Below are positions 1 to 64,000 of a stretch of DNA of 64,000 nt, piece after piece. Positions within the stretch are counted from its first letter, which is position 1; each line of letters starts with the position of its first letter. Position numbers and translations under genes: made by a program. Source of the stretch: Methanosaeta sp. PtaU1.Bin112 (lineage in GTDB: Archaea; Halobacteriota; Methanosarcinia; Methanotrichales; Methanotrichaceae); assembly GCA_002067705.1 (NCBI GenBank), contig MVRL01000081.1, positions 1-64,000 on the forward strand. Reading direction: 5' to 3'. The notes beneath the pieces were generated by a model, which had not been told where the DNA came from, made no database searches, and was given only the letters and a program-made list of their open reading frames with translations.

Positions 1-10
1 TTCGTTCTTT

Positions 11-27
11 CAAGGCCATAAGCCTTG
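11..27. repeat. Short hairpin downstream of the MBL hydrolase gene
   Basis: CAAGGC and GCCTTG form a perfect 6-bp stem around a 5-base loop. It lies about 70 bases beyond the stop codon of the minus-strand hydrolase gene. No T-run follows the stem on the minus strand, so a terminator role is only a guess. The rest of positions 1-95 shows nothing recognisable. Confidence 0.3.
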
Positions 28-95
28 TGAGCCGAAAGTCAGTTCGGCATTCGCCGTTCATGCCATTTTGCAGTCCCAACGTTCTTCTTTTTAGG

Positions 96-833
96 CTAGA
101 GCTCCATCACCAGGCCGTCCTCTCCTACTACTATCCCTGCAAAGTCCACCACAGTCGCCGCAGCCTCGCGGCGCATCTCTAGGCTCGTGTACCTTCCGGC
201 GTCGAAGTGAGTGAGCGCGAGGCGGCCCGCCTTCGCCCGTCGGGCGATCGCTGCCGCGGAGGCGGGGTTGAGGTGCGGCCAGGCGGGATTTTCCTCGCCT
301 GGCAAAAAGGCGCACTCCGCTATCAGCAGGTCGGCGTCTTCTGCCAGGAGGACGGCGTTCTCGCAGACTCCCGTGTCCGGGCAGTAGGTGATGGTCTTGC
401 CGTCCAGATCGAAGCGGTAGCCCAGGCAGGGCGAGGCGTGCACCAGGAAGCGGCACTCCAGGGCGAAGGGAAGCTTGTAGGGGCCGGGCGATAGCTCGCG
501 GACGGTCACCGGGTAGGGGAGCTTTTCCAGCGGGACGGTGAAGGGCTCGTTCACAATGGTGTCCAGCGCCGCTTTCGTGCCCTTCTGGCCGAAGATTGTG
601 AGACCCGTGAAGCGGAACTTGCTGAGGACGTGCAGCCCCTCGATGTGGTCCAGGTGGAAGTGGCTCAAAAAGAGGAAGACGGGCAGGCCGTCATTGATGT
701 AGCGGTCCGCTTTGGACAGGCCGTTTCCGGCATCGAGGATGATGTGGTACTTTTCGGAGTTGATGAGGGTGCAGATGGTGTTTCCTGTGGGGCTGTCGTA
801 CCAGCCGTTGGTGCCGAGAAAAATGATTTGCAT
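96..833 (-). CDS. MBL-fold metallo-hydrolase (RNase Z-like / phosphodiesterase-like)
   Basis: 245 residues, a typical length for a single metallo-beta-lactamase domain. The metal-binding motif HFHLDH is at about residue 57. Further ligands fit the DTG segment near residue 153 and the THFD segment near residue 209. The N-terminal MQIIFLGTNGW matches the opening strand of RNase Z-like and cyclic-phosphodiesterase-like MBL proteins. The substrate cannot be told from sequence; RNA 3'-end processing or a small phosphodiester are both possible. It starts at an ATG with only a weak GGA upstream. An AT-rich TATA-like stretch near 858-870 could be its promoter. It is expected to be cytoplasmic. Confidence 0.8.
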   Translation of the reverse strand: MQIIFLGTNGWYDSPTGNTICTLINSEKYHIILDAGNGLSKADRYINDGLPVFLFLSHFHLDHIEGLHVLSKFRFTGLTIFGQKGTKAALDTIVNEPFTVPLEKLPYPVTVRELSPGPYKLPFALECRFLVHASPCLGYRFDLDGKTITYCPDTGVCENAVLLAEDADLLIAECAFLPGEENPAWPHLNPASAAAIARRAKAGRLALTHFDAGRYTSLEMRREAAATVVDFAGIVVGEDGLVMEL

Positions 834-889
834 AATTGTCCGAAAAAAGAACTATGGTGATTTATACATATGCCAATAAAAAAGATAAT

Positions 890-1110
890 TCAGGTCTTGT
901 CCGCCCCTCCCTTCTCCCTCTGCTCCCACACCAGCCCTCTGCAGGCCATCCCCCGCCTCAGTGAGCACTATCTTCTCCCCCTGCATCTCAATCAGTCCGG
1001 CCAGCTCCAGGCGGTGCAGGTGATAATCGACCATCCTCTCACCTGCAGCCGCTGCAATCTCAGGCACGCTCAAGAGGCCCTGGTTCGTGCCGCCGTTTCT
1101 TCGCAAGCTA
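890..1110 (-). pseudogene. Decayed partial copy of the winged-helix regulator at 1872-2168
   Basis: The DNA is closely similar to the 3' two thirds of the intact regulator gene at 1872-2168, on the same strand. The shared stretch includes the peptide NQGLLSVPEIAAA and the C-terminal KIVLTEAG. A one-base length difference near 950 shifts the frame after LTEAG. The N-terminal third is replaced by unrelated sequence starting around 1085. Both observations indicate a dead partial duplication and not a functional paralogue. The pair flanks the lectin-like gene at 1260-1781, so one duplication event may explain the local structure. Confidence 0.75.
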
Positions 1111-1186
1111 CTTCTGAAATTACAAAATAATAGCGATCATCCGTTAAGAAAAGGGCAGGAGGCAACAATTTCCGCTCATAGATAAC

Positions 1187-1196
1187 GATATAAATG
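1187..1196 (+). promoter_or_regulatory. Putative TATA box of the lectin-like gene
   Basis: An AT-rich CGATATAAAT lies about 65 bases upstream of the start codon at 1260, inside a locally AT-rich stretch. A GGAGG ribosome binding site sits 6 bases before the ATG, so the transcript is expected to carry a leader of about 40 bases. Confidence 0.4.
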
Positions 1197-1259
1197 ATTA
1201 GAACATATTAATAATAGTAAGCTGTAAAGCACATAAGGTTCATATTTCGGAGGAAGACC

Positions 1260-1781
1260 ATGAATTGGATAAAGATATCTGCATTTTTGCTGCTCTTGAT
1301 AGTGATCAATCCCTTGATGATGTCCGGATTAGCTGAACTCGAAAATGGAGGAATTTATCACTTCAAATGCATGGGGCATCTGGACGGCAACAGATGGCTT
1401 GATGGCGTAACCCAGGAGAACCGGGTTTGGCTTGCGCCAACCACGACTGGCGGTTACACCGGAACCAGCTGGCAAGTTATTGAAGTTGAACCAGGAATAT
1501 ATCACCTCAAATGCATGGGGCATCTGGAAGGCAACAGATGGCTTGATGGCGTAACTCAAGAGAACCGGGTTTGGCTTGCGCCAACCACGACTGGCGGCTA
1601 CACCGGCACCAGCTGGCAGGCCATTGAGGTTGAACCAGGAATTTATCACCTCAAATGCATGGGGCATCTGGAGGGCAACAGATGGCTTGATGGCGTAACT
1701 CAAGAGAACCGGGTTTGGCTTGCACCTACTACTACAGGAGGGTATACCGGAACCAGCTGGCAGGCAATCAAGGTAGACTAA
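1260..1781 (+). CDS. Secreted three-repeat protein resembling a beta-trefoil (ricin-type) lectin
   Basis: 173 residues. Residues 1-25 form a signal peptide with a long hydrophobic core. The mature part is three near-identical 48-residue units, each holding CMGHL, RWLDGVTQENRV, WLAPTTTGGYTGTSW and a trailing VEP. The DNA repeat period is 144 bases (units near 1352, 1496 and 1640). Three units of this length, with the LDG...WLAP...GTxW pattern, fit a ricin-type beta-trefoil fold, which is built from three equal lobes. By family analogy it would bind carbohydrate outside the cell. The near identity of the units points to recent duplication or gene conversion. The start is fixed by a GGAGG site. 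No partner gene is evident, and the lectin assignment is from pattern only. Confidence 0.65.
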   Translation: MNWIKISAFLLLLIVINPLMMSGLAELENGGIYHFKCMGHLDGNRWLDGVTQENRVWLAPTTTGGYTGTSWQVIEVEPGIYHLKCMGHLEGNRWLDGVTQENRVWLAPTTTGGYTGTSWQAIEVEPGIYHLKCMGHLEGNRWLDGVTQENRVWLAPTTTGGYTGTSWQAIKVD

Positions 1782-1871
1782 GGAGATGATCGCGGATTTC
1801 ATTGAGGCTTCCTGGTTGCCGGCTCCCCACAAAAACGCGATACACCACCATAATCCATAAAAAAGGAAGTT

Positions 1872-2168
1872 TCAGATCTTGTCCGCCCCTCCTTTCTCCC
1901 TCTGCTCCTTCACCAGCCCGCCGTAAGCCACTCCTGCCTCAGTGAGCACTATTTTCTCACCCTGGATCTCAATCAGCCCGGCCAGCTCCAGGCGGTGCAG
2001 GTGGTATTCGATCATATTCTCGCCCACGGCTGCCGCAATCTCAGGCACGCTCAACAGGCCCTGGTTCATGAGGATGATCATATTCCTGCGAATGGGGCTC
2101 TCCAGAGCGTGATGAACAGCTGCCATCTCCTCAGGAGAGGCGGGCTTTGCCTTTTTTCCCATAAGCAT
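1872..2168 (-). CDS. Winged-helix (ArsR-like) DNA-binding protein
   Basis: 98 residues. A single winged-helix domain: helices around PIRRNMIILMNQG, a recognition region SVPEIAAAVG...IEYHLHRLELAGLI, and a wing around KIVLTEAG. The start at 2168 is chosen because a GGTGA site lies 7 bases upstream and because the gene then begins 2 bases after the stop of the C25-like protein, which suggests an operon. Reading further upstream would overlap that gene. No metal-sensing cysteines are present, so it is not a classic ArsR metal sensor. A broken copy lies at 890-1110. Likely a transcription factor with unknown targets. Confidence 0.75.
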   Translation of the reverse strand: MLMGKKAKPASPEEMAAVHHALESPIRRNMIILMNQGLLSVPEIAAAVGENMIEYHLHRLELAGLIEIQGEKIVLTEAGVAYGGLVKEQREKGGADKI

Positions 2169-2170
2169 TT

Positions 2171-3766
2171 TCAGCTCACCCCGGAAAAAGGCGTGGCTGC
2201 TACTATCATCCCCGTGGCTGGCAGCTCGTAGCGGACTCTCTTCAGAGTGGGATCGCCGTACATGCACAGCTGCATGGTGATTCTCCTCTCGCTATCCCCT
2301 TTCCTGAGAATGACCTCCCTCATCAGCTCATTGAGGGCATCTCCCAGCCTGTAGCGGCCCGATGGACTCTCCCCTTTGATGTAGGGCTCGAACTTGTCTG
2401 CAAAGTAGGCAGGCGTTCCCTGGTCGGTTGTCCTGGCCAAAAAGGCGGCGACACCCGCCCTGAGAAGCTCGGTGGCAAAGGATGGCCGGTCCGCATAAAG
2501 CTGGCCGGTGTTGCAGGAGACCCAGCCGGAGATTAGGGGATGGCCGCTCAGGTCCACGTCCGCCACATTCTCCAGATTGAATATGGCAGTATGATCATTG
2601 GTGGCGAAGCTGACGGGGCTTCCGTGTCCCATGATGAAGATGTAATTGCTCCTGGACATCTGATCAAACATCTCCGCTCTGCGTTCGCACTCATCGCAGA
2701 CCCCGTAGGGCGGCGTGGCATAACAATTTCCGCAGGTGGAGGCATCATCCCGGCAGGCGTCGCCCAGGCCCGCAGGCGGAGAAGCCCAGCAGCGCGTTGA
2801 GAGAAGCATCTCCGGGACCATTCCGAAGCCTCCCGCCTCGTGAACGTCGCTGGCGCTCTCCAAGGCTGCGGCCACGGCTGACGATCCGCGGGCGACATCT
2901 GGCATGCGGCTGATAGAAAAGCCCTCATCCACCACTCCGTTCTCATCAAAGTCGATGTACCAGCCGTCTGCAGGCAGATACCAGGGGCTTCCTGAGACCG
3001 TGACCACCTGGGGAACGGGCAGGACCTCGGGTCCTCCCAGGAGGATGATGTAGCAGGGCCCTGTCCGATCTGTGATAGCCTCCAGCACATCTCTGATCTC
3101 CTGCCAACTGCGGGGATCGCTAAGCCTCACTCCGTAGGCCGCCCGGCACTCCTCAGAATCGAGCACGACCCGGCTGGCGGCGAGCCCGTCCTTGCGGCTG
3201 ACCGTCTCCGCGTAGCGGTTGATTGCAGAGTCAAGCTCTGCGCTGCTGGTCAGAAGAGAGGTGGTGACCAGCAGCACGGTCGTGGGCCTGGCATTCATGC
3301 TGATATCCACCGTTCTGGACTTCTCGCTGGTGATGGTGATCTCCCGGACGATACCCCCAGCGCCCCGAACCCTCTTGGTGTAAGGTGCCTTCACCTCGAG
3401 AGGGGACGCGCTTGAGACCATGATGTAATCGCAATGGGTGGCGATGTAGCTGTACCTGCCCTCTGGTAGCTCCTGCCGGTAGCGGCCACTCTCTGAGGTG
3501 GAAGCTGTCCAGGACTTGCTCCTGTCCTCCTTGACAAAGGTCACGCTGGCCCCCTTGATGGGCGCGCCGGTAGCGGCATCCCGCACAGTTCCCTGGAAAT
3601 CGCAAGGATAGATCACGACCCTGCTATAGACCCCGCTGTCGGCCAGGGCAGTCGTCTGGTCCCTGGTTTCCTTTGCAGAAGCAGCAAAGCCGCTCGTGCA
3701 GCAGCTCGACAAGATGACAATCAAGAAAGATAGTAATAATATTGGGCGAACCCGTCCATTCTCCAT
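2171..3766 (-). CDS. Secreted gingipain-like (peptidase C25 family) protein with a carboxypeptidase-regulatory-like domain
   Basis: 531 residues. A signal peptide (about 1-30) is followed by an all-beta CarboxypepD_reg/Cna-B-like domain (about 58-125; GTVRDAATGAPIKGASV). A caspase-fold C25-type domain (about 160-455) follows, with YIILLGGPEVLPVP, the catalytic-like His in IMGHGSP (about residue 381) and the catalytic-like Cys in VSCNTGQ (about residue 418). A cluster of five cysteines (about 338-361) lies just before the active-site segment. The His-Cys dyad suggests an active extracellular cysteine peptidase, but the specificity is unknown. The ATG at 3766 is chosen because GGAG sits 9 bases upstream; the upstream TTG at 3781 overlaps that site. 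Confidence 0.7.
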   Translation of the reverse strand: MENGRVRPILLLSFLIVILSSCCTSGFAASAKETRDQTTALADSGVYSRVVIYPCDFQGTVRDAATGAPIKGASVTFVKEDRSKSWTASTSESGRYRQELPEGRYSYIATHCDYIMVSSASPLEVKAPYTKRVRGAGGIVREITITSEKSRTVDISMNARPTTVLLVTTSLLTSSAELDSAINRYAETVSRKDGLAASRVVLDSEECRAAYGVRLSDPRSWQEIRDVLEAITDRTGPCYIILLGGPEVLPVPQVVTVSGSPWYLPADGWYIDFDENGVVDEGFSISRMPDVARGSSAVAAALESASDVHEAGGFGMVPEMLLSTRCWASPPAGLGDACRDDASTCGNCYATPPYGVCDECERRAEMFDQMSRSNYIFIMGHGSPVSFATNDHTAIFNLENVADVDLSGHPLISGWVSCNTGQLYADRPSFATELLRAGVAAFLARTTDQGTPAYFADKFEPYIKGESPSGRYRLGDALNELMREVILRKGDSERRITMQLCMYGDPTLKRVRYELPATGMIVAATPFSGVS

Positions 3767-3953
3767 CCGTATCAACTCCAAATCTGCTCAGAGTTAATAG
3801 TAGGCAAAGACTTAACCTCTTTTCGCATATGCAGTTTAGCTGTGGAAATATCATCCGCTAATGGAAAGCTGAGAGAAGACAAAGAATGCCGCTGATGCAT
3901 CTCAGGTCTTCTCTTCGGCATTTTTTCCCTGCAATTTTATGCAGCAATCAAGC

Positions 3954-4967
3954 CTACACAGTAAGCTGATAGGCATAGCCAGCCTTGAAGTACTTGTAAT
4001 CCGAGAAAGTGAATCCCGATCCATCTATGGCGATGTTGTGATAGCGATCTCCCGGAATATTGACGGTCACTGAACCGATTGCTCCTCCGGTCGTTCCTTC
4101 AGTTGCCAGGTAGCTGCCATCAACATAGATATTGTATCCTCTTAGCCAGGAGGAACTGATAGTAACTGCTGCGAAATCATATACCGGCTGGGCCGGGGAC
4201 TGATAAGGCACCACCTCAATTACTATAATGTTGCTGGGCTGACCGCCGATATTGAAGAACAACTGATGCTGCCCCACCTCGTCGGCATAGAATCCTATCT
4301 TGTTATATGGATAGAAGTAAAAGCTATTGATATCCAGATTGCCATCCGGATAAATCTCATAGAGGGTGCCGTAACCTGCGGCAGGAGAGGAAGCTATCAT
4401 CCTCAAGGAAGAGCCTAAAGGAACAACCGCATACTGAGTCCAGCTGGAGGACCCCGAAATCCACAAGGAGTTTGCTCCGATGCTGAGAGCATAGCTCTGA
4501 TACTGCGTGTAAGGAACTGCTTTTTGCGCGGCTCCAAAGTAGAGAGTGGCAGGCTGTACCTCTCCCAGATCGATTTCCAAAGGTGCGGTGATCTGATCTT
4601 CTGGAGCCTGTGCTGCGGAGCTGTAATACTGAGAGAACTTTTGCAGAGCAGCCTGGCTTGAAGCAGGATTTGAATCCGAACCTGATAATTGGCCGGATGA
4701 CTGATATGCCTGAGCGATTGACTGAACTGAAGCCTGGCCCGCACTCTGGTCAACCAGAGAATTGGGCAAAAGCTGCAGGCTGCTCACTTCAGTCACGCCC
4801 TTTGTCTTGGATTGCTGATCTGCTGATATCGACGATCCACCAGAGCTGAGGGGCCTCTCGCTCCATGATGCGGATAATGATTCCCCTTGATCAAGCTTCT
4901 TCTCGGACACAGCGGCCGATAGACTGATCAGCAGGATCAAAAACGCTATTGCTAGATACCATTTCAT
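3954..4967 (-). CDS. Secreted Ser/Gln-rich protein of unknown function
   Basis: 337 residues. A clear signal peptide (1-20) precedes a low-complexity Ser/Gln/Ala-rich region (about 25-120). After that comes a beta-rich domain with many Tyr and Ser, ending with a segment like a PEGA or surface-display repeat (YNIYVDGSYLATEGTTGG, then IPGDRYHNIAIDG). The final part could be a small Ig-like or PEGA domain. No catalytic motif is visible. The extended N-terminal linker suggests a surface-anchored or matrix protein. It follows the C25-like gene on the same strand across a gap of about 190 bases, so co-transcription is not certain. Confidence 0.55.
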   Translation of the reverse strand: MKWYLAIAFLILLISLSAAVSEKKLDQGESLSASWSERPLSSGGSSISADQQSKTKGVTEVSSLQLLPNSLVDQSAGQASVQSIAQAYQSSGQLSGSDSNPASSQAALQKFSQYYSSAAQAPEDQITAPLEIDLGEVQPATLYFGAAQKAVPYTQYQSYALSIGANSLWISGSSSWTQYAVVPLGSSLRMIASSPAAGYGTLYEIYPDGNLDINSFYFYPYNKIGFYADEVGQHQLFFNIGGQPSNIIVIEVVPYQSPAQPVYDFAAVTISSSWLRGYNIYVDGSYLATEGTTGGAIGSVTVNIPGDRYHNIAIDGSGFTFSDYKYFKAGYAYQLTV

Positions 4968-5096
4968 AGACAGTAACCCCCATTTATTTAGATGTAGACC
5001 GCTAAAAGAATATATATTTTTTGAGGAAAATTGAGAAAAAACGTTTGAGCCGCCAAAAGGTCCGGCTCATCATCTCTGAGATAACTGTCTCTCTAT

Positions 5097-6389
5097 TCAC
5101 TCTTCCAGCTCATCCCTGTAGATGGTCTGCTCCCTTCCCGGACCTACGGATACGGCAGAGATGCAATTGTCGAGGGCATCCACATAGAGAAGTTCCTCCA
5201 GCCGCTCAACGTAAGCCCTGGCATTCTCAGGCAGATCCTCATACTCTTTGACCTCGGTTATATCCTCAGTCCAGCCTTCCATCTCCTCATAGATTGGTTT
5301 GCATCTGGCAAACTCCATCGTGCTCTCCGGAGGATACCCTATTCTCTCGCCATCCAATTCATAGCCGATGCAGATCTTTATGGGATTTATGCCGGTCAGA
5401 ACATCGAGCTTTGTCAGGGCAAGCTCAGTGTAGCCGTTGAGATGGACCGACTTTAAAGCCAGGACTGCATCAAACCATCCGCAGCGCCTCGCCCGTCCTG
5501 TGGTGGTGCCATATTCTCCGCCCTTTTCTCGCATCATACTGCCCAGATCGTCCTTAAGCTCCGTGGGCATGGGACCCTCCCCGACGCGGGTGATGTAGGC
5601 CTTGATCACCCCGACCACATTATCGACCATTACCGGCCCGACTCCCAGATTAGCACAGGCGCTGCCTGCAGTAGTGAAGCTGGAGGTCACAAACTTCTGC
5701 GTTCCATGAATGACATCCAGAAAAGCACCCTGCGCTCCTTCCGCAAGAACGCTCCGCTCCTCGCTAAGGGCAATGTTGATCTCGCGGGAGACGTCGGTAA
5801 CCCTGCTTTTTAAGCGTCTTCCGATCTCCAGATACTCATCGATGTACGGAGCATATCTTACAACCGTGGGATCGCCGCCCATATCGGCTATTGCTTTCTC
5901 CTTCCCGGGGCCGATCTCCTTGAGCTTTGCCTCCAGGAGGGCAGGGTCAGTAAGGTCGCCCATCTGCACCTCCTCGCGAGCGATCTTGTCCACATAGGCA
6001 AATCCAATGCCCCTATTAGTGGTGCCGATCTTCTCGGTCCTGGCCTTCTCACGCAGCCCATCCAGCTCAATGTGATAGGGCATGATGATGGTCGTCTTGG
6101 CATCGATACCGATATCGACCTTGATTCCTTCTGACTCCAGCGCCTGGATCTCGCTCCACAGGACGCGGGGATTGAGGACTACGCCCGGACCTATGAGCAG
6201 CCTTCTGCCGAAGATGGCGCCGCTTGGCACCAGATGCAGCTTGTACTTTTTCCCGCTGACGACCACGGTATGGCCGGCATTATCGCCGCCCTGGAAGCGA
6301 ACTACAACATCGTAATTCTCAGCAAGCAGATCGATAACCTTGCCTTTGCCTTCATCACCAAACTGTGCACCGGTGAGTATCGTAAACAT
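5097..6389 (-). CDS. purA: Adenylosuccinate synthetase
   Basis: 430 residues, the normal family length. It catalyses IMP + aspartate + GTP to adenylosuccinate, the first committed step to AMP. The hallmark GAQFGDEGKGK P-loop is at residues 7-17, followed by GGDNAGHTVV. TTGRARRCGWFDA lies in the C-terminal half. The start at 6389 (MFTILTG) is preferred over the upstream in-frame codon at 6434 because the family begins almost at the P-loop. The longer form would also overlap the end of the RimK-like gene. It follows that gene by 10 bases, so they are probably co-transcribed. purB, the next pathway enzyme, is at 58319. Confidence 0.95.
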   Translation of the reverse strand: MFTILTGAQFGDEGKGKVIDLLAENYDVVVRFQGGDNAGHTVVVSGKKYKLHLVPSGAIFGRRLLIGPGVVLNPRVLWSEIQALESEGIKVDIGIDAKTTIIMPYHIELDGLREKARTEKIGTTNRGIGFAYVDKIAREEVQMGDLTDPALLEAKLKEIGPGKEKAIADMGGDPTVVRYAPYIDEYLEIGRRLKSRVTDVSREINIALSEERSVLAEGAQGAFLDVIHGTQKFVTSSFTTAGSACANLGVGPVMVDNVVGVIKAYITRVGEGPMPTELKDDLGSMMREKGGEYGTTTGRARRCGWFDAVLALKSVHLNGYTELALTKLDVLTGINPIKICIGYELDGERIGYPPESTMEFARCKPIYEEMEGWTEDITEVKEYEDLPENARAYVERLEELLYVDALDNCISAVSVGPGREQTIYRDELEE

Positions 6390-6399
6390 AAAACTCAGT

Positions 6400-7293
6400 T
6401 TAACGGCCTCGTAGATAATAATTTTGATGCACATACTCAGCTATCGCTGCTGTCACATCAACGCCCAGGGCCTCAAATATGCCTTTACCAGAAGGCGTTC
6501 CGTTGACCTCGATTACCATAAGTCCCTGCTCTGTTTCCAGAAGATCCACGCCGCAGTAGGCGGCTCCAACTGCATCTGCCGCTGCTGCTGCTTTTTCGGC
6601 AAGCTCCTTGCTCATTGGACAAGGCATGGCCCGACCACCGCGGGCCAGATTGCTGATCCACTGGCCTGGAGGGGCTACGCGATAGATGGCCCCCATAACT
6701 CTTCCGTCAACCACGAAGGCGCGGATATCGCGCGGAACATCAAGGGAGATAAATTCCTGCAGGTAGACCATACCATTGCACTCCAGGATTCCCTTCATCC
6801 TGGCAAGGTCGGCCTCGACTCCATCCTCGAAAAGAGTAATATCTCTGCCCTTATAGCCGAAGAGAGGCTTAGAGACTGCTTTTTTAAAATTCTGCAAGGC
6901 TTTTTTTGCCTCTTCTGAGCTGTTGGCAACGACGGTCCTGGGAGTGGCAACTCCTGCATCCTGCAGAGCTCTGGAGGTTGCGAACTTGTTTGCCGCCCTG
7001 GCGATGGCCTGGGGAGGATTGATGATGGCGATTCCTCTCTCCTGGAGAGCCTGAAGGACCTCAAAGCGGAAGGCGACATCTGCCGGCCCCTTTCGCCCCA
7101 AGTCCCGCACGACAATAGCATTAAGGTCGAGAAGATCTACTCCGGAACATCGGAAGAACTGGCCTGCTGTGATCCCAGCCGATAGATCTGAGAAGTCGAG
7201 GAAGAATGAGTCTATCCCTTTTGCTGAAAAGGAGGCAAAGAGAGCTTGGCTTGTCCAGTCCCGGGGATCGGAGACAACGATTGCAGCGCGCAT
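6400..7293 (-). CDS. RimK-family ATP-grasp alpha-L-glutamate ligase (MptN/CofF type)
   Basis: 297 residues with the ATP-grasp architecture. An N-terminal pre-ATP domain holds VVRDLGRKGP. The central ATP-binding part has KPLFGYKGRDITLF, with the lysine and glycine loop. The C-terminal metal-binding residues are in GVDLLE and MVIEVNGTPS. In methanogens, close relatives add glutamate to tetrahydrosarcinapterin/methanopterin (MptN) or cap coenzyme F420 with alpha-glutamate (CofF). Sequence alone does not separate the two. It lies immediately upstream of purA. The region between it and the divergent operon at 7497 is about 200 bases and presumably holds both promoters. Confidence 0.8.
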   Translation of the reverse strand: MRAAIVVSDPRDWTSQALFASFSAKGIDSFFLDFSDLSAGITAGQFFRCSGVDLLDLNAIVVRDLGRKGPADVAFRFEVLQALQERGIAIINPPQAIARAANKFATSRALQDAGVATPRTVVANSSEEAKKALQNFKKAVSKPLFGYKGRDITLFEDGVEADLARMKGILECNGMVYLQEFISLDVPRDIRAFVVDGRVMGAIYRVAPPGQWISNLARGGRAMPCPMSKELAEKAAAAADAVGAAYCGVDLLETEQGLMVIEVNGTPSGKGIFEALGVDVTAAIAEYVHQNYYLRGR

Positions 7294-7496
7294 AAGGCGG
7301 AGTATCAGTCGAGTGGGTATATCATGATTGCCTTGGGCTGGCTGCTTGCCTTTGTTTCATCTCAGCCTTTCTGCTCTGCCATTTCTGTTCAGATGCAATC
7401 CAAAAGGTATTTATTACAGGAAATGATTCAAGGGCAGAATTTACGAAGAGCTTATCTAATGCAAAAAAGAACATCAGGATATGCTGAGGCCAATTA

Positions 7497-9011
7497 ATGT
7501 TTGCGATAAAAAATATAAAGATTGATAAAAGGATAAAATATCTAATTGGCCTTATGATTATATGCATCCTTCACATATTCTTTTTCACCAATCTAAGTTA
7601 TATTTATGATTGGGATACTATAACCCGTGCCATATGGCTGAAGGAAGGTCTATTTGCCAGAGATGCGTATATCACTCATTTTTTGATATCAATATTGGGT
7701 GGCACTCTAGTTTATTTCGGAATAGATCCTCTTGACTCTTTTAAAATTTTTACTGGGTTATTCATGTTTATCCTCATCATCGTCACATACGAATTCGCAT
7801 ACAAAGAATCAAATGACGAATTTTTAGCATTTCTGTTCGGCATATTTCTTTTATCCAACTTTGGATACACATTCCTTCTGACAACCATTGAGGATAATAT
7901 CTGGCTGGAAGGATGTTTAATATTATTTATATACTTTTTATTCCTAGAAAGATGGGCCATCTCGGCACTATTTCTATCCTTGAGCATTCTGATGCATATT
8001 CAAGGCGAAGTCTTCATTCCAATGTTTCTGTTATATGCAGGCGGGAAACTCAATTTGTCCTCATTTTCAGGAATTGAAGGGATGAGAAGGAAAATATGCG
8101 TAGCTTTTTCAACGTCCCAAATCAATAAATTAATTGTAGCCCTATTTTTTTTATTTGCACCAATTTTGGCAGCCTGTTCTTATCTACATTTTAAGCGCGG
8201 ATGGGTGCTCAGCACTTTTATTGAGGGCTTTACGGCGTCAGCATCTTGCTATCATGGAGATTCCGGGCTTTGGTTTTTTGCGTCCGATAGAACCATTCAA
8301 GAGGAGCTGAAATTGACATATTATGGATATCTTTCCGCATTTGTCTGCAAGGCTCCGGAGTTCTTTCAGAGCATGCCGAAAGCGCCTTTTCTTGGGATTA
8401 TTCTGGCTATCTTGATTCTTTATTTACTGGTCGTATCATTTTCTTTAAATTTAAAAACGATATGCGCCCTGCCTACATTCATTGTACTTATGCTTCATGT
8501 TATAGTCTACGAACCATGGAATGTTGAACGATGGGATTTCTTTCCACTTTTCATTGTGTATTTCATAGCGGTAGGCTATAGCACAAAGAGTGAGCGGGCT
8601 AAGAATTCTATTAAGTTAGCCCTTGCTTTGTTAGTAATATTTTCATCTATGTTCACATTTGCAAGCTTCAATTCATTATGCGGCCTTCAAGAGAGTTCAA
8701 TATGTGCATATGGAGATAAGCTAGGTACATTGCTTGATAACAAATCGATAGCTTTTGAGTCAACGCTCAATCCGGATTCATCTTACGGACGGTATTTAAA
8801 GTATCAATGCGGAGATAGGATAATCTTTAGCGATTCAAAGAGTCGAAATATTAATGATTTTGCAGGAATTAAAATATATACCTCAAATTCATCATTCGAA
8901 TCCATATCAAAGATATTTCCCCGAATTTTTTGGGAAAAAGAGAAAATTTGGTCAAATGGAATAGACCAGAAGCTGAGTATAATATTGATCAAACCCTATA
9001 TTAGCTATTAA
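7497..9011 (+). CDS. Multi-pass membrane protein, probable GT-C type glycosyltransferase
   Basis: 504 residues with about ten hydrophobic segments from residue 14 onward. Right after the first membrane segment comes an acidic YDWDT motif (about 37-41), the position where GT-C glycosyltransferases keep their metal-binding aspartates. The C-terminal roughly 100 residues are soluble. It is followed closely by a GT2 transferase and a GtrA-like protein. Together they suggest transfer of a lipid-linked sugar on the outer face of the membrane, for example for S-layer or sheath glycosylation. The DNA is clearly more AT-rich than the flanking purA region. GAGG lies 7 bases before the ATG. Confidence 0.65.
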   Translation: MFAIKNIKIDKRIKYLIGLMIICILHIFFFTNLSYIYDWDTITRAIWLKEGLFARDAYITHFLISILGGTLVYFGIDPLDSFKIFTGLFMFILIIVTYEFAYKESNDEFLAFLFGIFLLSNFGYTFLLTTIEDNIWLEGCLILFIYFLFLERWAISALFLSLSILMHIQGEVFIPMFLLYAGGKLNLSSFSGIEGMRRKICVAFSTSQINKLIVALFFLFAPILAACSYLHFKRGWVLSTFIEGFTASASCYHGDSGLWFFASDRTIQEELKLTYYGYLSAFVCKAPEFFQSMPKAPFLGIILAILILYLLVVSFSLNLKTICALPTFIVLMLHVIVYEPWNVERWDFFPLFIVYFIAVGYSTKSERAKNSIKLALALLVIFSSMFTFASFNSLCGLQESSICAYGDKLGTLLDNKSIAFESTLNPDSSYGRYLKYQCGDRIIFSDSKSRNINDFAGIKIYTSNSSFESISKIFPRIFWEKEKIWSNGIDQKLSIILIKPYISY

Positions 9012-9047
9012 AATCCAAAACAGATTAACAGGCGTGGATGGAGAAAA

Positions 9048-9713
9048 ATGTTAGTTTCGATAATAATACCAATAAAAGAGGAGCCAGCTATTCAGCAGCT
9101 TGTAGATGAAATAAATAAAACGATAAAACTAGATCACGAAATAATTATAGTTGACAAGAGCAAAGAAAAGCCTAAAATCAATGGTGCCAAAGTCATTTCT
9201 CAAAGATCCGATGGCCTTGGGAATGCCTTCGTGGAAGCACTAAGCCAAACAAAGGGCGATGTGATAGCATTAATGGATGGCGATGGTTCCCATCGGCCTG
9301 AGGATTTAAATAGCATGTTGAGCAGGATTGGAGAATATGATATAGCGCTTGGCTCTAAGCTAATAGAAGGTGGGCAGAGCAACGATACTCTGGAAAGAAA
9401 AGCGGTTACCCTTGTGTTTTCATTGCTGACAAGATTGATATTATGGACTAATATAAAAGACCCCATGACCGGATTTATGGCAGCGAAACGAAGTATATTT
9501 AATGAGATCAAGCTTATGCCGAGAGGCTTTAAAGTGGTCATCGAAATCGTGTACAAATCGAAAGCAAGAGTGGTAGAGGTCCCTATCCTTTTTCGAGAAA
9601 GGAATATGGGTTATTCAAAGGCTGGTTTTAATATCCGAGGTGTACATGAAATATCGAGAATCATAACCCTTCTTCTTGAGCTCAAAATAGGAAGGCTTGC
9701 AGGAAAATGGTAA
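9048..9713 (+). CDS. Family 2 glycosyltransferase (dolichol-phosphate sugar synthase-like)
   Basis: 221 residues. It has a GT-A fold N-terminus (MLVSIIIPIKEE), the nucleotide-sugar and metal-binding DGD at residues 87-89 inside ALMDGDGSHRPED, and KDPMTGFMAAKR typical of dolichyl-phosphate mannosyl/glucosyl transferases. The C-terminal FRERNMGYSKAGF is also typical of that group. There is no C-terminal membrane segment, and the neighbouring GtrA-like protein may supply one. By family analogy it makes a polyprenyl-phosphate sugar donor in the cytoplasm, for use by the upstream GT-C protein. A GGAG site lies 4 bases before the ATG. Confidence 0.85.
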   Translation: MLVSIIIPIKEEPAIQQLVDEINKTIKLDHEIIIVDKSKEKPKINGAKVISQRSDGLGNAFVEALSQTKGDVIALMDGDGSHRPEDLNSMLSRIGEYDIALGSKLIEGGQSNDTLERKAVTLVFSLLTRLILWTNIKDPMTGFMAAKRSIFNEIKLMPRGFKVVIEIVYKSKARVVEVPILFRERNMGYSKAGFNIRGVHEISRIITLLLELKIGRLAGKW

Positions 9714-9744
9714 GAGAAAATAGATGATAATGCAGGCCAATTAA

Positions 9745-10179
9745 ATGAAATATCGGCAATATCTTAGCTTAAAATATGAGAAAAAATGTAGGAATATACT
9801 GAGATTTGCATTAGTTGGAGCCACAGGAGCTTTATTAAATCTATCAATAATTTATACATTAACAAATTATATACATATATGGTATATGATCTCTGCACTT
9901 GTGGCTATCGAGAGCAGCATTTTATGGAACTTTTATTTAAATACAAAAGTGACATTCAATTATCGATTCCAAAATAGATCTGAGCTCTTTGCGGCTATAT
10001 TTAGATATCATTTATTATCCTTTACTAGTACGATAATTAATCTTGCGGCTTTATTAGCATTTACTGAATTTTTCAAGATTTATTTCATGTTTTCCGAGAT
10101 TTTGGCAATTATGCTGGCTTTCGGCATAAACTACTTTATTAGCGCAAGATATGTCTGGTCGGAAAAGAAGAACATTTGA
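9745..10179 (+). CDS. GtrA-like membrane protein (flippase family)
   Basis: 144 residues with four predicted membrane helices. The opening LRFALVGATGALLNLSIIY is characteristic of the GtrA family. GtrA proteins are thought to move polyprenyl-phosphate-linked sugars across the membrane, or to anchor the synthase. Its position directly after the GT2 gene supports that role. The bases AGGCCAATTA just before the start codon also precede the first gene of the operon at 7497. The gene is AT-rich like the two upstream genes. Confidence 0.8.
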   Translation: MKYRQYLSLKYEKKCRNILRFALVGATGALLNLSIIYTLTNYIHIWYMISALVAIESSILWNFYLNTKVTFNYRFQNRSELFAAIFRYHLLSFTSTIINLAALLAFTEFFKIYFMFSEILAIMLAFGINYFISARYVWSEKKNI

Positions 10180-10289
10180 TCAATCCCGCTAATTAGCAAG
10201 CATGCAATTGGCAGGCTTTAGACTCTAAAAAAACAGCAGGCTTCCTTGCCTGATCCTGCAATGTAACCCAGAAGCACCAACTCTGAATT

Positions 10290-10510
10290 ATGTTCTTTCC
10301 TCCGGCCGGCTGTTACCGAGAGTCTTTACCTCTCGAGTCAGTTTTCAGGCTTTTTTAAGGACAGGTCGATTATGGGTATGCTCTCTGGAAGCCCTTTTTC
10401 CAGGTTAGGTACGTTGGTCGAATACCATGTAATGAGAAGATCCAGATTGAGGCTTATAACAGCCTGCAGATCTGGTTCTCCTGCTTTCTGCGTAGCATTT
10501 CAGATGGGCT
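10290..10510 (-). pseudogene. Relic of a metal/corrinoid-type substrate-binding protein gene
   Basis: Reading the minus strand from about 10510 gives an interrupted peptide with the family signature EPDLQAVISLNLDLLITWY, followed by IPIIDLSLKKPEN. A stop codon occurs at 10338. The next homologous piece (TREVKTLG) continues in another frame. The PDL.AVISL.PDL.ITW pattern belongs to periplasmic binding proteins for iron chelates and cobalamin (PF01497 type), the same family as the two genes at 10684 and 12136. Stops and frame changes mark it as dead. The remaining parts of 10180-10610 show only a small hairpin (CAGGC/GCCTG near 10237-10252) and AT-rich sequence. Confidence 0.65.
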
Positions 10511-10683
10511 TATAGGCTATGGTCCGTTACCTATTAATAATGCTTCATATTTAATTAGAACTTTGATATAACTAGTATGAAAAATTGTTATCAACGAGGG
10601 ATTTCTGACCATGAGTATGGCTCTTAGAATAGGATTGATTCTTTTGGTTTGCCACTGCTGTATCCACCATTGCCTGGGGCGCA

Positions 10684-11805
10684 GTGCCGGGCGACCAGAA
10701 TGGAGACAAAATAATCTCGCAGGATGAGTTGTCGAATGCGGAAAACTTGCTGAAAGAAGGAAAGATCACCTCAGATCAATTAGAGGAGATCAATCATATC
10801 AAGGAAAACTATCCTCGAAAGGTCATTGACTCGCTGGAAAATGAGGTCGTCATCTATCAGCCAGTTAAATCAATGGTCATTTTGAATTCCAATGCTGTGG
10901 AGCTCTTGAGATCCATTCGGGCGAAGGACAAGATCGTCGGCGTGAGCAAATCCACAGTGGAAGACGAGGTCTTCTTCCCGGAATTCTGCACAATGACATC
11001 AATTGGATCAACCACGGCACCTGATGTGGAAAAGATGTTTGAGCTTCATCCCGATCTGGTTATCATAGAAGCGACATGGCAGAAGGCTGCGGGAGATTCG
11101 CTACAGAAGAGCCTCAATGAATCCGACCCGGAGATTGCGATTGCCAGATTCGACTGCTATCGACTGGAAAATTACAATAACGAAACCAGGAAGATTGCCT
11201 ATCTTCTGGAGAAGGAAAAGGAAGCCGACCAGTTCCTGGAGTTCTACGACGATTGCGTCAATCTCGTAGTCAACAGGACATCCACGCTCTCAGATAACGA
11301 TCGGCCCAATGTATACCTGGGATATGGTGAGTTTCCGCCGTTCGGCGCTTACGGCAAATCTGCCGGGGCGGCGGTCAGGCTTGAGATGGCAGGAGGAAAC
11401 AATATCTTCGCTGATGATATTGTGGACACTCAATATGCAGAGGTGGATCCTGAAAAGATCATAACCAAGAACCCGGATATTATTCAGCGCCAGGTAGATG
11501 TCGGAGGCCATGCTGCCAAAGATTCCAGCGATATGAAGCTCTTATGGGAAAAGACGATGGACCAAACCGGATGGAGCAACATCAATGCCATTATGAATAA
11601 AAGGGTCTATATGATGTCAAAGGAGCTTCAAAATAAGAGGTACTTCCTAGGACTTCTTTATACTGCAAAGATTACCCTGCCAGATCTATTCAAGGATATG
11701 GATCCCAGGGCCCTTCACCAGGAGTACTTGAAGCGGTTCCAGGATCTGGACATTGACCTTGATAAGCAGGGAGTGTTTGTCTATCCTGACTGGAATGAGA
11801 ATTAA
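10684..11805 (+). CDS. Substrate-binding protein (iron chelate/corrinoid type) with EF-hand-like N-terminus; signal peptide out of frame
   Basis: 373 residues in the open frame. An EF-hand-like loop (DQNGDKIISQDE, about 4-15) precedes a PF01497-type binding domain: LNSNAVELLRSI, VGVSKSTVED, DLVIIEATW, and the C-terminal ALHQEYLKRF. The frame opens at a GTG with no signal peptide. However, an ATG at 10611 begins MSMALRIGLILLV, a good signal-peptide start, in another frame. Removing one base from the GGTTT near 10644 would join it to ATAVSTIAWGAVPGDQ. The native protein was therefore exported and about 24 residues longer. Either this copy is frameshifted or the sequence has an error. No permease or ATPase gene is adjacent. 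Confidence 0.75.
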   Translation: MPGDQNGDKIISQDELSNAENLLKEGKITSDQLEEINHIKENYPRKVIDSLENEVVIYQPVKSMVILNSNAVELLRSIRAKDKIVGVSKSTVEDEVFFPEFCTMTSIGSTTAPDVEKMFELHPDLVIIEATWQKAAGDSLQKSLNESDPEIAIARFDCYRLENYNNETRKIAYLLEKEKEADQFLEFYDDCVNLVVNRTSTLSDNDRPNVYLGYGEFPPFGAYGKSAGAAVRLEMAGGNNIFADDIVDTQYAEVDPEKIITKNPDIIQRQVDVGGHAAKDSSDMKLLWEKTMDQTGWSNINAIMNKRVYMMSKELQNKRYFLGLLYTAKITLPDLFKDMDPRALHQEYLKRFQDLDIDLDKQGVFVYPDWNEN

Positions 11806-12135
11806 GCGGCGGGCATAAGGTTCTTTCAAATACCTTTTTTTTAATTTTATTCTCTTTCGTTGCCACTCCTATCTTCCTTGCGCCTGCAAGCTGGCCAGCA
11901 CGCTGTCAATGGTGTCGGTAATCCCAGCGAGCCTGCTTGGTCTTTTCAGCCGCGGGAGGGGCGGGCCGACATCCGGACCAAGAGCTTTAGGGCCCTGGCC
12001 TCAGCCCAGGCCCTATTGACTCATGTTGCCTGCTTTGCTACCTTCGAGCAGCAGAGCAGATGATCAATCAGCCGGATCGTATGAAATGACCCTCCTTGCC
12101 CGGCTCGACTGCCTCTCGAAGGGTCGCAGGAGTAT
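11806..12135. other. Intergenic region between convergent binding-protein genes
   Basis: About 330 bases without a credible gene, lying between two convergent reading frames. An imperfect inverted repeat near 11990-12016 (AGGG-C-CCTGG paired with CCAGG-CCCT) could form a hairpin able to act in transcription termination. A T-rich stretch (TTTTTTT near 11834) follows the end of the plus-strand gene and is a candidate archaeal T-run terminator. Confidence 0.45.
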
Positions 12136-13398
12136 TTAGACCGTCTCTGGATAGACGAATACGCCCTTTTTGCTCAAATCGCAATCCAGTCCCTGGAATT
12201 TGATGAGATATTCCTGGTGAATCGCTTGCGGGTCCAGGTCGCCGAACAGATCGGGATGAAGCCATTTGGCCATATAGCCGATTCCGACAAAATGCCTTAC
12301 ATTCCCAATGATCTGGTTGCTTATGACATACGTCTTGTTATTCTTTATGGCATCAACCTTTGCCAGCTCCGCTCGATTGATAATTTCGTTCCGGATATTT
12401 TGCAATTCAGTTGTATTGGTGGTGTTATAACCCTTGAAATTCGCATCTACTCTGATTATCATGTCCGGATTTCTGTTAACAACTGCTTCCGGATCAACAT
12501 CCGTGTAGCCGGATAGATCGCTGAAGATATTCTTTCCTCCTGCAAGATCTATCTTTTGCTGATGCCCGGTCCCGTTGCCTGCGCTGTAATACGGCTTTCG
12601 GTTCTCGTAGTAGACGGAGGGCTTTTCCTGCTCTGGAATTTTATCTACCCTGGTCTTTATAGTATCCATCCAGGATTGGTAGAACTTGATAAACTCCTCT
12701 GACTCAATGCGTTTATCGAACAGATAGCCCATCAGTCTGGTCTCATTTACATAGCTTTCTGGCTTATATGAATCCAGGCGAATCACCCTGATATCCGGGT
12801 TCAGCTCCTTCAGATGGTCCTGGATTGATTCCGCCTCGGTCATGGAAAATGTGGCATATATGATCACGACATCCGGCTTCAGCTTTATTAGCTCCTCGTA
12901 GTTCGGGCTCTTTGTGGCCCCGACACTGGGATAATCGGCGAATTCACTCAAAATCTCATCGTCTTTTACATAAGATCCAACGCCGACAATCATGTCCTTG
13001 GCGTTGATGGATCGCATAGTCTCGATCTGTTCATTGTTGAATACTGCAACACGATTTATCGGCATCATCACAGTGACGATTCTGCCGGAGGAATCGAGTA
13101 TTGTAAGGTCCTTTTCTGTTCCCTTGATGATATCCTCGATTTGGGCTAAATCCTTTTCATCTACCTTGCCATCGTTGTTGGCATCAGCGAGCTTAGTAGG
13201 CTCGCTCTTTGCATTGATTATATCCTTCAGGAAAGCAATGTCATCATCGTTAAGATAGGCATCCATATTGGCATTTCCATAAATCCCGAGGGTATTGTCT
13301 GAGGCCGCAGATCCTAGTGGAATCAATAGCATGCATAATATTGACCATCTTAAGAGCCGCGAAATGTTTGCATCTTTTCTGAGCATTTCAATCGACAT
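12136..13398 (-). CDS. Exported substrate-binding protein (iron chelate/corrinoid type) with dockerin-like EF-hand pair
   Basis: 420 residues. A signal peptide (about 12-32) is followed by two calcium-loop segments, GNANMDAYLNDDD and DANNDGKVDEKD (about 41-80), arranged like a dockerin. A PF01497-type binding domain follows, with RSINAKDMIVGV, LKPDVVIIYATF, the linker helix and QAIHQEYLIKF. It would capture an iron chelate or cobalamin-like compound outside the membrane. The dockerin-like part suggests calcium-dependent anchoring or interaction; cohesin partners are not visible in this window. It is a diverged paralogue of the gene at 10684 (same C-terminal pattern) and convergent with it. 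No transport permease is nearby. Confidence 0.8.
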   Translation of the reverse strand: MSIEMLRKDANISRLLRWSILCMLLIPLGSAASDNTLGIYGNANMDAYLNDDDIAFLKDIINAKSEPTKLADANNDGKVDEKDLAQIEDIIKGTEKDLTILDSSGRIVTVMMPINRVAVFNNEQIETMRSINAKDMIVGVGSYVKDDEILSEFADYPSVGATKSPNYEELIKLKPDVVIIYATFSMTEAESIQDHLKELNPDIRVIRLDSYKPESYVNETRLMGYLFDKRIESEEFIKFYQSWMDTIKTRVDKIPEQEKPSVYYENRKPYYSAGNGTGHQQKIDLAGGKNIFSDLSGYTDVDPEAVVNRNPDMIIRVDANFKGYNTTNTTELQNIRNEIINRAELAKVDAIKNNKTYVISNQIIGNVRHFVGIGYMAKWLHPDLFGDLDPQAIHQEYLIKFQGLDCDLSKKGVFVYPETV

Positions 13399-13567
13399 CC
13401 ATATTCGTTTCGTATAACTTTATATTATATATTGCTATTTCTTATGATTATTATATGCGATATATAACAATTGCCATAGAGCTTCTGACTTCGCAATCCT
13501 GCAAGATGTAATAGCAATTGCACTGGCGGGAAAAGTAAATATGATACGAACTCATAAGACCTTGTGA

Positions 13568-13912
13568 ATGCCGAATTTTAATGTCCTTCTGGAAGGCGCC
13601 TGGCTGGTAAGAGATGTCAAGACTGAGGATGACGCCATCGGCGTGGCCATCTCGGAAGCAGGCAAACGATTGAATCAGAGAAAGATGGACTTCGTCGAGG
13701 TAGAGGCGGGCCAATGGGATTGCCCGGAATGCGGTGATCCTTTGCCTGGAGTATTCCTCGTCGCCAACACCGCCCTTGTGGCTCTTCTCTTCGAGATCAA
13801 GATCTTTAATGCAGAGAGTGAGGAGCATGCCGGGCGCATAGCCAAATCATCAATTGGAAAGGCCCTGGGAGCAATCCCGCTGAACGTCTTGGAGGCGGCT
13901 CAGATCGATTAG
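13568..13912 (+). CDS. UPF0212 (DUF555) family protein
   Basis: 114 residues, full length for this archaeal family. It shows VLLEGAWLVRDVKTEDDAIG, a CPECGDP metal-binding-like knuckle (about 52-58) and NTALVALLFEIKIFNAES. The function is not known; conservation in methanogens and the CxxC pair suggest a small metal-binding protein. It stands alone between the binding-protein gene and the XPD helicase, with its own upstream AT-rich region. Confidence 0.85.
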   Translation: MPNFNVLLEGAWLVRDVKTEDDAIGVAISEAGKRLNQRKMDFVEVEAGQWDCPECGDPLPGVFLVANTALVALLFEIKIFNAESEEHAGRIAKSSIGKALGAIPLNVLEAAQID

Positions 13913-14080
13913 ACTGAAACCCGCCTCATCTTGAATCCTCTCGCGCGAATGCCTTGAGCCTAGTCGCTGACGGGAGATAAAATATACAATTTTCGACTAC
14001 TCCATCTGAAAACCGCTATCTAACATAGGCTAATTCCAGACACTGCCTCTGAAAATGATCAAATTATCTCCAGTCAACCC

Positions 14081-16393
14081 CTAGTTCTTTGAGCTTGGCT
14101 TTGCCGCAGAGTTGCTGCTGCTTCCCAGTCCCAATGCCTTGGCCAACTCCCTGAGATCTCTCTTGCCGGTCTTTGCAGCCTTTGATCTCCGGGGCATCTT
14201 CATCGTCTCCTGATTTGCACTGATCGATGCATTATTTTGTCTCTTATCCAGGAGTGATTGGTTGAGGTGAAGCCCTTTTGTCCTCCACTCCGCAATCTTC
14301 CTTAAAATGATCTCTCTGCCCTCGCTTGCGTCTACCAATATTAAATCCTCTCTCACCCATAGAGGCAAATACTCTTTGACGCTTCCCTGACTGTTATCTC
14401 CGAACCTGCGATCGCAAAACAGGATCACGCCTCTCTCTGATTCTGAGCGGATGACTCTGCCGGCAGCCTGCAGTCCGCGGTTGACCGCCGGCAGGGTGTA
14501 GGCGATGAGCATTCCTTTGGCCCGGCCATACTTCCTGGTGTAATAGCTGTTGATCTCCTTTTGAATCTCATCGTATACAGCCAGGGGCAGCCCCACCACG
14601 GCCACGCCATTTAAAGCCTCTCCCTTGTAGTCGATCCCCTCGGCCAGCTTTCCACCACATACACCGGTCAAGACGCCACCACCCTTTCCGGCCAGGCGGA
14701 AGAAATCCTGCAGAAAATGTGGGACCTCTTCGCTGCTTCGAGGCTCAATGCACAGCTTCTTTCCTGCTTTTTTGCAGGAGGAGAGACACACCTCCCGGTA
14801 ATTATTCATCATCGGGTACGAGGTAAAGAAGATGGCCACACTGCCGGGAACACATTCGATTATCGACCTTATGTGACCGGATATCTCCTCTCTGTTATCA
14901 GCATCTTCCCTCATATCCAGCTGTGTCGTCGCCTTTTTTGTGGCCATTAAGAGACGGTTTTCTTTGGGGAAGGGATTGGGCAGGCTCAGCTTTGAAGCCC
15001 TGTTCTCTTCTCCCAGGCAGTAAAGCTCATAGGCATCCAGGGGCGAGAATGTGCCGGAGAGCATGATTGTGGCATTTATATTGTCGGTGATGCGCCGGAT
15101 ATTGATAGCCGGATCGATATTATTGACCTCCAGGTGCGCAAATCTCTTTCCTCCGGCTCCGACGACAACGATCTTTCTCTGATAGGATGGATCCTTTTCT
15201 GCGCTCTCAACATCCATGAGGTAAAGCAGCACAAGCGCGAGGCTGGGCTGAATCTCGCCTTGAAGGTTCTCGCGATCGCTTTCCGCCAGATTCAGGTCGG
15301 CTACGGCTACGGCGACATCCGAGAAATAGGATAATGCTTCCTCAATATCCTCGATTCCATTGTAAAGGAAGGTCCGGAATAGGTCTGCGTCCAGGAGTGC
15401 CTCGCCTTCCTGCATCCTATCCTGCTTGCTCTGCAGAAATTTCTTCAGCCTGGGGAGAATCGTGCGAATTATTCTGATTCCTTCCCTTCTCCATGAGGAC
15501 TCTTCTCGCGTCTCATCCAGCCGAGCCTGGCCGAGAGTTCCCTCGAACTTCTCTATCTCTCTTTCCGCGAGATCTATCATGCGCATGGAAAGATGTCGGG
15601 AGTTCATGGCCCGGACTCCGTCACCGAGGTTATGCGCCTCGTCGATGATCAGTGTGATCTTCTCAGATTCCATCTCCAGCCACTGGAAGATTATATCTTG
15701 TGAGTCAGGGGAGAAGAGATGAGAATAATTCATAATAACTATATCACAATTTTTAGCGTAAAGGCTTTGAATTTCGTAGGGACAGACTCCCTGGCAGGAC
15801 TCCAGAAGCTCTGACGGCGGTGTGATCGTCTTTTTCAGCCTCTCTACCACATCCAGAGCAAGACCTGATCGCCGAAAATGAGCTGTGCCGTTCAGCTCAA
15901 AGCCCTCTCTGCTTCTCAGGTAATAGGGGCAGAAGGTCCTGTAGCCGGGCTCTTCCTCAGGTATGTTGTCGAGCGCTGGGTCATAGATCTTCGCATTGCT
16001 CTTGCCGATTCTTGAAGAGACGAAATTTTTTGTCCATTCCTTCAGCCTGGAACAGCCGGCATAGACGCTCTCCCCGCGAAATTCACCTTCCAGTGGACAG
16101 ATCTTCTGCTTGCCAACCATATAGGCGACCTCAGGCCTGTGCCTGGTCTTGGCCCAGATCTTGCCGATCTCTTCGATGTAGATATCGATTTGAGATACAG
16201 TCCTCACAGCAACAACAATCTTGCCAGAAGCCGCAGCTAAGGCCGAGGAGATGCAGCTTGTCTTTCCTGTGCCGGTGGGAGCGTCAATCATCAGTACGCC
16301 ATGATCACCTTTGCTCACCACTTCATAGACCGCGTCCAGCATTCTATCCTGGTAAGGCCGGAGGGATTCGTAGGGGAAATAGTCCAGGTACAC
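14081..16393 (-). CDS. XPD/Rad3-like superfamily 2 DNA helicase with iron-sulfur cluster
   Basis: 770 residues. The Walker A is DAPTGTGKTS (about 36-45). The FeS domain has four cysteines, in GCSRLKEW, FCPYYL, SCQGV and CPYE, the arrangement that ligates the 4Fe-4S cluster in XPD. The DEAH box is LIIDEAHNLG, and the C-terminal helicase motifs include VIRSESERGVIL. It unwinds DNA 5' to 3', probably in nucleotide excision repair. The reading frame starts at GTG (16393); an ATG two bases upstream is in another frame. The last about 60 residues are a basic, low-complexity tail. It is divergent from the secreted-protein genes that begin at 16514. Confidence 0.9.
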   Translation of the reverse strand: MYLDYFPYESLRPYQDRMLDAVYEVVSKGDHGVLMIDAPTGTGKTSCISSALAAASGKIVVAVRTVSQIDIYIEEIGKIWAKTRHRPEVAYMVGKQKICPLEGEFRGESVYAGCSRLKEWTKNFVSSRIGKSNAKIYDPALDNIPEEEPGYRTFCPYYLRSREGFELNGTAHFRRSGLALDVVERLKKTITPPSELLESCQGVCPYEIQSLYAKNCDIVIMNYSHLFSPDSQDIIFQWLEMESEKITLIIDEAHNLGDGVRAMNSRHLSMRMIDLAEREIEKFEGTLGQARLDETREESSWRREGIRIIRTILPRLKKFLQSKQDRMQEGEALLDADLFRTFLYNGIEDIEEALSYFSDVAVAVADLNLAESDRENLQGEIQPSLALVLLYLMDVESAEKDPSYQRKIVVVGAGGKRFAHLEVNNIDPAINIRRITDNINATIMLSGTFSPLDAYELYCLGEENRASKLSLPNPFPKENRLLMATKKATTQLDMREDADNREEISGHIRSIIECVPGSVAIFFTSYPMMNNYREVCLSSCKKAGKKLCIEPRSSEEVPHFLQDFFRLAGKGGGVLTGVCGGKLAEGIDYKGEALNGVAVVGLPLAVYDEIQKEINSYYTRKYGRAKGMLIAYTLPAVNRGLQAAGRVIRSESERGVILFCDRRFGDNSQGSVKEYLPLWVREDLILVDASEGREIILRKIAEWRTKGLHLNQSLLDKRQNNASISANQETMKMPRRSKAAKTGKRDLRELAKALGLGSSSNSAAKPSSKN

Positions 16394-16513
16394 ATGAGAA
16401 TGATAATACTAGGAAGAGATAAATGCTCTCCATAGGGTGAAAATGAAATTTGTTATAGGAAAGTTAATATTCTATAGGAGACTTCATTAACATAGGGAGC
16501 ACATGAGGTGGGG

Positions 16514-17077
16514 ATGACGAAGCGGATCATAGCAATCTTGTTAATCCTCCTGGCAGCCGCCGATCTTCTTGCCGCGACGGCATCGTCGAGTCAGTCCAGC
16601 TTTGCAGGCACCCACGGGCCTGCGGGTGCTGTCGTCTCGACGCCGGGAACGGATGTCAAAAAGGTAGAGGACAAAATTGCAGATGCACTGGCAAAGATGG
16701 ATTCCTGGAAGAAGGCTCAGACGAATGAGAAAAAAAAGCCTGCTATGGACAGCACAGACCAGGCGGAATCGTCCTCCCGTCCGTCTCCCAGGTCTACACA
16801 AGCCAATTCCACGTTTGCCAATTCTACATTTGCCAATTCAACTGAAGCCAATCTTACATCCGGCAATTCAACCCTCGGCAACAACAGCATTGATGCAAGT
16901 AGCCCTGCAGGCCTGCAAAATGTCGGATCCAACACCGAAGGCAGGTTCAAAGGCTATTACGGAATGACTGCCTCCCGGCACGAGATTGGCAAGAGCGGCA
17001 TAAATTCCCATATGTTTCTGAGTGGGAACTTCGAGATGGACAAAGCAGTTAAATTCCAGGATCAAGGCATCGACTGA
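16514..17077 (+). CDS. Small exported protein with N-glycosylation sequon repeats
   Basis: 187 residues. A signal peptide (1-22) is followed by an acidic/basic helical stretch (about 45-75). Next comes a low-complexity run of 5-residue units (ANSTF, ANSTF, ANSTE, ANLTS, GNSTL) at about 98-125, encoded by 15-base DNA repeats. Each unit holds an N-x-S/T sequon, so this stretch could be densely N-glycosylated. The C-terminus is unremarkable. The ATG at 16514 has GAGG 5 bases upstream and is preferred over GTG 16508. The next gene starts 12 bases after its stop, so the two are probably co-transcribed. Function unknown. Confidence 0.6.
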   Translation: MTKRIIAILLILLAAADLLAATASSSQSSFAGTHGPAGAVVSTPGTDVKKVEDKIADALAKMDSWKKAQTNEKKKPAMDSTDQAESSSRPSPRSTQANSTFANSTFANSTEANLTSGNSTLGNNSIDASSPAGLQNVGSNTEGRFKGYYGMTASRHEIGKSGINSHMFLSGNFEMDKAVKFQDQGID

Positions 17078-17089
17078 TTGGAGAAAAAA

Positions 17090-18295
17090 ATGAAATCCTC
17101 TCTCATCCTTTTTGTCCTTATCCTATCTTGCTGCTCTTCATCCTCTGCGGCTGAGGCTAGGGAGGAGTGGAATGCGACCTTCGGCGGGCCCTACGCAGAT
17201 GGCGCCTGGTGTTTGCAGGAGACGGCGGACGGCGGCTATATCCTGGCAGGAAATTCGGCATCAAGGGGTGAAGGGAGCGATCTGTTACTGATCAGGACGG
17301 ACAGGGCCGGAAAGTACATCTGGAGCCGGAATTGGGGTGGATCGGCTGAGGACGTGGGATATTTTGTGCAAGAGACTAAAGATGGCGGTTTTATCGTCAC
17401 CGGAAGCACTAAATCCTATTCGATGGGCGAAGAGCTCCTATGGCTCCTGAAAACAGACTACAGCGGCAATCTCAGTTGGGATAAGACCTTTGGGGGTTTT
17501 GTTTCTTCCTCCGGAGATGGCGGTTGGTCTGTGGATGAGACCGATGACGGCTGCTACATTATCACCGGTTATACTCAATCTCAGGGAAGCGGCAGAAAAG
17601 ATCTCTGGCTGCTGAAGACCGATGGACTGGGCAATGAGGTCTGGGACAAGACCTTCGGCGGAAGCGAAGATGACGTAGGCATGTCGGTCTTGCAGAGCAG
17701 TGATGGCGGGTATATTGCAGCAGGACGGACGGCATCCTTCATCAGGGGCGGAGATGACATCTGGCTTCTCAAGACCGACTCCCTTGGAGAAGAGCAGTGG
17801 AACAGGACCTTCGGAGGCAACCAGGATGATACCGGATTTCAGGTTGTAGAGCTGAGCGATGGCTATGCAATGGTCGGCAGAACAGAATCCGGCTCTGATA
17901 GAAAGAAGATAGCTCTTATTAAAGTGAAACCGGATGGCCGGAAACTCTGGGAGAGATCATACAGCGGCAGCTCTGCTTCCTCTCTGCAATCAACTGCAGA
18001 TGGCGGCTATATCATTGCCGGAAGAATAGATAGTATTGAAACGGGAAGAGATGCGCTCATCATCAAGACTGACTCTGAGGGCCGGGAAGAGTGGTCGATG
18101 ACCCTGGGGGGCAGAGGGGATGATATAGGCACCTTTGCAATTCAGAACAGAGATGGCTCCTACACCATGACAGGCATTACGGATTCTTACGGGGCAGGAA
18201 GGGAGGATGTCTGGCTGGTCAAGATTGCAGCAGCAGAGCCGCAGATCATGGAAAACGAGACGGAATTGCGGCATATAGAGTTTGCAAAATCGTAA
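17090..18295 (+). CDS. Exported seven-repeat beta-propeller protein
   Basis: 401 residues. A signal peptide (1-22) is followed by seven repeats of about 50 residues. Each repeat follows the pattern W..TFGG..DD.......T.DGGYI..G.T.S...G..D.WL.KTD..G. Seven blades fit a closed propeller, with the first strand supplied by the N-terminus. The C-terminal roughly 20 residues lie outside the blades. Such proteins usually act as surface binding modules; no enzyme motif is visible. The start at ATG 17090 is preferred over TTG 17078 because GGAG lies 7 bases upstream. It is probably in an operon with the sequon-repeat protein. Confidence 0.75.
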   Translation: MKSSLILFVLILSCCSSSSAAEAREEWNATFGGPYADGAWCLQETADGGYILAGNSASRGEGSDLLLIRTDRAGKYIWSRNWGGSAEDVGYFVQETKDGGFIVTGSTKSYSMGEELLWLLKTDYSGNLSWDKTFGGFVSSSGDGGWSVDETDDGCYIITGYTQSQGSGRKDLWLLKTDGLGNEVWDKTFGGSEDDVGMSVLQSSDGGYIAAGRTASFIRGGDDIWLLKTDSLGEEQWNRTFGGNQDDTGFQVVELSDGYAMVGRTESGSDRKKIALIKVKPDGRKLWERSYSGSSASSLQSTADGGYIIAGRIDSIETGRDALIIKTDSEGREEWSMTLGGRGDDIGTFAIQNRDGSYTMTGITDSYGAGREDVWLVKIAAAEPQIMENETELRHIEFAKS

Positions 18296-18336
18296 ATGAG
18301 AAAAATTTTTAAAAGAGGAGGTTCATAGAACTTCTG

Positions 18337-19059
18337 ATGCAACTTCCTGTACGAATTCATGACATTGGCCTCTATCTGCGCTGCCCGAGGCTTATCTTCT
18401 TCGAAAATATCAGAAATATAAATGCTTCCAGGAAGATGAAAGCCAGAAGCCTGCTTCTGCGAAGCCTCATGCTCTCTATCTCTCAAAAGGATGATCTGGA
18501 AGGCCAGCTAAGAGAGAGCCTGTCCCGTCTGCGAGAGGAGCTTCCTTTGGTTTATGAGATCGGGCAGGATGAATTGGAAGCGGCTTGCCTGGAGATGGAA
18601 GGAGAGATTGGGGCAATTGCCCGGGGTCTGGCCAGACACCTGGATCTCCTTCTTCCCTGTCAGGCAGAGGTTGATCTATTTTCGGACAGACTGGGACTGT
18701 CCGGCAGACTGGATCGGCTGGCTCCGGGCGGCATGCCGTCCCTGATTCGCACCGGCAAAGCTCCACAGGACGGCATCTGGAAGAGGGATCGGCTTATGCT
18801 AGCCGGATATGCCCTTCTCTTGGGGGAAAAGCACGGGACACACATCAACCAAGGACTGGTGGAGTACCCGCGCCAGGGCCTGGTGCGAGCGGTTGAGATT
18901 CATGGCGTAGACAGGGCGCGAGTGCTCCGTCTTCGAGATCGGATAAAGCAGATAAAAGAGGGCCAGCTTCCCGACCGTCCCGAGGATGCACCCTGCCAGG
19001 AATGCGAGGCGAGGGAGATCTGCGAGACGAGGCATAGTCTGGCCTCGAGATTCTTTTAG
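18337..19059 (+). CDS. Stand-alone Cas4-like (PD-(D/E)XK) iron-sulfur protein, catalytic residues apparently lost
   Basis: 240 residues. It keeps the Cas4 cysteine pattern: one N-terminal Cys in LRCPRLIFFE (about residue 16) and three in CQECEAREIC near residues 221-230. The nuclease core is recognisable in GRLDRL and the following strand-turn RTGKAPQDG. Where Cas4 nucleases carry E-x-K before TGK, this protein has L-I-R, and the Gln of the Q-x-x-x-Y helix is replaced in LMLAGY. Nuclease activity is therefore doubtful. No other cas gene or CRISPR array is in the window. A GGAGGT lies 14 bases upstream of the ATG. Confidence 0.65.
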   Translation: MQLPVRIHDIGLYLRCPRLIFFENIRNINASRKMKARSLLLRSLMLSISQKDDLEGQLRESLSRLREELPLVYEIGQDELEAACLEMEGEIGAIARGLARHLDLLLPCQAEVDLFSDRLGLSGRLDRLAPGGMPSLIRTGKAPQDGIWKRDRLMLAGYALLLGEKHGTHINQGLVEYPRQGLVRAVEIHGVDRARVLRLRDRIKQIKEGQLPDRPEDAPCQECEAREICETRHSLASRFF

Positions 19060-19116
19060 GGATCCTCTATTGCATTTGACCAGTAAGTAGCTGCCGGATG
19101 CATTCTTTTCCTTTGA

Positions 19117-19824
19117 TTATACGCTGGAATTGTCCAGGATCTGCTCAGGAAGTTCCTTTGCTTTGGCGTATGCGGCTTCTGATCCGGTCTGGTTGCCCAA
19201 TGCCTTCAGGATATCGCCCTTGTGTATCCAGATTATTGAGTCTGTCGGGGTCAGCTCTAGTGCTTTGTCGATCCACTCTAGGGCTTCATCGTTCTTGCCG
19301 AGTTTTTCCAGCGCAACGGCCTTAGTGTCAATAGTCGCTGCGAGATTTCTGTCTAAAATCTCAATTGCTCTATCAGAATAGTCCACCGCCTCTTGGTACA
19401 TATCTTGCTTGTAGAACAGCCAGGCTTTATCATTCCAGGCCATGGCATATTTAGGATCTATCTCAAGTGCCCTATCATAAGAACGGCGCGACTCCTTTAA
19501 ATTTCCCAAACTGTGAAACGCAACCCCTTTGCCGACCCATGCTCTGACGTAATATGGGCTCAGATTCAGGACTTCATCAAAGCTTTTGAGGGATTCATTG
19601 TACCTGCCCGTATTCCATAAGGCTTCACCTTTGCCTGCCAGAGCGGCAATGTGAGACTTATTGATCTCCAGGGCTTTATCATAAGCCTGGATAGCATCAT
19701 CGAACTTATACTGCGCGTTGAGCTCATCTCCCAGGGTGGTCCAGTACGCGCTGGTGTTCTCTTCTGCGCTCGTTGCCGAAGAGATAAACATGGCCAGCAT
19801 AGCCATGATTAAGAGGGCTTTCAT
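19117..19824 (-). CDS. Exported tetratricopeptide-repeat protein
   Basis: 235 residues. A signal peptide (1-20) is followed by about six TPR units of 34 residues, each with the G..L...G...EA...YDKALEI pattern. TPR arrays act as protein-binding scaffolds, and the signal peptide places this one outside the membrane. The ATG at 19824 is chosen because AGGTGAG directly precedes it at good spacing and the signal peptide begins there. The partner is unknown. It is convergent with the Cas4-like gene. Confidence 0.8.
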   Translation of the reverse strand: MKALLIMAMLAMFISSATSAEENTSAYWTTLGDELNAQYKFDDAIQAYDKALEINKSHIAALAGKGEALWNTGRYNESLKSFDEVLNLSPYYVRAWVGKGVAFHSLGNLKESRRSYDRALEIDPKYAMAWNDKAWLFYKQDMYQEAVDYSDRAIEILDRNLAATIDTKAVALEKLGKNDEALEWIDKALELTPTDSIIWIHKGDILKALGNQTGSEAAYAKAKELPEQILDNSSV

Positions 19825-20092
19825 AAACTCACCTAATCTCTTATTTAGCATTGTTCGGCAAAAAAGCTTATGGTAAATGTGAATAGTTGTCTATTGAAAA
19901 TATATTACTACAATATTGCTGCAAAAAGTTAAGCAATGCCGGCTCAAGGAGTGCGACATATGAAGAAGATGGGGGGTACTATCGAGGCTTTAAGATATCA
20001 GCACGATCCGAACTTTATGCAAACAAGCCCCTTGTCCTGGTAGCTCGCGAATATGGCATTCATCCAAGTCTGCCTTGCCCGGCGACTCTCCA

Positions 20093-21130
20093 TCAACCAG
20101 TGACAACCTCCACTGAGACAGGATAGTGGTCTGAGGAATGCTTGTACTTCTCGCTTATGCTTTTTCCATCGGGCATATTCCTGTTGATCTTTGCATTGCG
20201 CACCCAATTTTTGAGCGGAGATTTGGAATAGAGAATATGGTCAATCCAATCCTTCTGATAGATGTTATTGAAGATAGGATCCTTGTATCTGGTTGTGTAG
20301 ATGGAAGAGAAGTCCAGAGCCTTTTGCTCTTTGGGCTTCAAGGCATCGAATAGCGCATTTCCCAGGCACTGCTCAGGTTGCCAGATCGTGCCCATCAAGC
20401 GTTCTATACCGCTGCCATGCAATCTCTTTTCGCAGGCATCAAGCCCCGGCCCATCGTTTATATCTCCGCATACGATTAGCGGGAGATTTTTCGTTTCCTT
20501 GTCGGTCAGATATGGCATGATAAATTTGTCGTGGATATGCGTCGCCTGGCCGAGAATCTTCTTGCGATTGGCATCCGCCATCTCCCACCATTTGCTCCAT
20601 TCATAGGCATCAAAGAGCCCCTTGCTCTTCAGATGAAGGCCAAGCACACGGAAAGGTGCCCCATGCTCCGGGATAATCTCTACATAGAGCGGTCGTCTTT
20701 CAAAGCGATGCTGCTCCTTTATCTCGTCATTATCGGTATCTAAGAGGAATGGATTGAATCGAAAATCATCTTTGGTTTCTATGCGCTGCAGCGCCGGATT
20801 CTTGAATTTTCCTGTATCAACGCGAACCGCTATTCCGATATTCTGCGTCTGGCCCGGCGAAGGTTGCAGATCGGCAATCCATTTGCCCTGTCCAATGTTA
20901 TCAAAGAAGAGCTGCAACTCTTCTTGCCGGCTTGGACCTTCTACGATGACTACAAGGTCAGGATCCAATTCCCGAAGAACTCCTGATAAATCGTCGCGGC
21001 GCTGCTTTGCTGTTGCGGAAGAATGCGTCGTCTTCTCTCCATCAGGCAGGAATTGGGCAGACCGATCATCCTTTGCAAAGAGATCATTCATCCACTCCAT
21101 ATTCCACAGGACGAACTTGAGATTGGACAT
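20093..21130 (-). CDS. Endonuclease/exonuclease/phosphatase-family protein
   Basis: 345 residues with the EEP-superfamily motifs in order. LWNMEWM is the N-terminal strand with the metal-site Asn. VVIVEGPSRQ carries the catalytic Glu (about residue 64). GLHLKSKG, IVCGDINDGPG (catalytic Asp/Asn) and the C-terminal SSDHYPVSVEV (catalytic Asp-His) follow. It cleaves phosphodiester or phosphomonoester bonds, and the substrate cannot be assigned. No signal peptide is present. An AGAGG site lies 7 bases before the ATG. The region 19825-20092 on its downstream side has no credible gene. Confidence 0.85.
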   Translation of the reverse strand: MSNLKFVLWNMEWMNDLFAKDDRSAQFLPDGEKTTHSSATAKQRRDDLSGVLRELDPDLVVIVEGPSRQEELQLFFDNIGQGKWIADLQPSPGQTQNIGIAVRVDTGKFKNPALQRIETKDDFRFNPFLLDTDNDEIKEQHRFERRPLYVEIIPEHGAPFRVLGLHLKSKGLFDAYEWSKWWEMADANRKKILGQATHIHDKFIMPYLTDKETKNLPLIVCGDINDGPGLDACEKRLHGSGIERLMGTIWQPEQCLGNALFDALKPKEQKALDFSSIYTTRYKDPIFNNIYQKDWIDHILYSKSPLKNWVRNAKINRNMPDGKSISEKYKHSSDHYPVSVEVVTG

Positions 21131-21360
21131 AATTAACCTCTTTTAAACCTGAGATAATTCATGCCAGAAAATATCTCCGATTGATTTTAAAATTTTTTGC
21201 TTGACCTGGTTTGAGCCTGAATAAAAATGCTTAGACCGATGAAAAAGACCCTTGGGGGAGAAGATAAATCAAGCATATTGGATACTATGAATGAATACTG
21301 CAAGCCAGACCCTTTGCCTGTCAGAGGGACCGCCGCTAGAGATCGCCAGAGAGATTTACC

Positions 21361-22701
21361 ATGAATATAATTTGCGCCTATACTGCGAATGTCGATGCAG
21401 TTTGCAACATATGGGTTGAGGGGATATCGCGCCTCCTTCCCGCGGATATGAAAATTGAGCTTGTACAGTCCATAGGAAGCCTAGAAGACCTTCAATCATG
21501 CCTGCTATTCTGCTTGAAGCATGGCTCGGGTGCAGAGATCCTAATTGAGAATGAGGCCGTTGCCCTGCAGATTGAGGAGTCTTTTTCCTGGCAGTATCGC
21601 CTGGGAGGAAATGGAGCAATCATGGCCAATGTCCTGGCTGCGCTAGGCGAAAATCCGATACTCAATGCCCCGGCAATGGGGCCGAAGCTGGCGGAGATGT
21701 TGCATGCAAGAGTATGCGTGCCAGATGGGCAATCCTCAGAGCTGGTCTGTGAAGCTGCAAGAAATAGAGCAGATCGCGGAGAAGCTCAAAAGGATGATCA
21801 GAACGCAATTCAAGATGATGAGAAGGAGATGGTTCATTTCGTCTTCCAGTTCAAAAAAGGTGATAGCATATCGCTCGGAAAAAGCAGTATTATTGCTCCC
21901 AAGGATAACCGTTTTATTGCCACTTACGATACTGTAAATACCAAGCTTCTCACCAGCCGGAATTTCGATAGTTACTGCCTGGAGAATATCCGGGATATAA
22001 ACGCTGCTCTGCTCTCCGGTTTTCATCTAGCACCATTGGATGATTATGAGGATATCTTCACTCAGAGGATCGCTCAGATCAGATCCTGGAAAGAAAGAAA
22101 TCCGCAGATCTTCATCCATGCAGAGATGGGAAGCTTCCAGAGCCCTGAAATCATGCAGTCTCTTCTTCTCCATCTCAGCAAAATTCCCGTGGACAGCCTG
22201 GGGCTGAACGAGGACGAGCTGGCAGCATCAGAAGGACTAAAAGCCGGATCATCGCTCTCCAGCTGGCAGGATAGCATGCGATCAGCAATACGGCTGCGCG
22301 AGAGTTTGGGGATATTCAGAGTGGCAGTTCATACCAGAGACTACATTCTGAGCGTCATGCAGCAAGGAAAGATCGCGGCCCGTGAGGAGCTTTTTGCCCT
22401 ACAGAAGGGTGTTGAGGCCGCCGCAGCATTGGCCGCCACTGGCCTTGCCGCAGCACAGCCACCTAACGAGATCAGCCCCCAGGGGCTTGAGGGAGTTGTG
22501 GAGTTCTGCTGCAAAGGAGCAGCGGCATCCGGGCGGGGTGCATTTCTTCATCAAGGTGATACGATCATCTCTTTGATTCCTTCTCTCTTGGTGAAGCAGC
22601 CAAAGATCACTGTCGGCCTGGGCGATACTGCCACCGCAACTATTTTTTTCCAGGAGCTTATGGCCATCAAGGAAAAGAGCGTTTGGTTTACTCGGAACTG
22701 A
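21361..22701 (+). CDS. ADP-dependent sugar kinase (phosphofructokinase/glucokinase family)
   Basis: 446 residues. The family marker is [18 protein letters not shown] near residue 80, with substrate-binding glycines. LSGFHLAP lies mid-protein, NEDEL in the second half, and the catalytic GLGDTAT near the C-terminus (about residue 420). These kinases use ADP instead of ATP in modified archaeal glycolysis, phosphorylating fructose 6-phosphate or glucose. Methanogen members are often bifunctional. A region around residues 125-155 is a charged low-complexity insertion. Its 3' end overlaps the convergent DUF2117 gene by 14 bases. Confidence 0.85.
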
Positions 22702-23800
22702 CATTCTCGATTTCAACAAGCTTTCCGCTGGCTAGCGCCAGAGTTTTTATCCTCTTTGTCATCTCGTCGGCCCTGATGCCAATCTGCCTCTTTCCCAGAA
22801 ATATCTCCGCTTTGATCCTTCGGCCCAGGAGATCATCATATCCTGGCATAACCCGGAATATGATGCTTCCCGGCAGCATGCTGGTGCAGCTGGTCAGGCG
22901 ATCCGGATCACCATCCACAATGCCGATAACGGGGATGCCAACCCGGGCCAGGATATCTCCGGCGATGATTGTGGTATCATCTCCCACAGTAACGGCTAGG
23001 CTGGCACCCAGTGCCGCCTCAAAGGAATCCTCTGCACAATGATCGATGATAGCCACCCATTCTTCCTGACGACTATTTGCTTTTTTTATTGCTATTTCCC
23101 CGAACCTGGCCTTGGGCCCATCGCTTCGTCGGATGGAGCCGCTGCGGATGATTGCCTTTCCAAGATCGATCTTTGCAGAGGATAGCTTCTCCAGGCCGTG
23201 CTCTTTAGGCTTAATGCCCTTCAGGCCTACAATCCTGCCGCATTCGGTTTTTATTTCGACATGGCTTTCCGTGGCCCTGCCGATAACAATCCCATTTATC
23301 GAGACAAGCTCGCCGGGAATAACCGCCGAGATGGCCCTAATGGTGTTCTTCTCTCCAAGGGATGCACCTGGAAGCAGAGGAGTTGGCAATAGGTCCAGGC
23401 CCAGGTCACAGGCGATCCGTTCAGCCAGACCGCCATCGTCTTTGGACAGAACGATTACGAATCTCCCTCCGCAGTCAATTGCAATGAGGGGCTTCTCGGT
23501 TCCTGCTGCCGCAGCCACCATTGTGCAAAAGACGAGGCCGCTCACCCGGCTCTTGGCCTGGTTGAGAAGAAAAATGACATCAGATGAATCCTGCAAATCC
23601 CGAATGGATTCACTGGGACTCCTCCTGGGGGTGATGGTGATTGCATCCTCCAGGCCGGCATCGATGACCGCCACCCTTCCCATCGTCCCCCCCAGAACGG
23701 CAAAAACGCTGCCCAGTCCTTTCAGGTAATTTATCAAGGACCTAGCGCAACCGCTATCTATGATCTCCGGGCCGTGCACTACCAGGCCGATTCTCTGCAT
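22688..23800 (-). CDS. DUF2117 family protein
   Basis: 370 residues. The N-terminal [17 protein letters not shown], the [16 protein letters not shown] segment and the repeated Rossmann-like glycine loops match the methanogen-associated DUF2117 family; this is recalled by pattern. The C-terminal half holds [15 protein letters not shown] and [13 protein letters not shown], resembling a nucleotide or metal-binding fold. The function is unknown. It is the first-transcribed member of a possible unit that continues away from the ADP-kinase gene; the DUF2098 gene at 23825 lies 24 bases upstream on the same strand. Confidence 0.7.
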
Positions 23801-23824
23801 ATCTTTCTCTGCATCTCTTGCTAT

Positions 23825-24106
23825 CTATCCGCCAGTCTCCAGATTGTCGTCCTGCATCTTGGCCGCATCCATCATCTCTTGTGTCTGCCTGAACCTCTCC
23901 TGGATCTGCTCGATGGTCATGCCCTCCAGATCGCTTCTATCCGGAGCCTTCTCGATTACCTCCAGAGTATCGAGGCGGTAGTAAAGGCCGGTGCTGTCCA
24001 AATAGGCCCATGTCTCTCCATCGTCTTCTACCTTCAGCACCTTTACTTTGCCGATGGAGCCCGTACCTTTGTACCTGACTAGGCTGCCCTCTTTTATCTC
24101 CTCCAT
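23825..24106 (-). CDS. DUF2098 family protein
   Basis: 93 residues. The N-terminal half is a small beta domain (EGSLVRYKGTGSIGKVKVL, DGETWAYLDSTGLYYR) like a KOW/SH3 barrel, and the C-terminal half is a helix. The family is archaeal, mostly methanogen, and of unknown role. The ATG at 24106 is chosen because GGTGA is 5 bases upstream; a TTG start at 24118 would overlap that site. The upstream spacer holds an 11-base direct repeat (AGTCACCAAAT twice). It is probably co-transcribed with the DUF2117 gene. Confidence 0.7.
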   Translation of the reverse strand: MEEIKEGSLVRYKGTGSIGKVKVLKVEDDGETWAYLDSTGLYYRLDTLEVIEKAPDRSDLEGMTIEQIQERFRQTQEMMDAAKMQDDNLETGG

Positions 24107-24158
24107 AACAGTCACCAAATAGTCACCAAATGATCAGTCAAATCTATGCTCATGCATC

Positions 24159-24620
24159 TCACAACTTCCGCACAATTATCTCGCATTCCGTTTGAGCCCA
24201 GCCGATTATCTCCGCGCCTCCTGGATTTCCCAGCACTTGCATTCCGTTAAACTCCGTGGACCCGCAGAGCACATCCTGCTCAGGATGCGTCCCTGGTTCT
24301 ATATGGCAGCTCAAATGGGTGCTGCTGCCGATGGACACTATCGTCTTCAAGCGGGATGATGCGGGATGGCCTTTTGGGAGCACTATCAATGGTGCGCCCA
24401 GTTCACGAAGCTGATAAATGGTGCAGCAGAGGCCCCGCATTACCTTTTGGCCTACGCCGAAAGAAGAAGCCACTATTAAATCCACCGGATCGGTGAAGAG
24501 GACGACCTCTTCCGACTCAGTCTCCAGATAAAAAAAGTTCCCATTCGTCTTGGCAATAGCTAAAGTGCCCCCAAGGCCGGCGAGATAAGCTATCTCATCA
24601 TCCTTTATGCTGATATGCAT
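24159..24620 (-). CDS. Conserved archaeal hypothetical protein
   Basis: 153 residues, not recognised. It has alternating strands and helices with a Rossmann-like look: AYLAGLGGTLAIA at the N-terminus, LFTDPVDLIVASSFGVGQ in the middle and IYQLRELGAPLIVLPKGHP. No catalytic motif stands out. The C-terminal part holds CHIEPGTHPEQDVLCG, a Cys/His-containing loop that might bind metal. It starts 15 bases after the small zinc-ribbon gene ends, in the same direction, which suggests an operon of the two. Confidence 0.55.
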   Translation of the reverse strand: MHISIKDDEIAYLAGLGGTLAIAKTNGNFFYLETESEEVVLFTDPVDLIVASSFGVGQKVMRGLCCTIYQLRELGAPLIVLPKGHPASSRLKTIVSIGSSTHLSCHIEPGTHPEQDVLCGSTEFNGMQVLGNPGGAEIIGWAQTECEIIVRKL

Positions 24621-24635
24621 GGATATGTTTGGCCA

Positions 24636-24788
24636 TTAGATTGCCTTGACATTCCTCGATTTGCAAGCAGGACACATGGGCCTTCTGCCCATCCCCTTGA
24701 ATTGATTCTTGCAGTCCTGACACACATAATCTCTGGCAGCCAACGTCTCGATATTCCCTATATCCGGCCCGCCTCCAACAGTACACAT
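24636..24788 (-). CDS. Small zinc-ribbon protein
   Basis: 50 residues, found by translating the minus strand. It starts with MCTVGGG and contains the two knuckles CQDCK and CPACK spaced by 14 residues, a classic zinc-ribbon pair. A strong GGAGGTGA site lies 9 bases before the ATG, which strongly supports translation. In the family context such tiny proteins are usually nucleic-acid or protein adaptors. Its stop is followed after 15 bases by the next gene on the same strand. The approximately 500-base region upstream may be its leader or a separate RNA. Confidence 0.75.
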   Translation of the reverse strand: MCTVGGGPDIGNIETLAARDYVCQDCKNQFKGMGRRPMCPACKSRNVKAI

Positions 24789-24829
24789 GAGTCGCCTTCA
24801 CCTCCGAATCATGAAATGCGCTTTTTATT

Positions 24830-25122
24830 TAATATGCGAACTCCTCCCAACCCCTGAATGGTGGCCCTTGCATGCTGCTTCTTCGTTTTGCGCTGTCGTG
24901 GCCCTCTGGCATCGGGGCGCGTTTTGCGGGAATTTTCGGTTTTCCGTTTCATTGGCCCAAACTTGCATCGGTTCGCAACCCATAGGTTTGGATCTCGACG
25001 GACAGGTTCGAGGTGTTACCTCCCTGCTCGGTGGAATCGTCTGGCGAATCCGAAATCTCCCCGAGGGAGAAGTGATCGATCATCCAAGTTGCACTTGAAG
25101 CTCGCATGGAATCATACCATAG
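24830..25122 (-). ncRNA. Candidate structured RNA or long leader (unidentified)
   Basis: This is a gene-free stretch with several perfect short stem-loops: TCTCCC-CGA-GGGAGA (25056-25070), GAGGT-GTT-ACCTC (25010-25022) and the alternative pair GGTT/AACC with AACC/GGTT (24970-24988). On the minus strand, an ATTATATAT box near 25144-25153 would place a transcript start near 25122. I looked for signatures of SRP RNA, RNase P RNA and 5S rRNA and did not find a convincing match. It could be a leader of the zinc-ribbon gene or an independent RNA. Strand and ends are estimates. Confidence 0.35.
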
Positions 25123-25293
25123 CTAGAAGCGTAGCTGTTATTGGATATATAATTGATCCACATGAGGTTAAAGCAATGAGGCAAACTTGCATGAGCGTTT
25201 TAATATCTCAACCGAGACTCTCGTTTGCCCGCGGTCAGGGAAATTCGCCATTTGCGATTTAACAAGCCAAAAAAAGCAGAAATTCGCGAAGGA

Positions 25294-25905
25294 TCATCCG
25301 AAACTCAAGGCATCTTTCGGGCAGGCCTCAATGCATCTGCCGCATTTTATGCAGTCCGGGTTATACAGAATCTCGGAGACAGGAAGCTGCATAGGGCAGA
25401 CCTTCTGGCACTTTTTGCACTCGATGCATCTTTGTCTGTCTACTTTTAGCTGGTACTTATTTCCACCTATTGCTCTCTGCAGCGTGCCCATGGGGCAGAA
25501 GGAGCACCAGGTTCTGGGAGCTATGATTACACCAAAGAGAATGGCAATTGAAGTGGTCAGAATGCAGAGCGTAACAAAGACCATTCCAATCTTGTCCACA
25601 ATGCCTTCCGTCTGTACAATGCGAAAGATCATAAATCCCATAAGAGCTGCAAAGATCGGTGCTCGCAGCCACATGCTCCTCAGTTTTGGCGGAATTTTCA
25701 TCTTTCGGCTGAGGGGAGCGAGCCAGAAATCAACAAAGCTTCCCCTCGGGCAGAGATTTCCGCAGAACCAACGTCCTCGAAAGGGAGCGATTATCATCAG
25801 GCTGGCAAAGACCAGCAAGAGAAAGTAGCCCAGCTTAGGATAAAATATGCCGCCAATGGAGACAATCAAAACCATGATTCCAAGGTATGGGGTAATCTTG
25901 AGCAT
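25294..25905 (-). CDS. Membrane-bound 4Fe-4S ferredoxin (NapH/NosR-like polyferredoxin)
   Basis: 203 residues. Two N-terminal membrane helices are followed by CGNLCPRG. Two further helices then precede CSFCPMG, the paired C-x3-CP motifs of NapH/NosR/YccM membrane ferredoxins. The C-terminus holds two complete 4Fe-4S sets, CIECKKCQKVCP and CIKCGRCIEACP. It should pass electrons across or along the membrane, probably between a ferredoxin or quinone-like carrier and an oxidoreductase; the partner is not encoded nearby. It starts at an ATG with a weak AGG site. Confidence 0.8.
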   Translation of the reverse strand: MLKITPYLGIMVLIVSIGGIFYPKLGYFLLLVFASLMIIAPFRGRWFCGNLCPRGSFVDFWLAPLSRKMKIPPKLRSMWLRAPIFAALMGFMIFRIVQTEGIVDKIGMVFVTLCILTTSIAILFGVIIAPRTWCSFCPMGTLQRAIGGNKYQLKVDRQRCIECKKCQKVCPMQLPVSEILYNPDCIKCGRCIEACPKDALSFG

Positions 25906-25979
25906 ATATTGCAGCCTATTGGCCGAGTATTGATATATATACGATTCCAGACGTTTTATTCAATTCAGTCTCAGAAATT

Positions 25980-26200
25980 TCATTCTAAAAGGCCAGGCAG
26001 TCTCTTCTGCATGTTGCTCTTGGACCGTGACACACTCCTCTGCTCGCCGCGCATCCCCATGCGCCGCCTTCGCAAGCAAGCGGGGCCGCTAGCCAGCGGG
26101 CCTGCCCACGCCCGCGCCCTCACCACCGCGCGTGGAGGATGTGACTGCGGCGGAGAGTTCATTCGGGCCAAAGCTTTCGAGATAGAAATCGATAGCATTC
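25980..26200. other. GC-rich hairpin-dense intergenic region
   Basis: Between the ferredoxin gene and the HepT gene lie about 330 gene-free bases that are much more GC-rich than the surroundings. They contain GCGCAT-CCCC-ATGCGC (26049-26064), a perfect hairpin. A second inverted repeat spans 26084-26102 (GGCCGCT/AGCGGGCC around AGCC). Open frames on both strands look like compositional artefacts (runs of Arg, Ala, Gly). It may be a dispersed intergenic repeat, a mobile-element remnant or a structured RNA. Confidence 0.4.
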
Positions 26201-26233
26201 GCCGCAGATGAATTGGATGTATTCATTTTCTAG

Positions 26234-26581
26234 TTAGATGTCTGCGTCATCCAATACTTTTTCTATCATGGGCCTGAGTTCAGGAAATTCCTGAGTCACA
26301 GTCATCCAAATGATCTCCAGGTTTACCTTGAAGTAACCATGAACAAGTCTGTCTCTGATTCCCGCCATTTCGCGCCAGGGAACCTCAGGATATTTTTCTC
26401 TAACCGAATCGGGAATGTGCTTTGTGGCTTCTCCAACAATCTCGATGCACTTTGTAACTGAAAAGATGGTCTTTTTATCTTTTGCGAATTCTTCAAAAGT
26501 CATGCATTTTATAAATTCCTCAGAATAATTCATGTGCTCAATGATATCTTCGATGTAACTTGCGTAATCCCGCTCCTTCAT
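26234..26581 (-). CDS. hepT: HepT-like ribonuclease toxin (DUF86)
   Basis: 115 residues. The HEPN fold is clear and the catalytic R-x4-H-x-Y motif is intact (RDRLVHGY, about residues 79-86). HepT cleaves RNA. Its activity is blocked by the partner MntA, which chemically modifies the tyrosine region with AMP. The start ATG overlaps the stop of the MntA gene by 4 bases, the usual operon arrangement with antitoxin first. The pair is a type VII toxin-antitoxin module. Confidence 0.85.
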   Translation of the reverse strand: MKERDYASYIEDIIEHMNYSEEFIKCMTFEEFAKDKKTIFSVTKCIEIVGEATKHIPDSVREKYPEVPWREMAGIRDRLVHGYFKVNLEIIWMTVTQEFPELRPMIEKVLDDADI

Positions 26582-26871
26582 ACGTAAATTACCTCTTTCA
26601 TGATATGCTCGCTAATTCTTGGCTTAAGGCCCGACTTCGTGATCAGATCCACTCGCTCTCCGATCTTGTCGCTCAAATAGTTCTGCAATCCTACATAACG
26701 AATGAGGCCGGGCGACTCCTCAAAATCGATGAGCAAATCCAGATCGCTGGTATCCTTCTGTTCGCCTCGCACGAACGATCCAAAGATGCCGATCTCTTTA
26801 ACCTTGAATCTGTGTCTCAGGGTCGGCTTTTCAGCTCTAATAATGTTCTCGATCTCTTGAAGCGTTTTCAT
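26578..26871 (-). CDS. mntA: MntA-like minimal nucleotidyltransferase antitoxin
   Basis: 97 residues. The nucleotidyltransferase signature GSFVRGE (about 30-36) is followed by DTSDLDLLIDF (catalytic Asp pair). The start at 26871 (MKTLQEIEN) is chosen because GAGG lies 5 bases upstream and because it matches the minimal length of MntA proteins. The frame stays open to 27054, giving an N-terminal extension of 61 residues that I consider non-coding. Translationally coupled to hepT. Confidence 0.8.
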   Translation of the reverse strand: MKTLQEIENIIRAEKPTLRHRFKVKEIGIFGSFVRGEQKDTSDLDLLIDFEESPGLIRYVGLQNYLSDKIGERVDLITKSGLKPRISEHIMKEVIYV

Positions 26872-27265
26872 CTTTTCCTCATAGCTAAAAAGAGCCGAAT
26901 AGTAAATAAACTCTACTTTCCAAGTTTTTGCTTCATCGATGCAGCCTTGAAAACAGCCCTCTGCACCTCGAATTATTTGGCTTAAGAAGTCGTTAGCCTC
27001 AGTCCTAAGATCTTGAATTGCTTCTGCTCGGATTCGGTTGGTTATCTTCAGCAATGCTTCTTTTCTGCGATCTATGGGATGAACCTGAACCTCACAACAA
27101 TTGATAGTCGGGAGGCAAGCGTGGATGAATTTGGGGGGTATTTAGATAAGTAAAATCGCTTTAAGGATACTCATTGTCATTTATATTGAAGCTATATTAT
27201 AATTCGTTGGAAAAGTTGGAAAGTAGAGTAATTTAAATGAAATTGATAAAGATATTATTAGCTCT
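26872..27265. other. Intergenic region upstream of the MntA/HepT pair
   Basis: About 390 bases between mntA and the end of tyrS. The part next to mntA is open in the same frame up to a TTG at 27054 but has no ribosome binding site and no recognisable domain, so it may be the remnant of a lost neighbour. The part from 27130 to 27260 is strongly AT-rich and may hold the promoter of the toxin-antitoxin operon. Confidence 0.35.
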
Positions 27266-28225
27266 TCACCCTTTCATCTTCTCCCTCACCGGCGCCAGTA
27301 TCTCGTTCATGCATTCCGCCGCCGCCTTCTTGAGGTCCATGGGGTGCATCGCCCCGGATACGAAGTCTGCCTCCAGCGCCTCGTAGCTCTGGTAAGAGAC
27401 ATCTCCTCCGAACTTGGCCGGCCTCTTGATGGTCATGCCCGCTTCCATGCGTGGGAAGACGTGATACTTGCATATGGCCAAGACAGGATTGTTCTCCACC
27501 TCTTTGGCTGGACAGTAGGCGCTCTTGATCTTCTTTTCCACGTCCTCAGCCGGCTCGTCCACTGCAATGTTGTTTCCCTTGGAGGAGGACATCTTCTCGC
27601 CGTTCAGGCCCGGAATGAGCGGGGTATGCATGCACACCGGCGCGGGCAGGCCCAGGCGCGGGAGTTCCTCGCGGGCCAGCATGTGAATCTTCCTCTGGTC
27701 GATGCCACCTACCGCCAGGTCGATCTTCAGGTCGGCGATGTCGATGGCCTGCATGAGCGGATAGATCATCTGCGAGACCATGGGGTTCTCCGCATTTCTG
27801 CTCACCTCGTCCATGCTCCGCCGGGCGCGGTTGAGGGTGGTATTCCTGGCCATCTGCAGGATCTTGAGCATGTAGTCAGGCTTGAGCTGATAGTCTGTGC
27901 CGTAAATAAACTGCGTCCTCTCCGGGTCCAGGCCCAGGGCCATAAAGCAGTCCCGGTTGTAGTCTGCTATCTTCCGCACCTCTTCCAGGGATCCCTTTTC
28001 GTTGAGGAAGGCGTGCAGATCTGCCAGGAGGACCACGACATCAAAGCCTGCCTTCTGCAGGTCCAGGAGCTTATTGGCAGTGAGCATATGGCCCAGATGC
28101 ACCTTGCCGCTCGTCTCGTAGCCGACATAGGCTCGCGGCCTGCGACTCTGCTCTAAAAGGCCCTTGAGTTCGTCTACCGTCACTATCTCTTCAGTATTTC
28201 TCATCACCAGCTCAAGCTTATCCAA
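27266..28225 (-). CDS. tyrS: Tyrosyl-tRNA synthetase
   Basis: 319 residues, the normal size of the compact archaeal enzyme. Class I signatures are HLGH (about residue 43) and KMSSSKG (about residue 213). YVGYETSG and the tyrosine-binding YPLMQAIDIADL are also archaeal/eukaryal TyrRS features. It charges tRNA-Tyr. The frame begins with TTG at 28225, supported by GGTGA 7 bases upstream; the only nearby upstream ATG is followed by an early stop in another frame. No adjacent gene is obviously linked. Confidence 0.93.
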   Translation of the reverse strand: MDKLELVMRNTEEIVTVDELKGLLEQSRRPRAYVGYETSGKVHLGHMLTANKLLDLQKAGFDVVVLLADLHAFLNEKGSLEEVRKIADYNRDCFMALGLDPERTQFIYGTDYQLKPDYMLKILQMARNTTLNRARRSMDEVSRNAENPMVSQMIYPLMQAIDIADLKIDLAVGGIDQRKIHMLAREELPRLGLPAPVCMHTPLIPGLNGEKMSSSKGNNIAVDEPAEDVEKKIKSAYCPAKEVENNPVLAICKYHVFPRMEAGMTIKRPAKFGGDVSYQSYEALEADFVSGAMHPMDLKKAAAECMNEILAPVREKMKG

Positions 28226-28439
28226 TGCACATTCACCACCCTCACAGAGGAATGGGGATGTATAACGCTTTTGGTTCGCAAGTATAGTGCCCTGGATGAT
28301 AGGCGAAAATAATTTCAGTGCTCTACAGATACCGACTCTGTATATTCAGTTCAAATTACAGTCCAAATACGGTTTCCAGCATCGACAACCATCTCCTTTT
28401 TATCCTCCGACGTAAATATATCCTGCAGAGTGAATCGTT

Positions 28440-29288
28440 ATGACTATTATTGCCAGGCCTTTCGGAAAATCCGGCCCGCGCGTTACCCAGGTCGGCCTGG
28501 GTGGAGAAGGAGTACTGCGCACCTACGGACGCGAGCAGGAGGCGAAAGCTGTGATCGAGCAGGCTGCCATTCAGGGCATAGCCTACTTTGATTCCGCCCA
28601 GGCCTATGCTGGCAGCCAGGGCTATTACGGCGCTTTCTGGCGCAGGAATCAGGCACACCGCCAGAATATATTTCAGACCAGCAAATCAGCTTCCCGCACT
28701 TTTTTAGGCGCAAAGGCAGACCTGGCAGAGACTCTGGAGATAATGGGCCTGGAGAGGCTGGACCTCTGGCAGATTCACGATGTTCGGACACGTCAGGATA
28801 TTGAGGAGATCGAGGGACCGGAAGGAGCCCTGCAGGCGTTTATTCAGGCCAGGGATTCTGGCATCGTGCGCTATCTGGGAGTGACTGGCCATCATGATCC
28901 CAAAATTCTGGAGCACGCTGTGAAAAAATGGCCAGTGGACAGCGTCCTATTCCCCGTAAACCCTGCTGAAGCTCTCCTGGGCGGATTTCTGGATCGCGTC
29001 ATGGCTGCAGCTCAGGATCGCGGTCTAGCGATCATCGGCATGAAGGTCTTGGGTGGCTCGCACTACATCTCCCCTCAATTTGGGGTGACAGCAGAACTGC
29101 TCCTGCGCTTTGCCCTTTCCCGGCAGATCAGCACTGCCATCGTGGGCTGCAGGAGCGCCAGGGAGGTAGAGGCGCTAGCTCGAGCGGGAGCACATTTTCA
29201 GCCTCTGGCAGCCGAGGAGGAGAAGAAACTTCTTGATATCTTCCGGCCCCATGCCCGCAGGCTGGCGTACTATCGGGTTGTGACATAG
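28440..29288 (+). CDS. Aldo/keto reductase
   Basis: 282 residues with a TIM-barrel AKR core. VGLGGEGV is at the N-terminus. AYFDSAQAY carries the catalytic Asp and Tyr (about residues 42-50). QTSKSAS holds the catalytic Lys, LWQIHDV the catalytic His (about 110), and GVTGHHDP follows in the second half. It should reduce a carbonyl compound with a nicotinamide cofactor. Substrate not inferable. It is a single gene, convergent with engB, with a 214-base upstream region. Confidence 0.85.
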   Translation: MTIIARPFGKSGPRVTQVGLGGEGVLRTYGREQEAKAVIEQAAIQGIAYFDSAQAYAGSQGYYGAFWRRNQAHRQNIFQTSKSASRTFLGAKADLAETLEIMGLERLDLWQIHDVRTRQDIEEIEGPEGALQAFIQARDSGIVRYLGVTGHHDPKILEHAVKKWPVDSVLFPVNPAEALLGGFLDRVMAAAQDRGLAIIGMKVLGGSHYISPQFGVTAELLLRFALSRQISTAIVGCRSAREVEALARAGAHFQPLAAEEEKKLLDIFRPHARRLAYYRVVT

Positions 29289-29323
29289 AACGGAATGGCA
29301 AGACAATTGACGCTATTCAGCCA

Positions 29324-29905
29324 TTATCCTTCTTTTGCCTTATCTGATAGTTTTTTCCCGATAATATCCCGAAGCGGCTGGATCTGGCCTCGTTTAGCGC
29401 TGATGGGCGCGATCCGGTCCGTCCACTGGGTCCAGGGGGGCATCATTCCCAGCCGATCGCCGATCAGGTCCAGTGCTCCATCCACGTCCACCTTGGCTAT
29501 GCGATCCATCTTGTTTGCAGCCAGGACAACATCGAGCCCCATATCCTCCAAAAACTGCCAGAGCTCAATCTCAAAAGGCACCTCTCCCCGCCCTTCCCAG
29601 CGATCGGCGATATCCAGAAATGAGGCTGCGTCTATTACCTGTATGGCAAGGAGGATCTCAGGCGCATTCTGCTCGAAATAATGGACAATCAGGTCCTTGG
29701 TCTTCTCCTGAACGGCTCGGGTGGCCTTGAGCATGAAACCGTATCCGGGCATATCTACGTAATAGACGTCCCCGACCTTCGCCTTGAAGGGGTACTGAGT
29801 GATTCCGGGACGCTTTCCGATCCGGACCTTTTTTCCCGTGAGCTGCCAAAAGAGGGTGGATTTGCCGACGTTGGACCTGCCGATGAGGACGATCTCCCTG
29901 GACAT
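29324..29905 (-). CDS. engB: EngB/YihA-type GTP-binding protein
   Basis: 193 residues. The G1 motif is GRSNVGKST (about 9-17), G3 is DMPGYGF (about 52-58), G4 is NKMD, and G5 is the ISAKRG segment. This matches EngB, a small GTPase needed for ribosome assembly in bacteria and present in many archaea. It starts at an ATG with AGGTC just upstream and is divergent from the cysteine-cluster protein at 29985. Confidence 0.9.
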   Translation of the reverse strand: MSREIVLIGRSNVGKSTLFWQLTGKKVRIGKRPGITQYPFKAKVGDVYYVDMPGYGFMLKATRAVQEKTKDLIVHYFEQNAPEILLAIQVIDAASFLDIADRWEGRGEVPFEIELWQFLEDMGLDVVLAANKMDRIAKVDVDGALDLIGDRLGMMPPWTQWTDRIAPISAKRGQIQPLRDIIGKKLSDKAKEG

Positions 29906-29984
29906 GACCTACTGCTAGGAAGGGCAAGATTGAAAAGGATGCCTATGCAAAGTTCAGGGCAAAATCAGCAAGATAAAAGGAAAA

Positions 29985-30590
29985 ATGATGGATCTTAATA
30001 GGGACCCGAAATTTGTAGCTTCGCAGCTTCTCCTGGCCACATCCCTGCCGGATGAACAGATCTTCAGGGAGCTGGACGCACCTTCCTACACTGATATTGA
30101 CTATTATCGCATGGCCTGCCACATTATCTTTGAGTGCCAGAGGTGCGGGAACTGCTGCACCACGGGAGACCCGATACGGCTGCGGCAGGAGGACGTGGCT
30201 CTCCTGGCCAGGGGCCTCAAGATCCCCCTCAATAAGGCTCTTAAGAAGTTCACCATCAAGGATCCTCAGAGAGCGGGAGTGTACAACTTCAAGCATATAC
30301 TGCCCTGCAAATTCTATGACCAATCAGCAAAAGGCTGCAAGATTTATCAGCTGCGTCCCTGGTCCTGCCGCATCTTTCCTTTTCTGGGAATCTATGGGTC
30401 CGAGGACAGAGTAGTGGTCAATGAGTTGTGCCCCGGATCGGTCAGGACCATGAAGATCCTGAAAGAGGCGATTGAAGAGGTCAGGCCGGATGCAAATAGA
30501 TATAAGTCAAATAATGCGTATTCTGCTGCTGATGTGGCTGCAGTCAGAAGCGCAAAGCTGTTTATCAGAGAGACATTGAAATCAATTTAA
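29985..30590 (+). CDS. YkgJ-family cysteine-cluster protein (zinc/iron-chelating domain)
   Basis: 201 residues. The family signature CQRCGNCCTTG is at about residues 50-60. A second set lies in LPCKFYD, GCKIYQLRPWSCR (about 114-130) and NELCPGS. This matches PF03692, thought to bind zinc or iron, possibly as a FeS protein; several members sit near flagellar or redox genes. The exact role is unknown. The first in-frame ATG pair at 29985 fits the family N-terminus. Confidence 0.8.
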   Translation: MMDLNRDPKFVASQLLLATSLPDEQIFRELDAPSYTDIDYYRMACHIIFECQRCGNCCTTGDPIRLRQEDVALLARGLKIPLNKALKKFTIKDPQRAGVYNFKHILPCKFYDQSAKGCKIYQLRPWSCRIFPFLGIYGSEDRVVVNELCPGSVRTMKILKEAIEEVRPDANRYKSNNAYSAADVAAVRSAKLFIRETLKSI

Positions 30591-30633
30591 TTCAATCGAA
30601 AAGGCTTATTATGGACTAGTAATAATATTGCTT

Positions 30634-31197
30634 ATGATGCTTAGCATAACAGATTTAAACGAGCGGCAGATTTACCTGGAAAGCGATCGCTGGCAATGCA
30701 ATTTTGGTCATGGTGAGTCGGTGGGGTTGGGCCTGGTCCTGGAGGCTGTTGACCTGTCTTCCGGCAATGATGGGGGCTTCTCCTACGTCATCGAGGCCGG
30801 GCTGATTCCCCAATTCGCTTTTCTTGATGAGGAAATCTGCGAGGAGGCAAGAATGGAAGGCCTGGAGACGCGAGAGGATCTCCTGCGCTATGCCTACGAA
30901 TTCTATGGGTGCGTTCCTGTCAACATCGATGCCGTGCAGCCTCCCAAGGCTTCATGCGGCATGTCCAGTTTTGTGGCCGATAGCAGCATAGGAACTGTAA
31001 AAGCCGGAACTGGTGAAGAGATGGAGACCCGCCACTTCCAGGATCTTGGGGAGGCTTTATCCTTTGCTCGCGATTTTTATGCCGTTTATGCTCCCGTCAT
31101 ATTTGGCTTCATAGATGTGGTTCTCGATCATCCTCTCAGGGCGGGAGGGACCGGCTGGGATAAGATAAGGCAGATGGCTAAGAAGCAGTCGGCCTGA
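30634..31197 (+). CDS. Hypothetical protein
   Basis: 187 residues, not recognised. Acidic and soluble, with a long DL.E-rich N-terminus and a C-terminal helix ending in KKQSA. The middle has YEFYGCVPVNIDAVQPPKA. It has no signal peptide or membrane segment. The ATG at 30634 is likely, but no clear ribosome binding site is present; an AT-rich stretch about 25 bases upstream would suit a leaderless transcript. Confidence 0.5.
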   Translation: MMLSITDLNERQIYLESDRWQCNFGHGESVGLGLVLEAVDLSSGNDGGFSYVIEAGLIPQFAFLDEEICEEARMEGLETREDLLRYAYEFYGCVPVNIDAVQPPKASCGMSSFVADSSIGTVKAGTGEEMETRHFQDLGEALSFARDFYAVYAPVIFGFIDVVLDHPLRAGGTGWDKIRQMAKKQSA

Positions 31198-31333
31198 GGA
31201 GTGGCAGAATTGGTACCACATCTTTTTATAAGTTAAATGTCGGACTCTATGTTGTCAGAAGTCGACAATGAGCGCAAAGGATGAGCTGTTGGAATGAGCG
31301 ATTATCCTGATATTCTGATAAAGAGGAATTCAT

Positions 31334-31717
31334 ATGCCATATTATCATATGATGGACTATATGTTCGACTGGTTCCCGTTCATGGGATTTGGAACTGTCC
31401 TCTCATGGTTGGTCTCTTTAGCTGTAGCTTACCTTGTTTATAAGGACGCTGAGAAGAGAGGCATGAATGGTCTCCTGTGGGGATTGCCGATCTTGATTCC
31501 CTGGATGGGCATTCTGTTTCTTATCCTCTATCTGATCCTGCGCGATTCCGGACACCGCATCGCTACAGAGAGGGCAGAGAGCAGTGCACAGGCAAGGACT
31601 ACAGCTGAGCAGATCTTGGACGAGAGATACGCAAAAGGAGAGCTGACCCGGGAGGTCTATATGCAGATGAAAGAAGATCTCAAGAGATCTACTGATGCTC
31701 TCTCAACTCATACATAG
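31334..31717 (+). CDS. SHOCT-domain membrane protein
   Basis: 127 residues. Two membrane helices (about 14-35 and 44-65) are followed by a charged linker. A C-terminal SHOCT motif follows ([19 protein letters not shown], about 94-112), a short helical domain often found at the end of membrane or regulatory proteins. A GAGG site lies 7 bases before the ATG. The 3' end overlaps the convergent response-regulator gene by 10 bases. Function unknown. Confidence 0.8.
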
Positions 31718-32127
31718 AGAGCTTGAGCATTAGCTGCCGAATGCAGGCCGATGTCGCACATATTGCGCTCAATTGCCGCCCCAAGCTCATCCGTTTTTAC
31801 AGGCTTGTTCAGATAATCATCAGCTCCCGCATCGTAGCATAGATCCCGGCACATCTCTGCTTCGATCGAGGTTATGACTATAATCTTCGGGCCCCGTGAC
31901 CATCTCTTGCGGATATTTTTTGTCGCCTCAATTCCATCCATCTCTGGCATCTGGATATCCATGAGAACCAGATCATAATGATGCTCCTCCATAGCCACCA
32001 GGACCTCCTGGCCATTCTCGGCGGTATCTGCCTTAAGGCCAAGCTTTTTAAGAGCAATCAAGGCTATCTTCCTGTTTATAGGGTTGTCCTCGGCGAGAAG
32101 AATATTCAAGTCTAGTCCTGCCAGCAT
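31708..32127 (-). CDS. Single-domain response regulator
   Basis: 139 residues forming one receiver domain. It has the acidic pair in LLAEDNP, the phospho-acceptor Asp in [13 protein letters not shown] (about residue 58), the switch Thr/Ser in IVITS and the conserved Lys in YLNKPVK. No output domain is attached. It is likely phosphorylated by a hybrid histidine kinase encoded elsewhere, as often in methanogens. The upstream 32128-32660 region is AT-rich and probably contains its promoter. Confidence 0.9.
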
Positions 32128-32663
32128 AATCCTCGATCTGTGATATTGTGCTTTTAGTATAAGAATTTTTCTTTAGTAATTAATTTTACCGCAGAGTTGC
32201 CATATTGTTTAAATGAGTTCTATATGTCTATTTCTAAAGATTTATAATTCAATACTATGATTGAATTTATCATAACTTAAAATTAATTCAAATAAAAAAT
32301 ACATAAAGGAGGAAACATTCAATTGGTGTTATTTAGTTATTTGTTGACAAAGCCATTTTGAGATAATCGTCTCCATATTGATCGATCTTAATTTTATCTG
32401 CTTGTGCCCCATGAATTTATCATAATTTGCTGCAATTCTCCCCATGATTGGGAAATCGTGATCGCAATGAATTATGCAGCCGGTGTATCGGAAGCCGTGG
32501 CTCTATCATTGGCAGCAACTGCTGGTCATGAAAAGATAACAATAGGAAAAACTGGTCTAATCCTGCGGAATCCGAAATCGCGATAGCGATCAAAACCCTA
32601 AGGATAGCATGCAAATGCTTTTTGGCAAAGAGCACCTGCATAGCAGTCATGGAAGATCAGGCA
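32128..32663. other. Intergenic region, AT-rich
   Basis: About 530 bases between divergent genes. It is AT-rich up to about 32400. A 14-base stretch TGAATTTATCATAA occurs twice, at about 32263 and 32411. A small plus-strand frame (32404-32586) reads as protein-like for about 35 residues but has no ribosome binding site or homologous pattern, so it is not called. The region may hold promoters for both neighbours. Confidence 0.4.
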
Positions 32664-33149
32664 ATGCCGCTGAAAAAATGGGCCAAACAGAAGTTCTTCA
32701 TGACGGTCACATTTCAGGCTCTGACCATTGGAGTTCCCTTCTGCACCTACAAGCTGCTCTTCGGCCTGCTTGCTCTGCGGGCTGGCGAGCCGAATTCCAT
32801 CCTGCTGGCGCTGGGATGGCTGATAATTGCCTGGTCAGTTGCTGATTTGCTCATGAATCTAGCCAGAGTCTTCTTGGACTTGACAGGCAGGCAGTCTTCC
32901 ATCGAATACTGCACCATAGCTCAGGCGGGAAAGCATTTTGATCAGGCCAGACTCTTTTTGGCCATCGACACACTGGTCACATTTTCAATAATATGTTTCG
33001 TTCTCTGGTCCGGCTGGATTGTCTTGCTCAATCGGTTTGAATCCTATCTCTGGTATGCAGCCACCACATTAAATCTGATCAGCATCTCTGCGGTAAACGT
33101 CTGGATCGAGCTGTTCAGAGAACATAGGTCAAAAGCGGCGATGAAATGA
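32664..33149 (+). CDS. Four-helix membrane protein of unknown function
   Basis: 161 residues. It has hydrophobic segments at about 10-35, 42-65, 95-118 and 125-145, with short loops and a basic C-terminus. The start at 32664 (MPLKKWAKQ) has GGAAG 8 bases upstream; ATG 32649 and TTG 32622 are alternatives. It shows no transporter or enzyme motif. Its neighbours are unrelated. Confidence 0.5.
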   Translation: MPLKKWAKQKFFMTVTFQALTIGVPFCTYKLLFGLLALRAGEPNSILLALGWLIIAWSVADLLMNLARVFLDLTGRQSSIEYCTIAQAGKHFDQARLFLAIDTLVTFSIICFVLWSGWIVLLNRFESYLWYAATTLNLISISAVNVWIELFREHRSKAAMK

Positions 33150-33203
33150 GAAAATGATATATTTTCGAACTGTATAGGTTAGCTATTATGGAAGATGGTT
33201 GCG

Positions 33204-33803
33204 ATGAATAAAGACCTCGAAAGCCTCCTCTCCGAGTTAAAGGTCGTTCATGAAGATCTGCGGCTCATACCTACGGAGATGATAGTAGTCTCAGATTGGG
33301 TGCGGCTCAAATGCAGATATGGCTGCAACAATTATGGAAATCATTTAGGGTGTCCTCCTTTTACACCTACCCCATCTGAGACCAGAGCGGTTCTCTCTGC
33401 ATATAGAAATGCGGTTCTGGTCCGCTTTGAGGCCAAACCAGATCCTAAATTATCTGCCAAACACGCCGGTCGTGCGCTCAATAATTCCGCGGCCAAGATG
33501 CAAAAGACCGTGGCCGAACTGGAAAGGACCGCCTTTTTGGCTGGATACTACAAGGCGTTAGGCATGAACGCCTTGCCCTGCACTCTCTGTGACACATGCG
33601 TCATCGGAGAGATACAAAAGAAGGATCAGGCGGTCTTCGATCTGGATAGCATAAAATGCAGGAACAAAGAGATCATGCGCCCATCTATGGAGGCATGCGG
33701 CATCGATGTCTTTAAAACCCTTCAAAACGCCGGCTTCAAGCCCCGGGTTCTCAAGGACAGCAAGGAAATGGTGGAACTCTTCGGACTGATACTGATTGAT
33801 TGA
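33204..33803 (+). CDS. DUF2284 family metal-binding protein
   Basis: 199 residues. The family pattern is visible: KCRYGCNNYGNHLGCPPFTP (about 34-53), then LPCTLCDTCVIGE and DSIKCRNKEIMRPSMEACGID. The many cysteines suggest a metal or FeS site. The biochemical role is not known. A GGAAG-like site lies 9 bases before the ATG at 33204; ATG 33195 is an alternative. Confidence 0.8.
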   Translation: MNKDLESLLSELKVVHEDLRLIPTEMIVVSDWVRLKCRYGCNNYGNHLGCPPFTPTPSETRAVLSAYRNAVLVRFEAKPDPKLSAKHAGRALNNSAAKMQKTVAELERTAFLAGYYKALGMNALPCTLCDTCVIGEIQKKDQAVFDLDSIKCRNKEIMRPSMEACGIDVFKTLQNAGFKPRVLKDSKEMVELFGLILID

Positions 33804-33865
33804 TTTATGATTCGGTGAAATGCTAATAGCGATGCTAATATACCATCATATCCTCCCCAGATTTC

Positions 33866-34150
33866 ATGCTATGGGAATTGGTCGGATCAAGTGCAGCCGT
33901 TTTGACCATGTTCGGCTTTGTGCCTCAGATCCTCAAGATCCACAAAACGCAGTCGGTAGAGGATGTAAGTCTATGGATGCTCATCCAGTTCTGCCTGGGC
34001 ATGCTGCTCTGGATGCTCTATGGATTGCACATTCGTGACAATATCCTCATAGTAGCCAATGCAGTATCATTTTCCAGTTTGATTGTGGCCATAGGATTCT
34101 TTATTAAATACAGGAAAAATTGCAGGAGAAATTGCAAGAGAACGAAATGA
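33866..34150 (+). CDS. SemiSWEET-type sugar transporter
   Basis: 94 residues with a single triple-helix bundle: LVGSSAAVLTMFGFVPQILKI, SLWMLIQFCLGMLLWMLYG and a third helix. The PQ motif (FVPQ) at about residues 18-21 is the SemiSWEET/PQ-loop signature. Two copies form a transporter for mono- or disaccharides by facilitated exchange. The C-terminal tail is basic (KNCRRNCKRTK). It is followed by a hairpin pair that may end transcription. Confidence 0.8.
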   Translation: MLWELVGSSAAVLTMFGFVPQILKIHKTQSVEDVSLWMLIQFCLGMLLWMLYGLHIRDNILIVANAVSFSSLIVAIGFFIKYRKNCRRNCKRTK

Positions 34151-34212
34151 TTCATGAGGATCCGTGAATGATCAATCAACCTTCTGCAATCCATTTCCAA
34201 ATCTGCCCGACT

Positions 34213-34250
34213 TTGAGGTGGGCTTGCACCTCACGGCGCGTTTTTTCGCG
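34213..34250 (+). terminator. Tandem hairpins with T-run downstream of the SemiSWEET gene
   Basis: TGAGGTG (34213-34219) and CACCTCA (34226-34232) form a perfect 7-bp stem. GCGCG-TTTTTT-CGCGC follows immediately, with the six T residues as loop. A T-run soon after a stable stem fits termination of the upstream plus-strand gene, about 60 bases after its stop. The arrangement is nearly symmetrical, so it could also act in the other direction. Confidence 0.4.
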
Positions 34251-34428
34251 CGCAGCATCCCGCTAAAAAAAGAGTGACCCATGATATTCACATGATATTC
34301 AATCTGGGTTCGGCCTCAAGCGAAACCCCAGAGCGTCGAAGCCAAAATGCCGGCAAATTTCTGGGGCGCTGCACTGCCAGTCGCTAGATAACAACTTATA
34401 TCTGCCCATCTCACAAAAACTGTATTTG

Positions 34429-35400
34429 ATGTCAGCAAGTCGCACAAAGATAAGTGATAAATCAATTCTCATCACCGGCGCAGCCGGCTTTATCGGCAGC
34501 CATCTCCTTAAAGCTCTGCTGGAGGAAAATAAGGTAGCAGTCCTCGACAACTTCAGCTCGGGAAAGAGAGAGCACCTCGCCCCGCATCTCAGCAATCCCA
34601 GTTTCCGCCTGATTGAGGCAGATTTGCTTTCGCCCAGCGTTCTGGATGAAGCTCTGAATTCAGTGGACATGGTCTTTCACCTGGCTGCCAATCCGGATGT
34701 CAAACTGGGAGCAGAGGACACTCGCGTCCACCTGGAGCAGAATGTGATGGCCACTTACAACCTTCTGGAGGCCATGAGAAAGAGCGGTGTAAAAAGAATC
34801 GCCTTCACCTCTACCTCCACGGTCTACGGCGAAGCTACTGAGGTTCCTACACCCGAGGACTATGGCCCGCTCCTGCCCATATCCCTCTACGGCGCTTCAA
34901 AGCTCGCCTGCGAGGCTCTCATCTCCTCCTATTGCCATACCTTCGATATGCAGTCCTGGATCTATCGTTTTGCCAATATCGTAGGGGAACGGGGCACGCA
35001 TGGCGTCCTGGTGGATTTCATCAGAAAGCTGCGGAACAATTCCGCGGAGCTGGAGATCCTGGGCTCCGGCAGGCAGAGGAAGTCCTACCTGGAGGTATCT
35101 GATTGCGTGCAGGCCATGCTGCACTGCGTTGAGCACTCTGGCGAGCAGATCAACGTCTTCAACATCGGCACTGAGGATTGCATTGATGTAACCGAGATCG
35201 CGGATATCGTCTGCCGTCAGATGGGCCTGGATGATGTGCGCTACCGCTACACCGGGGGCTTTGATGGCAGGGGCTGGAAGGGAGACGTCAAGGTCATGCA
35301 GCTGTCCATTGAAAAGATCAAGAGGCTGGGGTGGCAGCCGGAGGGAGGCTCTGCTCGGGCGGTCGAGATGGCGGTCAAATCGCTGATAAAAAATATATGA
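34429..35400 (+). CDS. NAD-dependent sugar epimerase/dehydratase (extended SDR)
   Basis: 323 residues. The Rossmann motif is GAAGFIGSHLL (about 16-26), VFHLAANPD lies mid-domain, the TSTSTVYG segment carries the catalytic Ser, and YGASK provides the catalytic Tyr and Lys (about 149-153). This is the layout of UDP-glucose 4-epimerase and related enzymes that make nucleotide sugars for glycans. ATG 34429 is preferred over the TTG just before it. The glycosylation genes at 7.5-10 kb could use its product, but nothing links them directly. Confidence 0.88.
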   Translation: MSASRTKISDKSILITGAAGFIGSHLLKALLEENKVAVLDNFSSGKREHLAPHLSNPSFRLIEADLLSPSVLDEALNSVDMVFHLAANPDVKLGAEDTRVHLEQNVMATYNLLEAMRKSGVKRIAFTSTSTVYGEATEVPTPEDYGPLLPISLYGASKLACEALISSYCHTFDMQSWIYRFANIVGERGTHGVLVDFIRKLRNNSAELEILGSGRQRKSYLEVSDCVQAMLHCVEHSGEQINVFNIGTEDCIDVTEIADIVCRQMGLDDVRYRYTGGFDGRGWKGDVKVMQLSIEKIKRLGWQPEGGSARAVEMAVKSLIKNI

Positions 35401-36480
35401 TTACCTTATGTTGCTCACTGCCCATTTCGTCTCCTTCCACCAGTCGCCCTCCAGCAGAGTGGCATTGTAGCCCATGAGCCTCAGGCTGTAGAAAAGGGAG
35501 TAGGCTTGCGGCGTGCCGTAGACGATGACCGTCCCGGTCTTTTCCAGGCGACGGTTGAAGAGATCCTCGAGCGTTGCTGCATCCTTGATCCGGGAATTGT
35601 CAAAGAGCTTGTCCTGGCTCAGGCAGATAGATTCGTTTCCCAGCCTGCTCTGGCCGTATTCGGAGAAGTCGCGAGCATCCAGGATTCTGGTGTCGGCCTG
35701 CTCCAGTATTCTCTTCAGGCCATCAGGAGTCACCAGGAGCCAGGGCACTGCGTGGTTGGTGTAGTTGCTTGGCTGGGGAGAGAGGGCATTCATGGTAAAG
35801 GCCACTCCTGCCGCCTGGGCGGCATCCGCGCCTCCGTCCAAAAGGCTCACCTCCTTTTGCCCCAGATAGCAGAGGGCCCAGAAGACGAAATAGTCACCCT
35901 CGCCTGAGTCGCCGTAGATGAGCAGCTTGTCGCTCGGGCTCACACCCGCGCGCTCCAAAGCCTCCCTGGCAGAAGACGGATCGAATATTCCTTTCTTCTG
36001 CATGCTCTTCCAGTACAGATTTCTCGCTCCTGGAAGGTGCCCGGAGGAATAATCAGGCCCTGCCCTCACATCCAGAACAACCCGGTCGCCGTTGGCCTGA
36101 TTTCCAGTGGCCTGATCGGCTTTGAGAGCGGAGGGACTGGTGATGAGACTTGGCTCTTGATATCCCTTCTCAGGAGGAGATGATTTAGCGGTGGACGCTG
36201 CGCTCACCGTCTGCCCGTTTACCTGAACAGTTGACTGGCCGCTATTTTGCTGGGCGCTCAGTTGCTCCCGCTCATAGGCATCCTTCTTGGCCAGCCAGCC
36301 GTCAAGATCTGTCCAATCCGGACAGGTAGGACAGAACTCGCCGGTCTCTGTGCCTGCCATTGCCGATGTAATCAGAAAGTTCAGGAAGACAACCGACAGC
36401 AAAGAGAATGCTAATGCTGCAGCTCCGGACATTCTCAAATCCTTTCTAAAACCGGTAGATCGAGATATACTGCCGCCCAT
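35401..36480 (-). CDS. Exported rhodanese-like protein without catalytic cysteine
   Basis: 359 residues. A signal peptide with a basic n-region and hydrophobic core lies at about 18-42. A Ser/Gln/Thr-rich linker and two rhodanese-like domains follow (VVLDVRAGPDYSSGHLPGAR near 135; ILDARDFSEYGQSRLG near 265). In active rhodaneses the loop after the central strand carries Cys. Here the two loops read YGDSGEGDY and YGTPQAYS, so neither can be a normal sulfurtransferase. A CPTCP pair lies just after the signal peptide. The start at 36480 retains the basic n-region and has GGAGTG upstream; 36432 is also possible. Confidence 0.65.
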   Translation of the reverse strand: MGGSISRSTGFRKDLRMSGAAALAFSLLSVVFLNFLITSAMAGTETGEFCPTCPDWTDLDGWLAKKDAYEREQLSAQQNSGQSTVQVNGQTVSAASTAKSSPPEKGYQEPSLITSPSALKADQATGNQANGDRVVLDVRAGPDYSSGHLPGARNLYWKSMQKKGIFDPSSAREALERAGVSPSDKLLIYGDSGEGDYFVFWALCYLGQKEVSLLDGGADAAQAAGVAFTMNALSPQPSNYTNHAVPWLLVTPDGLKRILEQADTRILDARDFSEYGQSRLGNESICLSQDKLFDNSRIKDAATLEDLFNRRLEKTGTVIVYGTPQAYSLFYSLRLMGYNATLLEGDWWKETKWAVSNIR

Positions 36481-36593
36481 GATGAAATTCACTCCCAGGA
36501 TAGGGCAGCTTGCCACTATTTCAGGTTTGCTGAGGAAGGCAAACTATAAATATGGATAACATGTACATCGTAGTATTAATAAGTGCTTTAATG

Positions 36594-36603
36594 TACTATA
36601 TAA
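36594..36603 (+). promoter_or_regulatory. Putative TATA box upstream of the aldolase/ADH synthase gene
   Basis: TACTATATAA lies about 95 bases before the TTG start at 36697 in a divergent intergenic region. A second AT-rich element near 36543-36552 (ATATTTATAG on the minus strand) would serve the rhodanese-like gene, giving two back-to-back archaeal promoters. Confidence 0.4.
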
Positions 36604-36696
36604 TGCATTAGACAATGCAATGGCCAAATCTAACTTAGGACTAAATGTCATACGAGATGCTACAAAGCAACAATTGCCGGATGGAGATGGAAAGTC

Positions 36697-37471
36697 TTGA
36701 GAGGATCATCAATACGCATGGAAAGGATATTCAATCGCCGCACAGGAAACGCAGTCATCATTCCCATGGACCACGGGGTTACAGTCGGTCCAATTAAGGG
36801 CATTAAGAGCGTCAAGGCCATCGCCGATGCCGTGGCCTCCGGGGGAGCGGATGCGGCTATTGTTCACAAGGGAGCTGCCGTATTCGGCCATCGCGGATAT
36901 GGCCGGGATCTGGGCCTGATCATCCATCTATCCGCTTCCACTGCTCTGGGGCCTGATCCCAACAACAAGGTTCTGGTGGCAACGGTTGAAGAAGCTCTGA
37001 AGATCGGAGCAGATGGGGTGAGCATTCACGTCAATGTGGGGGCAGAGGATGAGAGCAACATGCTATCCACATTGGGCGAGACCAGCAGGAACTGCCAGGA
37101 ATGGGGCATGCCGCTCCTGGCCATGATGTACCCTCGGGGAAAGAAGATCAAGGACGAATACTCTGAGGAGTACATCGCCCATGCTGCCAGGGTGGGGGCA
37201 GAGCTTGGCGCTGATATCGTCAAGACCAACTACACCGGAGACCAGGACAGTTTCGCTCGCGTGGTCGAGTCCTGCCCCATTCCGGTGGTCATAGCCGGGG
37301 GGCCGAGGATCGATTCGGAAACGGATCTGCTCAGGATGGTCGAAGGCGCAATAGCCGCAGGGGCGCGGGGAGTAGCCATCGGCAGGAACGTCTTCCCGCC
37401 GCATCTGTGCAGTGGTGCACGAGGGACTGGACGCAGAGGAAGCAGTGCAAATCGCTGCCGCGGATTCATAG
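36697..37471 (+). pseudogene. Archaeal class I aldolase family (FBP aldolase / ADH synthase), C-terminus frameshifted
   Basis: The main frame (residues 1-237) is a normal FbaB/AroA'-type aldolase: [13 protein letters not shown] (catalytic Asp and His, about 21-33), MMYPRG (Tyr), VKTNYTGD (Schiff-base Lys) and VAIGRNVF. Relatives make fructose 1,6-bisphosphate or the ADH precursor for aromatic amino acids in methanogens. After GRNVF the frame turns to unrelated sequence. The expected ending, [18 protein letters not shown] then stop at 37471, is found in the +1 frame, with several residues missing between. The barrel itself is complete, so a partly functional enzyme is possible. TTG is the apparent start; GGAG lies 10 bases upstream. 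Confidence 0.75.
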
Positions 37472-37533
37472 GGCAGCATTCAAGCTGCATTCAGGCAGCA
37501 GAGATAAAAGGGCGCAGTGCATTACCGGGATCG

Positions 37534-38523
37534 ATGAAAGCCGCAATGGTTCTCTGCCGATCTCACAGTCTTCTTTTTCCCCTTATTATCCTTCTTTTCC
37601 TTCTTCTTTTTGTGCCGACCGGTCCTTCCGCCAGGGCTGAGGACAGTTCTGCCGACGGCCCTATTCTAGCGGTATCATCGATCCGCGGCAACCTGGAGGA
37701 TGGCCGGCCATCCAGCATCTTCGTTGTGCTGCAAAACAATGCTTCGCCCACCTATGATACGGTTGAGCCCGGCTTCGATAAAAATAGCGCTCGCAACATA
37801 CAGGTTGAGCTTGAGAGCGCTGATGAAAAGATCAAGATCTTCTCAGGCAAGCAGAATGCCGGCCTTCTAGTCGCTGGTGAAAATGCAACTGTGCAGTTCA
37901 TGGCCCTGGCGGATGGAGCTGCTCTGGGAATCTATCCTCTGCAGCTGCGCATAAACTACTCCCGGCTCTCTCAGGTGACGGCTTCGGGATCGAAAGCCGC
38001 CCCCAATTTTGTTTTTTCCTACGAGAGAGCTTCGCAGGAGCTGCCCTTGCAGGTTAAGGTGATGCAGGGGCCGAGGATCGAGCAAGGTGAACTGGAGGGC
38101 GATGCGCTTCTTGGAGGGCAATCGAGCTTAGGAGTGGTCCTGGCCAACCGAGGCGATCTGCCCGCCTTTGATGTTCAGATGCAGGCCCTGCCAATCGCTC
38201 CATTTCTCATGGTTCTAAACGACCAGGAGAATGTGAGCCTTGCTCCGGGCGAGAGCGCAACCCTGACTCTATCGATATTCACAGACCGGAATGCAACCTC
38301 CGGTTACTATGCTCTGCCTTGCCGGATTTCTTATCGGAACGGAAAGAATGGTGAGACAAAAAAACAGGATCTCGCCCTGCTGATTTATGTGAGAGAGCAA
38401 TCGTCCTTTCCGTGGCTGTATCTGGTGGCGGCAGGATTGATCTTGTTGCTCCTGACCGGAGGGCTTTTCGGCCTGAGAAAATTCATGAGCAACCAGAGGC
38501 GGATACGAATCGTCAAGAGCTGA
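37534..38523 (+). CDS. Exported membrane-anchored protein with CARDB/NEW3-like beta domains
   Basis: 329 residues. The signal peptide (1-30) contains a very long hydrophobic run. Two Ig-like domains follow (about 35-150 and 165-280). Their [16 protein letters not shown] and [19 protein letters not shown] patterns suit CARDB or NPCBM-associated NEW3 domains. A C-terminal membrane helix (about 292-315) ends in a basic tail. This is the design of archaeal S-layer-associated or COG1361-type surface proteins. In the raw sequence its frame is continuous with the disrupted upstream aldolase, but the ATG at 37534 begins a proper signal peptide, so I treat it as a separate gene. Confidence 0.7.
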
Positions 38524-38579
38524 GCGGTCTCGAAAGAATCAAATCCTTGTAGATCTTAAGCCATCCGGAAGGAATGCTC

Positions 38580-40154
38580 ATGAAGGTTCTTGTCAGTGAT
38601 TCGTTGGCCGAGGAAGGCGTAAAGAGGCTATCATCGGGAGCAGACGTTGATGTCATCACCAATCTTTCTCCTGAAGAGCTTATCGAGAAGATCAAGGATT
38701 ACGATGCGCTGGTCATCCGCAGCGGAACCAAGGTCACAGCCGATGTCATTAAAGCCGCAGACCGGCTCAAGGTCATTGGCAGGGCGGGTGTAGGCATTGA
38801 TAATGTGGATGTGGAGGCCGCTACAAAGAGGGGCATCATTGTGCTCAATACTCCCGGTGGAAACACCATATCTGCTGCGGAGCACACCATCGCCATGATG
38901 CTGGCTCTCGCCCGAAACATCCCCCAGGCAAATGCCGCTCTGCATAAGGGAGAATGGAACCGCAAGAAATACACCGGTGTCGAGTTCTTCAACAAGACTC
39001 TGGGCATCGTCGGTCTTGGCCGGGTAGGTGCGGAAGTAGCTACGCGCATGAAGTCCTTCGGCATGCAAATTCTGGCTTATGATCCCTTTGTCACCGAGGA
39101 TAGGGCTCGGGAGATGGGCATCACCATGGGCGATCTGGAGACGGTCCTTCGCGGCGGCGACTTCATCACCGTGCATACGCCTCTTACCAATGAGACGAGA
39201 AACCTCATCGACGAGGAAGAGTTCAAGATAATGAAGCCCGGCGTACGCATCGTCAACTGTGCTCGGGGCGGGATCATCAACGAGGCTGCTCTGGCCAAGG
39301 CCGTAGCGGAAGGAACTGTGGCCGGTGCCGCTGTGGATGTCTTTACCAAGGAGCCTCCTACCGGAAATCCCATGCTGGAGCAGGAGAGGATAATAGTCAC
39401 TCCCCATCTGGGAGCATCGACCGCCGAGGCGCAGATCAATGTGGCTCTGGCTGTGGCTGACCAGATTCTGGCCATCGCCAGAGGGGGTCTGCCCACCAAT
39501 GCCATCAATATGCCGGCTATCTCTCCTGAAACCCTGGCGGTCATGGATCCGTTCATGAAGCTGGCTGAGAAGATGGGCGCGTTGCTCGGGCAGCTTGTGG
39601 GAACCGGCTTTGAGTCTCTGGAGCTAGTCTACAGCGGAACGCTGGCAGAGAAGGACACGAGGCCCGTGACCATATCCGCAATCGTAGGACTGCTCGGCTG
39701 CGTCATGGGTAGCGGTTCCGTCAATTTCGTCAATGCCCAGAGGACGCTGAAGGAGATGGGAATCAAGCTCCTGGAGAGCAAGACCGAATCTGCTAACGGG
39801 TACAGCAACTCCATTACCATGAAGCTTACCAAGGGCGGCAACACGACAACCTTGCAGGGCACTGTTTCCGGAAAGGAAAAGCGCATCGTCCAGCTCAACG
39901 AGTACCACACCTACATCCCCTCCGAGGGTGATATGGTGCTGGCGATCATCGAGGATAGGCCTAACATCATCGGTCCGTGCTGCGTGGTTCTCGGCGAGGG
40001 GAAAATCAACATCGGTGGAATGCATGTGGGCCGCATAGCAGAAGGCCTCCCGCAGCTCATGGTCCTGAGCGTGGATCACCTGGCAAACGATGATATCATG
40101 AAGAAGCTCTGTGCCGTGCCAGGTGTGACCAGCGCCAAGATGGTAGAGCTGTAA
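38580..40154 (+). CDS. serA: D-3-phosphoglycerate dehydrogenase
   Basis: 524 residues, the long (ACT-containing) type. The NAD-binding motif GLGRVGAEVATR lies at about 143-154. The catalytic Arg is in NCARGGI, the catalytic Glu follows downstream, and the His is in TPHLGAST (about 277-284). A C-terminal intervening domain and an ACT domain (VLAIIEDRPNIIGP, about 455) give feedback by serine. It starts serine biosynthesis from 3-phosphoglycerate. The ATG at 38580 is chosen because GGAAGGA is 6 bases upstream; ATG 38574 would lie right against that site. The upstream gap to the secreted-protein gene is 56 bases. Confidence 0.93.
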   Translation: MKVLVSDSLAEEGVKRLSSGADVDVITNLSPEELIEKIKDYDALVIRSGTKVTADVIKAADRLKVIGRAGVGIDNVDVEAATKRGIIVLNTPGGNTISAAEHTIAMMLALARNIPQANAALHKGEWNRKKYTGVEFFNKTLGIVGLGRVGAEVATRMKSFGMQILAYDPFVTEDRAREMGITMGDLETVLRGGDFITVHTPLTNETRNLIDEEEFKIMKPGVRIVNCARGGIINEAALAKAVAEGTVAGAAVDVFTKEPPTGNPMLEQERIIVTPHLGASTAEAQINVALAVADQILAIARGGLPTNAINMPAISPETLAVMDPFMKLAEKMGALLGQLVGTGFESLELVYSGTLAEKDTRPVTISAIVGLLGCVMGSGSVNFVNAQRTLKEMGIKLLESKTESANGYSNSITMKLTKGGNTTTLQGTVSGKEKRIVQLNEYHTYIPSEGDMVLAIIEDRPNIIGPCCVVLGEGKINIGGMHVGRIAEGLPQLMVLSVDHLANDDIMKKLCAVPGVTSAKMVEL

Positions 40155-40344
40155 GGCTCTGAAATTTTTTCTCCAGGAGGCAAATGGAAAATACCTCGCA
40201 GCACCGAAGTGAGGGCGTTCTTCCTGAACGGGTTTCGCAGGCTCATATCAGGCTTCCTTTGCCGCCTTTAGCTATGGCAATAAAAACCATAGTCAGAAAA
40301 CTATAAAGTGTAAGAACGAATAGTAGTAGAAGGGTGAATTAACA

Positions 40345-40668
40345 ATGAAAGAAGAAGTCTTTTTCGGCGAAGGAATGGCCAGGACCAAGACCGAATATCC
40401 CGACCTCTACAAAGCCATAGTAGAGCTTAACGAGGCCGCCTACACCGGCAAAACTCTGGACTATAAGACCCAAAAGCTCATTGCCATCGCGATCAATGCC
40501 GCCGCCTCCGACGACCGGGCGACAAGAAAGCAGATGATGAGCGGCATGAAGGAGCTGGGAATCAGCAAAGACGAGATTGTGGATGTCCTGAGAGTGGTTC
40601 TGCTCACCTCCGGAATGCCCCCCTTCACCAAGGGAATGAAGATATTGTACGAGATACTGGAGAAATAG
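40345..40668 (+). CDS. Carboxymuconolactone decarboxylase-like (AhpD-fold) protein
   Basis: 107 residues, all helical. The AhpD-fold core motif region is present (LDYKTQKLIAIAINAAASDD then RATRKQMM, about 35-62). The CxxC pair of redox-active AhpD proteins is replaced by SDDRATR, so peroxidase-partner activity is unlikely. A decarboxylase or structural role remains open. A terminal PPFTKGMKILYEILEK completes the fold. A GGGTGA site lies about 7-10 bases before the ATG. It stands alone between serA and the helicase operon. Confidence 0.75.
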   Translation: MKEEVFFGEGMARTKTEYPDLYKAIVELNEAAYTGKTLDYKTQKLIAIAINAAASDDRATRKQMMSGMKELGISKDEIVDVLRVVLLTSGMPPFTKGMKILYEILEK

Positions 40669-40724
40669 AATTTCGGCCCTTGAAAGCATTTTTTTCCAGG
40701 GTAGCATAATCGCTAATCGAATCC

Positions 40725-43700
40725 ATGCAGGTTTTGCACTCCCTATGGGACACGGAAACTCTCTATATCTGGGCCGAATCCTCCGCTCTGCCCCTCTGCC
40801 TAGCAGGCAAATCAGGCCATAGAAAGAGGCAAAATCGGCCTCAGCCTCATCCTTTTGCACTGCCGGTCGGAGAGCTCAAAGACCTTCTTATGAACACCGT
40901 CTCCTGGAGCGGCGACTGCTCTCGGGTTGAAGCGTTGTCTCTGCGCCTTCCGGCACTCATTTCCGGGCCTCTTCCTTCGCCCTGGCTCTTGCGAGAGGAC
41001 TACCAGTCTGAAAAACCATCTCAGTTGAGCGCTTACTCTGTTCCGGCTCTGGGTTTAGCACCCGGCCCGGCCTTAGATCTCATGCTGGAATTGCCAGTCC
41101 ATCAACCGCCGGGCATCGCCTATGCTGACTCCATGTTCTTCTGGTCACGGCTAGCTCTCTTTTCTCTGGAGCTTGTATCCCGAGAGCAGTTTGTGCCTGC
41201 CATCGAAAAAAACAGGGCGGTCTGGAAGGTCGTGATCGATGAGCCGGATCAAGAGCGCCTCAATTTTTTTATTCATTCCTTTCCGCCCAGCTGTCTTAGC
41301 CTAACGACTCCTGGACAGGCCACGCCCAATCATCTGGTCCATAGTTATGTGAATAGAGCTGTGAATGCTATTGTGCTCAGTAGCCTTGATGGGGTTAGCC
41401 TTTTGCCCGCTAAGCGGGGCCGCAGGCCCAAGAACGTCCCCTTGCCTAATCAGTTCCTCTCGGCCCTTACCGGCCAGGAGCCGGACCTGTCAGCTTCTGC
41501 CCGGGAGCTGGCCTCTTTTTCATCAAAGTTGGATTCCTGGACGGGCCAAATCCATCCCAAAATCGAGGATGTACCCTTTCGCACCTGTTTTCGCCTGGAG
41601 TCCCCTGAAAGTGAAAAAGCCGCCTGGTCTCTTGCCTTCTTCCTCCAGGCAAATGATGACAGAAGCTTATTAGTTCCTGCAAAAGATGTCTGGAAGACCA
41701 AATCTCAAGCCCTCACCTTCCTTAAAAAGAGGATGAAAAATCCCCAAGAGCGACTCCTGGCAGACCTTGGCAAGGCATCAAGGATATTTCCACTGATGGA
41801 AAGATGCCTGGAGAACGCTCGGCCCACATGCTTGGATATGCAAACTGAACAAGCATATTCCTTTCTGCGGGAGTCGGCCCCTCTCCTGAAACAGAATGGA
41901 TTCGGGATACTACTGCCCACCTGGTGGGATAAGCCCGGCTCTCGCTTGGGCATAAAGCTGCGGATCAAAGGCGCGGCTAAAAAAGAGGGGAAGGTCGGAC
42001 CGGGCTTCTTTGGGCTCGACTCTCTGATAAGTTACGATTGGCAGCTTTCTCTGGGAGATAACGTGCTCACGGAAGCCGAGTTTCAAGAGCTCTCCTGCCT
42101 CAAGATCCCGCTTGTCCAGATAAGAGGCGAGTGGATGGAGCTTTCCCCCACAGAGATCGAGGCAGCAATTGCTTTCTTCCAGAAGAACCGGGACCGGGAG
42201 ATGACACTGGCTGATGCTTTGCGCCTGGGCAATAGTATTTCTGGCCAAAAGGTCTCTGATGTTGATTCAACCTTGCCGGTTCTCGGCGTTCAGGCGGAGG
42301 GACAGATCGAGCAAATTCTTAAATCACTCGCAAATCCCGGCAGTCTGGAGGAGATCCGGCCACCTAATGAATTCCAGGGTACACTGCGCCCTTACCAATT
42401 GCGTGGCGTCTCCTGGCTGGAATATCTGCGTCGCATAGGCCTGGGAGCCTGTCTGGCGGACGATATGGGTCTGGGAAAGACTGTGGAGCTGATAGCATTT
42501 CTCCTGCGTGAAATAGAGAATGAACGGGATAAAAATGATTCGCCCAAAGCCCATCATCAGCCATCTCTTCTAATCTGCCCCATGTCTGTTGCCGGCAACT
42601 GGCAAAAGGAACTGGCGCGATTTGCCCCCAGCCTGCGGGTCCTGTTGCATCACGGCCAAAATAGGAACATAGGTCCCGCCTTCCTGCAGGAGGCTAAGGG
42701 CAAAGACGTGGTCATCACCACCTATGCACTCGCTCAGAGAGATGAAGAACATCTGTCGGCCATCGCCTGGAGCCATGTGATTTTAGATGAGGCCCAGAAT
42801 ATAAAGAACCAGGCCGCCCGGCAGACTCAGTCCATAAAACGGCTCCATTCAGGCCAGAAGATTGCCCTCACCGGTACTCCTGTTGAGAACAGGCTCTCCG
42901 AGCTATGGTCCATCATGGACTTTCTCAATCCCGGGTACCTTGGATCATTTCAATCCTTCCGCAGGGATTTCGCTCTGCCAATTGAAAAATATAAAAATAA
43001 GAAGAGCTCCGAGGTCCTGCGCGCTATCATTCAGCCTTTTGTGCTGCGGCGGCTCAAAACAGATCCAATTGTCATCCAGGATCTGCCCGAAAAGATGGAG
43101 ATGCGGGTCAATTACACACTCACCGCCGAGCAGGCATCGCTTTATGCAGCTGTTGTTGAAGAGATGCTCAGCCGCATTGAGTCTCTGGAAGGTATAGAGC
43201 GCAGAGGTCAGATACTCGCCGCTCTGACCAAGCTTAAGCAGATCTGCAATCATCCTGCTCTCTTCCTGCAGGATGCAAGCGATCTGGATGGCCGTTCCGG
43301 AAAACTCTCCCGCCTGGAAGAAATGCTTTATGAGGTCCTGGCCGGCGGCGATAGTGCCCTGATCTTCACCCAATATGCGGCAATGGGTGCCATGCTCAGA
43401 CACCATCTTCAAGAGAAGCTGGGAGTCGAGGCTCTGTTCTTGCACGGAGGGACCACCAGAAAGCAGAGGGATGATATGGTTTACAGGTTCCAAGCAGGCG
43501 GGTCGCCTATATTCATTTTATCTCTAAAGGCGGGCGGCTTTGGCCTGAATCTGACTGCAGCGAGCCACGTATTTCACTATGATCGATGGTGGAATCCGGC
43601 CGTGGAAAACCAGGCTACTGATCGAGCCTTTCGTATCGGCCAGAAAAAGAGGGTCTTTGTCCATAAGTTCGTCTGTCTCGGCACTCTTGAGGAGAGCATA

Positions 43701-43847
43701 GACCGGATGATAGAGGAAAAGAAGGCTCTGGCTGAATCGGTAATAGGGGCCGGTGAGTTATGGCTGACGGAGCTCTCCAATGAGGCACTGAGAGATATGC
43801 TCTCCTTGCGGCGGGATGCAGTAAGCAGCGAGGATGATGATAGATGA
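40725..43847 (+). CDS. SNF2-family DNA translocase/helicase
   Basis: 1040 residues. The N-terminal 500 residues form the accessory region typical of bacterial and archaeal SNF2 proteins that pair with a SWIM protein. The ATPase core starts near 555. It has DDMGLGKTVE (Walker A), the DEAQ box in VILDEAQNIKNQ, GTPVENRLSELWSI, then the C-terminal lobe with LHGGTTRKQRD, SLKAGGFGLNL and ATDRAFRIGQ. It should move along double-stranded DNA using ATP and remodel bound proteins. The last codon overlaps the SWIM gene by 4 bases (ATGA), so the two are translationally coupled. Confidence 0.92.
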   Translation: MQVLHSLWDTETLYIWAESSALPLCLAGKSGHRKRQNRPQPHPFALPVGELKDLLMNTVSWSGDCSRVEALSLRLPALISGPLPSPWLLREDYQSEKPSQLSAYSVPALGLAPGPALDLMLELPVHQPPGIAYADSMFFWSRLALFSLELVSREQFVPAIEKNRAVWKVVIDEPDQERLNFFIHSFPPSCLSLTTPGQATPNHLVHSYVNRAVNAIVLSSLDGVSLLPAKRGRRPKNVPLPNQFLSALTGQEPDLSASARELASFSSKLDSWTGQIHPKIEDVPFRTCFRLESPESEKAAWSLAFFLQANDDRSLLVPAKDVWKTKSQALTFLKKRMKNPQERLLADLGKASRIFPLMERCLENARPTCLDMQTEQAYSFLRESAPLLKQNGFGILLPTWWDKPGSRLGIKLRIKGAAKKEGKVGPGFFGLDSLISYDWQLSLGDNVLTEAEFQELSCLKIPLVQIRGEWMELSPTEIEAAIAFFQKNRDREMTLADALRLGNSISGQKVSDVDSTLPVLGVQAEGQIEQILKSLANPGSLEEIRPPNEFQGTLRPYQLRGVSWLEYLRRIGLGACLADDMGLGKTVELIAFLLREIENERDKNDSPKAHHQPSLLICPMSVAGNWQKELARFAPSLRVLLHHGQNRNIGPAFLQEAKGKDVVITTYALAQRDEEHLSAIAWSHVILDEAQNIKNQAARQTQSIKRLHSGQKIALTGTPVENRLSELWSIMDFLNPGYLGSFQSFRRDFALPIEKYKNKKSSEVLRAIIQPFVLRRLKTDPIVIQDLPEKMEMRVNYTLTAEQASLYAAVVEEMLSRIESLEGIERRGQILAALTKLKQICNHPALFLQDASDLDGRSGKLSRLEEMLYEVLAGGDSALIFTQYAAMGAMLRHHLQEKLGVEALFLHGGTTRKQRDDMVYRFQAGGSPIFILSLKAGGFGLNLTAASHVFHYDRWWNPAVENQATDRAFRIGQKKRVFVHKFVCLGTLEESIDRMIEEKKALAESVIGAGELWLTELSNEALRDMLSLRRDAVSSEDDDR

Positions 43848-44734
43848 GCCCCTACTGGATGTATTATGAAAGGACTTCGCCAAAGGAGGTCAAGAACGGG
43901 CTGAAGGCCAAAAGCAAGCGTGGCTGCATAGGAGAAACCTGGTGGTCAAAACGCTTTGTCAGCATTCTCGAGTCCCTCGATATGGGAGCCAGACTGACTC
44001 GTGGCAAATCCTATGCCCGAAAGGGACAGGTCATCTCCATCGATGTAAAGCCGGGGGTTGTAAAGGCTCGTGTGCAGGGATCATTTCCAGATCCCTATGA
44101 TGTATCGATAAAACTGTTGCCCCTCTCCCCGGCAGAATGGGAGAAAGCCATAGCGTACATGGCATCCAAAGCGGTATTCTCGGCCCGTCTGCTCTCCGGC
44201 GAGATGCCGCAAACAATTGAGGAAGCGTTTTCCGATTGCGGTATATCTCTCTTTCCCAAGAAGAAATCTGATCTGAAAACCGATTGTTCCTGCCCAGATT
44301 GGTCAAACCCCTGCAAGCACATAGCTGCGGTCTATTATCTGCTAGCGGAGCAGTTTGATCGTGATCCTTTTCTCATCTTCAAGCTGAGAGGCAAATCCCA
44401 AAAGGAGATCGTCGAAGCGCTGCGAAATTTGCGCTCTTCCTGGGCTGAAGATGATTCCAAAAATCCTTCTGGGTCTGTCCATGATTCCATTACTCCTACT
44501 GAGGACAAGGTCAGATCCCTGGAAGAATGCCTGGATTGCTACTGGCAAAAGGGAAGCGAGCTTGATTTGCTGGAGATCAATCCCAGAAGTCCGCCGGTGG
44601 AAAATGCCATCCTAAAAATACTTGGAGACGCTCCAATCTCAATAGGGCGGGACAATTTGGCTGTATTGCTCAAAAAGGCATACTCGATAGCCAGTCAGGC
44701 AGCACTTCAGAGGGCAGATCGAGGACGACTATAA
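43844..44734 (+). CDS. SWIM zinc-finger protein, partner of the SNF2 translocase
   Basis: 296 residues. The SWIM motif is complete: CSCPDWSNPCKHIAAVYY near residue 147-164 (C-x-C-xn-C-x-H). The N-terminal part contains WWSKRFVSILE, a hallmark of this family. SWIM proteins encoded next to SNF2 genes are thought to bind DNA or protein for the translocase. The start overlaps the SNF2 stop. The C-terminal roughly 90 residues are variable. Confidence 0.88.
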   Translation: MSPYWMYYERTSPKEVKNGLKAKSKRGCIGETWWSKRFVSILESLDMGARLTRGKSYARKGQVISIDVKPGVVKARVQGSFPDPYDVSIKLLPLSPAEWEKAIAYMASKAVFSARLLSGEMPQTIEEAFSDCGISLFPKKKSDLKTDCSCPDWSNPCKHIAAVYYLLAEQFDRDPFLIFKLRGKSQKEIVEALRNLRSSWAEDDSKNPSGSVHDSITPTEDKVRSLEECLDCYWQKGSELDLLEINPRSPPVENAILKILGDAPISIGRDNLAVLLKKAYSIASQAALQRADRGRL

Positions 44735-44810
44735 ATAGGTTGGAGACATAATCCATATTATCAAGCTTATCAAACATAAAGCCAATTGCAGAGTTCTAGG
44801 TGAGTCAGAT

Positions 44811-45506
44811 ATGGGTTTCTTGGATCGTATGAGTACCGTTGTGCAGGCGAAGATGAATAAGATCATGGATAGGATCGAGGACCCCAGGGAGACCCTGGAC
44901 GTGTCCTATGAAAAACAGCTCCAGCTGCTTCAGAATGTAAAAAGGGGAGTGGCAGAGGTCGCCACCTCTAAGAAGAGGCTTGATCTGCAAAAGGCCAAGC
45001 TGCAATTGAGCCTGGACAAGCTGGACGGCCAGGCAAGGGAAGCATTGCAGGCGGGACGCGAGGATCTGGCTCGCAGGGCTCTAGAGAATAAAGCATCCCT
45101 GCAGGCTCAGGCGGCAACGCTCGACCAGCAGATCGCTGACCTGCAAGAACAGCAGAGAAAGCTTATGGAAGCAGAGAGCCGCCTGGCGACCAAGGTGGAG
45201 GCTTTCCGCACCAAGAAGGAGACCATCAAAGCCCAGTACTCCGCAGCCGATGCCCAGGTGAAGATCACCGAGTCGGTGACGGGCATCAGCGAGGAGATGG
45301 CAGACGTGGGAATGGCTGTGCAGAGGGCAGAAGCGAAGACCGAGAACATGCGCGCCCGCTCTGCCGCATTGGATGAGCTTCTCGAATCCGGAACTCTGAC
45401 CGATTACTCCGGTGGCGATGATCTTGACAGAGAAATAGCCAAGGCAAAGGCACAGAGCAGCGTCAATGACATGCTGGCCAAAATGAAGGAGGAGTTGAAG
45501 AAATGA
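44811..45506 (+). CDS. pspA: PspA/IM30-family membrane-stress protein
   Basis: 231 residues, predicted as one long coiled coil. The conserved N-terminus MGFLDRMSTVVQAKMNKIMD is followed by EDPRETLDVSY and heptads throughout. PspA/Vipp1 proteins form ESCRT-III-like rings or rods on damaged membrane. Here it is coupled (4-base overlap) to a small PspAA gene, the pairing seen in archaea and actinobacteria. Expression of such operons usually responds to envelope stress. A GTGAG-type site precedes the ATG. Confidence 0.9.
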   Translation: MGFLDRMSTVVQAKMNKIMDRIEDPRETLDVSYEKQLQLLQNVKRGVAEVATSKKRLDLQKAKLQLSLDKLDGQAREALQAGREDLARRALENKASLQAQAATLDQQIADLQEQQRKLMEAESRLATKVEAFRTKKETIKAQYSAADAQVKITESVTGISEEMADVGMAVQRAEAKTENMRARSAALDELLESGTLTDYSGGDDLDREIAKAKAQSSVNDMLAKMKEELKK

Positions 45507-45781
45507 TCATCAGGATCTTGGGCGAAGGCCAGTATCGCCTGGACGACAGCCTTGTGCAAAAGATAAACAAGATCGACAACCGGATTGTGGACCATGTCTC
45601 CAAGGGGAGCAAAGCGGAATATGTCCGGGATCTGGCCAATCTGATATCAACCATCAAGGAACTGGCTGAGCCCCTTGATCCGGTGGAGATTCTTCCCTCA
45701 GATATCATCATTCCCCCTTCCGACCTCTCCTTTGAGGAAGCAAGGAAGGTATTCTGCGACGAGGGGCTCATCAAGGGCTGA
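45503..45781 (+). CDS. PspA-associated protein (PspAA type)
   Basis: 92 residues. MIIRILGEGQYRLDD at the N-terminus and DNRIVDHVSKG are the marks of the PspAA family. The C-terminus has alternating acidic residues and prolines (LPSDIIIPPSD). It overlaps the pspA stop by 4 bases. The protein is predicted to bind PspA and modulate its assembly or its membrane recruitment. No further psp gene follows. Confidence 0.8.
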   Translation: MIIRILGEGQYRLDDSLVQKINKIDNRIVDHVSKGSKAEYVRDLANLISTIKELAEPLDPVEILPSDIIIPPSDLSFEEARKVFCDEGLIKG

Positions 45782-45897
45782 GAAGCAATTCGGTTGCGGG
45801 TCCAGCGGTCTATGCTAGTGATTTGCAGTGCTGCTGTATCCTCGGCCATCTGATCGTAACCAGTGACCTTTGACTATTGCGCTGGAGAAAAAAGGAT

Positions 45898-46113
45898 TCA
45901 AACGACCTTGTATCCACTCTTTTCCACGGCATTTTTTAGATCCTGCAAAGTGATCTTTTCTGGATCGTAGTCTACGTACGCGGTCTTCTTCGCCAGGTCA
46001 ACCTTTGCACTGCTAACGCCCTCAAGCCTCGAAAGAGCTTTCTGCACAGCGCCAGAACAACCAGCGCAAGCCATCCCTGAGATTTTCATCTCCAACCATT
46101 TATTCTCTGGCAT
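45898..46113 (-). CDS. Heavy-metal-associated (HMA) domain protein, CopZ-like
   Basis: 71 residues comprising one ferredoxin-like HMA domain. The metal site is GMACAGCSGAV (C-x-x-C, about residues 13-23), and the C-terminal EKSGYKVV is typical. It should bind Cu(I) or a similar soft metal and hand it to a P-type ATPase, which is not encoded in this window. The start at 46113 has GGAG upstream; the open frame continues to 46158 without support. Confidence 0.85.
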   Translation of the reverse strand: MPENKWLEMKISGMACAGCSGAVQKALSRLEGVSSAKVDLAKKTAYVDYDPEKITLQDLKNAVEKSGYKVV

Positions 46114-46725
46114 AAAACAGATCTTCTCCCATCCATCACATCCCGGCATTGCTCCCAAAGACTTCGCTCTCGGAAATCCATCTCGCCCAGGGAATTGAAG
46201 AACAGATCATCAAATTCCTGATGCCGTCCTTGGAGATGGTTGAGATAAGCACTGCGGGATGAGGGGTATTCTCCCTCTGGCCAGGCTTCAAGATCATGGT
46301 TTCTCATTAAAAAATCTTTCTCATGGCTCGGCTCTTCAACCCGCCAGCAGCTTATCGGCGATCTGTTCCATCGCCGGCACAGCAGGAACCGCCTCTCCTT
46401 TCAAGCATACTTTGAAAACCCCTTTACCAAATGGCAATGCTCCAATGACCTTATTCTTGTCCACCATCTCCAGGAGTTCTATTGAGTTCTCATCGATTCG
46501 TGTCCACTAATGAGCACGCTGGAAGCTCTCCGCAAGAAATGGGCTCTGCTGATCATCAACACCATCGGTTATCATTAACCAAAGTGGATTGCGGCAAGAG
46601 ACAGCAAATCCGCAGAAAGCCATTTGATCTGCCAAAGGATGCCTATCCCTATATGGATGCATCCCCTGACAAAGATGCAATAAATCCCAAAACCTATTTA
46701 CCCTTTCGCATAACTGGTCCTTGCC
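46114..46725. other. Gene-poor stretch with fragmentary frames upstream of mmp10
   Basis: About 610 bases with only short frames. On the minus strand one frame (46086-46307, about 73 residues) has no good ribosome binding site. Another (46336-46467) encodes MVDKNKVIGALPFGKGVFKV and a C-terminal MEQIADKLLAG. Its frame extends upstream without a start codon to a stop at about 46508, so it looks like the tail of a lost gene. On the plus strand, MSTLEALRKKWALLIINTIG (46511-46579) ends in an early stop and resembles the start of a small winged-helix protein. I read this as a degraded segment. Confidence 0.4.
46336..46467 (-). pseudogene. Probable C-terminal remnant of an unidentified gene
   Basis: 43 codons from ATG 46467, with a GGAG directly against the start and no correct spacing. 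The in-frame upstream sequence (RIDENSIELLE) is also protein-like and lacks a start codon before a stop. The peptide VIGALPFGKGVFKVCLKG looks like the last strand-helix of a small alpha/beta protein. I do not recognise the family. It may still be a translated mini-protein. Confidence 0.3.
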
Positions 46726-47943
46726 ATGGAGATACTTGCCGATGTTGGTGGAAGGCCGGGCTTGGATTGCAAAGGCTTTTGCAGCTACTGTTATTTCAGA
46801 GGAGTAAAGAGCGTCCCACCATTCGGCTGCAAGCATTGCATGCCCTTTCAGAAGGGCTGCGATTACTGCTCCCGCGCAATTGTTGAGGGATATCCGGGCT
46901 TCAAGCCCATGGATGCTGTCGCATTTGAGGTGGCGGGGAAATGCATGGGCAGCATCCCGGATAAGGTCGTCATCAGCGGTGGCGGGGATCTGAGCTGCTA
47001 TCCTGACCTTCTGCCCCTCACAAAGATGCTCTCTCAGGGCATAGTTCCTGTGGCTCTGGGCTATACCTCAGGAAAGGGATTTACTAGCGCAAATGATGCA
47101 AGGGCACTCGTTGAGGCAGGAGTGACCGAGGTCTCATTTACCGTTTTTTCCACGAACCCGAAGCTGCGCCGCCAGTATATGAACGATAAAAACGCAGAGA
47201 TTGCGCTTGAGTGCCTCAGAATATTCTGTAAGAGCTGTGAGGTTTACGCTGCTGCGGTTCTTATCCCGGGAGTCAACGACGGAGCGGAGCTGGAGAAGAC
47301 CTGCCGCGACCTGGAGGAGATGGGTGCGAAAGGACTGATCCTGATGAGGTTTGCCAATGCTCGCGATCAGGGGCTGATCCTGGGAAATGCTCCTATCATC
47401 GAAGGCATAACGCCCCATTCTGTTGATGAGTTTCGGGAAATTGTCACCGATATGGCAGCGAGACATCGCTTGCGCGTGACTGGAACTCCTCTCTGGGACC
47501 CGCTCACAGGAGCGCCTTTCGCCCTGGCTCGCCATCCGGAAATGGTCTCTCTTCTGCCGCCTCTGCGCCGGTGTGCAACAATCATAACCAGCAGAATCGC
47601 ACAGCCTCTGCTTGCAGCCATATTCTCCCAAATGGGCGAAAAGGTGAATGTGCTGGCCGTAAACAAGGATGTCGGTTGCCTGATAACCATTGAGGATTTT
47701 ATGGATCTGGATCTCAGCGAAATCAAGGATACCGTCATCATTCCCGGCCGCACCCTGGCCCATGAGAAGGAGATAAAGAAGGCGCTGGGACGCGATGGCC
47801 GGGAAAGGATTGTTGCTCGGGGTCCGGACAGGCTCACCGTAGATGGAGAGATGAGCATCTCCATGACCGAAGAGGAGGTTTTGGATATAGAGAGGGAAGC
47901 CTTCGAGGAGCTCATCGAGGCCATAAACGCCTTGGGCGTTTAA
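46726..47943 (+). CDS. mmp10: Mmp10, methyl-coenzyme M reductase arginine methylase (radical SAM)
   Basis: 405 residues. MEILADVGGRPGLDC at the N-terminus is followed by the radical SAM cluster motif C-x3-C-x2-C in CKGFCSYCYF (about 15-24). The extra cysteine set PFGCKHCMPFQKGCDYC (about 32-48) is typical of the methanogenesis-marker-10 family. This cobalamin-dependent enzyme methylates a conserved arginine in the McrA active site, giving 5-methylarginine. Its presence marks the genome as a methanogen or relative. The C-terminal domain holds NVLAVNKDVGCLITIEDF. It is a single gene; the region upstream is degraded. Confidence 0.92.
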   Translation: MEILADVGGRPGLDCKGFCSYCYFRGVKSVPPFGCKHCMPFQKGCDYCSRAIVEGYPGFKPMDAVAFEVAGKCMGSIPDKVVISGGGDLSCYPDLLPLTKMLSQGIVPVALGYTSGKGFTSANDARALVEAGVTEVSFTVFSTNPKLRRQYMNDKNAEIALECLRIFCKSCEVYAAAVLIPGVNDGAELEKTCRDLEEMGAKGLILMRFANARDQGLILGNAPIIEGITPHSVDEFREIVTDMAARHRLRVTGTPLWDPLTGAPFALARHPEMVSLLPPLRRCATIITSRIAQPLLAAIFSQMGEKVNVLAVNKDVGCLITIEDFMDLDLSEIKDTVIIPGRTLAHEKEIKKALGRDGRERIVARGPDRLTVDGEMSISMTEEEVLDIEREAFEELIEAINALGV

Positions 47944-48047
47944 GTTGAGAAAAAAGTGTCAGAGTGAGACCGCTCTAGAATATGGAAGATTCGATGGGAA
48001 AAAGGAAGTTCGGTAAGGTAGAAAGATGGAAAAGTCGGGCCGCAGCT

Positions 48048-48329
48048 CTATCGCATCTTTGCTTCCACCATATCTTCCCGAAGTTTGCAGAGGTTCTCTG
48101 CGCCGCGTACATAGAACCAATAGTGCACAATTACCAGCAGGCCCCATCCAACCGGCGAATAGTACACAGCCCAAACGGGAGCAATCGTGATCGTGCCCAT
48201 CATGTTAAGAGCCAGCCATATGATGTTCACAATCAGATAGATGGCAATGTGAAGCTGGAAAAGTTTCATCTGGTCCGATACATGGGCTTCTCTAAAGAGC
48301 CTTTTGTACTCATCAATTGTGCTTGTCAT
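48048..48329 (-). CDS. 2TM-domain membrane protein
   Basis: 93 residues. Two membrane helices (IAIYLIVNIIWLALNMMG and YYSPVGWGLLVIVHYWFYV) are flanked by charged helices, matching the 2TM domain often found attached to histidine kinases or alone. The ATG at 48329 has GGTGG about 6 bases upstream; GTG 48338 lies too close to that site. Function unknown, possibly a membrane regulator. It is divergent from the winged-helix gene at 48609. Confidence 0.7.
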   Translation of the reverse strand: MTSTIDEYKRLFREAHVSDQMKLFQLHIAIYLIVNIIWLALNMMGTITIAPVWAVYYSPVGWGLLVIVHYWFYVRGAENLCKLREDMVEAKMR

Positions 48330-48608
48330 TTCTTCCACCCACCATATAATTAGGATTAATTGCGTGCTTGAACAATTTAAAGTTAATTGATCGGATTTAA
48401 TTTTATTTTATTAAATTAATGTTTTTTTAAATTTCGGCTTTTCGCGATACACCTCTCTTTTTTGTTCTCAGGTCCAACTAATGATTATTAATACGTATCA
48501 ATTATAAGGAGAATAGTGTTGGTCAGATCTGTAGTTTCTGACTTTACATAATCGTCTATATGATCATATAATCTCTAACGATAAGTGAAAAATACAGGAA
48601 GTCAGATC

Positions 48609-48860
48609 ATGAAGAGAAGCAAACATGAGATATTTTCTAAAATACTGGAAATATGCTTAAACGGAGCCAGCAAAACGAAGATCGTATACCAGGCAAACCT
48701 CAACTTCAGAACTGTAAATCCCTATCTGGACATCCTCATTAAAAACAATCTATTAGAGGCCAGCAAAGATAATCATATATTATATAAGACTACCAGGGAA
48801 GGCGCTAATATGCAGGAGACCATAAGCAAAGTCAATGACATGCTGCTGCAAGAATTATGA
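48609..48860 (+). CDS. Small winged-helix DNA-binding protein (HTH_45 type)
   Basis: 83 residues. The pattern KHEIFSKILEICLNGASKTK, NFRTVNPYLDILIKNNLLE and YKTTREG is the archaeal winged-helix type that regulates transcription, often as dimers. The C-terminal helix (METIS-like, ISKVNDMLLQEL) likely dimerises it. The ATG at 48609 has AGGA about 9 bases upstream; GTG 48585 is unlikely. The strongly AT-rich region 48340-48600 carries the promoters of this gene and the divergent 2TM gene. Confidence 0.85.
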   Translation: MKRSKHEIFSKILEICLNGASKTKIVYQANLNFRTVNPYLDILIKNNLLEASKDNHILYKTTREGANMQETISKVNDMLLQEL

Positions 48861-48869
48861 TCTGTCCAA

Positions 48870-49559
48870 TTACTGCACTCGCTTCAGTGGTATCTGTCCA
48901 TTGTGCAGCGCCGTAGCCAGCAATGCTCCGGAGAAGCCTATCTCCTCTAAGGCCATCAGATCTTCTTCTCCCTTTACACCGCCTCCCAGTATGAGCGGAT
49001 GCCCGGCTGTGGCCCTGGCTTCCTCCAGAAACTGCATATCAATCCCTGCAGATGTGCCCACTCTATCCAGTTCCAGAAGGATGACACCTTGCAGCGCGAG
49101 GTCGTTTAACCTCTTCAGAAGCTGCAGAGGCGTCATTTCGGCCAACTGAGGATCGCGAGAGAGTATCATCCTCTTCTTCATATCAATGCTTACGATTATC
49201 TCTTTTCTCATTGCAGCCGCTTCGATGAGCGAAAGCGAAGCCGTCTCCGTGCCCAGCACAATTGATGCAGATGCAGGCAGATTGTCCAGCTCGCATGCTC
49301 TGGAAATGCCCGTATCGGCCATGGCCTTTGTCCAAGAGGAGATCTGTTCTATGACCGGCAAATTATCGCCCCGGCCCATCAGCAGATCCAGGTCGGCGAT
49401 ATATACCTCTCTGGGGCGGATCTCCTGTATAATGCCCAGAGGCTCGGATGAGGATACGATTCTGGAAAAGCAGGCTATAGGCTCATAACAGCCCCTCTCT
49501 CCGCGAACGGCGTGAACAACAGCACCATTAAGTATATCGAGGACGAAGATGCATCGCAC
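48870..49559 (-). CDS. HisA-like TIM-barrel protein next to mfnB
   Basis: 229 residues with the HisA/HisF half-barrel pattern: VLDILNGAVVHAVRGER at the N-terminus, VYIADLDLLMG mid-protein and LILGGGVKGEEDL near the end as phosphate-binding loops. The frame starts with GTG at 49559 (VRCIFVLD), supported by GGGAG 5 bases upstream. Methanogens carry such HisA-related proteins of unassigned function outside the his operon. The divergent mfnB gene starts 27 bases away, so the pair shares a control region. A role in C1-cofactor synthesis is a reasonable guess but not shown. Confidence 0.75.
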   Translation of the reverse strand: MRCIFVLDILNGAVVHAVRGERGCYEPIACFSRIVSSSEPLGIIQEIRPREVYIADLDLLMGRGDNLPVIEQISSWTKAMADTGISRACELDNLPASASIVLGTETASLSLIEAAAMRKEIIVSIDMKKRMILSRDPQLAEMTPLQLLKRLNDLALQGVILLELDRVGTSAGIDMQFLEEARATAGHPLILGGGVKGEEDLMALEEIGFSGALLATALHNGQIPLKRVQ

Positions 49560-49586
49560 GATTGCTCCCTTCGGGATTGGATGAAT

Positions 49587-50288
49587 ATGAGATTGTTGGT
49601 TAGCCCTATGAATATCGAAGAAGCTCAAGCGGCCCTGGCCGGCGGTGCAGACATAATAGATGTAAAAAATCCCAAAGAAGGATCGCTTGGCGCGAACTTT
49701 CCCTGGGCCATACGGGCAGTGGCAGACCTTGTTCGAGGTCGGGTGCCGGTTTCCGCCACCATCGGGGATCTGGAATTCAAGCCGGGCACTGCAAGCCTGG
49801 CTGCTTTGGGTGCAGCGAGCTCCGGTGCCGAATACGTGAAAGCTGGCCTCTTAGGCGTGAAGACTCCTTTGCAGGCGGAAGAGATGATGGCAGGCATAGT
49901 GCGAGCAGTCAAGGACTACGATGCCGAAAAGAAGGTAGTGGCATCAGCCTACTCAGACTACGCCCGAGTGGGATCCATCTCGCCTCACCTCCTGCCTGCA
50001 GCTGCAGCCAGTGCCGGAGCGGACGTCGTCATGGTGGACACAGCCATAAAAGACGGAAAGCCTACCTTTGATTTCATGAGCGAGCAGGACTTGTATGACT
50101 TTATTGATCTGGGTCATGCCAATGGTCTAAAGGTAGCAATCGCCGGGAATATCGCCTTTGCTCATCTGGAGCTTCTCAGGAGACTGCAGCCGGACATCAT
50201 CGGTGTGCGCGGCATTGTCTGCGGAGGAGATCGCAGGAGTGCAGTACAAAGGGAGCTGGTAGAAAAGGTTAAGGCAGCTATGGCATAG
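49587..50288 (+). CDS. mfnB: (5-formylfuran-3-yl)methyl phosphate synthase
   Basis: 233 residues. MRLLVSPMNIEEAQAALAGG, DIIDVKNPKEGSLGANFP, TIGDLEFKPG and YVKAGLLGVKTP are the family signatures, with the Lys residues of the TIM-barrel active site in DVKNP and VKAG. It condenses two glyceraldehyde-3-phosphates to the furan precursor of methanofuran. The start at 49587 is the first Met matching the family N-terminus; the frame remains open upstream without evidence of coding. It is divergent from the HisA-like gene with a short shared spacer. Confidence 0.9.
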   Translation: MRLLVSPMNIEEAQAALAGGADIIDVKNPKEGSLGANFPWAIRAVADLVRGRVPVSATIGDLEFKPGTASLAALGAASSGAEYVKAGLLGVKTPLQAEEMMAGIVRAVKDYDAEKKVVASAYSDYARVGSISPHLLPAAAASAGADVVMVDTAIKDGKPTFDFMSEQDLYDFIDLGHANGLKVAIAGNIAFAHLELLRRLQPDIIGVRGIVCGGDRRSAVQRELVEKVKAAMA

Positions 50289-50302
50289 CCCTCAGCTATT
50301 TA

Positions 50303-50764
50303 TTATTTTTTAAGAGATCCCAAGAGCCGGTCGATGAAACCAATTTGGCCTTTGAGTATCTTTTTCCTGGCCGTCTCAATATCAAGCCATTCGGCCTTAT
50401 CGACCTCTGGAAATTCTCTCACCAATCCGGAATTTCTCGGCCATTCCATGGAAAATTTATTGCTCTTGGCCTTAGAGGCATCAAAGTCTGATTGATTTGC
50501 CCACACATGGACAATCTTCTTTCGGGACTGCGAGATCTCCCCCAGGTCTATGAACTGCCCTGCGACCTCGAATCCGGTTTCCTCTTTGAATTCTCTTTTT
50601 GCAGCCTCAAGAGGGCTCTCATGCTCTTCAAATACACCTTTGGGTATCGACCAGGCGCCCTCATCTTTTCCTGACCAAAAAGGGCCGCCAGGATGGACGA
50701 GCAGCACTTGCAGCTTTTCCCCAATAAACCTGAATAAAAGAATACCACCGCTATGCATGCTCAT
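50303..50764 (-). CDS. Nudix hydrolase
   Basis: 153 residues. The Nudix box is intact in WSIPKGVFEEHESPLEAAKR followed by EFKEETGFEVA (G-x5-E-x7-REUxEExGU form). The N-terminal GGILLFR and C-terminal EWLDIETARKKI complete the fold. It hydrolyses a nucleoside diphosphate linked to another group. Similarity to the GuaA-linked or MutT-like housekeeping group cannot be separated from sequence. It is convergent with mfnB. Confidence 0.85.
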   Translation of the reverse strand: MSMHSGGILLFRFIGEKLQVLLVHPGGPFWSGKDEGAWSIPKGVFEEHESPLEAAKREFKEETGFEVAGQFIDLGEISQSRKKIVHVWANQSDFDASKAKSNKFSMEWPRNSGLVREFPEVDKAEWLDIETARKKILKGQIGFIDRLLGSLKK

Positions 50765-50888
50765 CTTAAAGCCTCTGCAATAATGCTCAACTTAATTTCT
50801 AATATCCAGCCATAGCCAAAAAAACCTTTCGTTTCGGATAATCATGCAAAAGCTTTTTCCGCCAGCTGAATTCAAAGGAAGACTCGAC

Positions 50889-52271
50889 ATGGGCGCACTA
50901 TCATTTGAGATTATAAAGAAGGATAATCAGTCGCGTGCAAGGCTTGGGCTGATAAAGACCAAGAGGGGAGATATACAGACACCTTATCTCGTTCCGGTGG
51001 CAACATTGGGAAGCGTGAGAGCTCTGGGCGCCGATGATCTGCATAGTTTAGGCGCACAGTGCACCCTTGCTAATACCTACCATCTTCATCTGATGCCGGG
51101 TGATATGCTGATCAAGCAGATGGGTGGATTGCACCGTTTCATGGGATTTGACCGGCCTGTGTTCACTGATTCCGGCGGCTTTCAGGCATTTTCCCTGGGC
51201 TTTGCCAGAGAGCATAATATCGGCAAGATAGGCAATATCTTTCCAGATGAGCTGGCATCAAATGGCCGGTGTGCCAATGCTATGAGTTCTTCCGGCAAAG
51301 ATGATGATCCTTCTGGCATTTATCAGGATTTCCGAAAGAGGTATGATGACGATTGCGCCGGAGAAGAAGATGGCAGAAGAGGCGTCATACGGCATATTGA
51401 TAGTGATAAGGATAGTGAAAGCAGGAGAGCAAAGCCGAAGCCCGCGAAGAAAGAGAATCTGACCAGGATCACCGATGAGGGCATCTCCTTTAAGTCCCTC
51501 TCAGACGGAGCCTGGCATTTCCTGAATGCGGAAAAGTCAATGAAGATCCAGTCAAACCTGGGGTCCGATATCATCATGGCATTTGACGAGTGCACTTCTC
51601 CCCTCTCGGATTATGATTATACCAGGCGGGCAATGCAGAGAAGCCATGTCTGGGCGGAGCAGTCCATTCGCTATCATGATAGTGATCAGGCTCTCTATGG
51701 CATAATACAGGGCGGATGGTTCGAGGATTTAAGACGGGAGAGCACAGAAGCCATCTCTGCCCAGCCTTTTGACGGAATCGCCATCGGAGGCTCACTTGGA
51801 AACAGCAAGCAGGATATGCATCAGGTTCTGGATTGGACGATTCCCAGGCTGGACGACGACCGGCCGCGCCATCTTCTGGGAATAGGGGAAATCGATGACA
51901 TACTTGAGTGCGTGGCCCGGGGAATCGATACCTTTGACTGCGTCTCTCCCACCAGAATAGCCAGGAGGGGAAGCCTCTTGCTCTCGCCTCGATCGGGCGG
52001 CTTAAAAGACAATAAGTTCCACATCAATATCAAGTCGGCGAAATTCAAAGAAGATCCGTCTCCCATCGATCCCAATTGCTCCTGTTCGACCTGTCGCACC
52101 TACTCGCGGGCCTATCTCCACCATCTCTACGTATCCAGGGAGCTGTCCTATTTCCGGCTGGCTACGCTGCATAATCTGCATTTCATGTTTGCCTTCATGG
52201 AAGAGATCAGGGAAAGCATCAGGACGGACACATTCGCGGATATGAAAGAGCAATGGCTGAGAACGAGTTGA
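50889..52271 (+). CDS. tgt: Bacterial-type tRNA-guanine transglycosylase with an insertion
   Basis: 460 residues, about 85 more than bacterial Tgt. The catalytic base Asp is in FTDSGGFQAFSLG (about residue 86). The nucleophile is in DTFDCVSPTRIARRG, and the zinc site is CSCSTCRTYSRAYLHHL with a downstream His. QGGWFEDLRRES also matches. The pattern is that of queuine/preQ1 exchange at tRNA position 34 and lacks the PUA domain of archaeosine TGT. Between FSLG and the ITDEGISF segment sits a charged, low-complexity insertion of about 75 residues, likely a surface loop. GGAAG is 7 bases before ATG 50889. It is 4 bases from a YhhQ-like transporter gene. Confidence 0.88.
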   Translation: MGALSFEIIKKDNQSRARLGLIKTKRGDIQTPYLVPVATLGSVRALGADDLHSLGAQCTLANTYHLHLMPGDMLIKQMGGLHRFMGFDRPVFTDSGGFQAFSLGFAREHNIGKIGNIFPDELASNGRCANAMSSSGKDDDPSGIYQDFRKRYDDDCAGEEDGRRGVIRHIDSDKDSESRRAKPKPAKKENLTRITDEGISFKSLSDGAWHFLNAEKSMKIQSNLGSDIIMAFDECTSPLSDYDYTRRAMQRSHVWAEQSIRYHDSDQALYGIIQGGWFEDLRRESTEAISAQPFDGIAIGGSLGNSKQDMHQVLDWTIPRLDDDRPRHLLGIGEIDDILECVARGIDTFDCVSPTRIARRGSLLLSPRSGGLKDNKFHINIKSAKFKEDPSPIDPNCSCSTCRTYSRAYLHHLYVSRELSYFRLATLHNLHFMFAFMEEIRESIRTDTFADMKEQWLRTS

Positions 52272-52275
52272 ATGC

Positions 52276-52920
52276 ATGATAAAATTGAGAATTGATAAAG
52301 CTCAGGCTGCGGTAATCCTATCCGGCCTTTACCTCTTCTTCTCCCTGGCAGGAAACATAGCCGCCACCAAGGTCACCTACTTCGGCGGCCTGGTAATGGA
52401 CGCAGGCTTCATTTACTCTTTGACCTTTACCTGGCGCGATCTCATACACAAGCAGCTCGGCCAGAAGGCGGCGATAACCACCATCTGGCTCTCAGCAGCA
52501 ATCAATCTTCTCGCGGCTCTATACTTCCAGCTGGTGGTCATGATGCCGGCGCAAACTGACTGGGCTAGCGCCGGAGGCCAGGCTGCATGGGAGTTTCTCT
52601 TTTCCCTGCAGATGAGAATTGTGCTGGCGTCAATCCTCACGGCGCTGGTGGCTGAGCTGATAGATACAAAGGTATACCAGCTCTGGACGCGCGGCGGCAG
52701 AGAGAGCTGGCCGCAATGGACGCGGGTCTTTATCTCCAACTCGATATCAATTCCGGTGGACAGTCTGATGTTTCCTATCATCGCCTTTGCCGGAGTCCTG
52801 GGAATCGAGGCGCTGCATCAGATGGTCTGGACGAACATCATCGTCAAAGCGCTGGTCACCGCGCTGGTCTTCTGGACGATCTACCTGGTGCCGGAAAAAC
52901 CGATTTACGAGGAGAGATGA
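52276..52920 (+). CDS. Queuosine-precursor transporter (YhhQ/VUT family)
   Basis: 214 residues with five or six membrane helices. GNIAATKVTYFGGLVMDAG and FTWRDLIHKQLGQKAA are family motifs, as are VYQLWTR and FISNSISIPVDSLMF in the second half. The family imports queuine, preQ1 or preQ0. Placed directly after tgt, it most likely supplies the base used for tRNA modification. The two form a compact salvage operon. An alternative is import of preQ0 for archaeosine. Confidence 0.85.
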   Translation: MIKLRIDKAQAAVILSGLYLFFSLAGNIAATKVTYFGGLVMDAGFIYSLTFTWRDLIHKQLGQKAAITTIWLSAAINLLAALYFQLVVMMPAQTDWASAGGQAAWEFLFSLQMRIVLASILTALVAELIDTKVYQLWTRGGRESWPQWTRVFISNSISIPVDSLMFPIIAFAGVLGIEALHQMVWTNIIVKALVTALVFWTIYLVPEKPIYEER

Positions 52921-53288
52921 GACAAATTGCAAGCCTGCTTCAGAAAGTGAATTGCTGGGATGTGTCAACCATTTGCTGTGGGCAAATCGCGCATAATGGT
53001 GATATGGTATTTTGAAAAAATATTGTCCTGTTTCTGCATGAACACAACGGGGAAAATCGTTAATTTATAATGTTATCTGTATTATTCATAAGATATTGAA
53101 ATTGTTTTTTGAAAAGAAGTTTCCGACTAAATGTAGGTTAATTTCGACCTATAACAATAATCATATTAATATGGTATTGATCCTATCTAATAAAACCGTT
53201 AATATTTGTTTGATATTTAATAGATAAAAGATCTATATTTAAAAGAATTACAAATTTATTATAATATATTAGATATGGTAAAATCTAT

Positions 53289-53296
53289 TTATATAT
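53289..53296 (+). promoter_or_regulatory. Putative TATA box for the repeat-protein operon
   Basis: TTTATATA about 120 bases upstream of the start codon at 53410 would place transcription start near 53320, leaving a leader that includes the palindrome at 53365-53379. Confidence 0.4.
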
Positions 53297-53364
53297 GATC
53301 TTGCCAAAGGCATGATAATGATAGATAGTAATAATAATACAATCAGAAACTATCGAAAAAATAA

Positions 53365-53379
53365 CCTAGATAATCTAGG
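53365..53379. promoter_or_regulatory. Perfect palindrome upstream of the repeat-protein gene
   Basis: CCTAGA-TAA-TCTAGG is a perfect 6-bp inverted repeat, 31 bases before the start codon at 53410. It may be the operator of a dimeric regulator or an RNA hairpin in the leader. Confidence 0.35.
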
Positions 53380-53409
53380 ATTTGCGGATGATACTAAATG
53401 GTGAGGACA

Positions 53410-54105
53410 ATGTCTGTATATTTGAAAAAAATTTTTATTTGTGCCTGCATATTCGCGGTAATCTCAATTGGCATTTGCTCTGGAACTGCAAGTCTTTATG
53501 GAATGCCGCAAAAATGCATGCCTCATAAAGAAACTGCTTGCGGGAATAACCAGATAAATCAAAATCTGAATCAGAATGCATTTGGCTTGAGCGGATTTGG
53601 CGGCAGCGCTACAGGATTTAGTGGCAGTCCAGGCGGAATTGTGTGGCTTCCTCAAAATGGAATCAATATCGCCAATGCCAATGGCGGCAAAAATACCATA
53701 AATCAGAATCTGAACCAGAATGCATTCGGCCTGAGTGGATTTGGCGGCAGTGCAGGCGGAATTGTCTGGCTTCCTCAAAATGGAATCAATATCGCCAATG
53801 CTAATGGTGGCAAAAATACTATTAATCAGAATCTGAACCAGAATGCATTCGGATTGAGCGGATTTGGCGGCAGCGCAGGCGGAATTGTGGGGCTTCCTCA
53901 AAATGGAATCAATATCGCCAATGCTAATGGTGGAAAAAATACCATAAACCAGAATCTGAACCAGAATGCATTGGGCCTTTGTGGATTTGGCGGCAGCGCA
54001 GGCGGAATTATCTGGCTTCCTCAAAATGGAATCAATATCGCCAATGTCAACGGTGGAAATAACCAGATTAACCAGAATTTAAATGAAAATGCATTTGGAG
54101 GATAG
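53410..54105 (+). CDS. Exported Gln/Asn-rich tandem-repeat protein with curlin-like repeats
   Basis: 231 residues. The signal peptide (1-27) has KK then a hydrophobic core. After a short Cys-containing segment come five copies of an N/Q-rich motif (INQNLNQNAFG), alternating with LSGFGGSAGGIVWLPQNG and INIANANGG. The DNA repeat period is 123 bases (41 residues) for copies 2-5 and 144 bases between the first two. Regularly spaced Asn, Gln and Gly in strand-turn-strand units, exported and in tandem, is the design of curlin/CsgA-type amyloid subunits. Methanothrix sheaths are known to be amyloid-like, although their known protein is different. GGTGA is 5 bases before ATG 53410. The next gene begins 9 bases after its stop. 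Confidence 0.75.
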   Translation: MSVYLKKIFICACIFAVISIGICSGTASLYGMPQKCMPHKETACGNNQINQNLNQNAFGLSGFGGSATGFSGSPGGIVWLPQNGINIANANGGKNTINQNLNQNAFGLSGFGGSAGGIVWLPQNGINIANANGGKNTINQNLNQNAFGLSGFGGSAGGIVGLPQNGINIANANGGKNTINQNLNQNALGLCGFGGSAGGIIWLPQNGINIANVNGGNNQINQNLNENAFGG

Positions 54106-54114
54106 GAGTCTTCC

Positions 54115-54591
54115 ATGTTAGGGAAAGCATTCTTGTTTTTGATTCTTTTATCTTCTACAGGAGCAGGCCTGATCTATTCGGTAATTGCGCAATCAGGCTA
54201 TAACGAAGCTATCGACGAAAATAGCCAGGCAAAGGTTTTTTGCTGGCCAAATCAAAATGGCCTCAACATAGTGAATATCAATGGCAAAGCCGGCTATATA
54301 AATCAAAGCCTCAATCTAAATTATCCGGCAAATTTATATCAATCGCCTTACATGAACTTCAAGTCTGTTTCTGGAAAGAAATCAAATGAATATACAAGCT
54401 ACACAATTAATTTCTTTAATATCAACTATGGTTCGATTCAGGAAAAATCAACGGGCCATTTGAAGAAACTGCATCTTCAAAGATATCCTGCCTCCTTGAA
54501 AGAAGCTTTAAAACGGAGCGCAGAAAACGCCAGGATTCTTGAGAAAGATAGAAAAGAGAATCTAGAGCTCCTAAAGCGCATAACTTCCTGA
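54115..54591 (+). CDS. Exported protein carrying one copy of the curlin-like motif
   Basis: 158 residues. Signal peptide 1-25. Residues about 43-62 (PNQNGLNIVNINGKAGYINQ, then SLNLN) match the repeat unit of the preceding gene (PQNGINIANANGGKNTINQN, then LNQN) in one diverged copy. The C-terminal 70 residues are unrelated, basic and helical (KKLHLQRYPASLKEALKR). AGGAG is 6 bases before the ATG and overlaps the preceding stop region, so the genes are co-transcribed. A protein with one matching unit beside a many-unit protein recalls the CsgB nucleator beside CsgA. That role is inferred. Confidence 0.65.
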   Translation: MLGKAFLFLILLSSTGAGLIYSVIAQSGYNEAIDENSQAKVFCWPNQNGLNIVNINGKAGYINQSLNLNYPANLYQSPYMNFKSVSGKKSNEYTSYTINFFNINYGSIQEKSTGHLKKLHLQRYPASLKEALKRSAENARILEKDRKENLELLKRITS

Positions 54592-54910
54592 TGATGTTTT
54601 GGATTTGGGTGACATCCTGCATTGGCATCAAATGAAACGTGACAGGTTCCACAATTTATTTCTGCATATTTCATTTCTCTCCGTTTAATTTCTTTCAGTT
54701 TCATTTATCCGGCATTATGAATGATTGTCGCTCCATTCATACGGTTTTGATTCGCCTAGGATTAATAAAAATTAAATGCATATGCAACTTGATTTTCCAC
54801 GGGCCGATTATTGCTCAAAGAATATTATAACATTTATAATAAAAAAGTATTTATACTATTAGCACCTAAATTTTACCAATCCCCATATTCAACCGAGAGT
54901 GAGTGCGAGC
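54592..54910. other. Intergenic region with a small CxxCH-containing frame
   Basis: About 320 bases. On the minus strand, a frame from about 54674 reads MKYAEINCGTCHVSFDANAG then CHPNPKHH before running antisense through the neighbouring gene. It may be the remnant of a haem or metal-binding protein. On the plus strand, GTATTTATAC at 54848-54857 is a good TATA-like box for the gene at 54911, which also has GTGAG about 7 bases before its ATG. Confidence 0.4.
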
Positions 54911-56098
54911 ATGATGAAAATTCCAAATAGGTCCATAGCCGTGGTATTCAGCCTTATTTTACTTTTTTATCAGACTGAAGCGTCGGATTACCCTTTCGGC
55001 TCTAAAGTTATGTCCAATGATTCTGATTTAGGCAGACTTCTTAAAAATATGCCTGACAGTACGATAATAAGTATATGGGATATTGGGACTGATATCGGAT
55101 CTTATGACGTCGGCGATGTTGTATATCTCGACACGCCGCCGATTGGAACTGCAAACGCCAATGATGTAAGGTTGACCTCATTTAATCGCTACCAAGCCGG
55201 AACCAAGGTCAAACCTTATCATGGTGATATCAATGCACCACTAAATCAACTTCTTGCTGAAATACGCTTTTTAAACCTGAATGGCAGCCAGTCCTATGAT
55301 ATCCATGATCCAGTATATATCGTTCAAGCCACCATGCTTTATCAGAATGAAACCATCCCATCGGATAAAGCGCAAAAGGATGAAACAAGCAATCCAGGTC
55401 CCGCAGGAAGCAGCATAGCTCAGGCATCCAATGTAGCGGAAATAAATTCTACAAATCCTGAAGATGTGGAGACTCCGGTTGGCTCTTCATGCGATAAAGG
55501 GAAACCTTGTCCCACGCAAAATGATTTCTATGAGCACCTTTCATATACAGGCAGTTGCGAGGGCCTTCCACAGACAAGTGTATGCCTAATATATTCGGAT
55601 AATTATGTATGGCCTGTATCAGATAGGCTCCTCAGCAATTCACCATCTTTGGTGGGATTCGACAATAATGGATTTCCCATTGAAGTTATTAGCTGCTACA
55701 ATGCCGAATACTATCATATACTTGGCACTTTGCTCGTAAAAAATGAGAAGAAAAAGAAGACATTATTTATCCAATCCGCACCAGATATGGGTGCTTCAAT
55801 TATAGGCAGCAGCTTGATTCGCACTAATGATATCAGATTGACTCCTGTGAACGAAATGCAACCAGGGTCAAAGGTATTGAACTTTGAACCTGACCTCAAT
55901 AAATTAATTGCCCTCCCGGTTTTGGTCAGCTTCCCCAAGCGCACGGGCGATTATGCCTGTCTCAGAGTCTTTGATGCCAATGGCAATGGATTATACGACG
56001 ATGAAGACAGCGTGTATATTGATATATCATTGCCTTTTGAATCTAGCTTTGGGACTGTAACTATAAACGACATTCGACTGACAGGCTCCTCAAGCTAG
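54911..56098 (+). CDS. Exported protein with acidic calcium-loop-like repeats
   Basis: 395 residues. Signal peptide 1-24. Three related segments follow: YPFGSKV...WDIGT then YDVGDVVYLD; a second with FLNLNGSQSYDIHDPVYI; and a C-terminal one with DANGNGLYDDEDSVYID. Each segment pairs a beta stretch with an acidic D-x-N-G-x-G-x-Y-D-x-x-D loop and ends near ANDVRLT or TNDIRLT. Such loops resemble dockerin or EF-hand calcium sites. The central region is unlike anything I know. It is closely paralogous to the convergent gene at 56392. Probably a surface or sheath component. Confidence 0.65.
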   Translation: MMKIPNRSIAVVFSLILLFYQTEASDYPFGSKVMSNDSDLGRLLKNMPDSTIISIWDIGTDIGSYDVGDVVYLDTPPIGTANANDVRLTSFNRYQAGTKVKPYHGDINAPLNQLLAEIRFLNLNGSQSYDIHDPVYIVQATMLYQNETIPSDKAQKDETSNPGPAGSSIAQASNVAEINSTNPEDVETPVGSSCDKGKPCPTQNDFYEHLSYTGSCEGLPQTSVCLIYSDNYVWPVSDRLLSNSPSLVGFDNNGFPIEVISCYNAEYYHILGTLLVKNEKKKKTLFIQSAPDMGASIIGSSLIRTNDIRLTPVNEMQPGSKVLNFEPDLNKLIALPVLVSFPKRTGDYACLRVFDANGNGLYDDEDSVYIDISLPFESSFGTVTINDIRLTGSSS

Positions 56099-56391
56099 CG
56101 GCATTTTCTTTTTTCTTATAGATGAAATTCTTCCGAATTACTGCAAGATCAATGCGAGAAATTTTTTGCAGCTTTTGCAGGAGGTCCTCCATGATGAAAA
56201 GGCTTCGCTGCGATTTTCCAGATATTCAAAATGCAACTAATGATACTGATTTTAACAATTTAGATACCCACAGTAGCCGGATTTAAGCATCAAGGACCGC
56301 CATAAGTAGGGGACTCTATCGAAAAGCATAAGTGCGCCCTAGCAATTTTTCTGCAGAGCTATATTAGAAGCCAGGGCGCTGGCGCAATTCT
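56099..56391. other. Intergenic region between convergent paralogues
   Basis: About 290 bases between two convergent genes. The sequence just after the plus-strand stop is T-rich (TTTTCTTTTTTC), as expected for archaeal termination. No gene is evident. Confidence 0.5.
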
Positions 56392-57783
56392 TCAGACTGA
56401 ATCGGATAGCCGCACATTATTTACGGCCACAATGTCATTTGACCTGCAGTCTGCTGGCACATTCAGGTACAAGTCGTCTTTGTAGTCGTAGATTCCATTG
56501 CCGTTTTCATCGAAGAATCCAATCCTAGCACCATTATTGCACCCAAGGAAGCTATCCAATGGCGGTAAAGCTATCATGCCCCTATCCATGCCATTAGAGA
56601 TTTTTGTCCCATTCTGCAAATCCGCCCTCATCGAACTCAAAATTATATCATTTGTTTGGATAAATTCGTCCCTGAGAGATACGTCTTTGCCGCAAGACTT
56701 TTGGCCATCACATCCATCATGGTTATCGTTCTGGTATCTGTTGTTGCATTGGCTATCATATTGCTTTCCGCACTTGTCGTCACACCTGTCATTGCACGTT
56801 CCATCGCACCGCTCATCGCACTTATCGTCACACCTATCATTGCACTTTCCACCGCACCGCTCATCGCACTTATCGTCATACCTGTCGTCGCACTTTCCAT
56901 CGCATCGCTCACCGCACTTATAGTCATACCTGTCGTCGCACTTTCCATCAGACCGATCATCGCATTTATCATCAAAACTGTCTTGGCATTTGCTTTCCTT
57001 TGAAGGGCCTTCATCCACTCTATCATAGGCTTTGATCTTAACTAGCCAGGTTCCGAGAACATGATAGTAGTCGGCCTTCAATCCTTTAATCCTCTCAATG
57101 GTAAGGCCATGGATGTCTCCAACCCTTTTTGGCCTGCTTTCAATTAATACGTCCGAGATGAATAATTTATAACCATCTGTAAATGTAGCATAGCTAAATG
57201 CACGCGAAATTATCTCCTCTCCCTGGTAAGGAAGGCGCTCGAAAAACCCTGTAGCTAAATCCTTTGAATTTTCGGAATCATAGCAAGATGAACTCTCCGA
57301 ATCGTCCTTTGTATCGGAGTTGCAGGCACGATGACAACAGCAGCAATGATTACATTCGGCCATCAGATGCAGATAAACGGGATCGTTAAGGTCGTAGGCC
57401 TGGCTTCCATTCTCATTCAGGAAGCAGATTATTGAAGCGAGTCTCGTTAGCGGTCTATTCATATCAGAATCATCAGAAACTATTTTAGAGCCGGGAGATG
57501 CATTGCCAAAAAAAGATAGTCTCACATCATTGGCACTTGTTGTGCAGCTCTTTAAATAGTTCATATGCAGATATACAGGATCATCTAAATCGTAGCCAGG
57601 GGTTCCAATATCCCAAAAACCAATGAACATATCGGATGGAAGTCGATGAAGCGGCAAGCCAATGTCCGATTGGTTCAGCTGGACTTTGCTGCCAAACGGA
57701 TAGGTAGAACTGCTTGCTGGATCTGCCATCAAGATAATGCTCGCCAATAAGAGCACAATTGAGAACCACTTCATACCTGGCAT
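56392..57783 (-). CDS. Exported paralogue with a long Cys/Asp-rich repeat
   Basis: 463 residues. Signal peptide about 1-25. N-terminal segments YPFGSKV, FWDIGTPGYDLDDPVYL and AYDLNDPVYLHL repeat the pattern of the gene at 54911, and the C-terminal DENGNGIYDYKDDLYL matches its last calcium-like loop. Between them, about 259-330, is a repetitive stretch of units such as CDDRC, CDERC and CDGKC with Cys every four residues, absent from the paralogue and encoded by short DNA repeats. An HCCCCH cluster lies near residue 145. Such density of Cys and Asp could bind metals or be cross-linked by disulfides. The start at 57783 or 57774 is uncertain. Confidence 0.65.
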   Translation of the reverse strand: MPGMKWFSIVLLLASIILMADPASSSTYPFGSKVQLNQSDIGLPLHRLPSDMFIGFWDIGTPGYDLDDPVYLHMNYLKSCTTSANDVRLSFFGNASPGSKIVSDDSDMNRPLTRLASIICFLNENGSQAYDLNDPVYLHLMAECNHCCCCHRACNSDTKDDSESSSCYDSENSKDLATGFFERLPYQGEEIISRAFSYATFTDGYKLFISDVLIESRPKRVGDIHGLTIERIKGLKADYYHVLGTWLVKIKAYDRVDEGPSKESKCQDSFDDKCDDRSDGKCDDRYDYKCGERCDGKCDDRYDDKCDERCGGKCNDRCDDKCDERCDGTCNDRCDDKCGKQYDSQCNNRYQNDNHDGCDGQKSCGKDVSLRDEFIQTNDIILSSMRADLQNGTKISNGMDRGMIALPPLDSFLGCNNGARIGFFDENGNGIYDYKDDLYLNVPADCRSNDIVAVNNVRLSDSV

Positions 57784-57902
57784 AGTTATCTACTTACTCC
57801 ACATGCATCATTTATTTGATAAGATTGACTTTTAACTATTAATATTTTATTATATTTTGTAAGAATTATAAAATAAAAATAATTAAGAAGTTTTGCTAAT
57901 AT

Positions 57903-58157
57903 CTAAATACTAAAGAATATAGAAGTAAAATCATTTATTTTAACTCCAGGCGGTTCCGGCTGAGGATTCAAAGCTAGCGTTACGACTTGGCCGGTAAAAA
58001 GGCTGCTGCCATAGCTAGCGTTGATTATCGGAATCGTTCCCGAGAATCTGGCTTTCACATTCTGGTCCGGGCTCACACCTATCGCCATTGATCCCAGAAA
58101 GAGCATAATCATAAGGAATGTTATTATTACTCTGGCACTAGATCCTGTCCTTAGCAT
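57903..58157 (-). CDS. Small exported protein with an NPQPEPPG motif
   Basis: 84 residues. A signal peptide lies at about 8-29. The mature part contains TLALNPQPEPPGVKINDF. The NPQPEPPG string also occurs in secreted proteins of other microbes, but its role is unknown. A GGTGG site lies 4 bases before the ATG. It is divergent from purB and shares a 160-base control region with it. Probably part of the exported-protein cluster. Confidence 0.6.
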   Translation of the reverse strand: MLRTGSSARVIITFLMIMLFLGSMAIGVSPDQNVKARFSGTIPIINASYGSSLFTGQVVTLALNPQPEPPGVKINDFTSIFFSI

Positions 58158-58318
58158 ATCACCACCTATGGTTGGATATCATTACTATTTTATATCCTTT
58201 GTTATGTTCGAAGCGGCTGGGATTGCTGGGCTGGATCCTTGCATCCAGTCGTCTCTTCACTCGCCTTTCATGGGCGCAACCAAAAGCTCCATCAACCCCC
58301 TGCATTATTCTCCCTAAT

Positions 58319-59662
58319 ATGTCTATTCACCCTATTGAATTCAGATATGGCACTAAAGAGATGAAGGATATCTGGGAAGAGGATTTCCGGCTGCGCTGTC
58401 TATTTCGCGTAGAAGCCGCCCTATCCCAGGCGGAGGAAGAGCTGGGCATGATACCCAAGGGCGCTGCAGCGGAGATCGCAGCAGCAGCAAAATCGACCCT
58501 TCCGGAGAGAGCCAAGCAGATTGAGGATGAGATCGGACACGATATGATGGCCACTGTCCTGGCCATGGCTGAGTGCGCTCCGAAATTTGGGGAGTGGATT
58601 CACCTGGGCGCTACCTCCAACGACATCCTGGATACCGCCACAGGCCTGCAGATCAAAGCCTCTTTGGATGTCCTGCAGCCAAAATTAAAGAGCCTGCTGG
58701 CGCTGCTCTTGGATCTGGCCATGAAAAATAAGGATATGGTCTGTGCGGGCAGAACACACGGCCAGATAGCCGTTCCCACCACCTACGGCTTGCGGTTTGC
58801 CATCTGGGCCTCGGAGATCGGCCGCCATATCGAACGACTGCAGCAGATGATGCCCCGCGTTGCGGTCGGCAAGATGAGCGGGGCGGTGGGCACTCAGGCT
58901 GCCTATGGGCCAAATGGAATGGAGATTCAAAAACGGGTCATGAAGCACCTTGGGCTCTATGAGGTAGATGTCTCCAATCAAGTGGTGCAGCGCGACAGAC
59001 ATGCAGAGATGGTCTGCTGGATGGCGCTCGTGTCCTCCACCCTGGACAAGATCTTCGTGGAGATGCGCAGTTTGCAGCGCACTGAGATTGCAGAGGTGGA
59101 GGAGGGTTTCGGCAAGAAGCAGGTGGGATCCTCGACCATGCCTCACAAGAGAAATCCGATTAAGTCTGAGCAGATCTGCGGCCTGTCCAGAATCGTCCGG
59201 GCGCAGGTACTGCCTGCCTTTGAGAACATTCCCCTCTGGGATGAGCGCGATCTTACGAACAGCAGCTGCGAGCGCATCGTCTTTCCGGAGGCCTTCGTCT
59301 TCACCGACCACCTCATCACCCTGGCCACGCGCACTCTCAGCAGGATGAGGCTGCGGCCTGAGAATATCGAGCGCAACTTGACGATGCTACATGGATTGAA
59401 CATGGCCGAGAACGTGATGGTGGAGCTGGCCAAGAAGGGCGTAGGCCGCCAGCAAGCGCACGAGATCATGCGTCAGAGTTCCATGACAGCGTTTGAAGAG
59501 AAGAGAGAGCTGTCAGAGGTCCTTTTAAAGAACGATGCCGTTCTCTCCCACCTTAGCGCTGGAGAGATAGAAGCTCTGCTCGATCCTCACCGGTATATCG
59601 GAACCGCTGTGGCCCAGGTAGAGAGGGTCTGCGAGAAGCTGCAAAAGCTCTACCTTGCATGA
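58319..59662 (+). CDS. purB: Adenylosuccinate lyase
   Basis: 447 residues, the family size. MSIHPIEFRYGT leads into the fumarase/aspartase fold. Conserved blocks are HLGATSNDILDTA (about residues 95-107), AGRTHGQIAVPTTYG (His of region 2) and the signature SSTMPHKRNPIKSEQ, whose mobile loop carries the catalytic Ser. It acts twice in purine synthesis, forming AICAR and AMP with release of fumarate. The frame remains open to 58172 without support; ATG 58319 fits the family. Confidence 0.95.
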   Translation: MSIHPIEFRYGTKEMKDIWEEDFRLRCLFRVEAALSQAEEELGMIPKGAAAEIAAAAKSTLPERAKQIEDEIGHDMMATVLAMAECAPKFGEWIHLGATSNDILDTATGLQIKASLDVLQPKLKSLLALLLDLAMKNKDMVCAGRTHGQIAVPTTYGLRFAIWASEIGRHIERLQQMMPRVAVGKMSGAVGTQAAYGPNGMEIQKRVMKHLGLYEVDVSNQVVQRDRHAEMVCWMALVSSTLDKIFVEMRSLQRTEIAEVEEGFGKKQVGSSTMPHKRNPIKSEQICGLSRIVRAQVLPAFENIPLWDERDLTNSSCERIVFPEAFVFTDHLITLATRTLSRMRLRPENIERNLTMLHGLNMAENVMVELAKKGVGRQQAHEIMRQSSMTAFEEKRELSEVLLKNDAVLSHLSAGEIEALLDPHRYIGTAVAQVERVCEKLQKLYLA

Positions 59663-59706
59663 GCCTTGATTGAGAACCAGCTTTAGCATCAGATGGAAAG
59701 CAAAGA

Positions 59707-60291
59707 ATGCCCGCGGTCTTCCTTGTCAAGCCTGGATCGATAAAGAGAGATGAACAGGGTCGGATCCTAGACGCTCGATCTTCGGTCGCACTGATCTACA
59801 GCAAAGAGCAGATGATTATTGTAGACAGCGGCACAAAAGGCGAAGGAGAGCTGATCCGCAGGGAATTGCAGAGAATAGGCGTAGAGCCGGAGGAGATAAA
59901 TATCCTTATCAATACTCATTCCCATGCGGATCATTGCGGCAATAACTGCCTGTTTTCTCATGCAAAGAATCTGGCTGGAAAAGACGGCGACATCATCGCA
60001 CCCGGCGTCAGGGTCATGGCAACACCTGGCCACAGCATGGACAGCATTTCTATAATGGTGGAGATGAATAATGCAGCATCGCAAATAAAAACAATAGTAA
60101 TCGCGGGTGATGCTCTTCCCACCTTTGGAAACTTTCTTAAAAATGTCCCTCCTTCGCTGCATGTCGATCGTGAACTGGCGATCGCCAGCATGCGGAAGAT
60201 CGTATCGCTTTCCGATATTGTCGTTCCGGGACACGACATTGCCTTTTCTGTCAGGAGACGAGAGTACATGTCCATTCCATTTATGGTGTGA
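59707..60291 (+). CDS. Small MBL-fold metallo-hydrolase
   Basis: 194 residues. The metal site is intact: NTHSHADHCG (about 70-79), ATPGHSMDS with the second His, AGDALP with the bridging Asp, and PGHDIAF at the end. This resembles the glyoxalase II or lactonase-like branch, so the substrate is likely a small thioester or lactone. It starts 45 bases after purB on the same strand and may be transcribed with it. No signal peptide. Confidence 0.8.
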   Translation: MPAVFLVKPGSIKRDEQGRILDARSSVALIYSKEQMIIVDSGTKGEGELIRRELQRIGVEPEEINILINTHSHADHCGNNCLFSHAKNLAGKDGDIIAPGVRVMATPGHSMDSISIMVEMNNAASQIKTIVIAGDALPTFGNFLKNVPPSLHVDRELAIASMRKIVSLSDIVVPGHDIAFSVRRREYMSIPFMV

Positions 60292-60404
60292 TTTCGCGAT
60301 GCAAGTGCAGCCTCTCAGCCCCTTTATTAAATTCTGGCAAAATTGATCCTGGGATCTCTTGTATATGACGGCTAGATATATCCGAAAATCTAAGTTTAGG
60401 CAAT

Positions 60405-60414
60405 CTATAAATAC
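60405..60414 (+). promoter_or_regulatory. TATA box close to the start of the double-HTH gene
   Basis: CTATAAATAC is centred about 23 bases before the ATG at 60433. This is the spacing expected if transcription starts at or next to the start codon, so the mRNA is probably leaderless. No ribosome binding site is visible before the ATG. Confidence 0.5.
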
Positions 60415-60432
60415 TTATAAAATGTATATGTT

Positions 60433-61500
60433 ATGCGAATGCAGCTAAAATTGACATCAAAGGAGAGGTTAGTTCTTTATGGTCTTGCCAGATATCCGGG
60501 GCTCAGTGACATAGATCTCGCTTCCAATATCGGCGTTGATCGCTCAACGATATTCAAGAGTAAAAGAAAGTTTAGAGATTGGAAACTCATAAAACTTTTA
60601 AATGTTCCCTCCGGTGAAGCTGTAGGTGCCGAAATACTGACCTCCGTCTTCGTAAAGTACAATCCGACCGCTCCCTTCGAGGTAAGGAAGGGCTCCTCCT
60701 CCTATCAGAATTGGGTCAATTATCCCAATTGTGTCTCGCACATTGCAACGGATACCGATTCGGTATCAACCTTCTACTCTGCAAGCCTCACGGACTTTAG
60801 GGTGAACTTTGATCCCATAATCGATGAGTACTACCGCAGCGAGTTTGTGGAGGATATTCATTATTTCCATTATCCCTTCCAGGTATCCAGCTATTCGGCT
60901 GATGCGGCTCTCGCAGTAGACGGCCTCTTTGATCTCACCAGATCAGATCTTCCAGATGAGGTGATATCTCCCAAGGCCGCTCTGACCGAGGACTCGCGCC
61001 TCACAGAGAAGGACAAGCTCACTCTCTACTCTTTCGTGAAGTATCCCATGCTCTCTGACCTTGAGCTCTCCAGGAGGACGGGGATATCACGACCGACCAT
61101 CTCAGGAAAGCGGACAAAGTTCTTCCAGAGCGGGCTGCTCAGTCGCGAAGCATACGTGGATTGGCAGAAGATCTGCTGCGAGCTGATGTCCTTTTATCAT
61201 GTGCGCATCAGGCACGGCCACGACCGACAGGATCTCGCCCAGGTCTATCAGGCATTCCGCAGGATAGGAGCGCCGCTCTTCAGCTATCTGCAGCCGGGAG
61301 AGATCTTTGGGGCCTTCCTATCGACAGGATATCCTGACCTAAAGAACCGCATGGACAAGGAGCTTCGCAGCCTCTCGTCTCAGGGATTGATCAATGAGAG
61401 GCCCATGCTTGTGATCATGCCGCTCGCCGAGATAAAGGCCAGCAAGATCGATTATGCGCCGATGGTGGCCAAGATGCTTGATGTGAGCAAGGAGATCTGA
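60433..61500 (+). CDS. Tandem helix-turn-helix transcription regulator
   Basis: 355 residues. Two similar halves each begin with a winged-helix: LTSKERLVLYGLARYPGLSD...STIFKSKRKF (about 6-50) and LTEKDKLTLYSFVKYPMLSD...PTISGKRTKF (about 192-237). The parts between resemble sensing domains without a recognised family. The duplication suggests an intramolecular dimer. It lies two bases before the dtdA coding region, with overlapping translation signals, so the regulator is in the same operon as dtdA and the hydrolase. Confidence 0.7.
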   Translation: MRMQLKLTSKERLVLYGLARYPGLSDIDLASNIGVDRSTIFKSKRKFRDWKLIKLLNVPSGEAVGAEILTSVFVKYNPTAPFEVRKGSSSYQNWVNYPNCVSHIATDTDSVSTFYSASLTDFRVNFDPIIDEYYRSEFVEDIHYFHYPFQVSSYSADAALAVDGLFDLTRSDLPDEVISPKAALTEDSRLTEKDKLTLYSFVKYPMLSDLELSRRTGISRPTISGKRTKFFQSGLLSREAYVDWQKICCELMSFYHVRIRHGHDRQDLAQVYQAFRRIGAPLFSYLQPGEIFGAFLSTGYPDLKNRMDKELRSLSSQGLINERPMLVIMPLAEIKASKIDYAPMVAKMLDVSKEI

Positions 61501-61502
61501 AG

Positions 61503-62327
61503 ATTGCATCGGACGATACAATTGCCGTAATCTGCTCTCGGGCAGATCCGGCAAGCTTCAATATTTATGAGCGTCTGCTGGAGCGATGCACCTGGCAGTG
61601 CCAGGAAGGCTATCGGTCTTATGGGCGATGGCGACTTATAATTCACGACGAGAAGCAGACCAGTTTGAACGACCTGGACGGTCGGTTGGCTGATTTGGGG
61701 CTGGAGCCGAAGATGGTGGTCTTTGCCAGCCGCCATGAGGCGAAGGCCGGTCTGCCCTGGATGGGCGGGCACTTCACAGGGATGCTGGAGGACGGCCATT
61801 GCGAGCTCTCGGCAGCCTCTCCCTGCGGGCTGAGGTCATTTCTGCATAATGTCTCTCTTCCTGGTTTTGCGGTCTCAGCCGAGGCAACTCATCACGGCCC
61901 AGTGGAGCTGAAGACGCCCTGCTTCTTTGCAGAGATAGGCAGCACTCTCATGGAGTGGCAGGACCGGCAGGCTGCCGATACGGTAGCGCGGGCGATACTC
62001 ACCCTGGAGTGCAGGGAGAAGCCTGTGTTCCTGGGATTTGGCGGCGGACACTATATGGCCAGGCAGACGGAGCTGATCTTTGAGGCAGACGTGGCTTTTG
62101 GGCATCTCTTCTCCAACTATCAGATGGCAGGATTAAACCGTGATGTGGTGGAGGAGGCCATTTCCAAGTCGAATGCGAGCTATGCTTATCTCGATAGGAA
62201 GTCGCTGCGCTCCGGGGAGCGAAAGAGAATAGAAGGGATACTGGCCGAAGTGGATCTGCCGGTGTTGAGAAGCCGGGAGATCCGGGCGAAGTTTCCACTG
62301 CAAAAAGAGGATCATGGCATTAATTAG
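61503..62327 (+). CDS. dtdA: D-aminoacyl-tRNA deacylase with apparent ATT start
   Basis: 274 residues from ATT 61503, matching the usual length of archaeal DtdA. It releases D-amino acids from tRNA. Motifs include VVFASRHEAKAG, EATHHGPVEL (metal-binding His pair), PVFLGFGGGHYMARQTEL and FGHLFSNYQM. The N-terminal part is also family-like (TIAVICSRADPAS) and lies upstream of the first canonical start (TTG 61665). In this frame no ATG, GTG or TTG exists between the stop at 61479 and 61665, while GGAG lies 8 bases before the ATT. The next gene overlaps by 14 bases. Confidence 0.8.
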   Translation: MASDDTIAVICSRADPASFNIYERLLERCTWQCQEGYRSYGRWRLIIHDEKQTSLNDLDGRLADLGLEPKMVVFASRHEAKAGLPWMGGHFTGMLEDGHCELSAASPCGLRSFLHNVSLPGFAVSAEATHHGPVELKTPCFFAEIGSTLMEWQDRQAADTVARAILTLECREKPVFLGFGGGHYMARQTELIFEADVAFGHLFSNYQMAGLNRDVVEEAISKSNASYAYLDRKSLRSGERKRIEGILAEVDLPVLRSREIRAKFPLQKEDHGIN

Positions 62328-63087
62328 AATTGATAGTTCGCCCAGCTCTCCCGCCCTCTGCGCCGACGATGGCGGCTCGGGAGGCATTCCTGTCTTTTTC
62401 GTTCATTCTCTTGCGGGAAATTCCGGGCACTGGTCATGCCAGCTTGAGCATTTGCGAAAGAGTTGTCGGGCTATCGCCATCGATCTGCGAGGCCACGGCA
62501 AGTCCGCTCCAGCCGTGGATGGAGACTACGCCATCGAGGCGATGGCCAATGATATCGATTCCGTGGCAAAGGCTCTGGGGCTGAAGCGATTTGTTCTGGT
62601 CGGCCACAGCATGGGCGGATCGGTATCGATTGAATATGCCGGACGACATCCGGAAATGATCGCTGGGCTCTTGCTGGCCGATCCATCTGGAGACGCCAGG
62701 AAGCTGCAAGCCGATCAAGTCGAGCCTTTCCTGGCAGCACTTGATTCCAATTCGTATGCCGCAACCGCTAAAGAGTACTGGAAAGCTATGCTTGCCGGCT
62801 CAAATCCGTCCGTCCAGGAAAAGGTCTTAGGAGATCTGCGCAGCATCAGAAAAGAAGTCATGATCGCGGTCTTTAAGTCGACTCTCAGGTTTGATCCAAT
62901 TACTGCCCTGCTGCGCTATCCTGGGAAAAAACTTTCCGTTATAACTCGTCTCAATGAAACGCCCATAAGCTTGCATAGTCTCCTGCCAGATCTGCCTCAT
63001 ATCAGCATATCCGGCACAGGGCACTGGCTGCAACTGGACAAGCCAGACGAGTTCAACCGGATTATGGATGATTTCCTATCTTCTTGA
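62314..63087 (+). CDS. Alpha/beta-fold hydrolase
   Basis: 257 residues. The oxyanion region is FFVHSLAGNSGHW, and DLRGHGKSAP lies mid-fold. The nucleophile is in VGHSMGGSV (Ser, about residue 98), and the catalytic His is in SGTGHWLQ (about 233). The acid is not obvious at its normal position (the stretch reads TRLNETPIS); an Asp after strand 6 (LADPSGD) may serve. Substrate unknown. It overlaps dtdA by 14 bases, so the genes are coupled, without a clear functional link. Confidence 0.85.
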   Translation: MALIRIDSSPSSPALCADDGGSGGIPVFFVHSLAGNSGHWSCQLEHLRKSCRAIAIDLRGHGKSAPAVDGDYAIEAMANDIDSVAKALGLKRFVLVGHSMGGSVSIEYAGRHPEMIAGLLLADPSGDARKLQADQVEPFLAALDSNSYAATAKEYWKAMLAGSNPSVQEKVLGDLRSIRKEVMIAVFKSTLRFDPITALLRYPGKKLSVITRLNETPISLHSLLPDLPHISISGTGHWLQLDKPDEFNRIMDDFLSS

Positions 63088-63116
63088 TTTGAAATGTAGA
63101 TGGGATCAGCAGCAAT

Positions 63117-63893
63117 TCACACGCATGGCAGCCAGTCAACGCTGATGGCTCCGCAGGTCGAATTGCCCCAGATTTGGATGAACTTCTCGATGGAAAAGAC
63201 GCCCGTGAGGTCCTCGACCGACCTGCCGTATTCAGCATGCCTGCCCTTGAGCTGGTCGTCTGCATTAGGATCTCTTGAGATCCAGCCGATGTGAGCCACG
63301 CCGATGACGTTGCTGTTCAGATTAGCTTCCAGAACGCCGGTGCAGCAGGGTGTTCCACCTACAATCAAGAAATCATATGTCTCGTAGGACCTGGTTTTAA
63401 CTTCGGTGGTCTTTTGCAGGTGCTCCGCATGGGTATACATCTCTGTCAGAACGGCCCCAATCATGTAATTCTGAACGCACAATTTCTCGACCCATTTCTG
63501 ATCGTAGGTGCCGGTCTGGTAAGAGATGGGCATGTATTCGAATTCTGCTTCCTTGGTGAAGTTGATATAATCGATCTCCGGGATGCTTGTAGGGTACAGA
63601 TAATAGCATCCCGCATAGATTTCTTTACCAGGATCATAATACAGGGGATGACCATCTTTTGAAAGCTGCCTTTCTGCCTCAAGCTCAGTCTTTTCCGTGA
63701 TGACATTTCCTGAGCCTGACTCTTTCTCCACCAATTTGTCTCCGGAAAATCCCCACTGGGTAGAGACTATCATCTCCACATTTTTATATCCTACACCATT
63801 AACGGATGCCTTTTCGTACATGTAATTTGCAGCGCCGACTACGCCGATTAGTGCAATAGAAATCACTGCCAAACCTATAAGTCTCTCTGTCAT
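63117..63893 (-). CDS. Membrane-anchored exported protein of unknown function
   Basis: 258 residues. One N-terminal hydrophobic segment (5-22) acts as signal anchor. The rest is soluble and exported, with six or more cysteines (YAGCYYLYP, EKLCVQNYM, GGTPCCTGVLE, NSTCGAISVDWLPC). No motif identifies it. A disulfide-stabilised surface protein is likely. It is convergent with the hydrolase gene. The upstream region is AT-rich and contains its promoter. Confidence 0.55.
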   Translation of the reverse strand: MTERLIGLAVISIALIGVVGAANYMYEKASVNGVGYKNVEMIVSTQWGFSGDKLVEKESGSGNVITEKTELEAERQLSKDGHPLYYDPGKEIYAGCYYLYPTSIPEIDYINFTKEAEFEYMPISYQTGTYDQKWVEKLCVQNYMIGAVLTEMYTHAEHLQKTTEVKTRSYETYDFLIVGGTPCCTGVLEANLNSNVIGVAHIGWISRDPNADDQLKGRHAEYGRSVEDLTGVFSIEKFIQIWGNSTCGAISVDWLPCV

Positions 63894-63963
63894 TTTCCCT
63901 CCTATTCCCTAAAATAAAATGGTGGCTCTGCATATATTAGGTTATTCATGTTTGAGGATAATC

Positions 63964-64000
63964 ATGATAATTGAGATGTTGCCCATGGATTTCCTGTTGC
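63964..64000 (+). CDS. Possible gene start cut by the window end
   Basis: An ATG at 63964 is preceded by GAGG at 6-base spacing and opens a frame to the end of the window (MIIEMLPMDFLL). It is too short to identify. Confidence 0.3.
   Translation, partial: MIIEMLPMDFLL

Follow-up and report, generated by a model that had tools for sequence, protein, structure and literature searches.

The window analysed, a stretch of 64,000 nucleotides, belongs to a Methanothrix-type genome (G000; 3.44 Mb, 99% complete). This agrees with the first-pass annotation, which had assumed the Methanothrix lineage; the genome is that of Methanothrix or of a near relative, and amyloid-like sheaths occur in this group (PMC11576556). 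Two genes separated by 9 bases are located on its forward strand, each with its own ribosome-binding site (Table 1). The first gene had been described as coding for an exported protein of 41-residue units rich in Asn, Gln and Gly, and this was confirmed, with about 4.5 near-identical units being present. The signal peptide is followed by a short stretch with two invariant cysteines (C40 and C48), a half-unit and four units. Export signals were judged here and below by eye from a hydrophobic N-terminal segment. The start codon at 53410, chosen in the first pass, is favoured over that at 53398 because of the sequence GGTGAGG at 53400-53406.

Table 1. Features of the two-gene unit and its surroundings (positions in the window) and related genes at other loci (locus named before the position)
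Feature	Position	Strand	Basis or remark
Transglycosylase gene and adjoining transporter gene	50844-52920		TIGR00430, TIGR00697
TATA-like box, putative promoter for both genes	53286-53296	+	TATTTATATAT; putative
Ribosome-binding site GGTGAGG	53400-53406	+	Sequence; identical in L021
Many-unit exported repeat protein (ORF1), 231 aa	53410-54105 (alternative start 53398)	+	ORF, repeats, homologues
N-terminal half-unit, second strand only	53542-53586	+	A6 profile match, positions 12-26
15-residue Gly-rich/hydrophobic inserts	53731-53775, 53854-53898, 53977-54021; longer one 53587-53652	+	None in 30-residue relatives; short strand predicted
Unit 1, 26-residue core	53653-53730	+	A6 profile, E 2.2e-11
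Unit 2, 26-residue core	53776-53853	+	A6 profile, E 2.2e-11
Unit 3, 26-residue core	53899-53976	+	A6 profile, E 1.3e-10
Unit 4, 26-residue core	54022-54099	+	A6 profile, E 1.1e-9; stop codon directly after
Ribosome-binding site AGGAG of partner	54104-54108	+	Sequence; overlaps ORF1 stop
Partner protein, 158 aa, exported	54115-54591	+	ORF, own signal peptide, own AGGAG
Single diverged unit core of partner	54253-54330	+	A6 and A8 profile matches; homologous to ORF1 units
Second half-unit of partner, YTINFFNINYG	54400-54438	+	Conserved in L021 and L022
C-terminal helix of partner	54487-54585	+	Invariant positions; predicted helix 125-157, pLDDT about 78-90
Exported YPFGSKV-family neighbour of the pair	54899-56098	+	Adjoins pair in all three genomes
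Second YPFGSKV paralogue, exported	56392-57783	-	
Cys/Asp-rich tandem repeat	56769-56982		Within second paralogue; 48-nt period, DDKCDERCDGKC type
Exported protein of G025, 449 aa	L025 5734-7083	-	About twelve 30-residue units
Exported 30-residue-unit proteins	L109 4265-4993, L110 3738-4451, L111 3501-4241, L114 3510-4298, L116 3464-4240, L117 3410-4153	-	
Exported 30-residue-unit protein	L118 3975-4703	+	
DUF11-like neighbours	L109 5228-6694, L110 6393-7886, L117 4534-6030, L118 2278-3741		

The units of ORF1 are spaced by 123 nt and share 88 to 92% DNA identity. Each consists of a 26-residue core (QNGINIANANGGKNTINQNLNQNAFG) and a 15-residue insert, and the first of these spacers exceeds the others by 7 residues. 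Unit 4 reaches nearly to the stop codon, and a C-terminal cap is absent. A comparison of units 1 and 2 showed 9 synonymous changes and 1 non-synonymous change, which indicates that selection maintains the protein sequence of the repeat and that recent duplication alone does not explain it. The content of Asn plus Gln is 25.5%, compared with at most 11% in the 44 other ORFs of the window, and is also higher than in CsgA and CsgB. On the scale used, the prion-like score of ORF1 was the highest in the window and exceeded those of CsgA and CsgB; the score was unstable across orthologues, that of L021 being negative.

The second gene had been thought to encode an exported protein with one diverged copy of the unit and an unrelated basic tail. 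The diverged unit, the export signal and the distance of 9 bases were borne out. When the unit was aligned with the profile of the ORF1 units, hhalign gave a score of 38.0, while the maximum obtained with shuffled columns was 18.5 (0 of 100 shuffles reached the observed score). The partner does not have a single motif, since a second half-unit is present, which reads AINIVNINYG in a second genus (G003), and the tail is better described as a conserved predicted helix of 33 residues. In the AlphaFold model of the partner (mean pLDDT 45) everything apart from the helices was disordered, and the C-terminal helix alone was predicted with confidence.

The pair and its downstream neighbour were found in three genomes of two genera: the genome of the window, Methanothrix sp. 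STF2_18 of the same genus (G036; loci L021 and L023), and Methanotrichaceae archaeon Ch14 of another genus (G003; loci L022 and L024). ORF1 is 84% identical in G036 and, over the aligned part only, 73% identical in G003. The TATA-like box is almost unchanged in the upstream alignment with L021. Values of dN/dS against L021 were 0.23 for ORF1, 0.43 for the partner and 0.07 for the upstream transporter gene, so that both members of the pair are constrained by purifying selection, yet fast-evolving, like surface proteins. The distribution of the pair is patchy (3 of 50 Methanotrichaceae genomes). Searches of 50 family, 238 class and 394 phylum genomes gave no further strong matches to the unit of the window, except for one protein of G025.

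The exported neighbour is 50% identical to its counterpart in G003 and 37% identical to its own paralogue in the window. Its family, with D-x-N-G-N-G-x-Y-D motifs, occurs in 42 of the 50 genomes, often in several copies, and as it is widespread without the pair it was regarded as associated only and not as a component of the system. The Cys/Asp-rich repeat of the DDKCDERCDGKC type in the second paralogue is perhaps metal-binding. On the other side of the pair lies a gene for a bacterial-type tRNA guanosine(34) transglycosylase (TIGR00430, well over the cut-off) with an acidic low-complexity insert. It adjoins a gene for a queuosine precursor transporter (TIGR00697), and by these assignments the two represent a queuine-salvage pair in an archaeon.

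The repeat family was defined by its 26-residue core, which has the signature Q-x3-N-x5-G-x2-N-x3-Q-x3-Q-x-A-x-G. With two positions relaxed (Q-x3-N-x5-G-x2-N-x3-Q-x3-[QE]-x-[AG]-x-G) ORF1 contains 4 matches, and any match at all was found in 2 of 20000 shuffled ORF1 sequences. The unit of the G025 protein is homologous to this core; its units are nearly identical and have no insert, those at the C terminus are diverged, and the last contains a curlin-like G-x-x-N-x-A-x-I-x-Q stretch. No partner gene adjoins it. Low E-values of this protein against hnRNP_Q_AcD and prismane_assoc came without a passing stretch and were dismissed as chance matches added up by the repeats. A profile of the window and G025 kinds of unit (A6) gave weak single matches (E 0.01-0.04) in further genomes, and the proteins concerned were exported and had tandem 30-residue units of the same plan. 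In comparisons of independent profiles, these units aligned without gaps over 26 to 29 columns with both the window core and the G025 unit, and 0 of 100 column shuffles reached the scores.

A profile of all three kinds of unit (A8) detected the unit in 7 of the 11 genera of the Methanotrichaceae (17 of 50 genomes), and the 188 other genomes of the class gave no match. The matches are partly by construction, the ones outside the model being those of the g9 genomes, of G006 and of the second loci of G003 and G004. The matches outside the model have a period of exactly 90 nt. The unit is present in each of the six g9 genomes, among them G046 (L109), which we take to be the genome of M. thermoacetophila PT, a cultivable organism; its repeat protein has 242 residues. 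The common form of the family is a tandem 30-residue unit in one exported protein, encoded by a single gene without a unit-bearing partner and mostly carrying a C-terminal extension. The form in the window, with the extra 15-residue insert and the dedicated partner, was seen in the three genomes; G003 has both forms, while in G000 only the pair was found. An exported protein of 487 to 498 residues with a sub-threshold DUF11 match is encoded near the 30-residue gene in four genomes, usually divergently; it showed no sign of the unit and was rejected as a partner. No Pfam or NCBIfam entry was found for the 30-residue relatives, and a literature search gave no account of the family. Judged from these comparisons, the pair is a real, conserved two-gene unit of an undescribed repeat family specific to the Methanotrichaceae.

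Thirteen columns were conserved in 32 distinct 30-residue units, namely Q1, A3, N5, A7, V9 and G11, and N14, h16, Q18, h20, Q22, A24 and G26. Entropy was lower in each of them than in any of the intervening columns (U = 0, p = 7e-6; the groups were named after the consensus had been seen, and the units are related). A strand-turn-strand (beta-arch) rung with conserved inward side chains requires just such an alternation, which is strict here and shifts phase only once, at G-x-x-N. Strand 2 of the window unit follows the same plan, with N, I, Q, L, Q and A facing inward and T, N, N, N and N outward. AlphaFold assigned to every ORF1 unit a 15-residue strand on strand 2 and short strands on INI of strand 1 and on the insert, at a mean pLDDT of 65.6 that only one of five models reached. 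Foldseek gave no significant match; the top-ranked solved structure was FapC (E 0.05, TM 0.09), a result without evidential weight, and the weak matches included adhesins and ice-binding proteins. Sequence searches of the PDB yielded nothing credible, and no relatives were found among viral structures, viral contigs, phages and plasmids.

The repeat had also been called curlin-like, and the profile search against curlin (PF07012) proposed with that claim gave no match to the window proteins up to an E-value of 10. PF07012 gave nothing over the cut-off in the window, its genome or 238 genomes of the class, and the 30-residue relatives gave no match up to E 10. The sole match in the genome of the window lay at a tryptophan-synthase-like gene and was attributed to chance. 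ORF1 contains 0 QX10Q motifs and 0 curlin units (N-x-h-x-h-x-Q strands), compared with 7 and 5 in CsgA and 10 and 5 in CsgB. When the window unit was compared with the units of K-12 CsgA and CsgB, single or doubled, the profile score stayed at shuffle level, with 82 of 100 column shuffles reaching the observed value. The 30-residue relatives were slightly closer to curlin (5 to 29 of 100), which is insufficient. The suggested CsgA/CsgB layout does not hold either, as K-12 CsgB has five curlin repeats and precedes csgA, while the partner here has one unit and a half. Kinship to FapC, considered because of the top Foldseek rank and a GhNhA motif, was rejected in the same way: 83 of 200 shuffles reached the score of the FapC repeat profile, which comprised three repeats, against the unit core. 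The NCBIfam models of FapC and FapB (NF058558, NF058557) did not match the window proteins up to E 10, and no Fap relatives that could deepen the profile were found on plasmids. Of the first-pass reading as a whole, we retain an exported protein of repeats, now read as strand-turn-strand, and the small matching protein beside it; curlin membership and the CsgA/CsgB layout were given up.

In our judgement there is close to an even chance that the two proteins make up a beta-arch system that assembles by self-stacking outside the cell. One 41-residue unit would form one rung, consisting of strand 1 (QNGINIANAN), the G-x-x-N turn, strand 2 (TINQNLNQNA) and the Gly-rich insert, which connects to the following rung. 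Every second side chain (Q, A/G, N, V, I/L, Q, A) would face inward, and N/Q ladders would result. Both proteins would leave the cell by their signal peptides and the general pathway, an outer-membrane exporter being unneeded in a single-membrane cell. CsgG is an outer-membrane channel, and the lack of its gene, recorded in the first pass, is uninformative because such a channel is not expected in a single-membrane archaeon. Because the many-unit protein ends in a unit without a cap, end-to-end stacking, giving extracellular fibres or an extracellular layer, would be its simplest use, and a missing cap is a named condition for polymerising solenoids (PMC10192328). The conserved cysteines would be available for cross-links, as in sheaths, and the partner, which combines a helix with one and a half matching rungs, may seed, cap or anchor the stack.

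We infer fibres, an amyloid state and this role of the partner from selection on the units, recurrence in three genomes, the alternation of columns, the AlphaFold strands, the Asn and Gln content, the prion-like score, the match in design with curli and FapC, the homology of the partner unit and the conserved helix. The low pLDDT, the lack of a significant Foldseek match, the unstable prion-like score, the single-unit partner unlike CsgB and FapB, and the patchy occurrence of the pair weaken this reading, as does the fact that beta-solenoids often do not polymerise (PMC10192328). Its architecture makes it plausible that the pair is a functional amyloid of archaea with an origin separate from those of curli and Fap. 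More tentatively, Methanothrix and its relatives could possess a functional-amyloid family of their own, based on a beta-arch unit that arose independently of curli and Fap. A subunit of many rungs would then assemble with a nucleator or anchor of one and a half rungs, beside the separate amyloid-like sheath.

That non-polymerising solenoids are common (PMC10192328) also favours a monomeric beta-solenoid surface protein, an adhesin or ligand-binding scaffold, whose long flat face, outward T-N-N-N-N on strand 2, would bind a partner cell, a polysaccharide or a mineral, with the second protein as an accessory. The regular outward face and the weak matches to adhesins and ice-binding proteins agree with this, but the many-unit protein has no C-terminal cap, anchor or binding domain and its partner bears a matching rung, and we regard a monomer as somewhat unlikely. 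A minor sheath or spacer-plug component, co-assembling with the sheath hoops without a separate fibre, would suit the conserved cysteines, which fit disulfide-linked sheaths, and SH proteins are present in all Methanotrichales while the plug proteins are unknown (PMC11576556). However, sheaths are reported order-wide and the pair occurs in only 3 of 50 genomes of the family, and the SH core, described as two antiparallel sheets of six strands each (PMC11576556), seems unlike these repeats, for which the low-confidence ORF1 model shows three strands per 41-residue unit; we regard such a component as unlikely.

A disordered matrix protein rich in Asn, Gln and Gly, forming a gel or separating as a phase without ordered rungs, would account for the low-complexity composition and the poor structure prediction. 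The strict alternation around one turn and the few replacement changes between units argue for ordered packing, and make disorder quite improbable. Least probable of all is a true archaeal curli system homologous to CsgA/CsgB. The shared strand, G-x-x-N turn, strand plan and the weak profile signals of the 30-residue relatives speak for it, as does a 2012 curli survey in which a single archaeal protein, left unnamed, is noted to have curli-like repeats at regular spacing (PMC3521004). With PF07012, QX10Q and the curlin unit all absent and the window unit at shuffle level, this explanation is mostly refuted already.

Methanothrix is a major methane producer, and its filaments build the granules of anaerobic digesters. 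To our knowledge, nearly all known functional amyloids of archaea are sheath proteins. Lineage-specific curli-like rungs without kinship would test the repeated evolution of N/Q-laddered beta-arch fibres, and the pair supplies specific Methanothrix genes as candidates for the group's matrix or plug proteins.

Among known systems, the sheath proteins (SH/MspA of Methanospirillum and MspA of Methanothrix, Mthe_1069) come from the same or related organisms and are likewise exported, beta-rich, amyloid-like surface proteins with disulfides; that of M. thermoacetophila has 60.9 kDa (PMC6242892). By the published description of SH they appear to differ in fold, and no tandem N/Q unit is known in them. 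The Fap system has repeats of about 38 residues with an N/Q/G framework, and the published design of the FapC layers matches that of the window units (PMC12392863). A G-h-N-h-A...G-x-G-N stretch, noticed after the fact, resembles GINIAN..GGKN of the window unit. In contrast to the pair, Fap has long linkers and a fapA-F operon, and FapB also has three repeats, so that the single-unit partner is unlike both CsgB and FapB. The curli unit is shorter (22-23 residues) and contains N-x-h-x-h-x-Q twice, with five repeats in both CsgA and CsgB. Curli rungs consist of a strand, an X-G-X-X turn and a strand, with N, two hydrophobic residues and Q facing inward (PMC10192328), and the window unit likewise has two strands around a turn, here G-x-x-N (X-G-X-X/N in curli), with inward N, Q and hydrophobic residues. 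In both systems two related exported proteins are encoded by tandem genes. On the sequence comparisons made, the pair is not curli and has no detectable kinship to curli or Fap, but it resembles curli in design, and the archaeal protein of the 2012 survey could be a member of the family described here.
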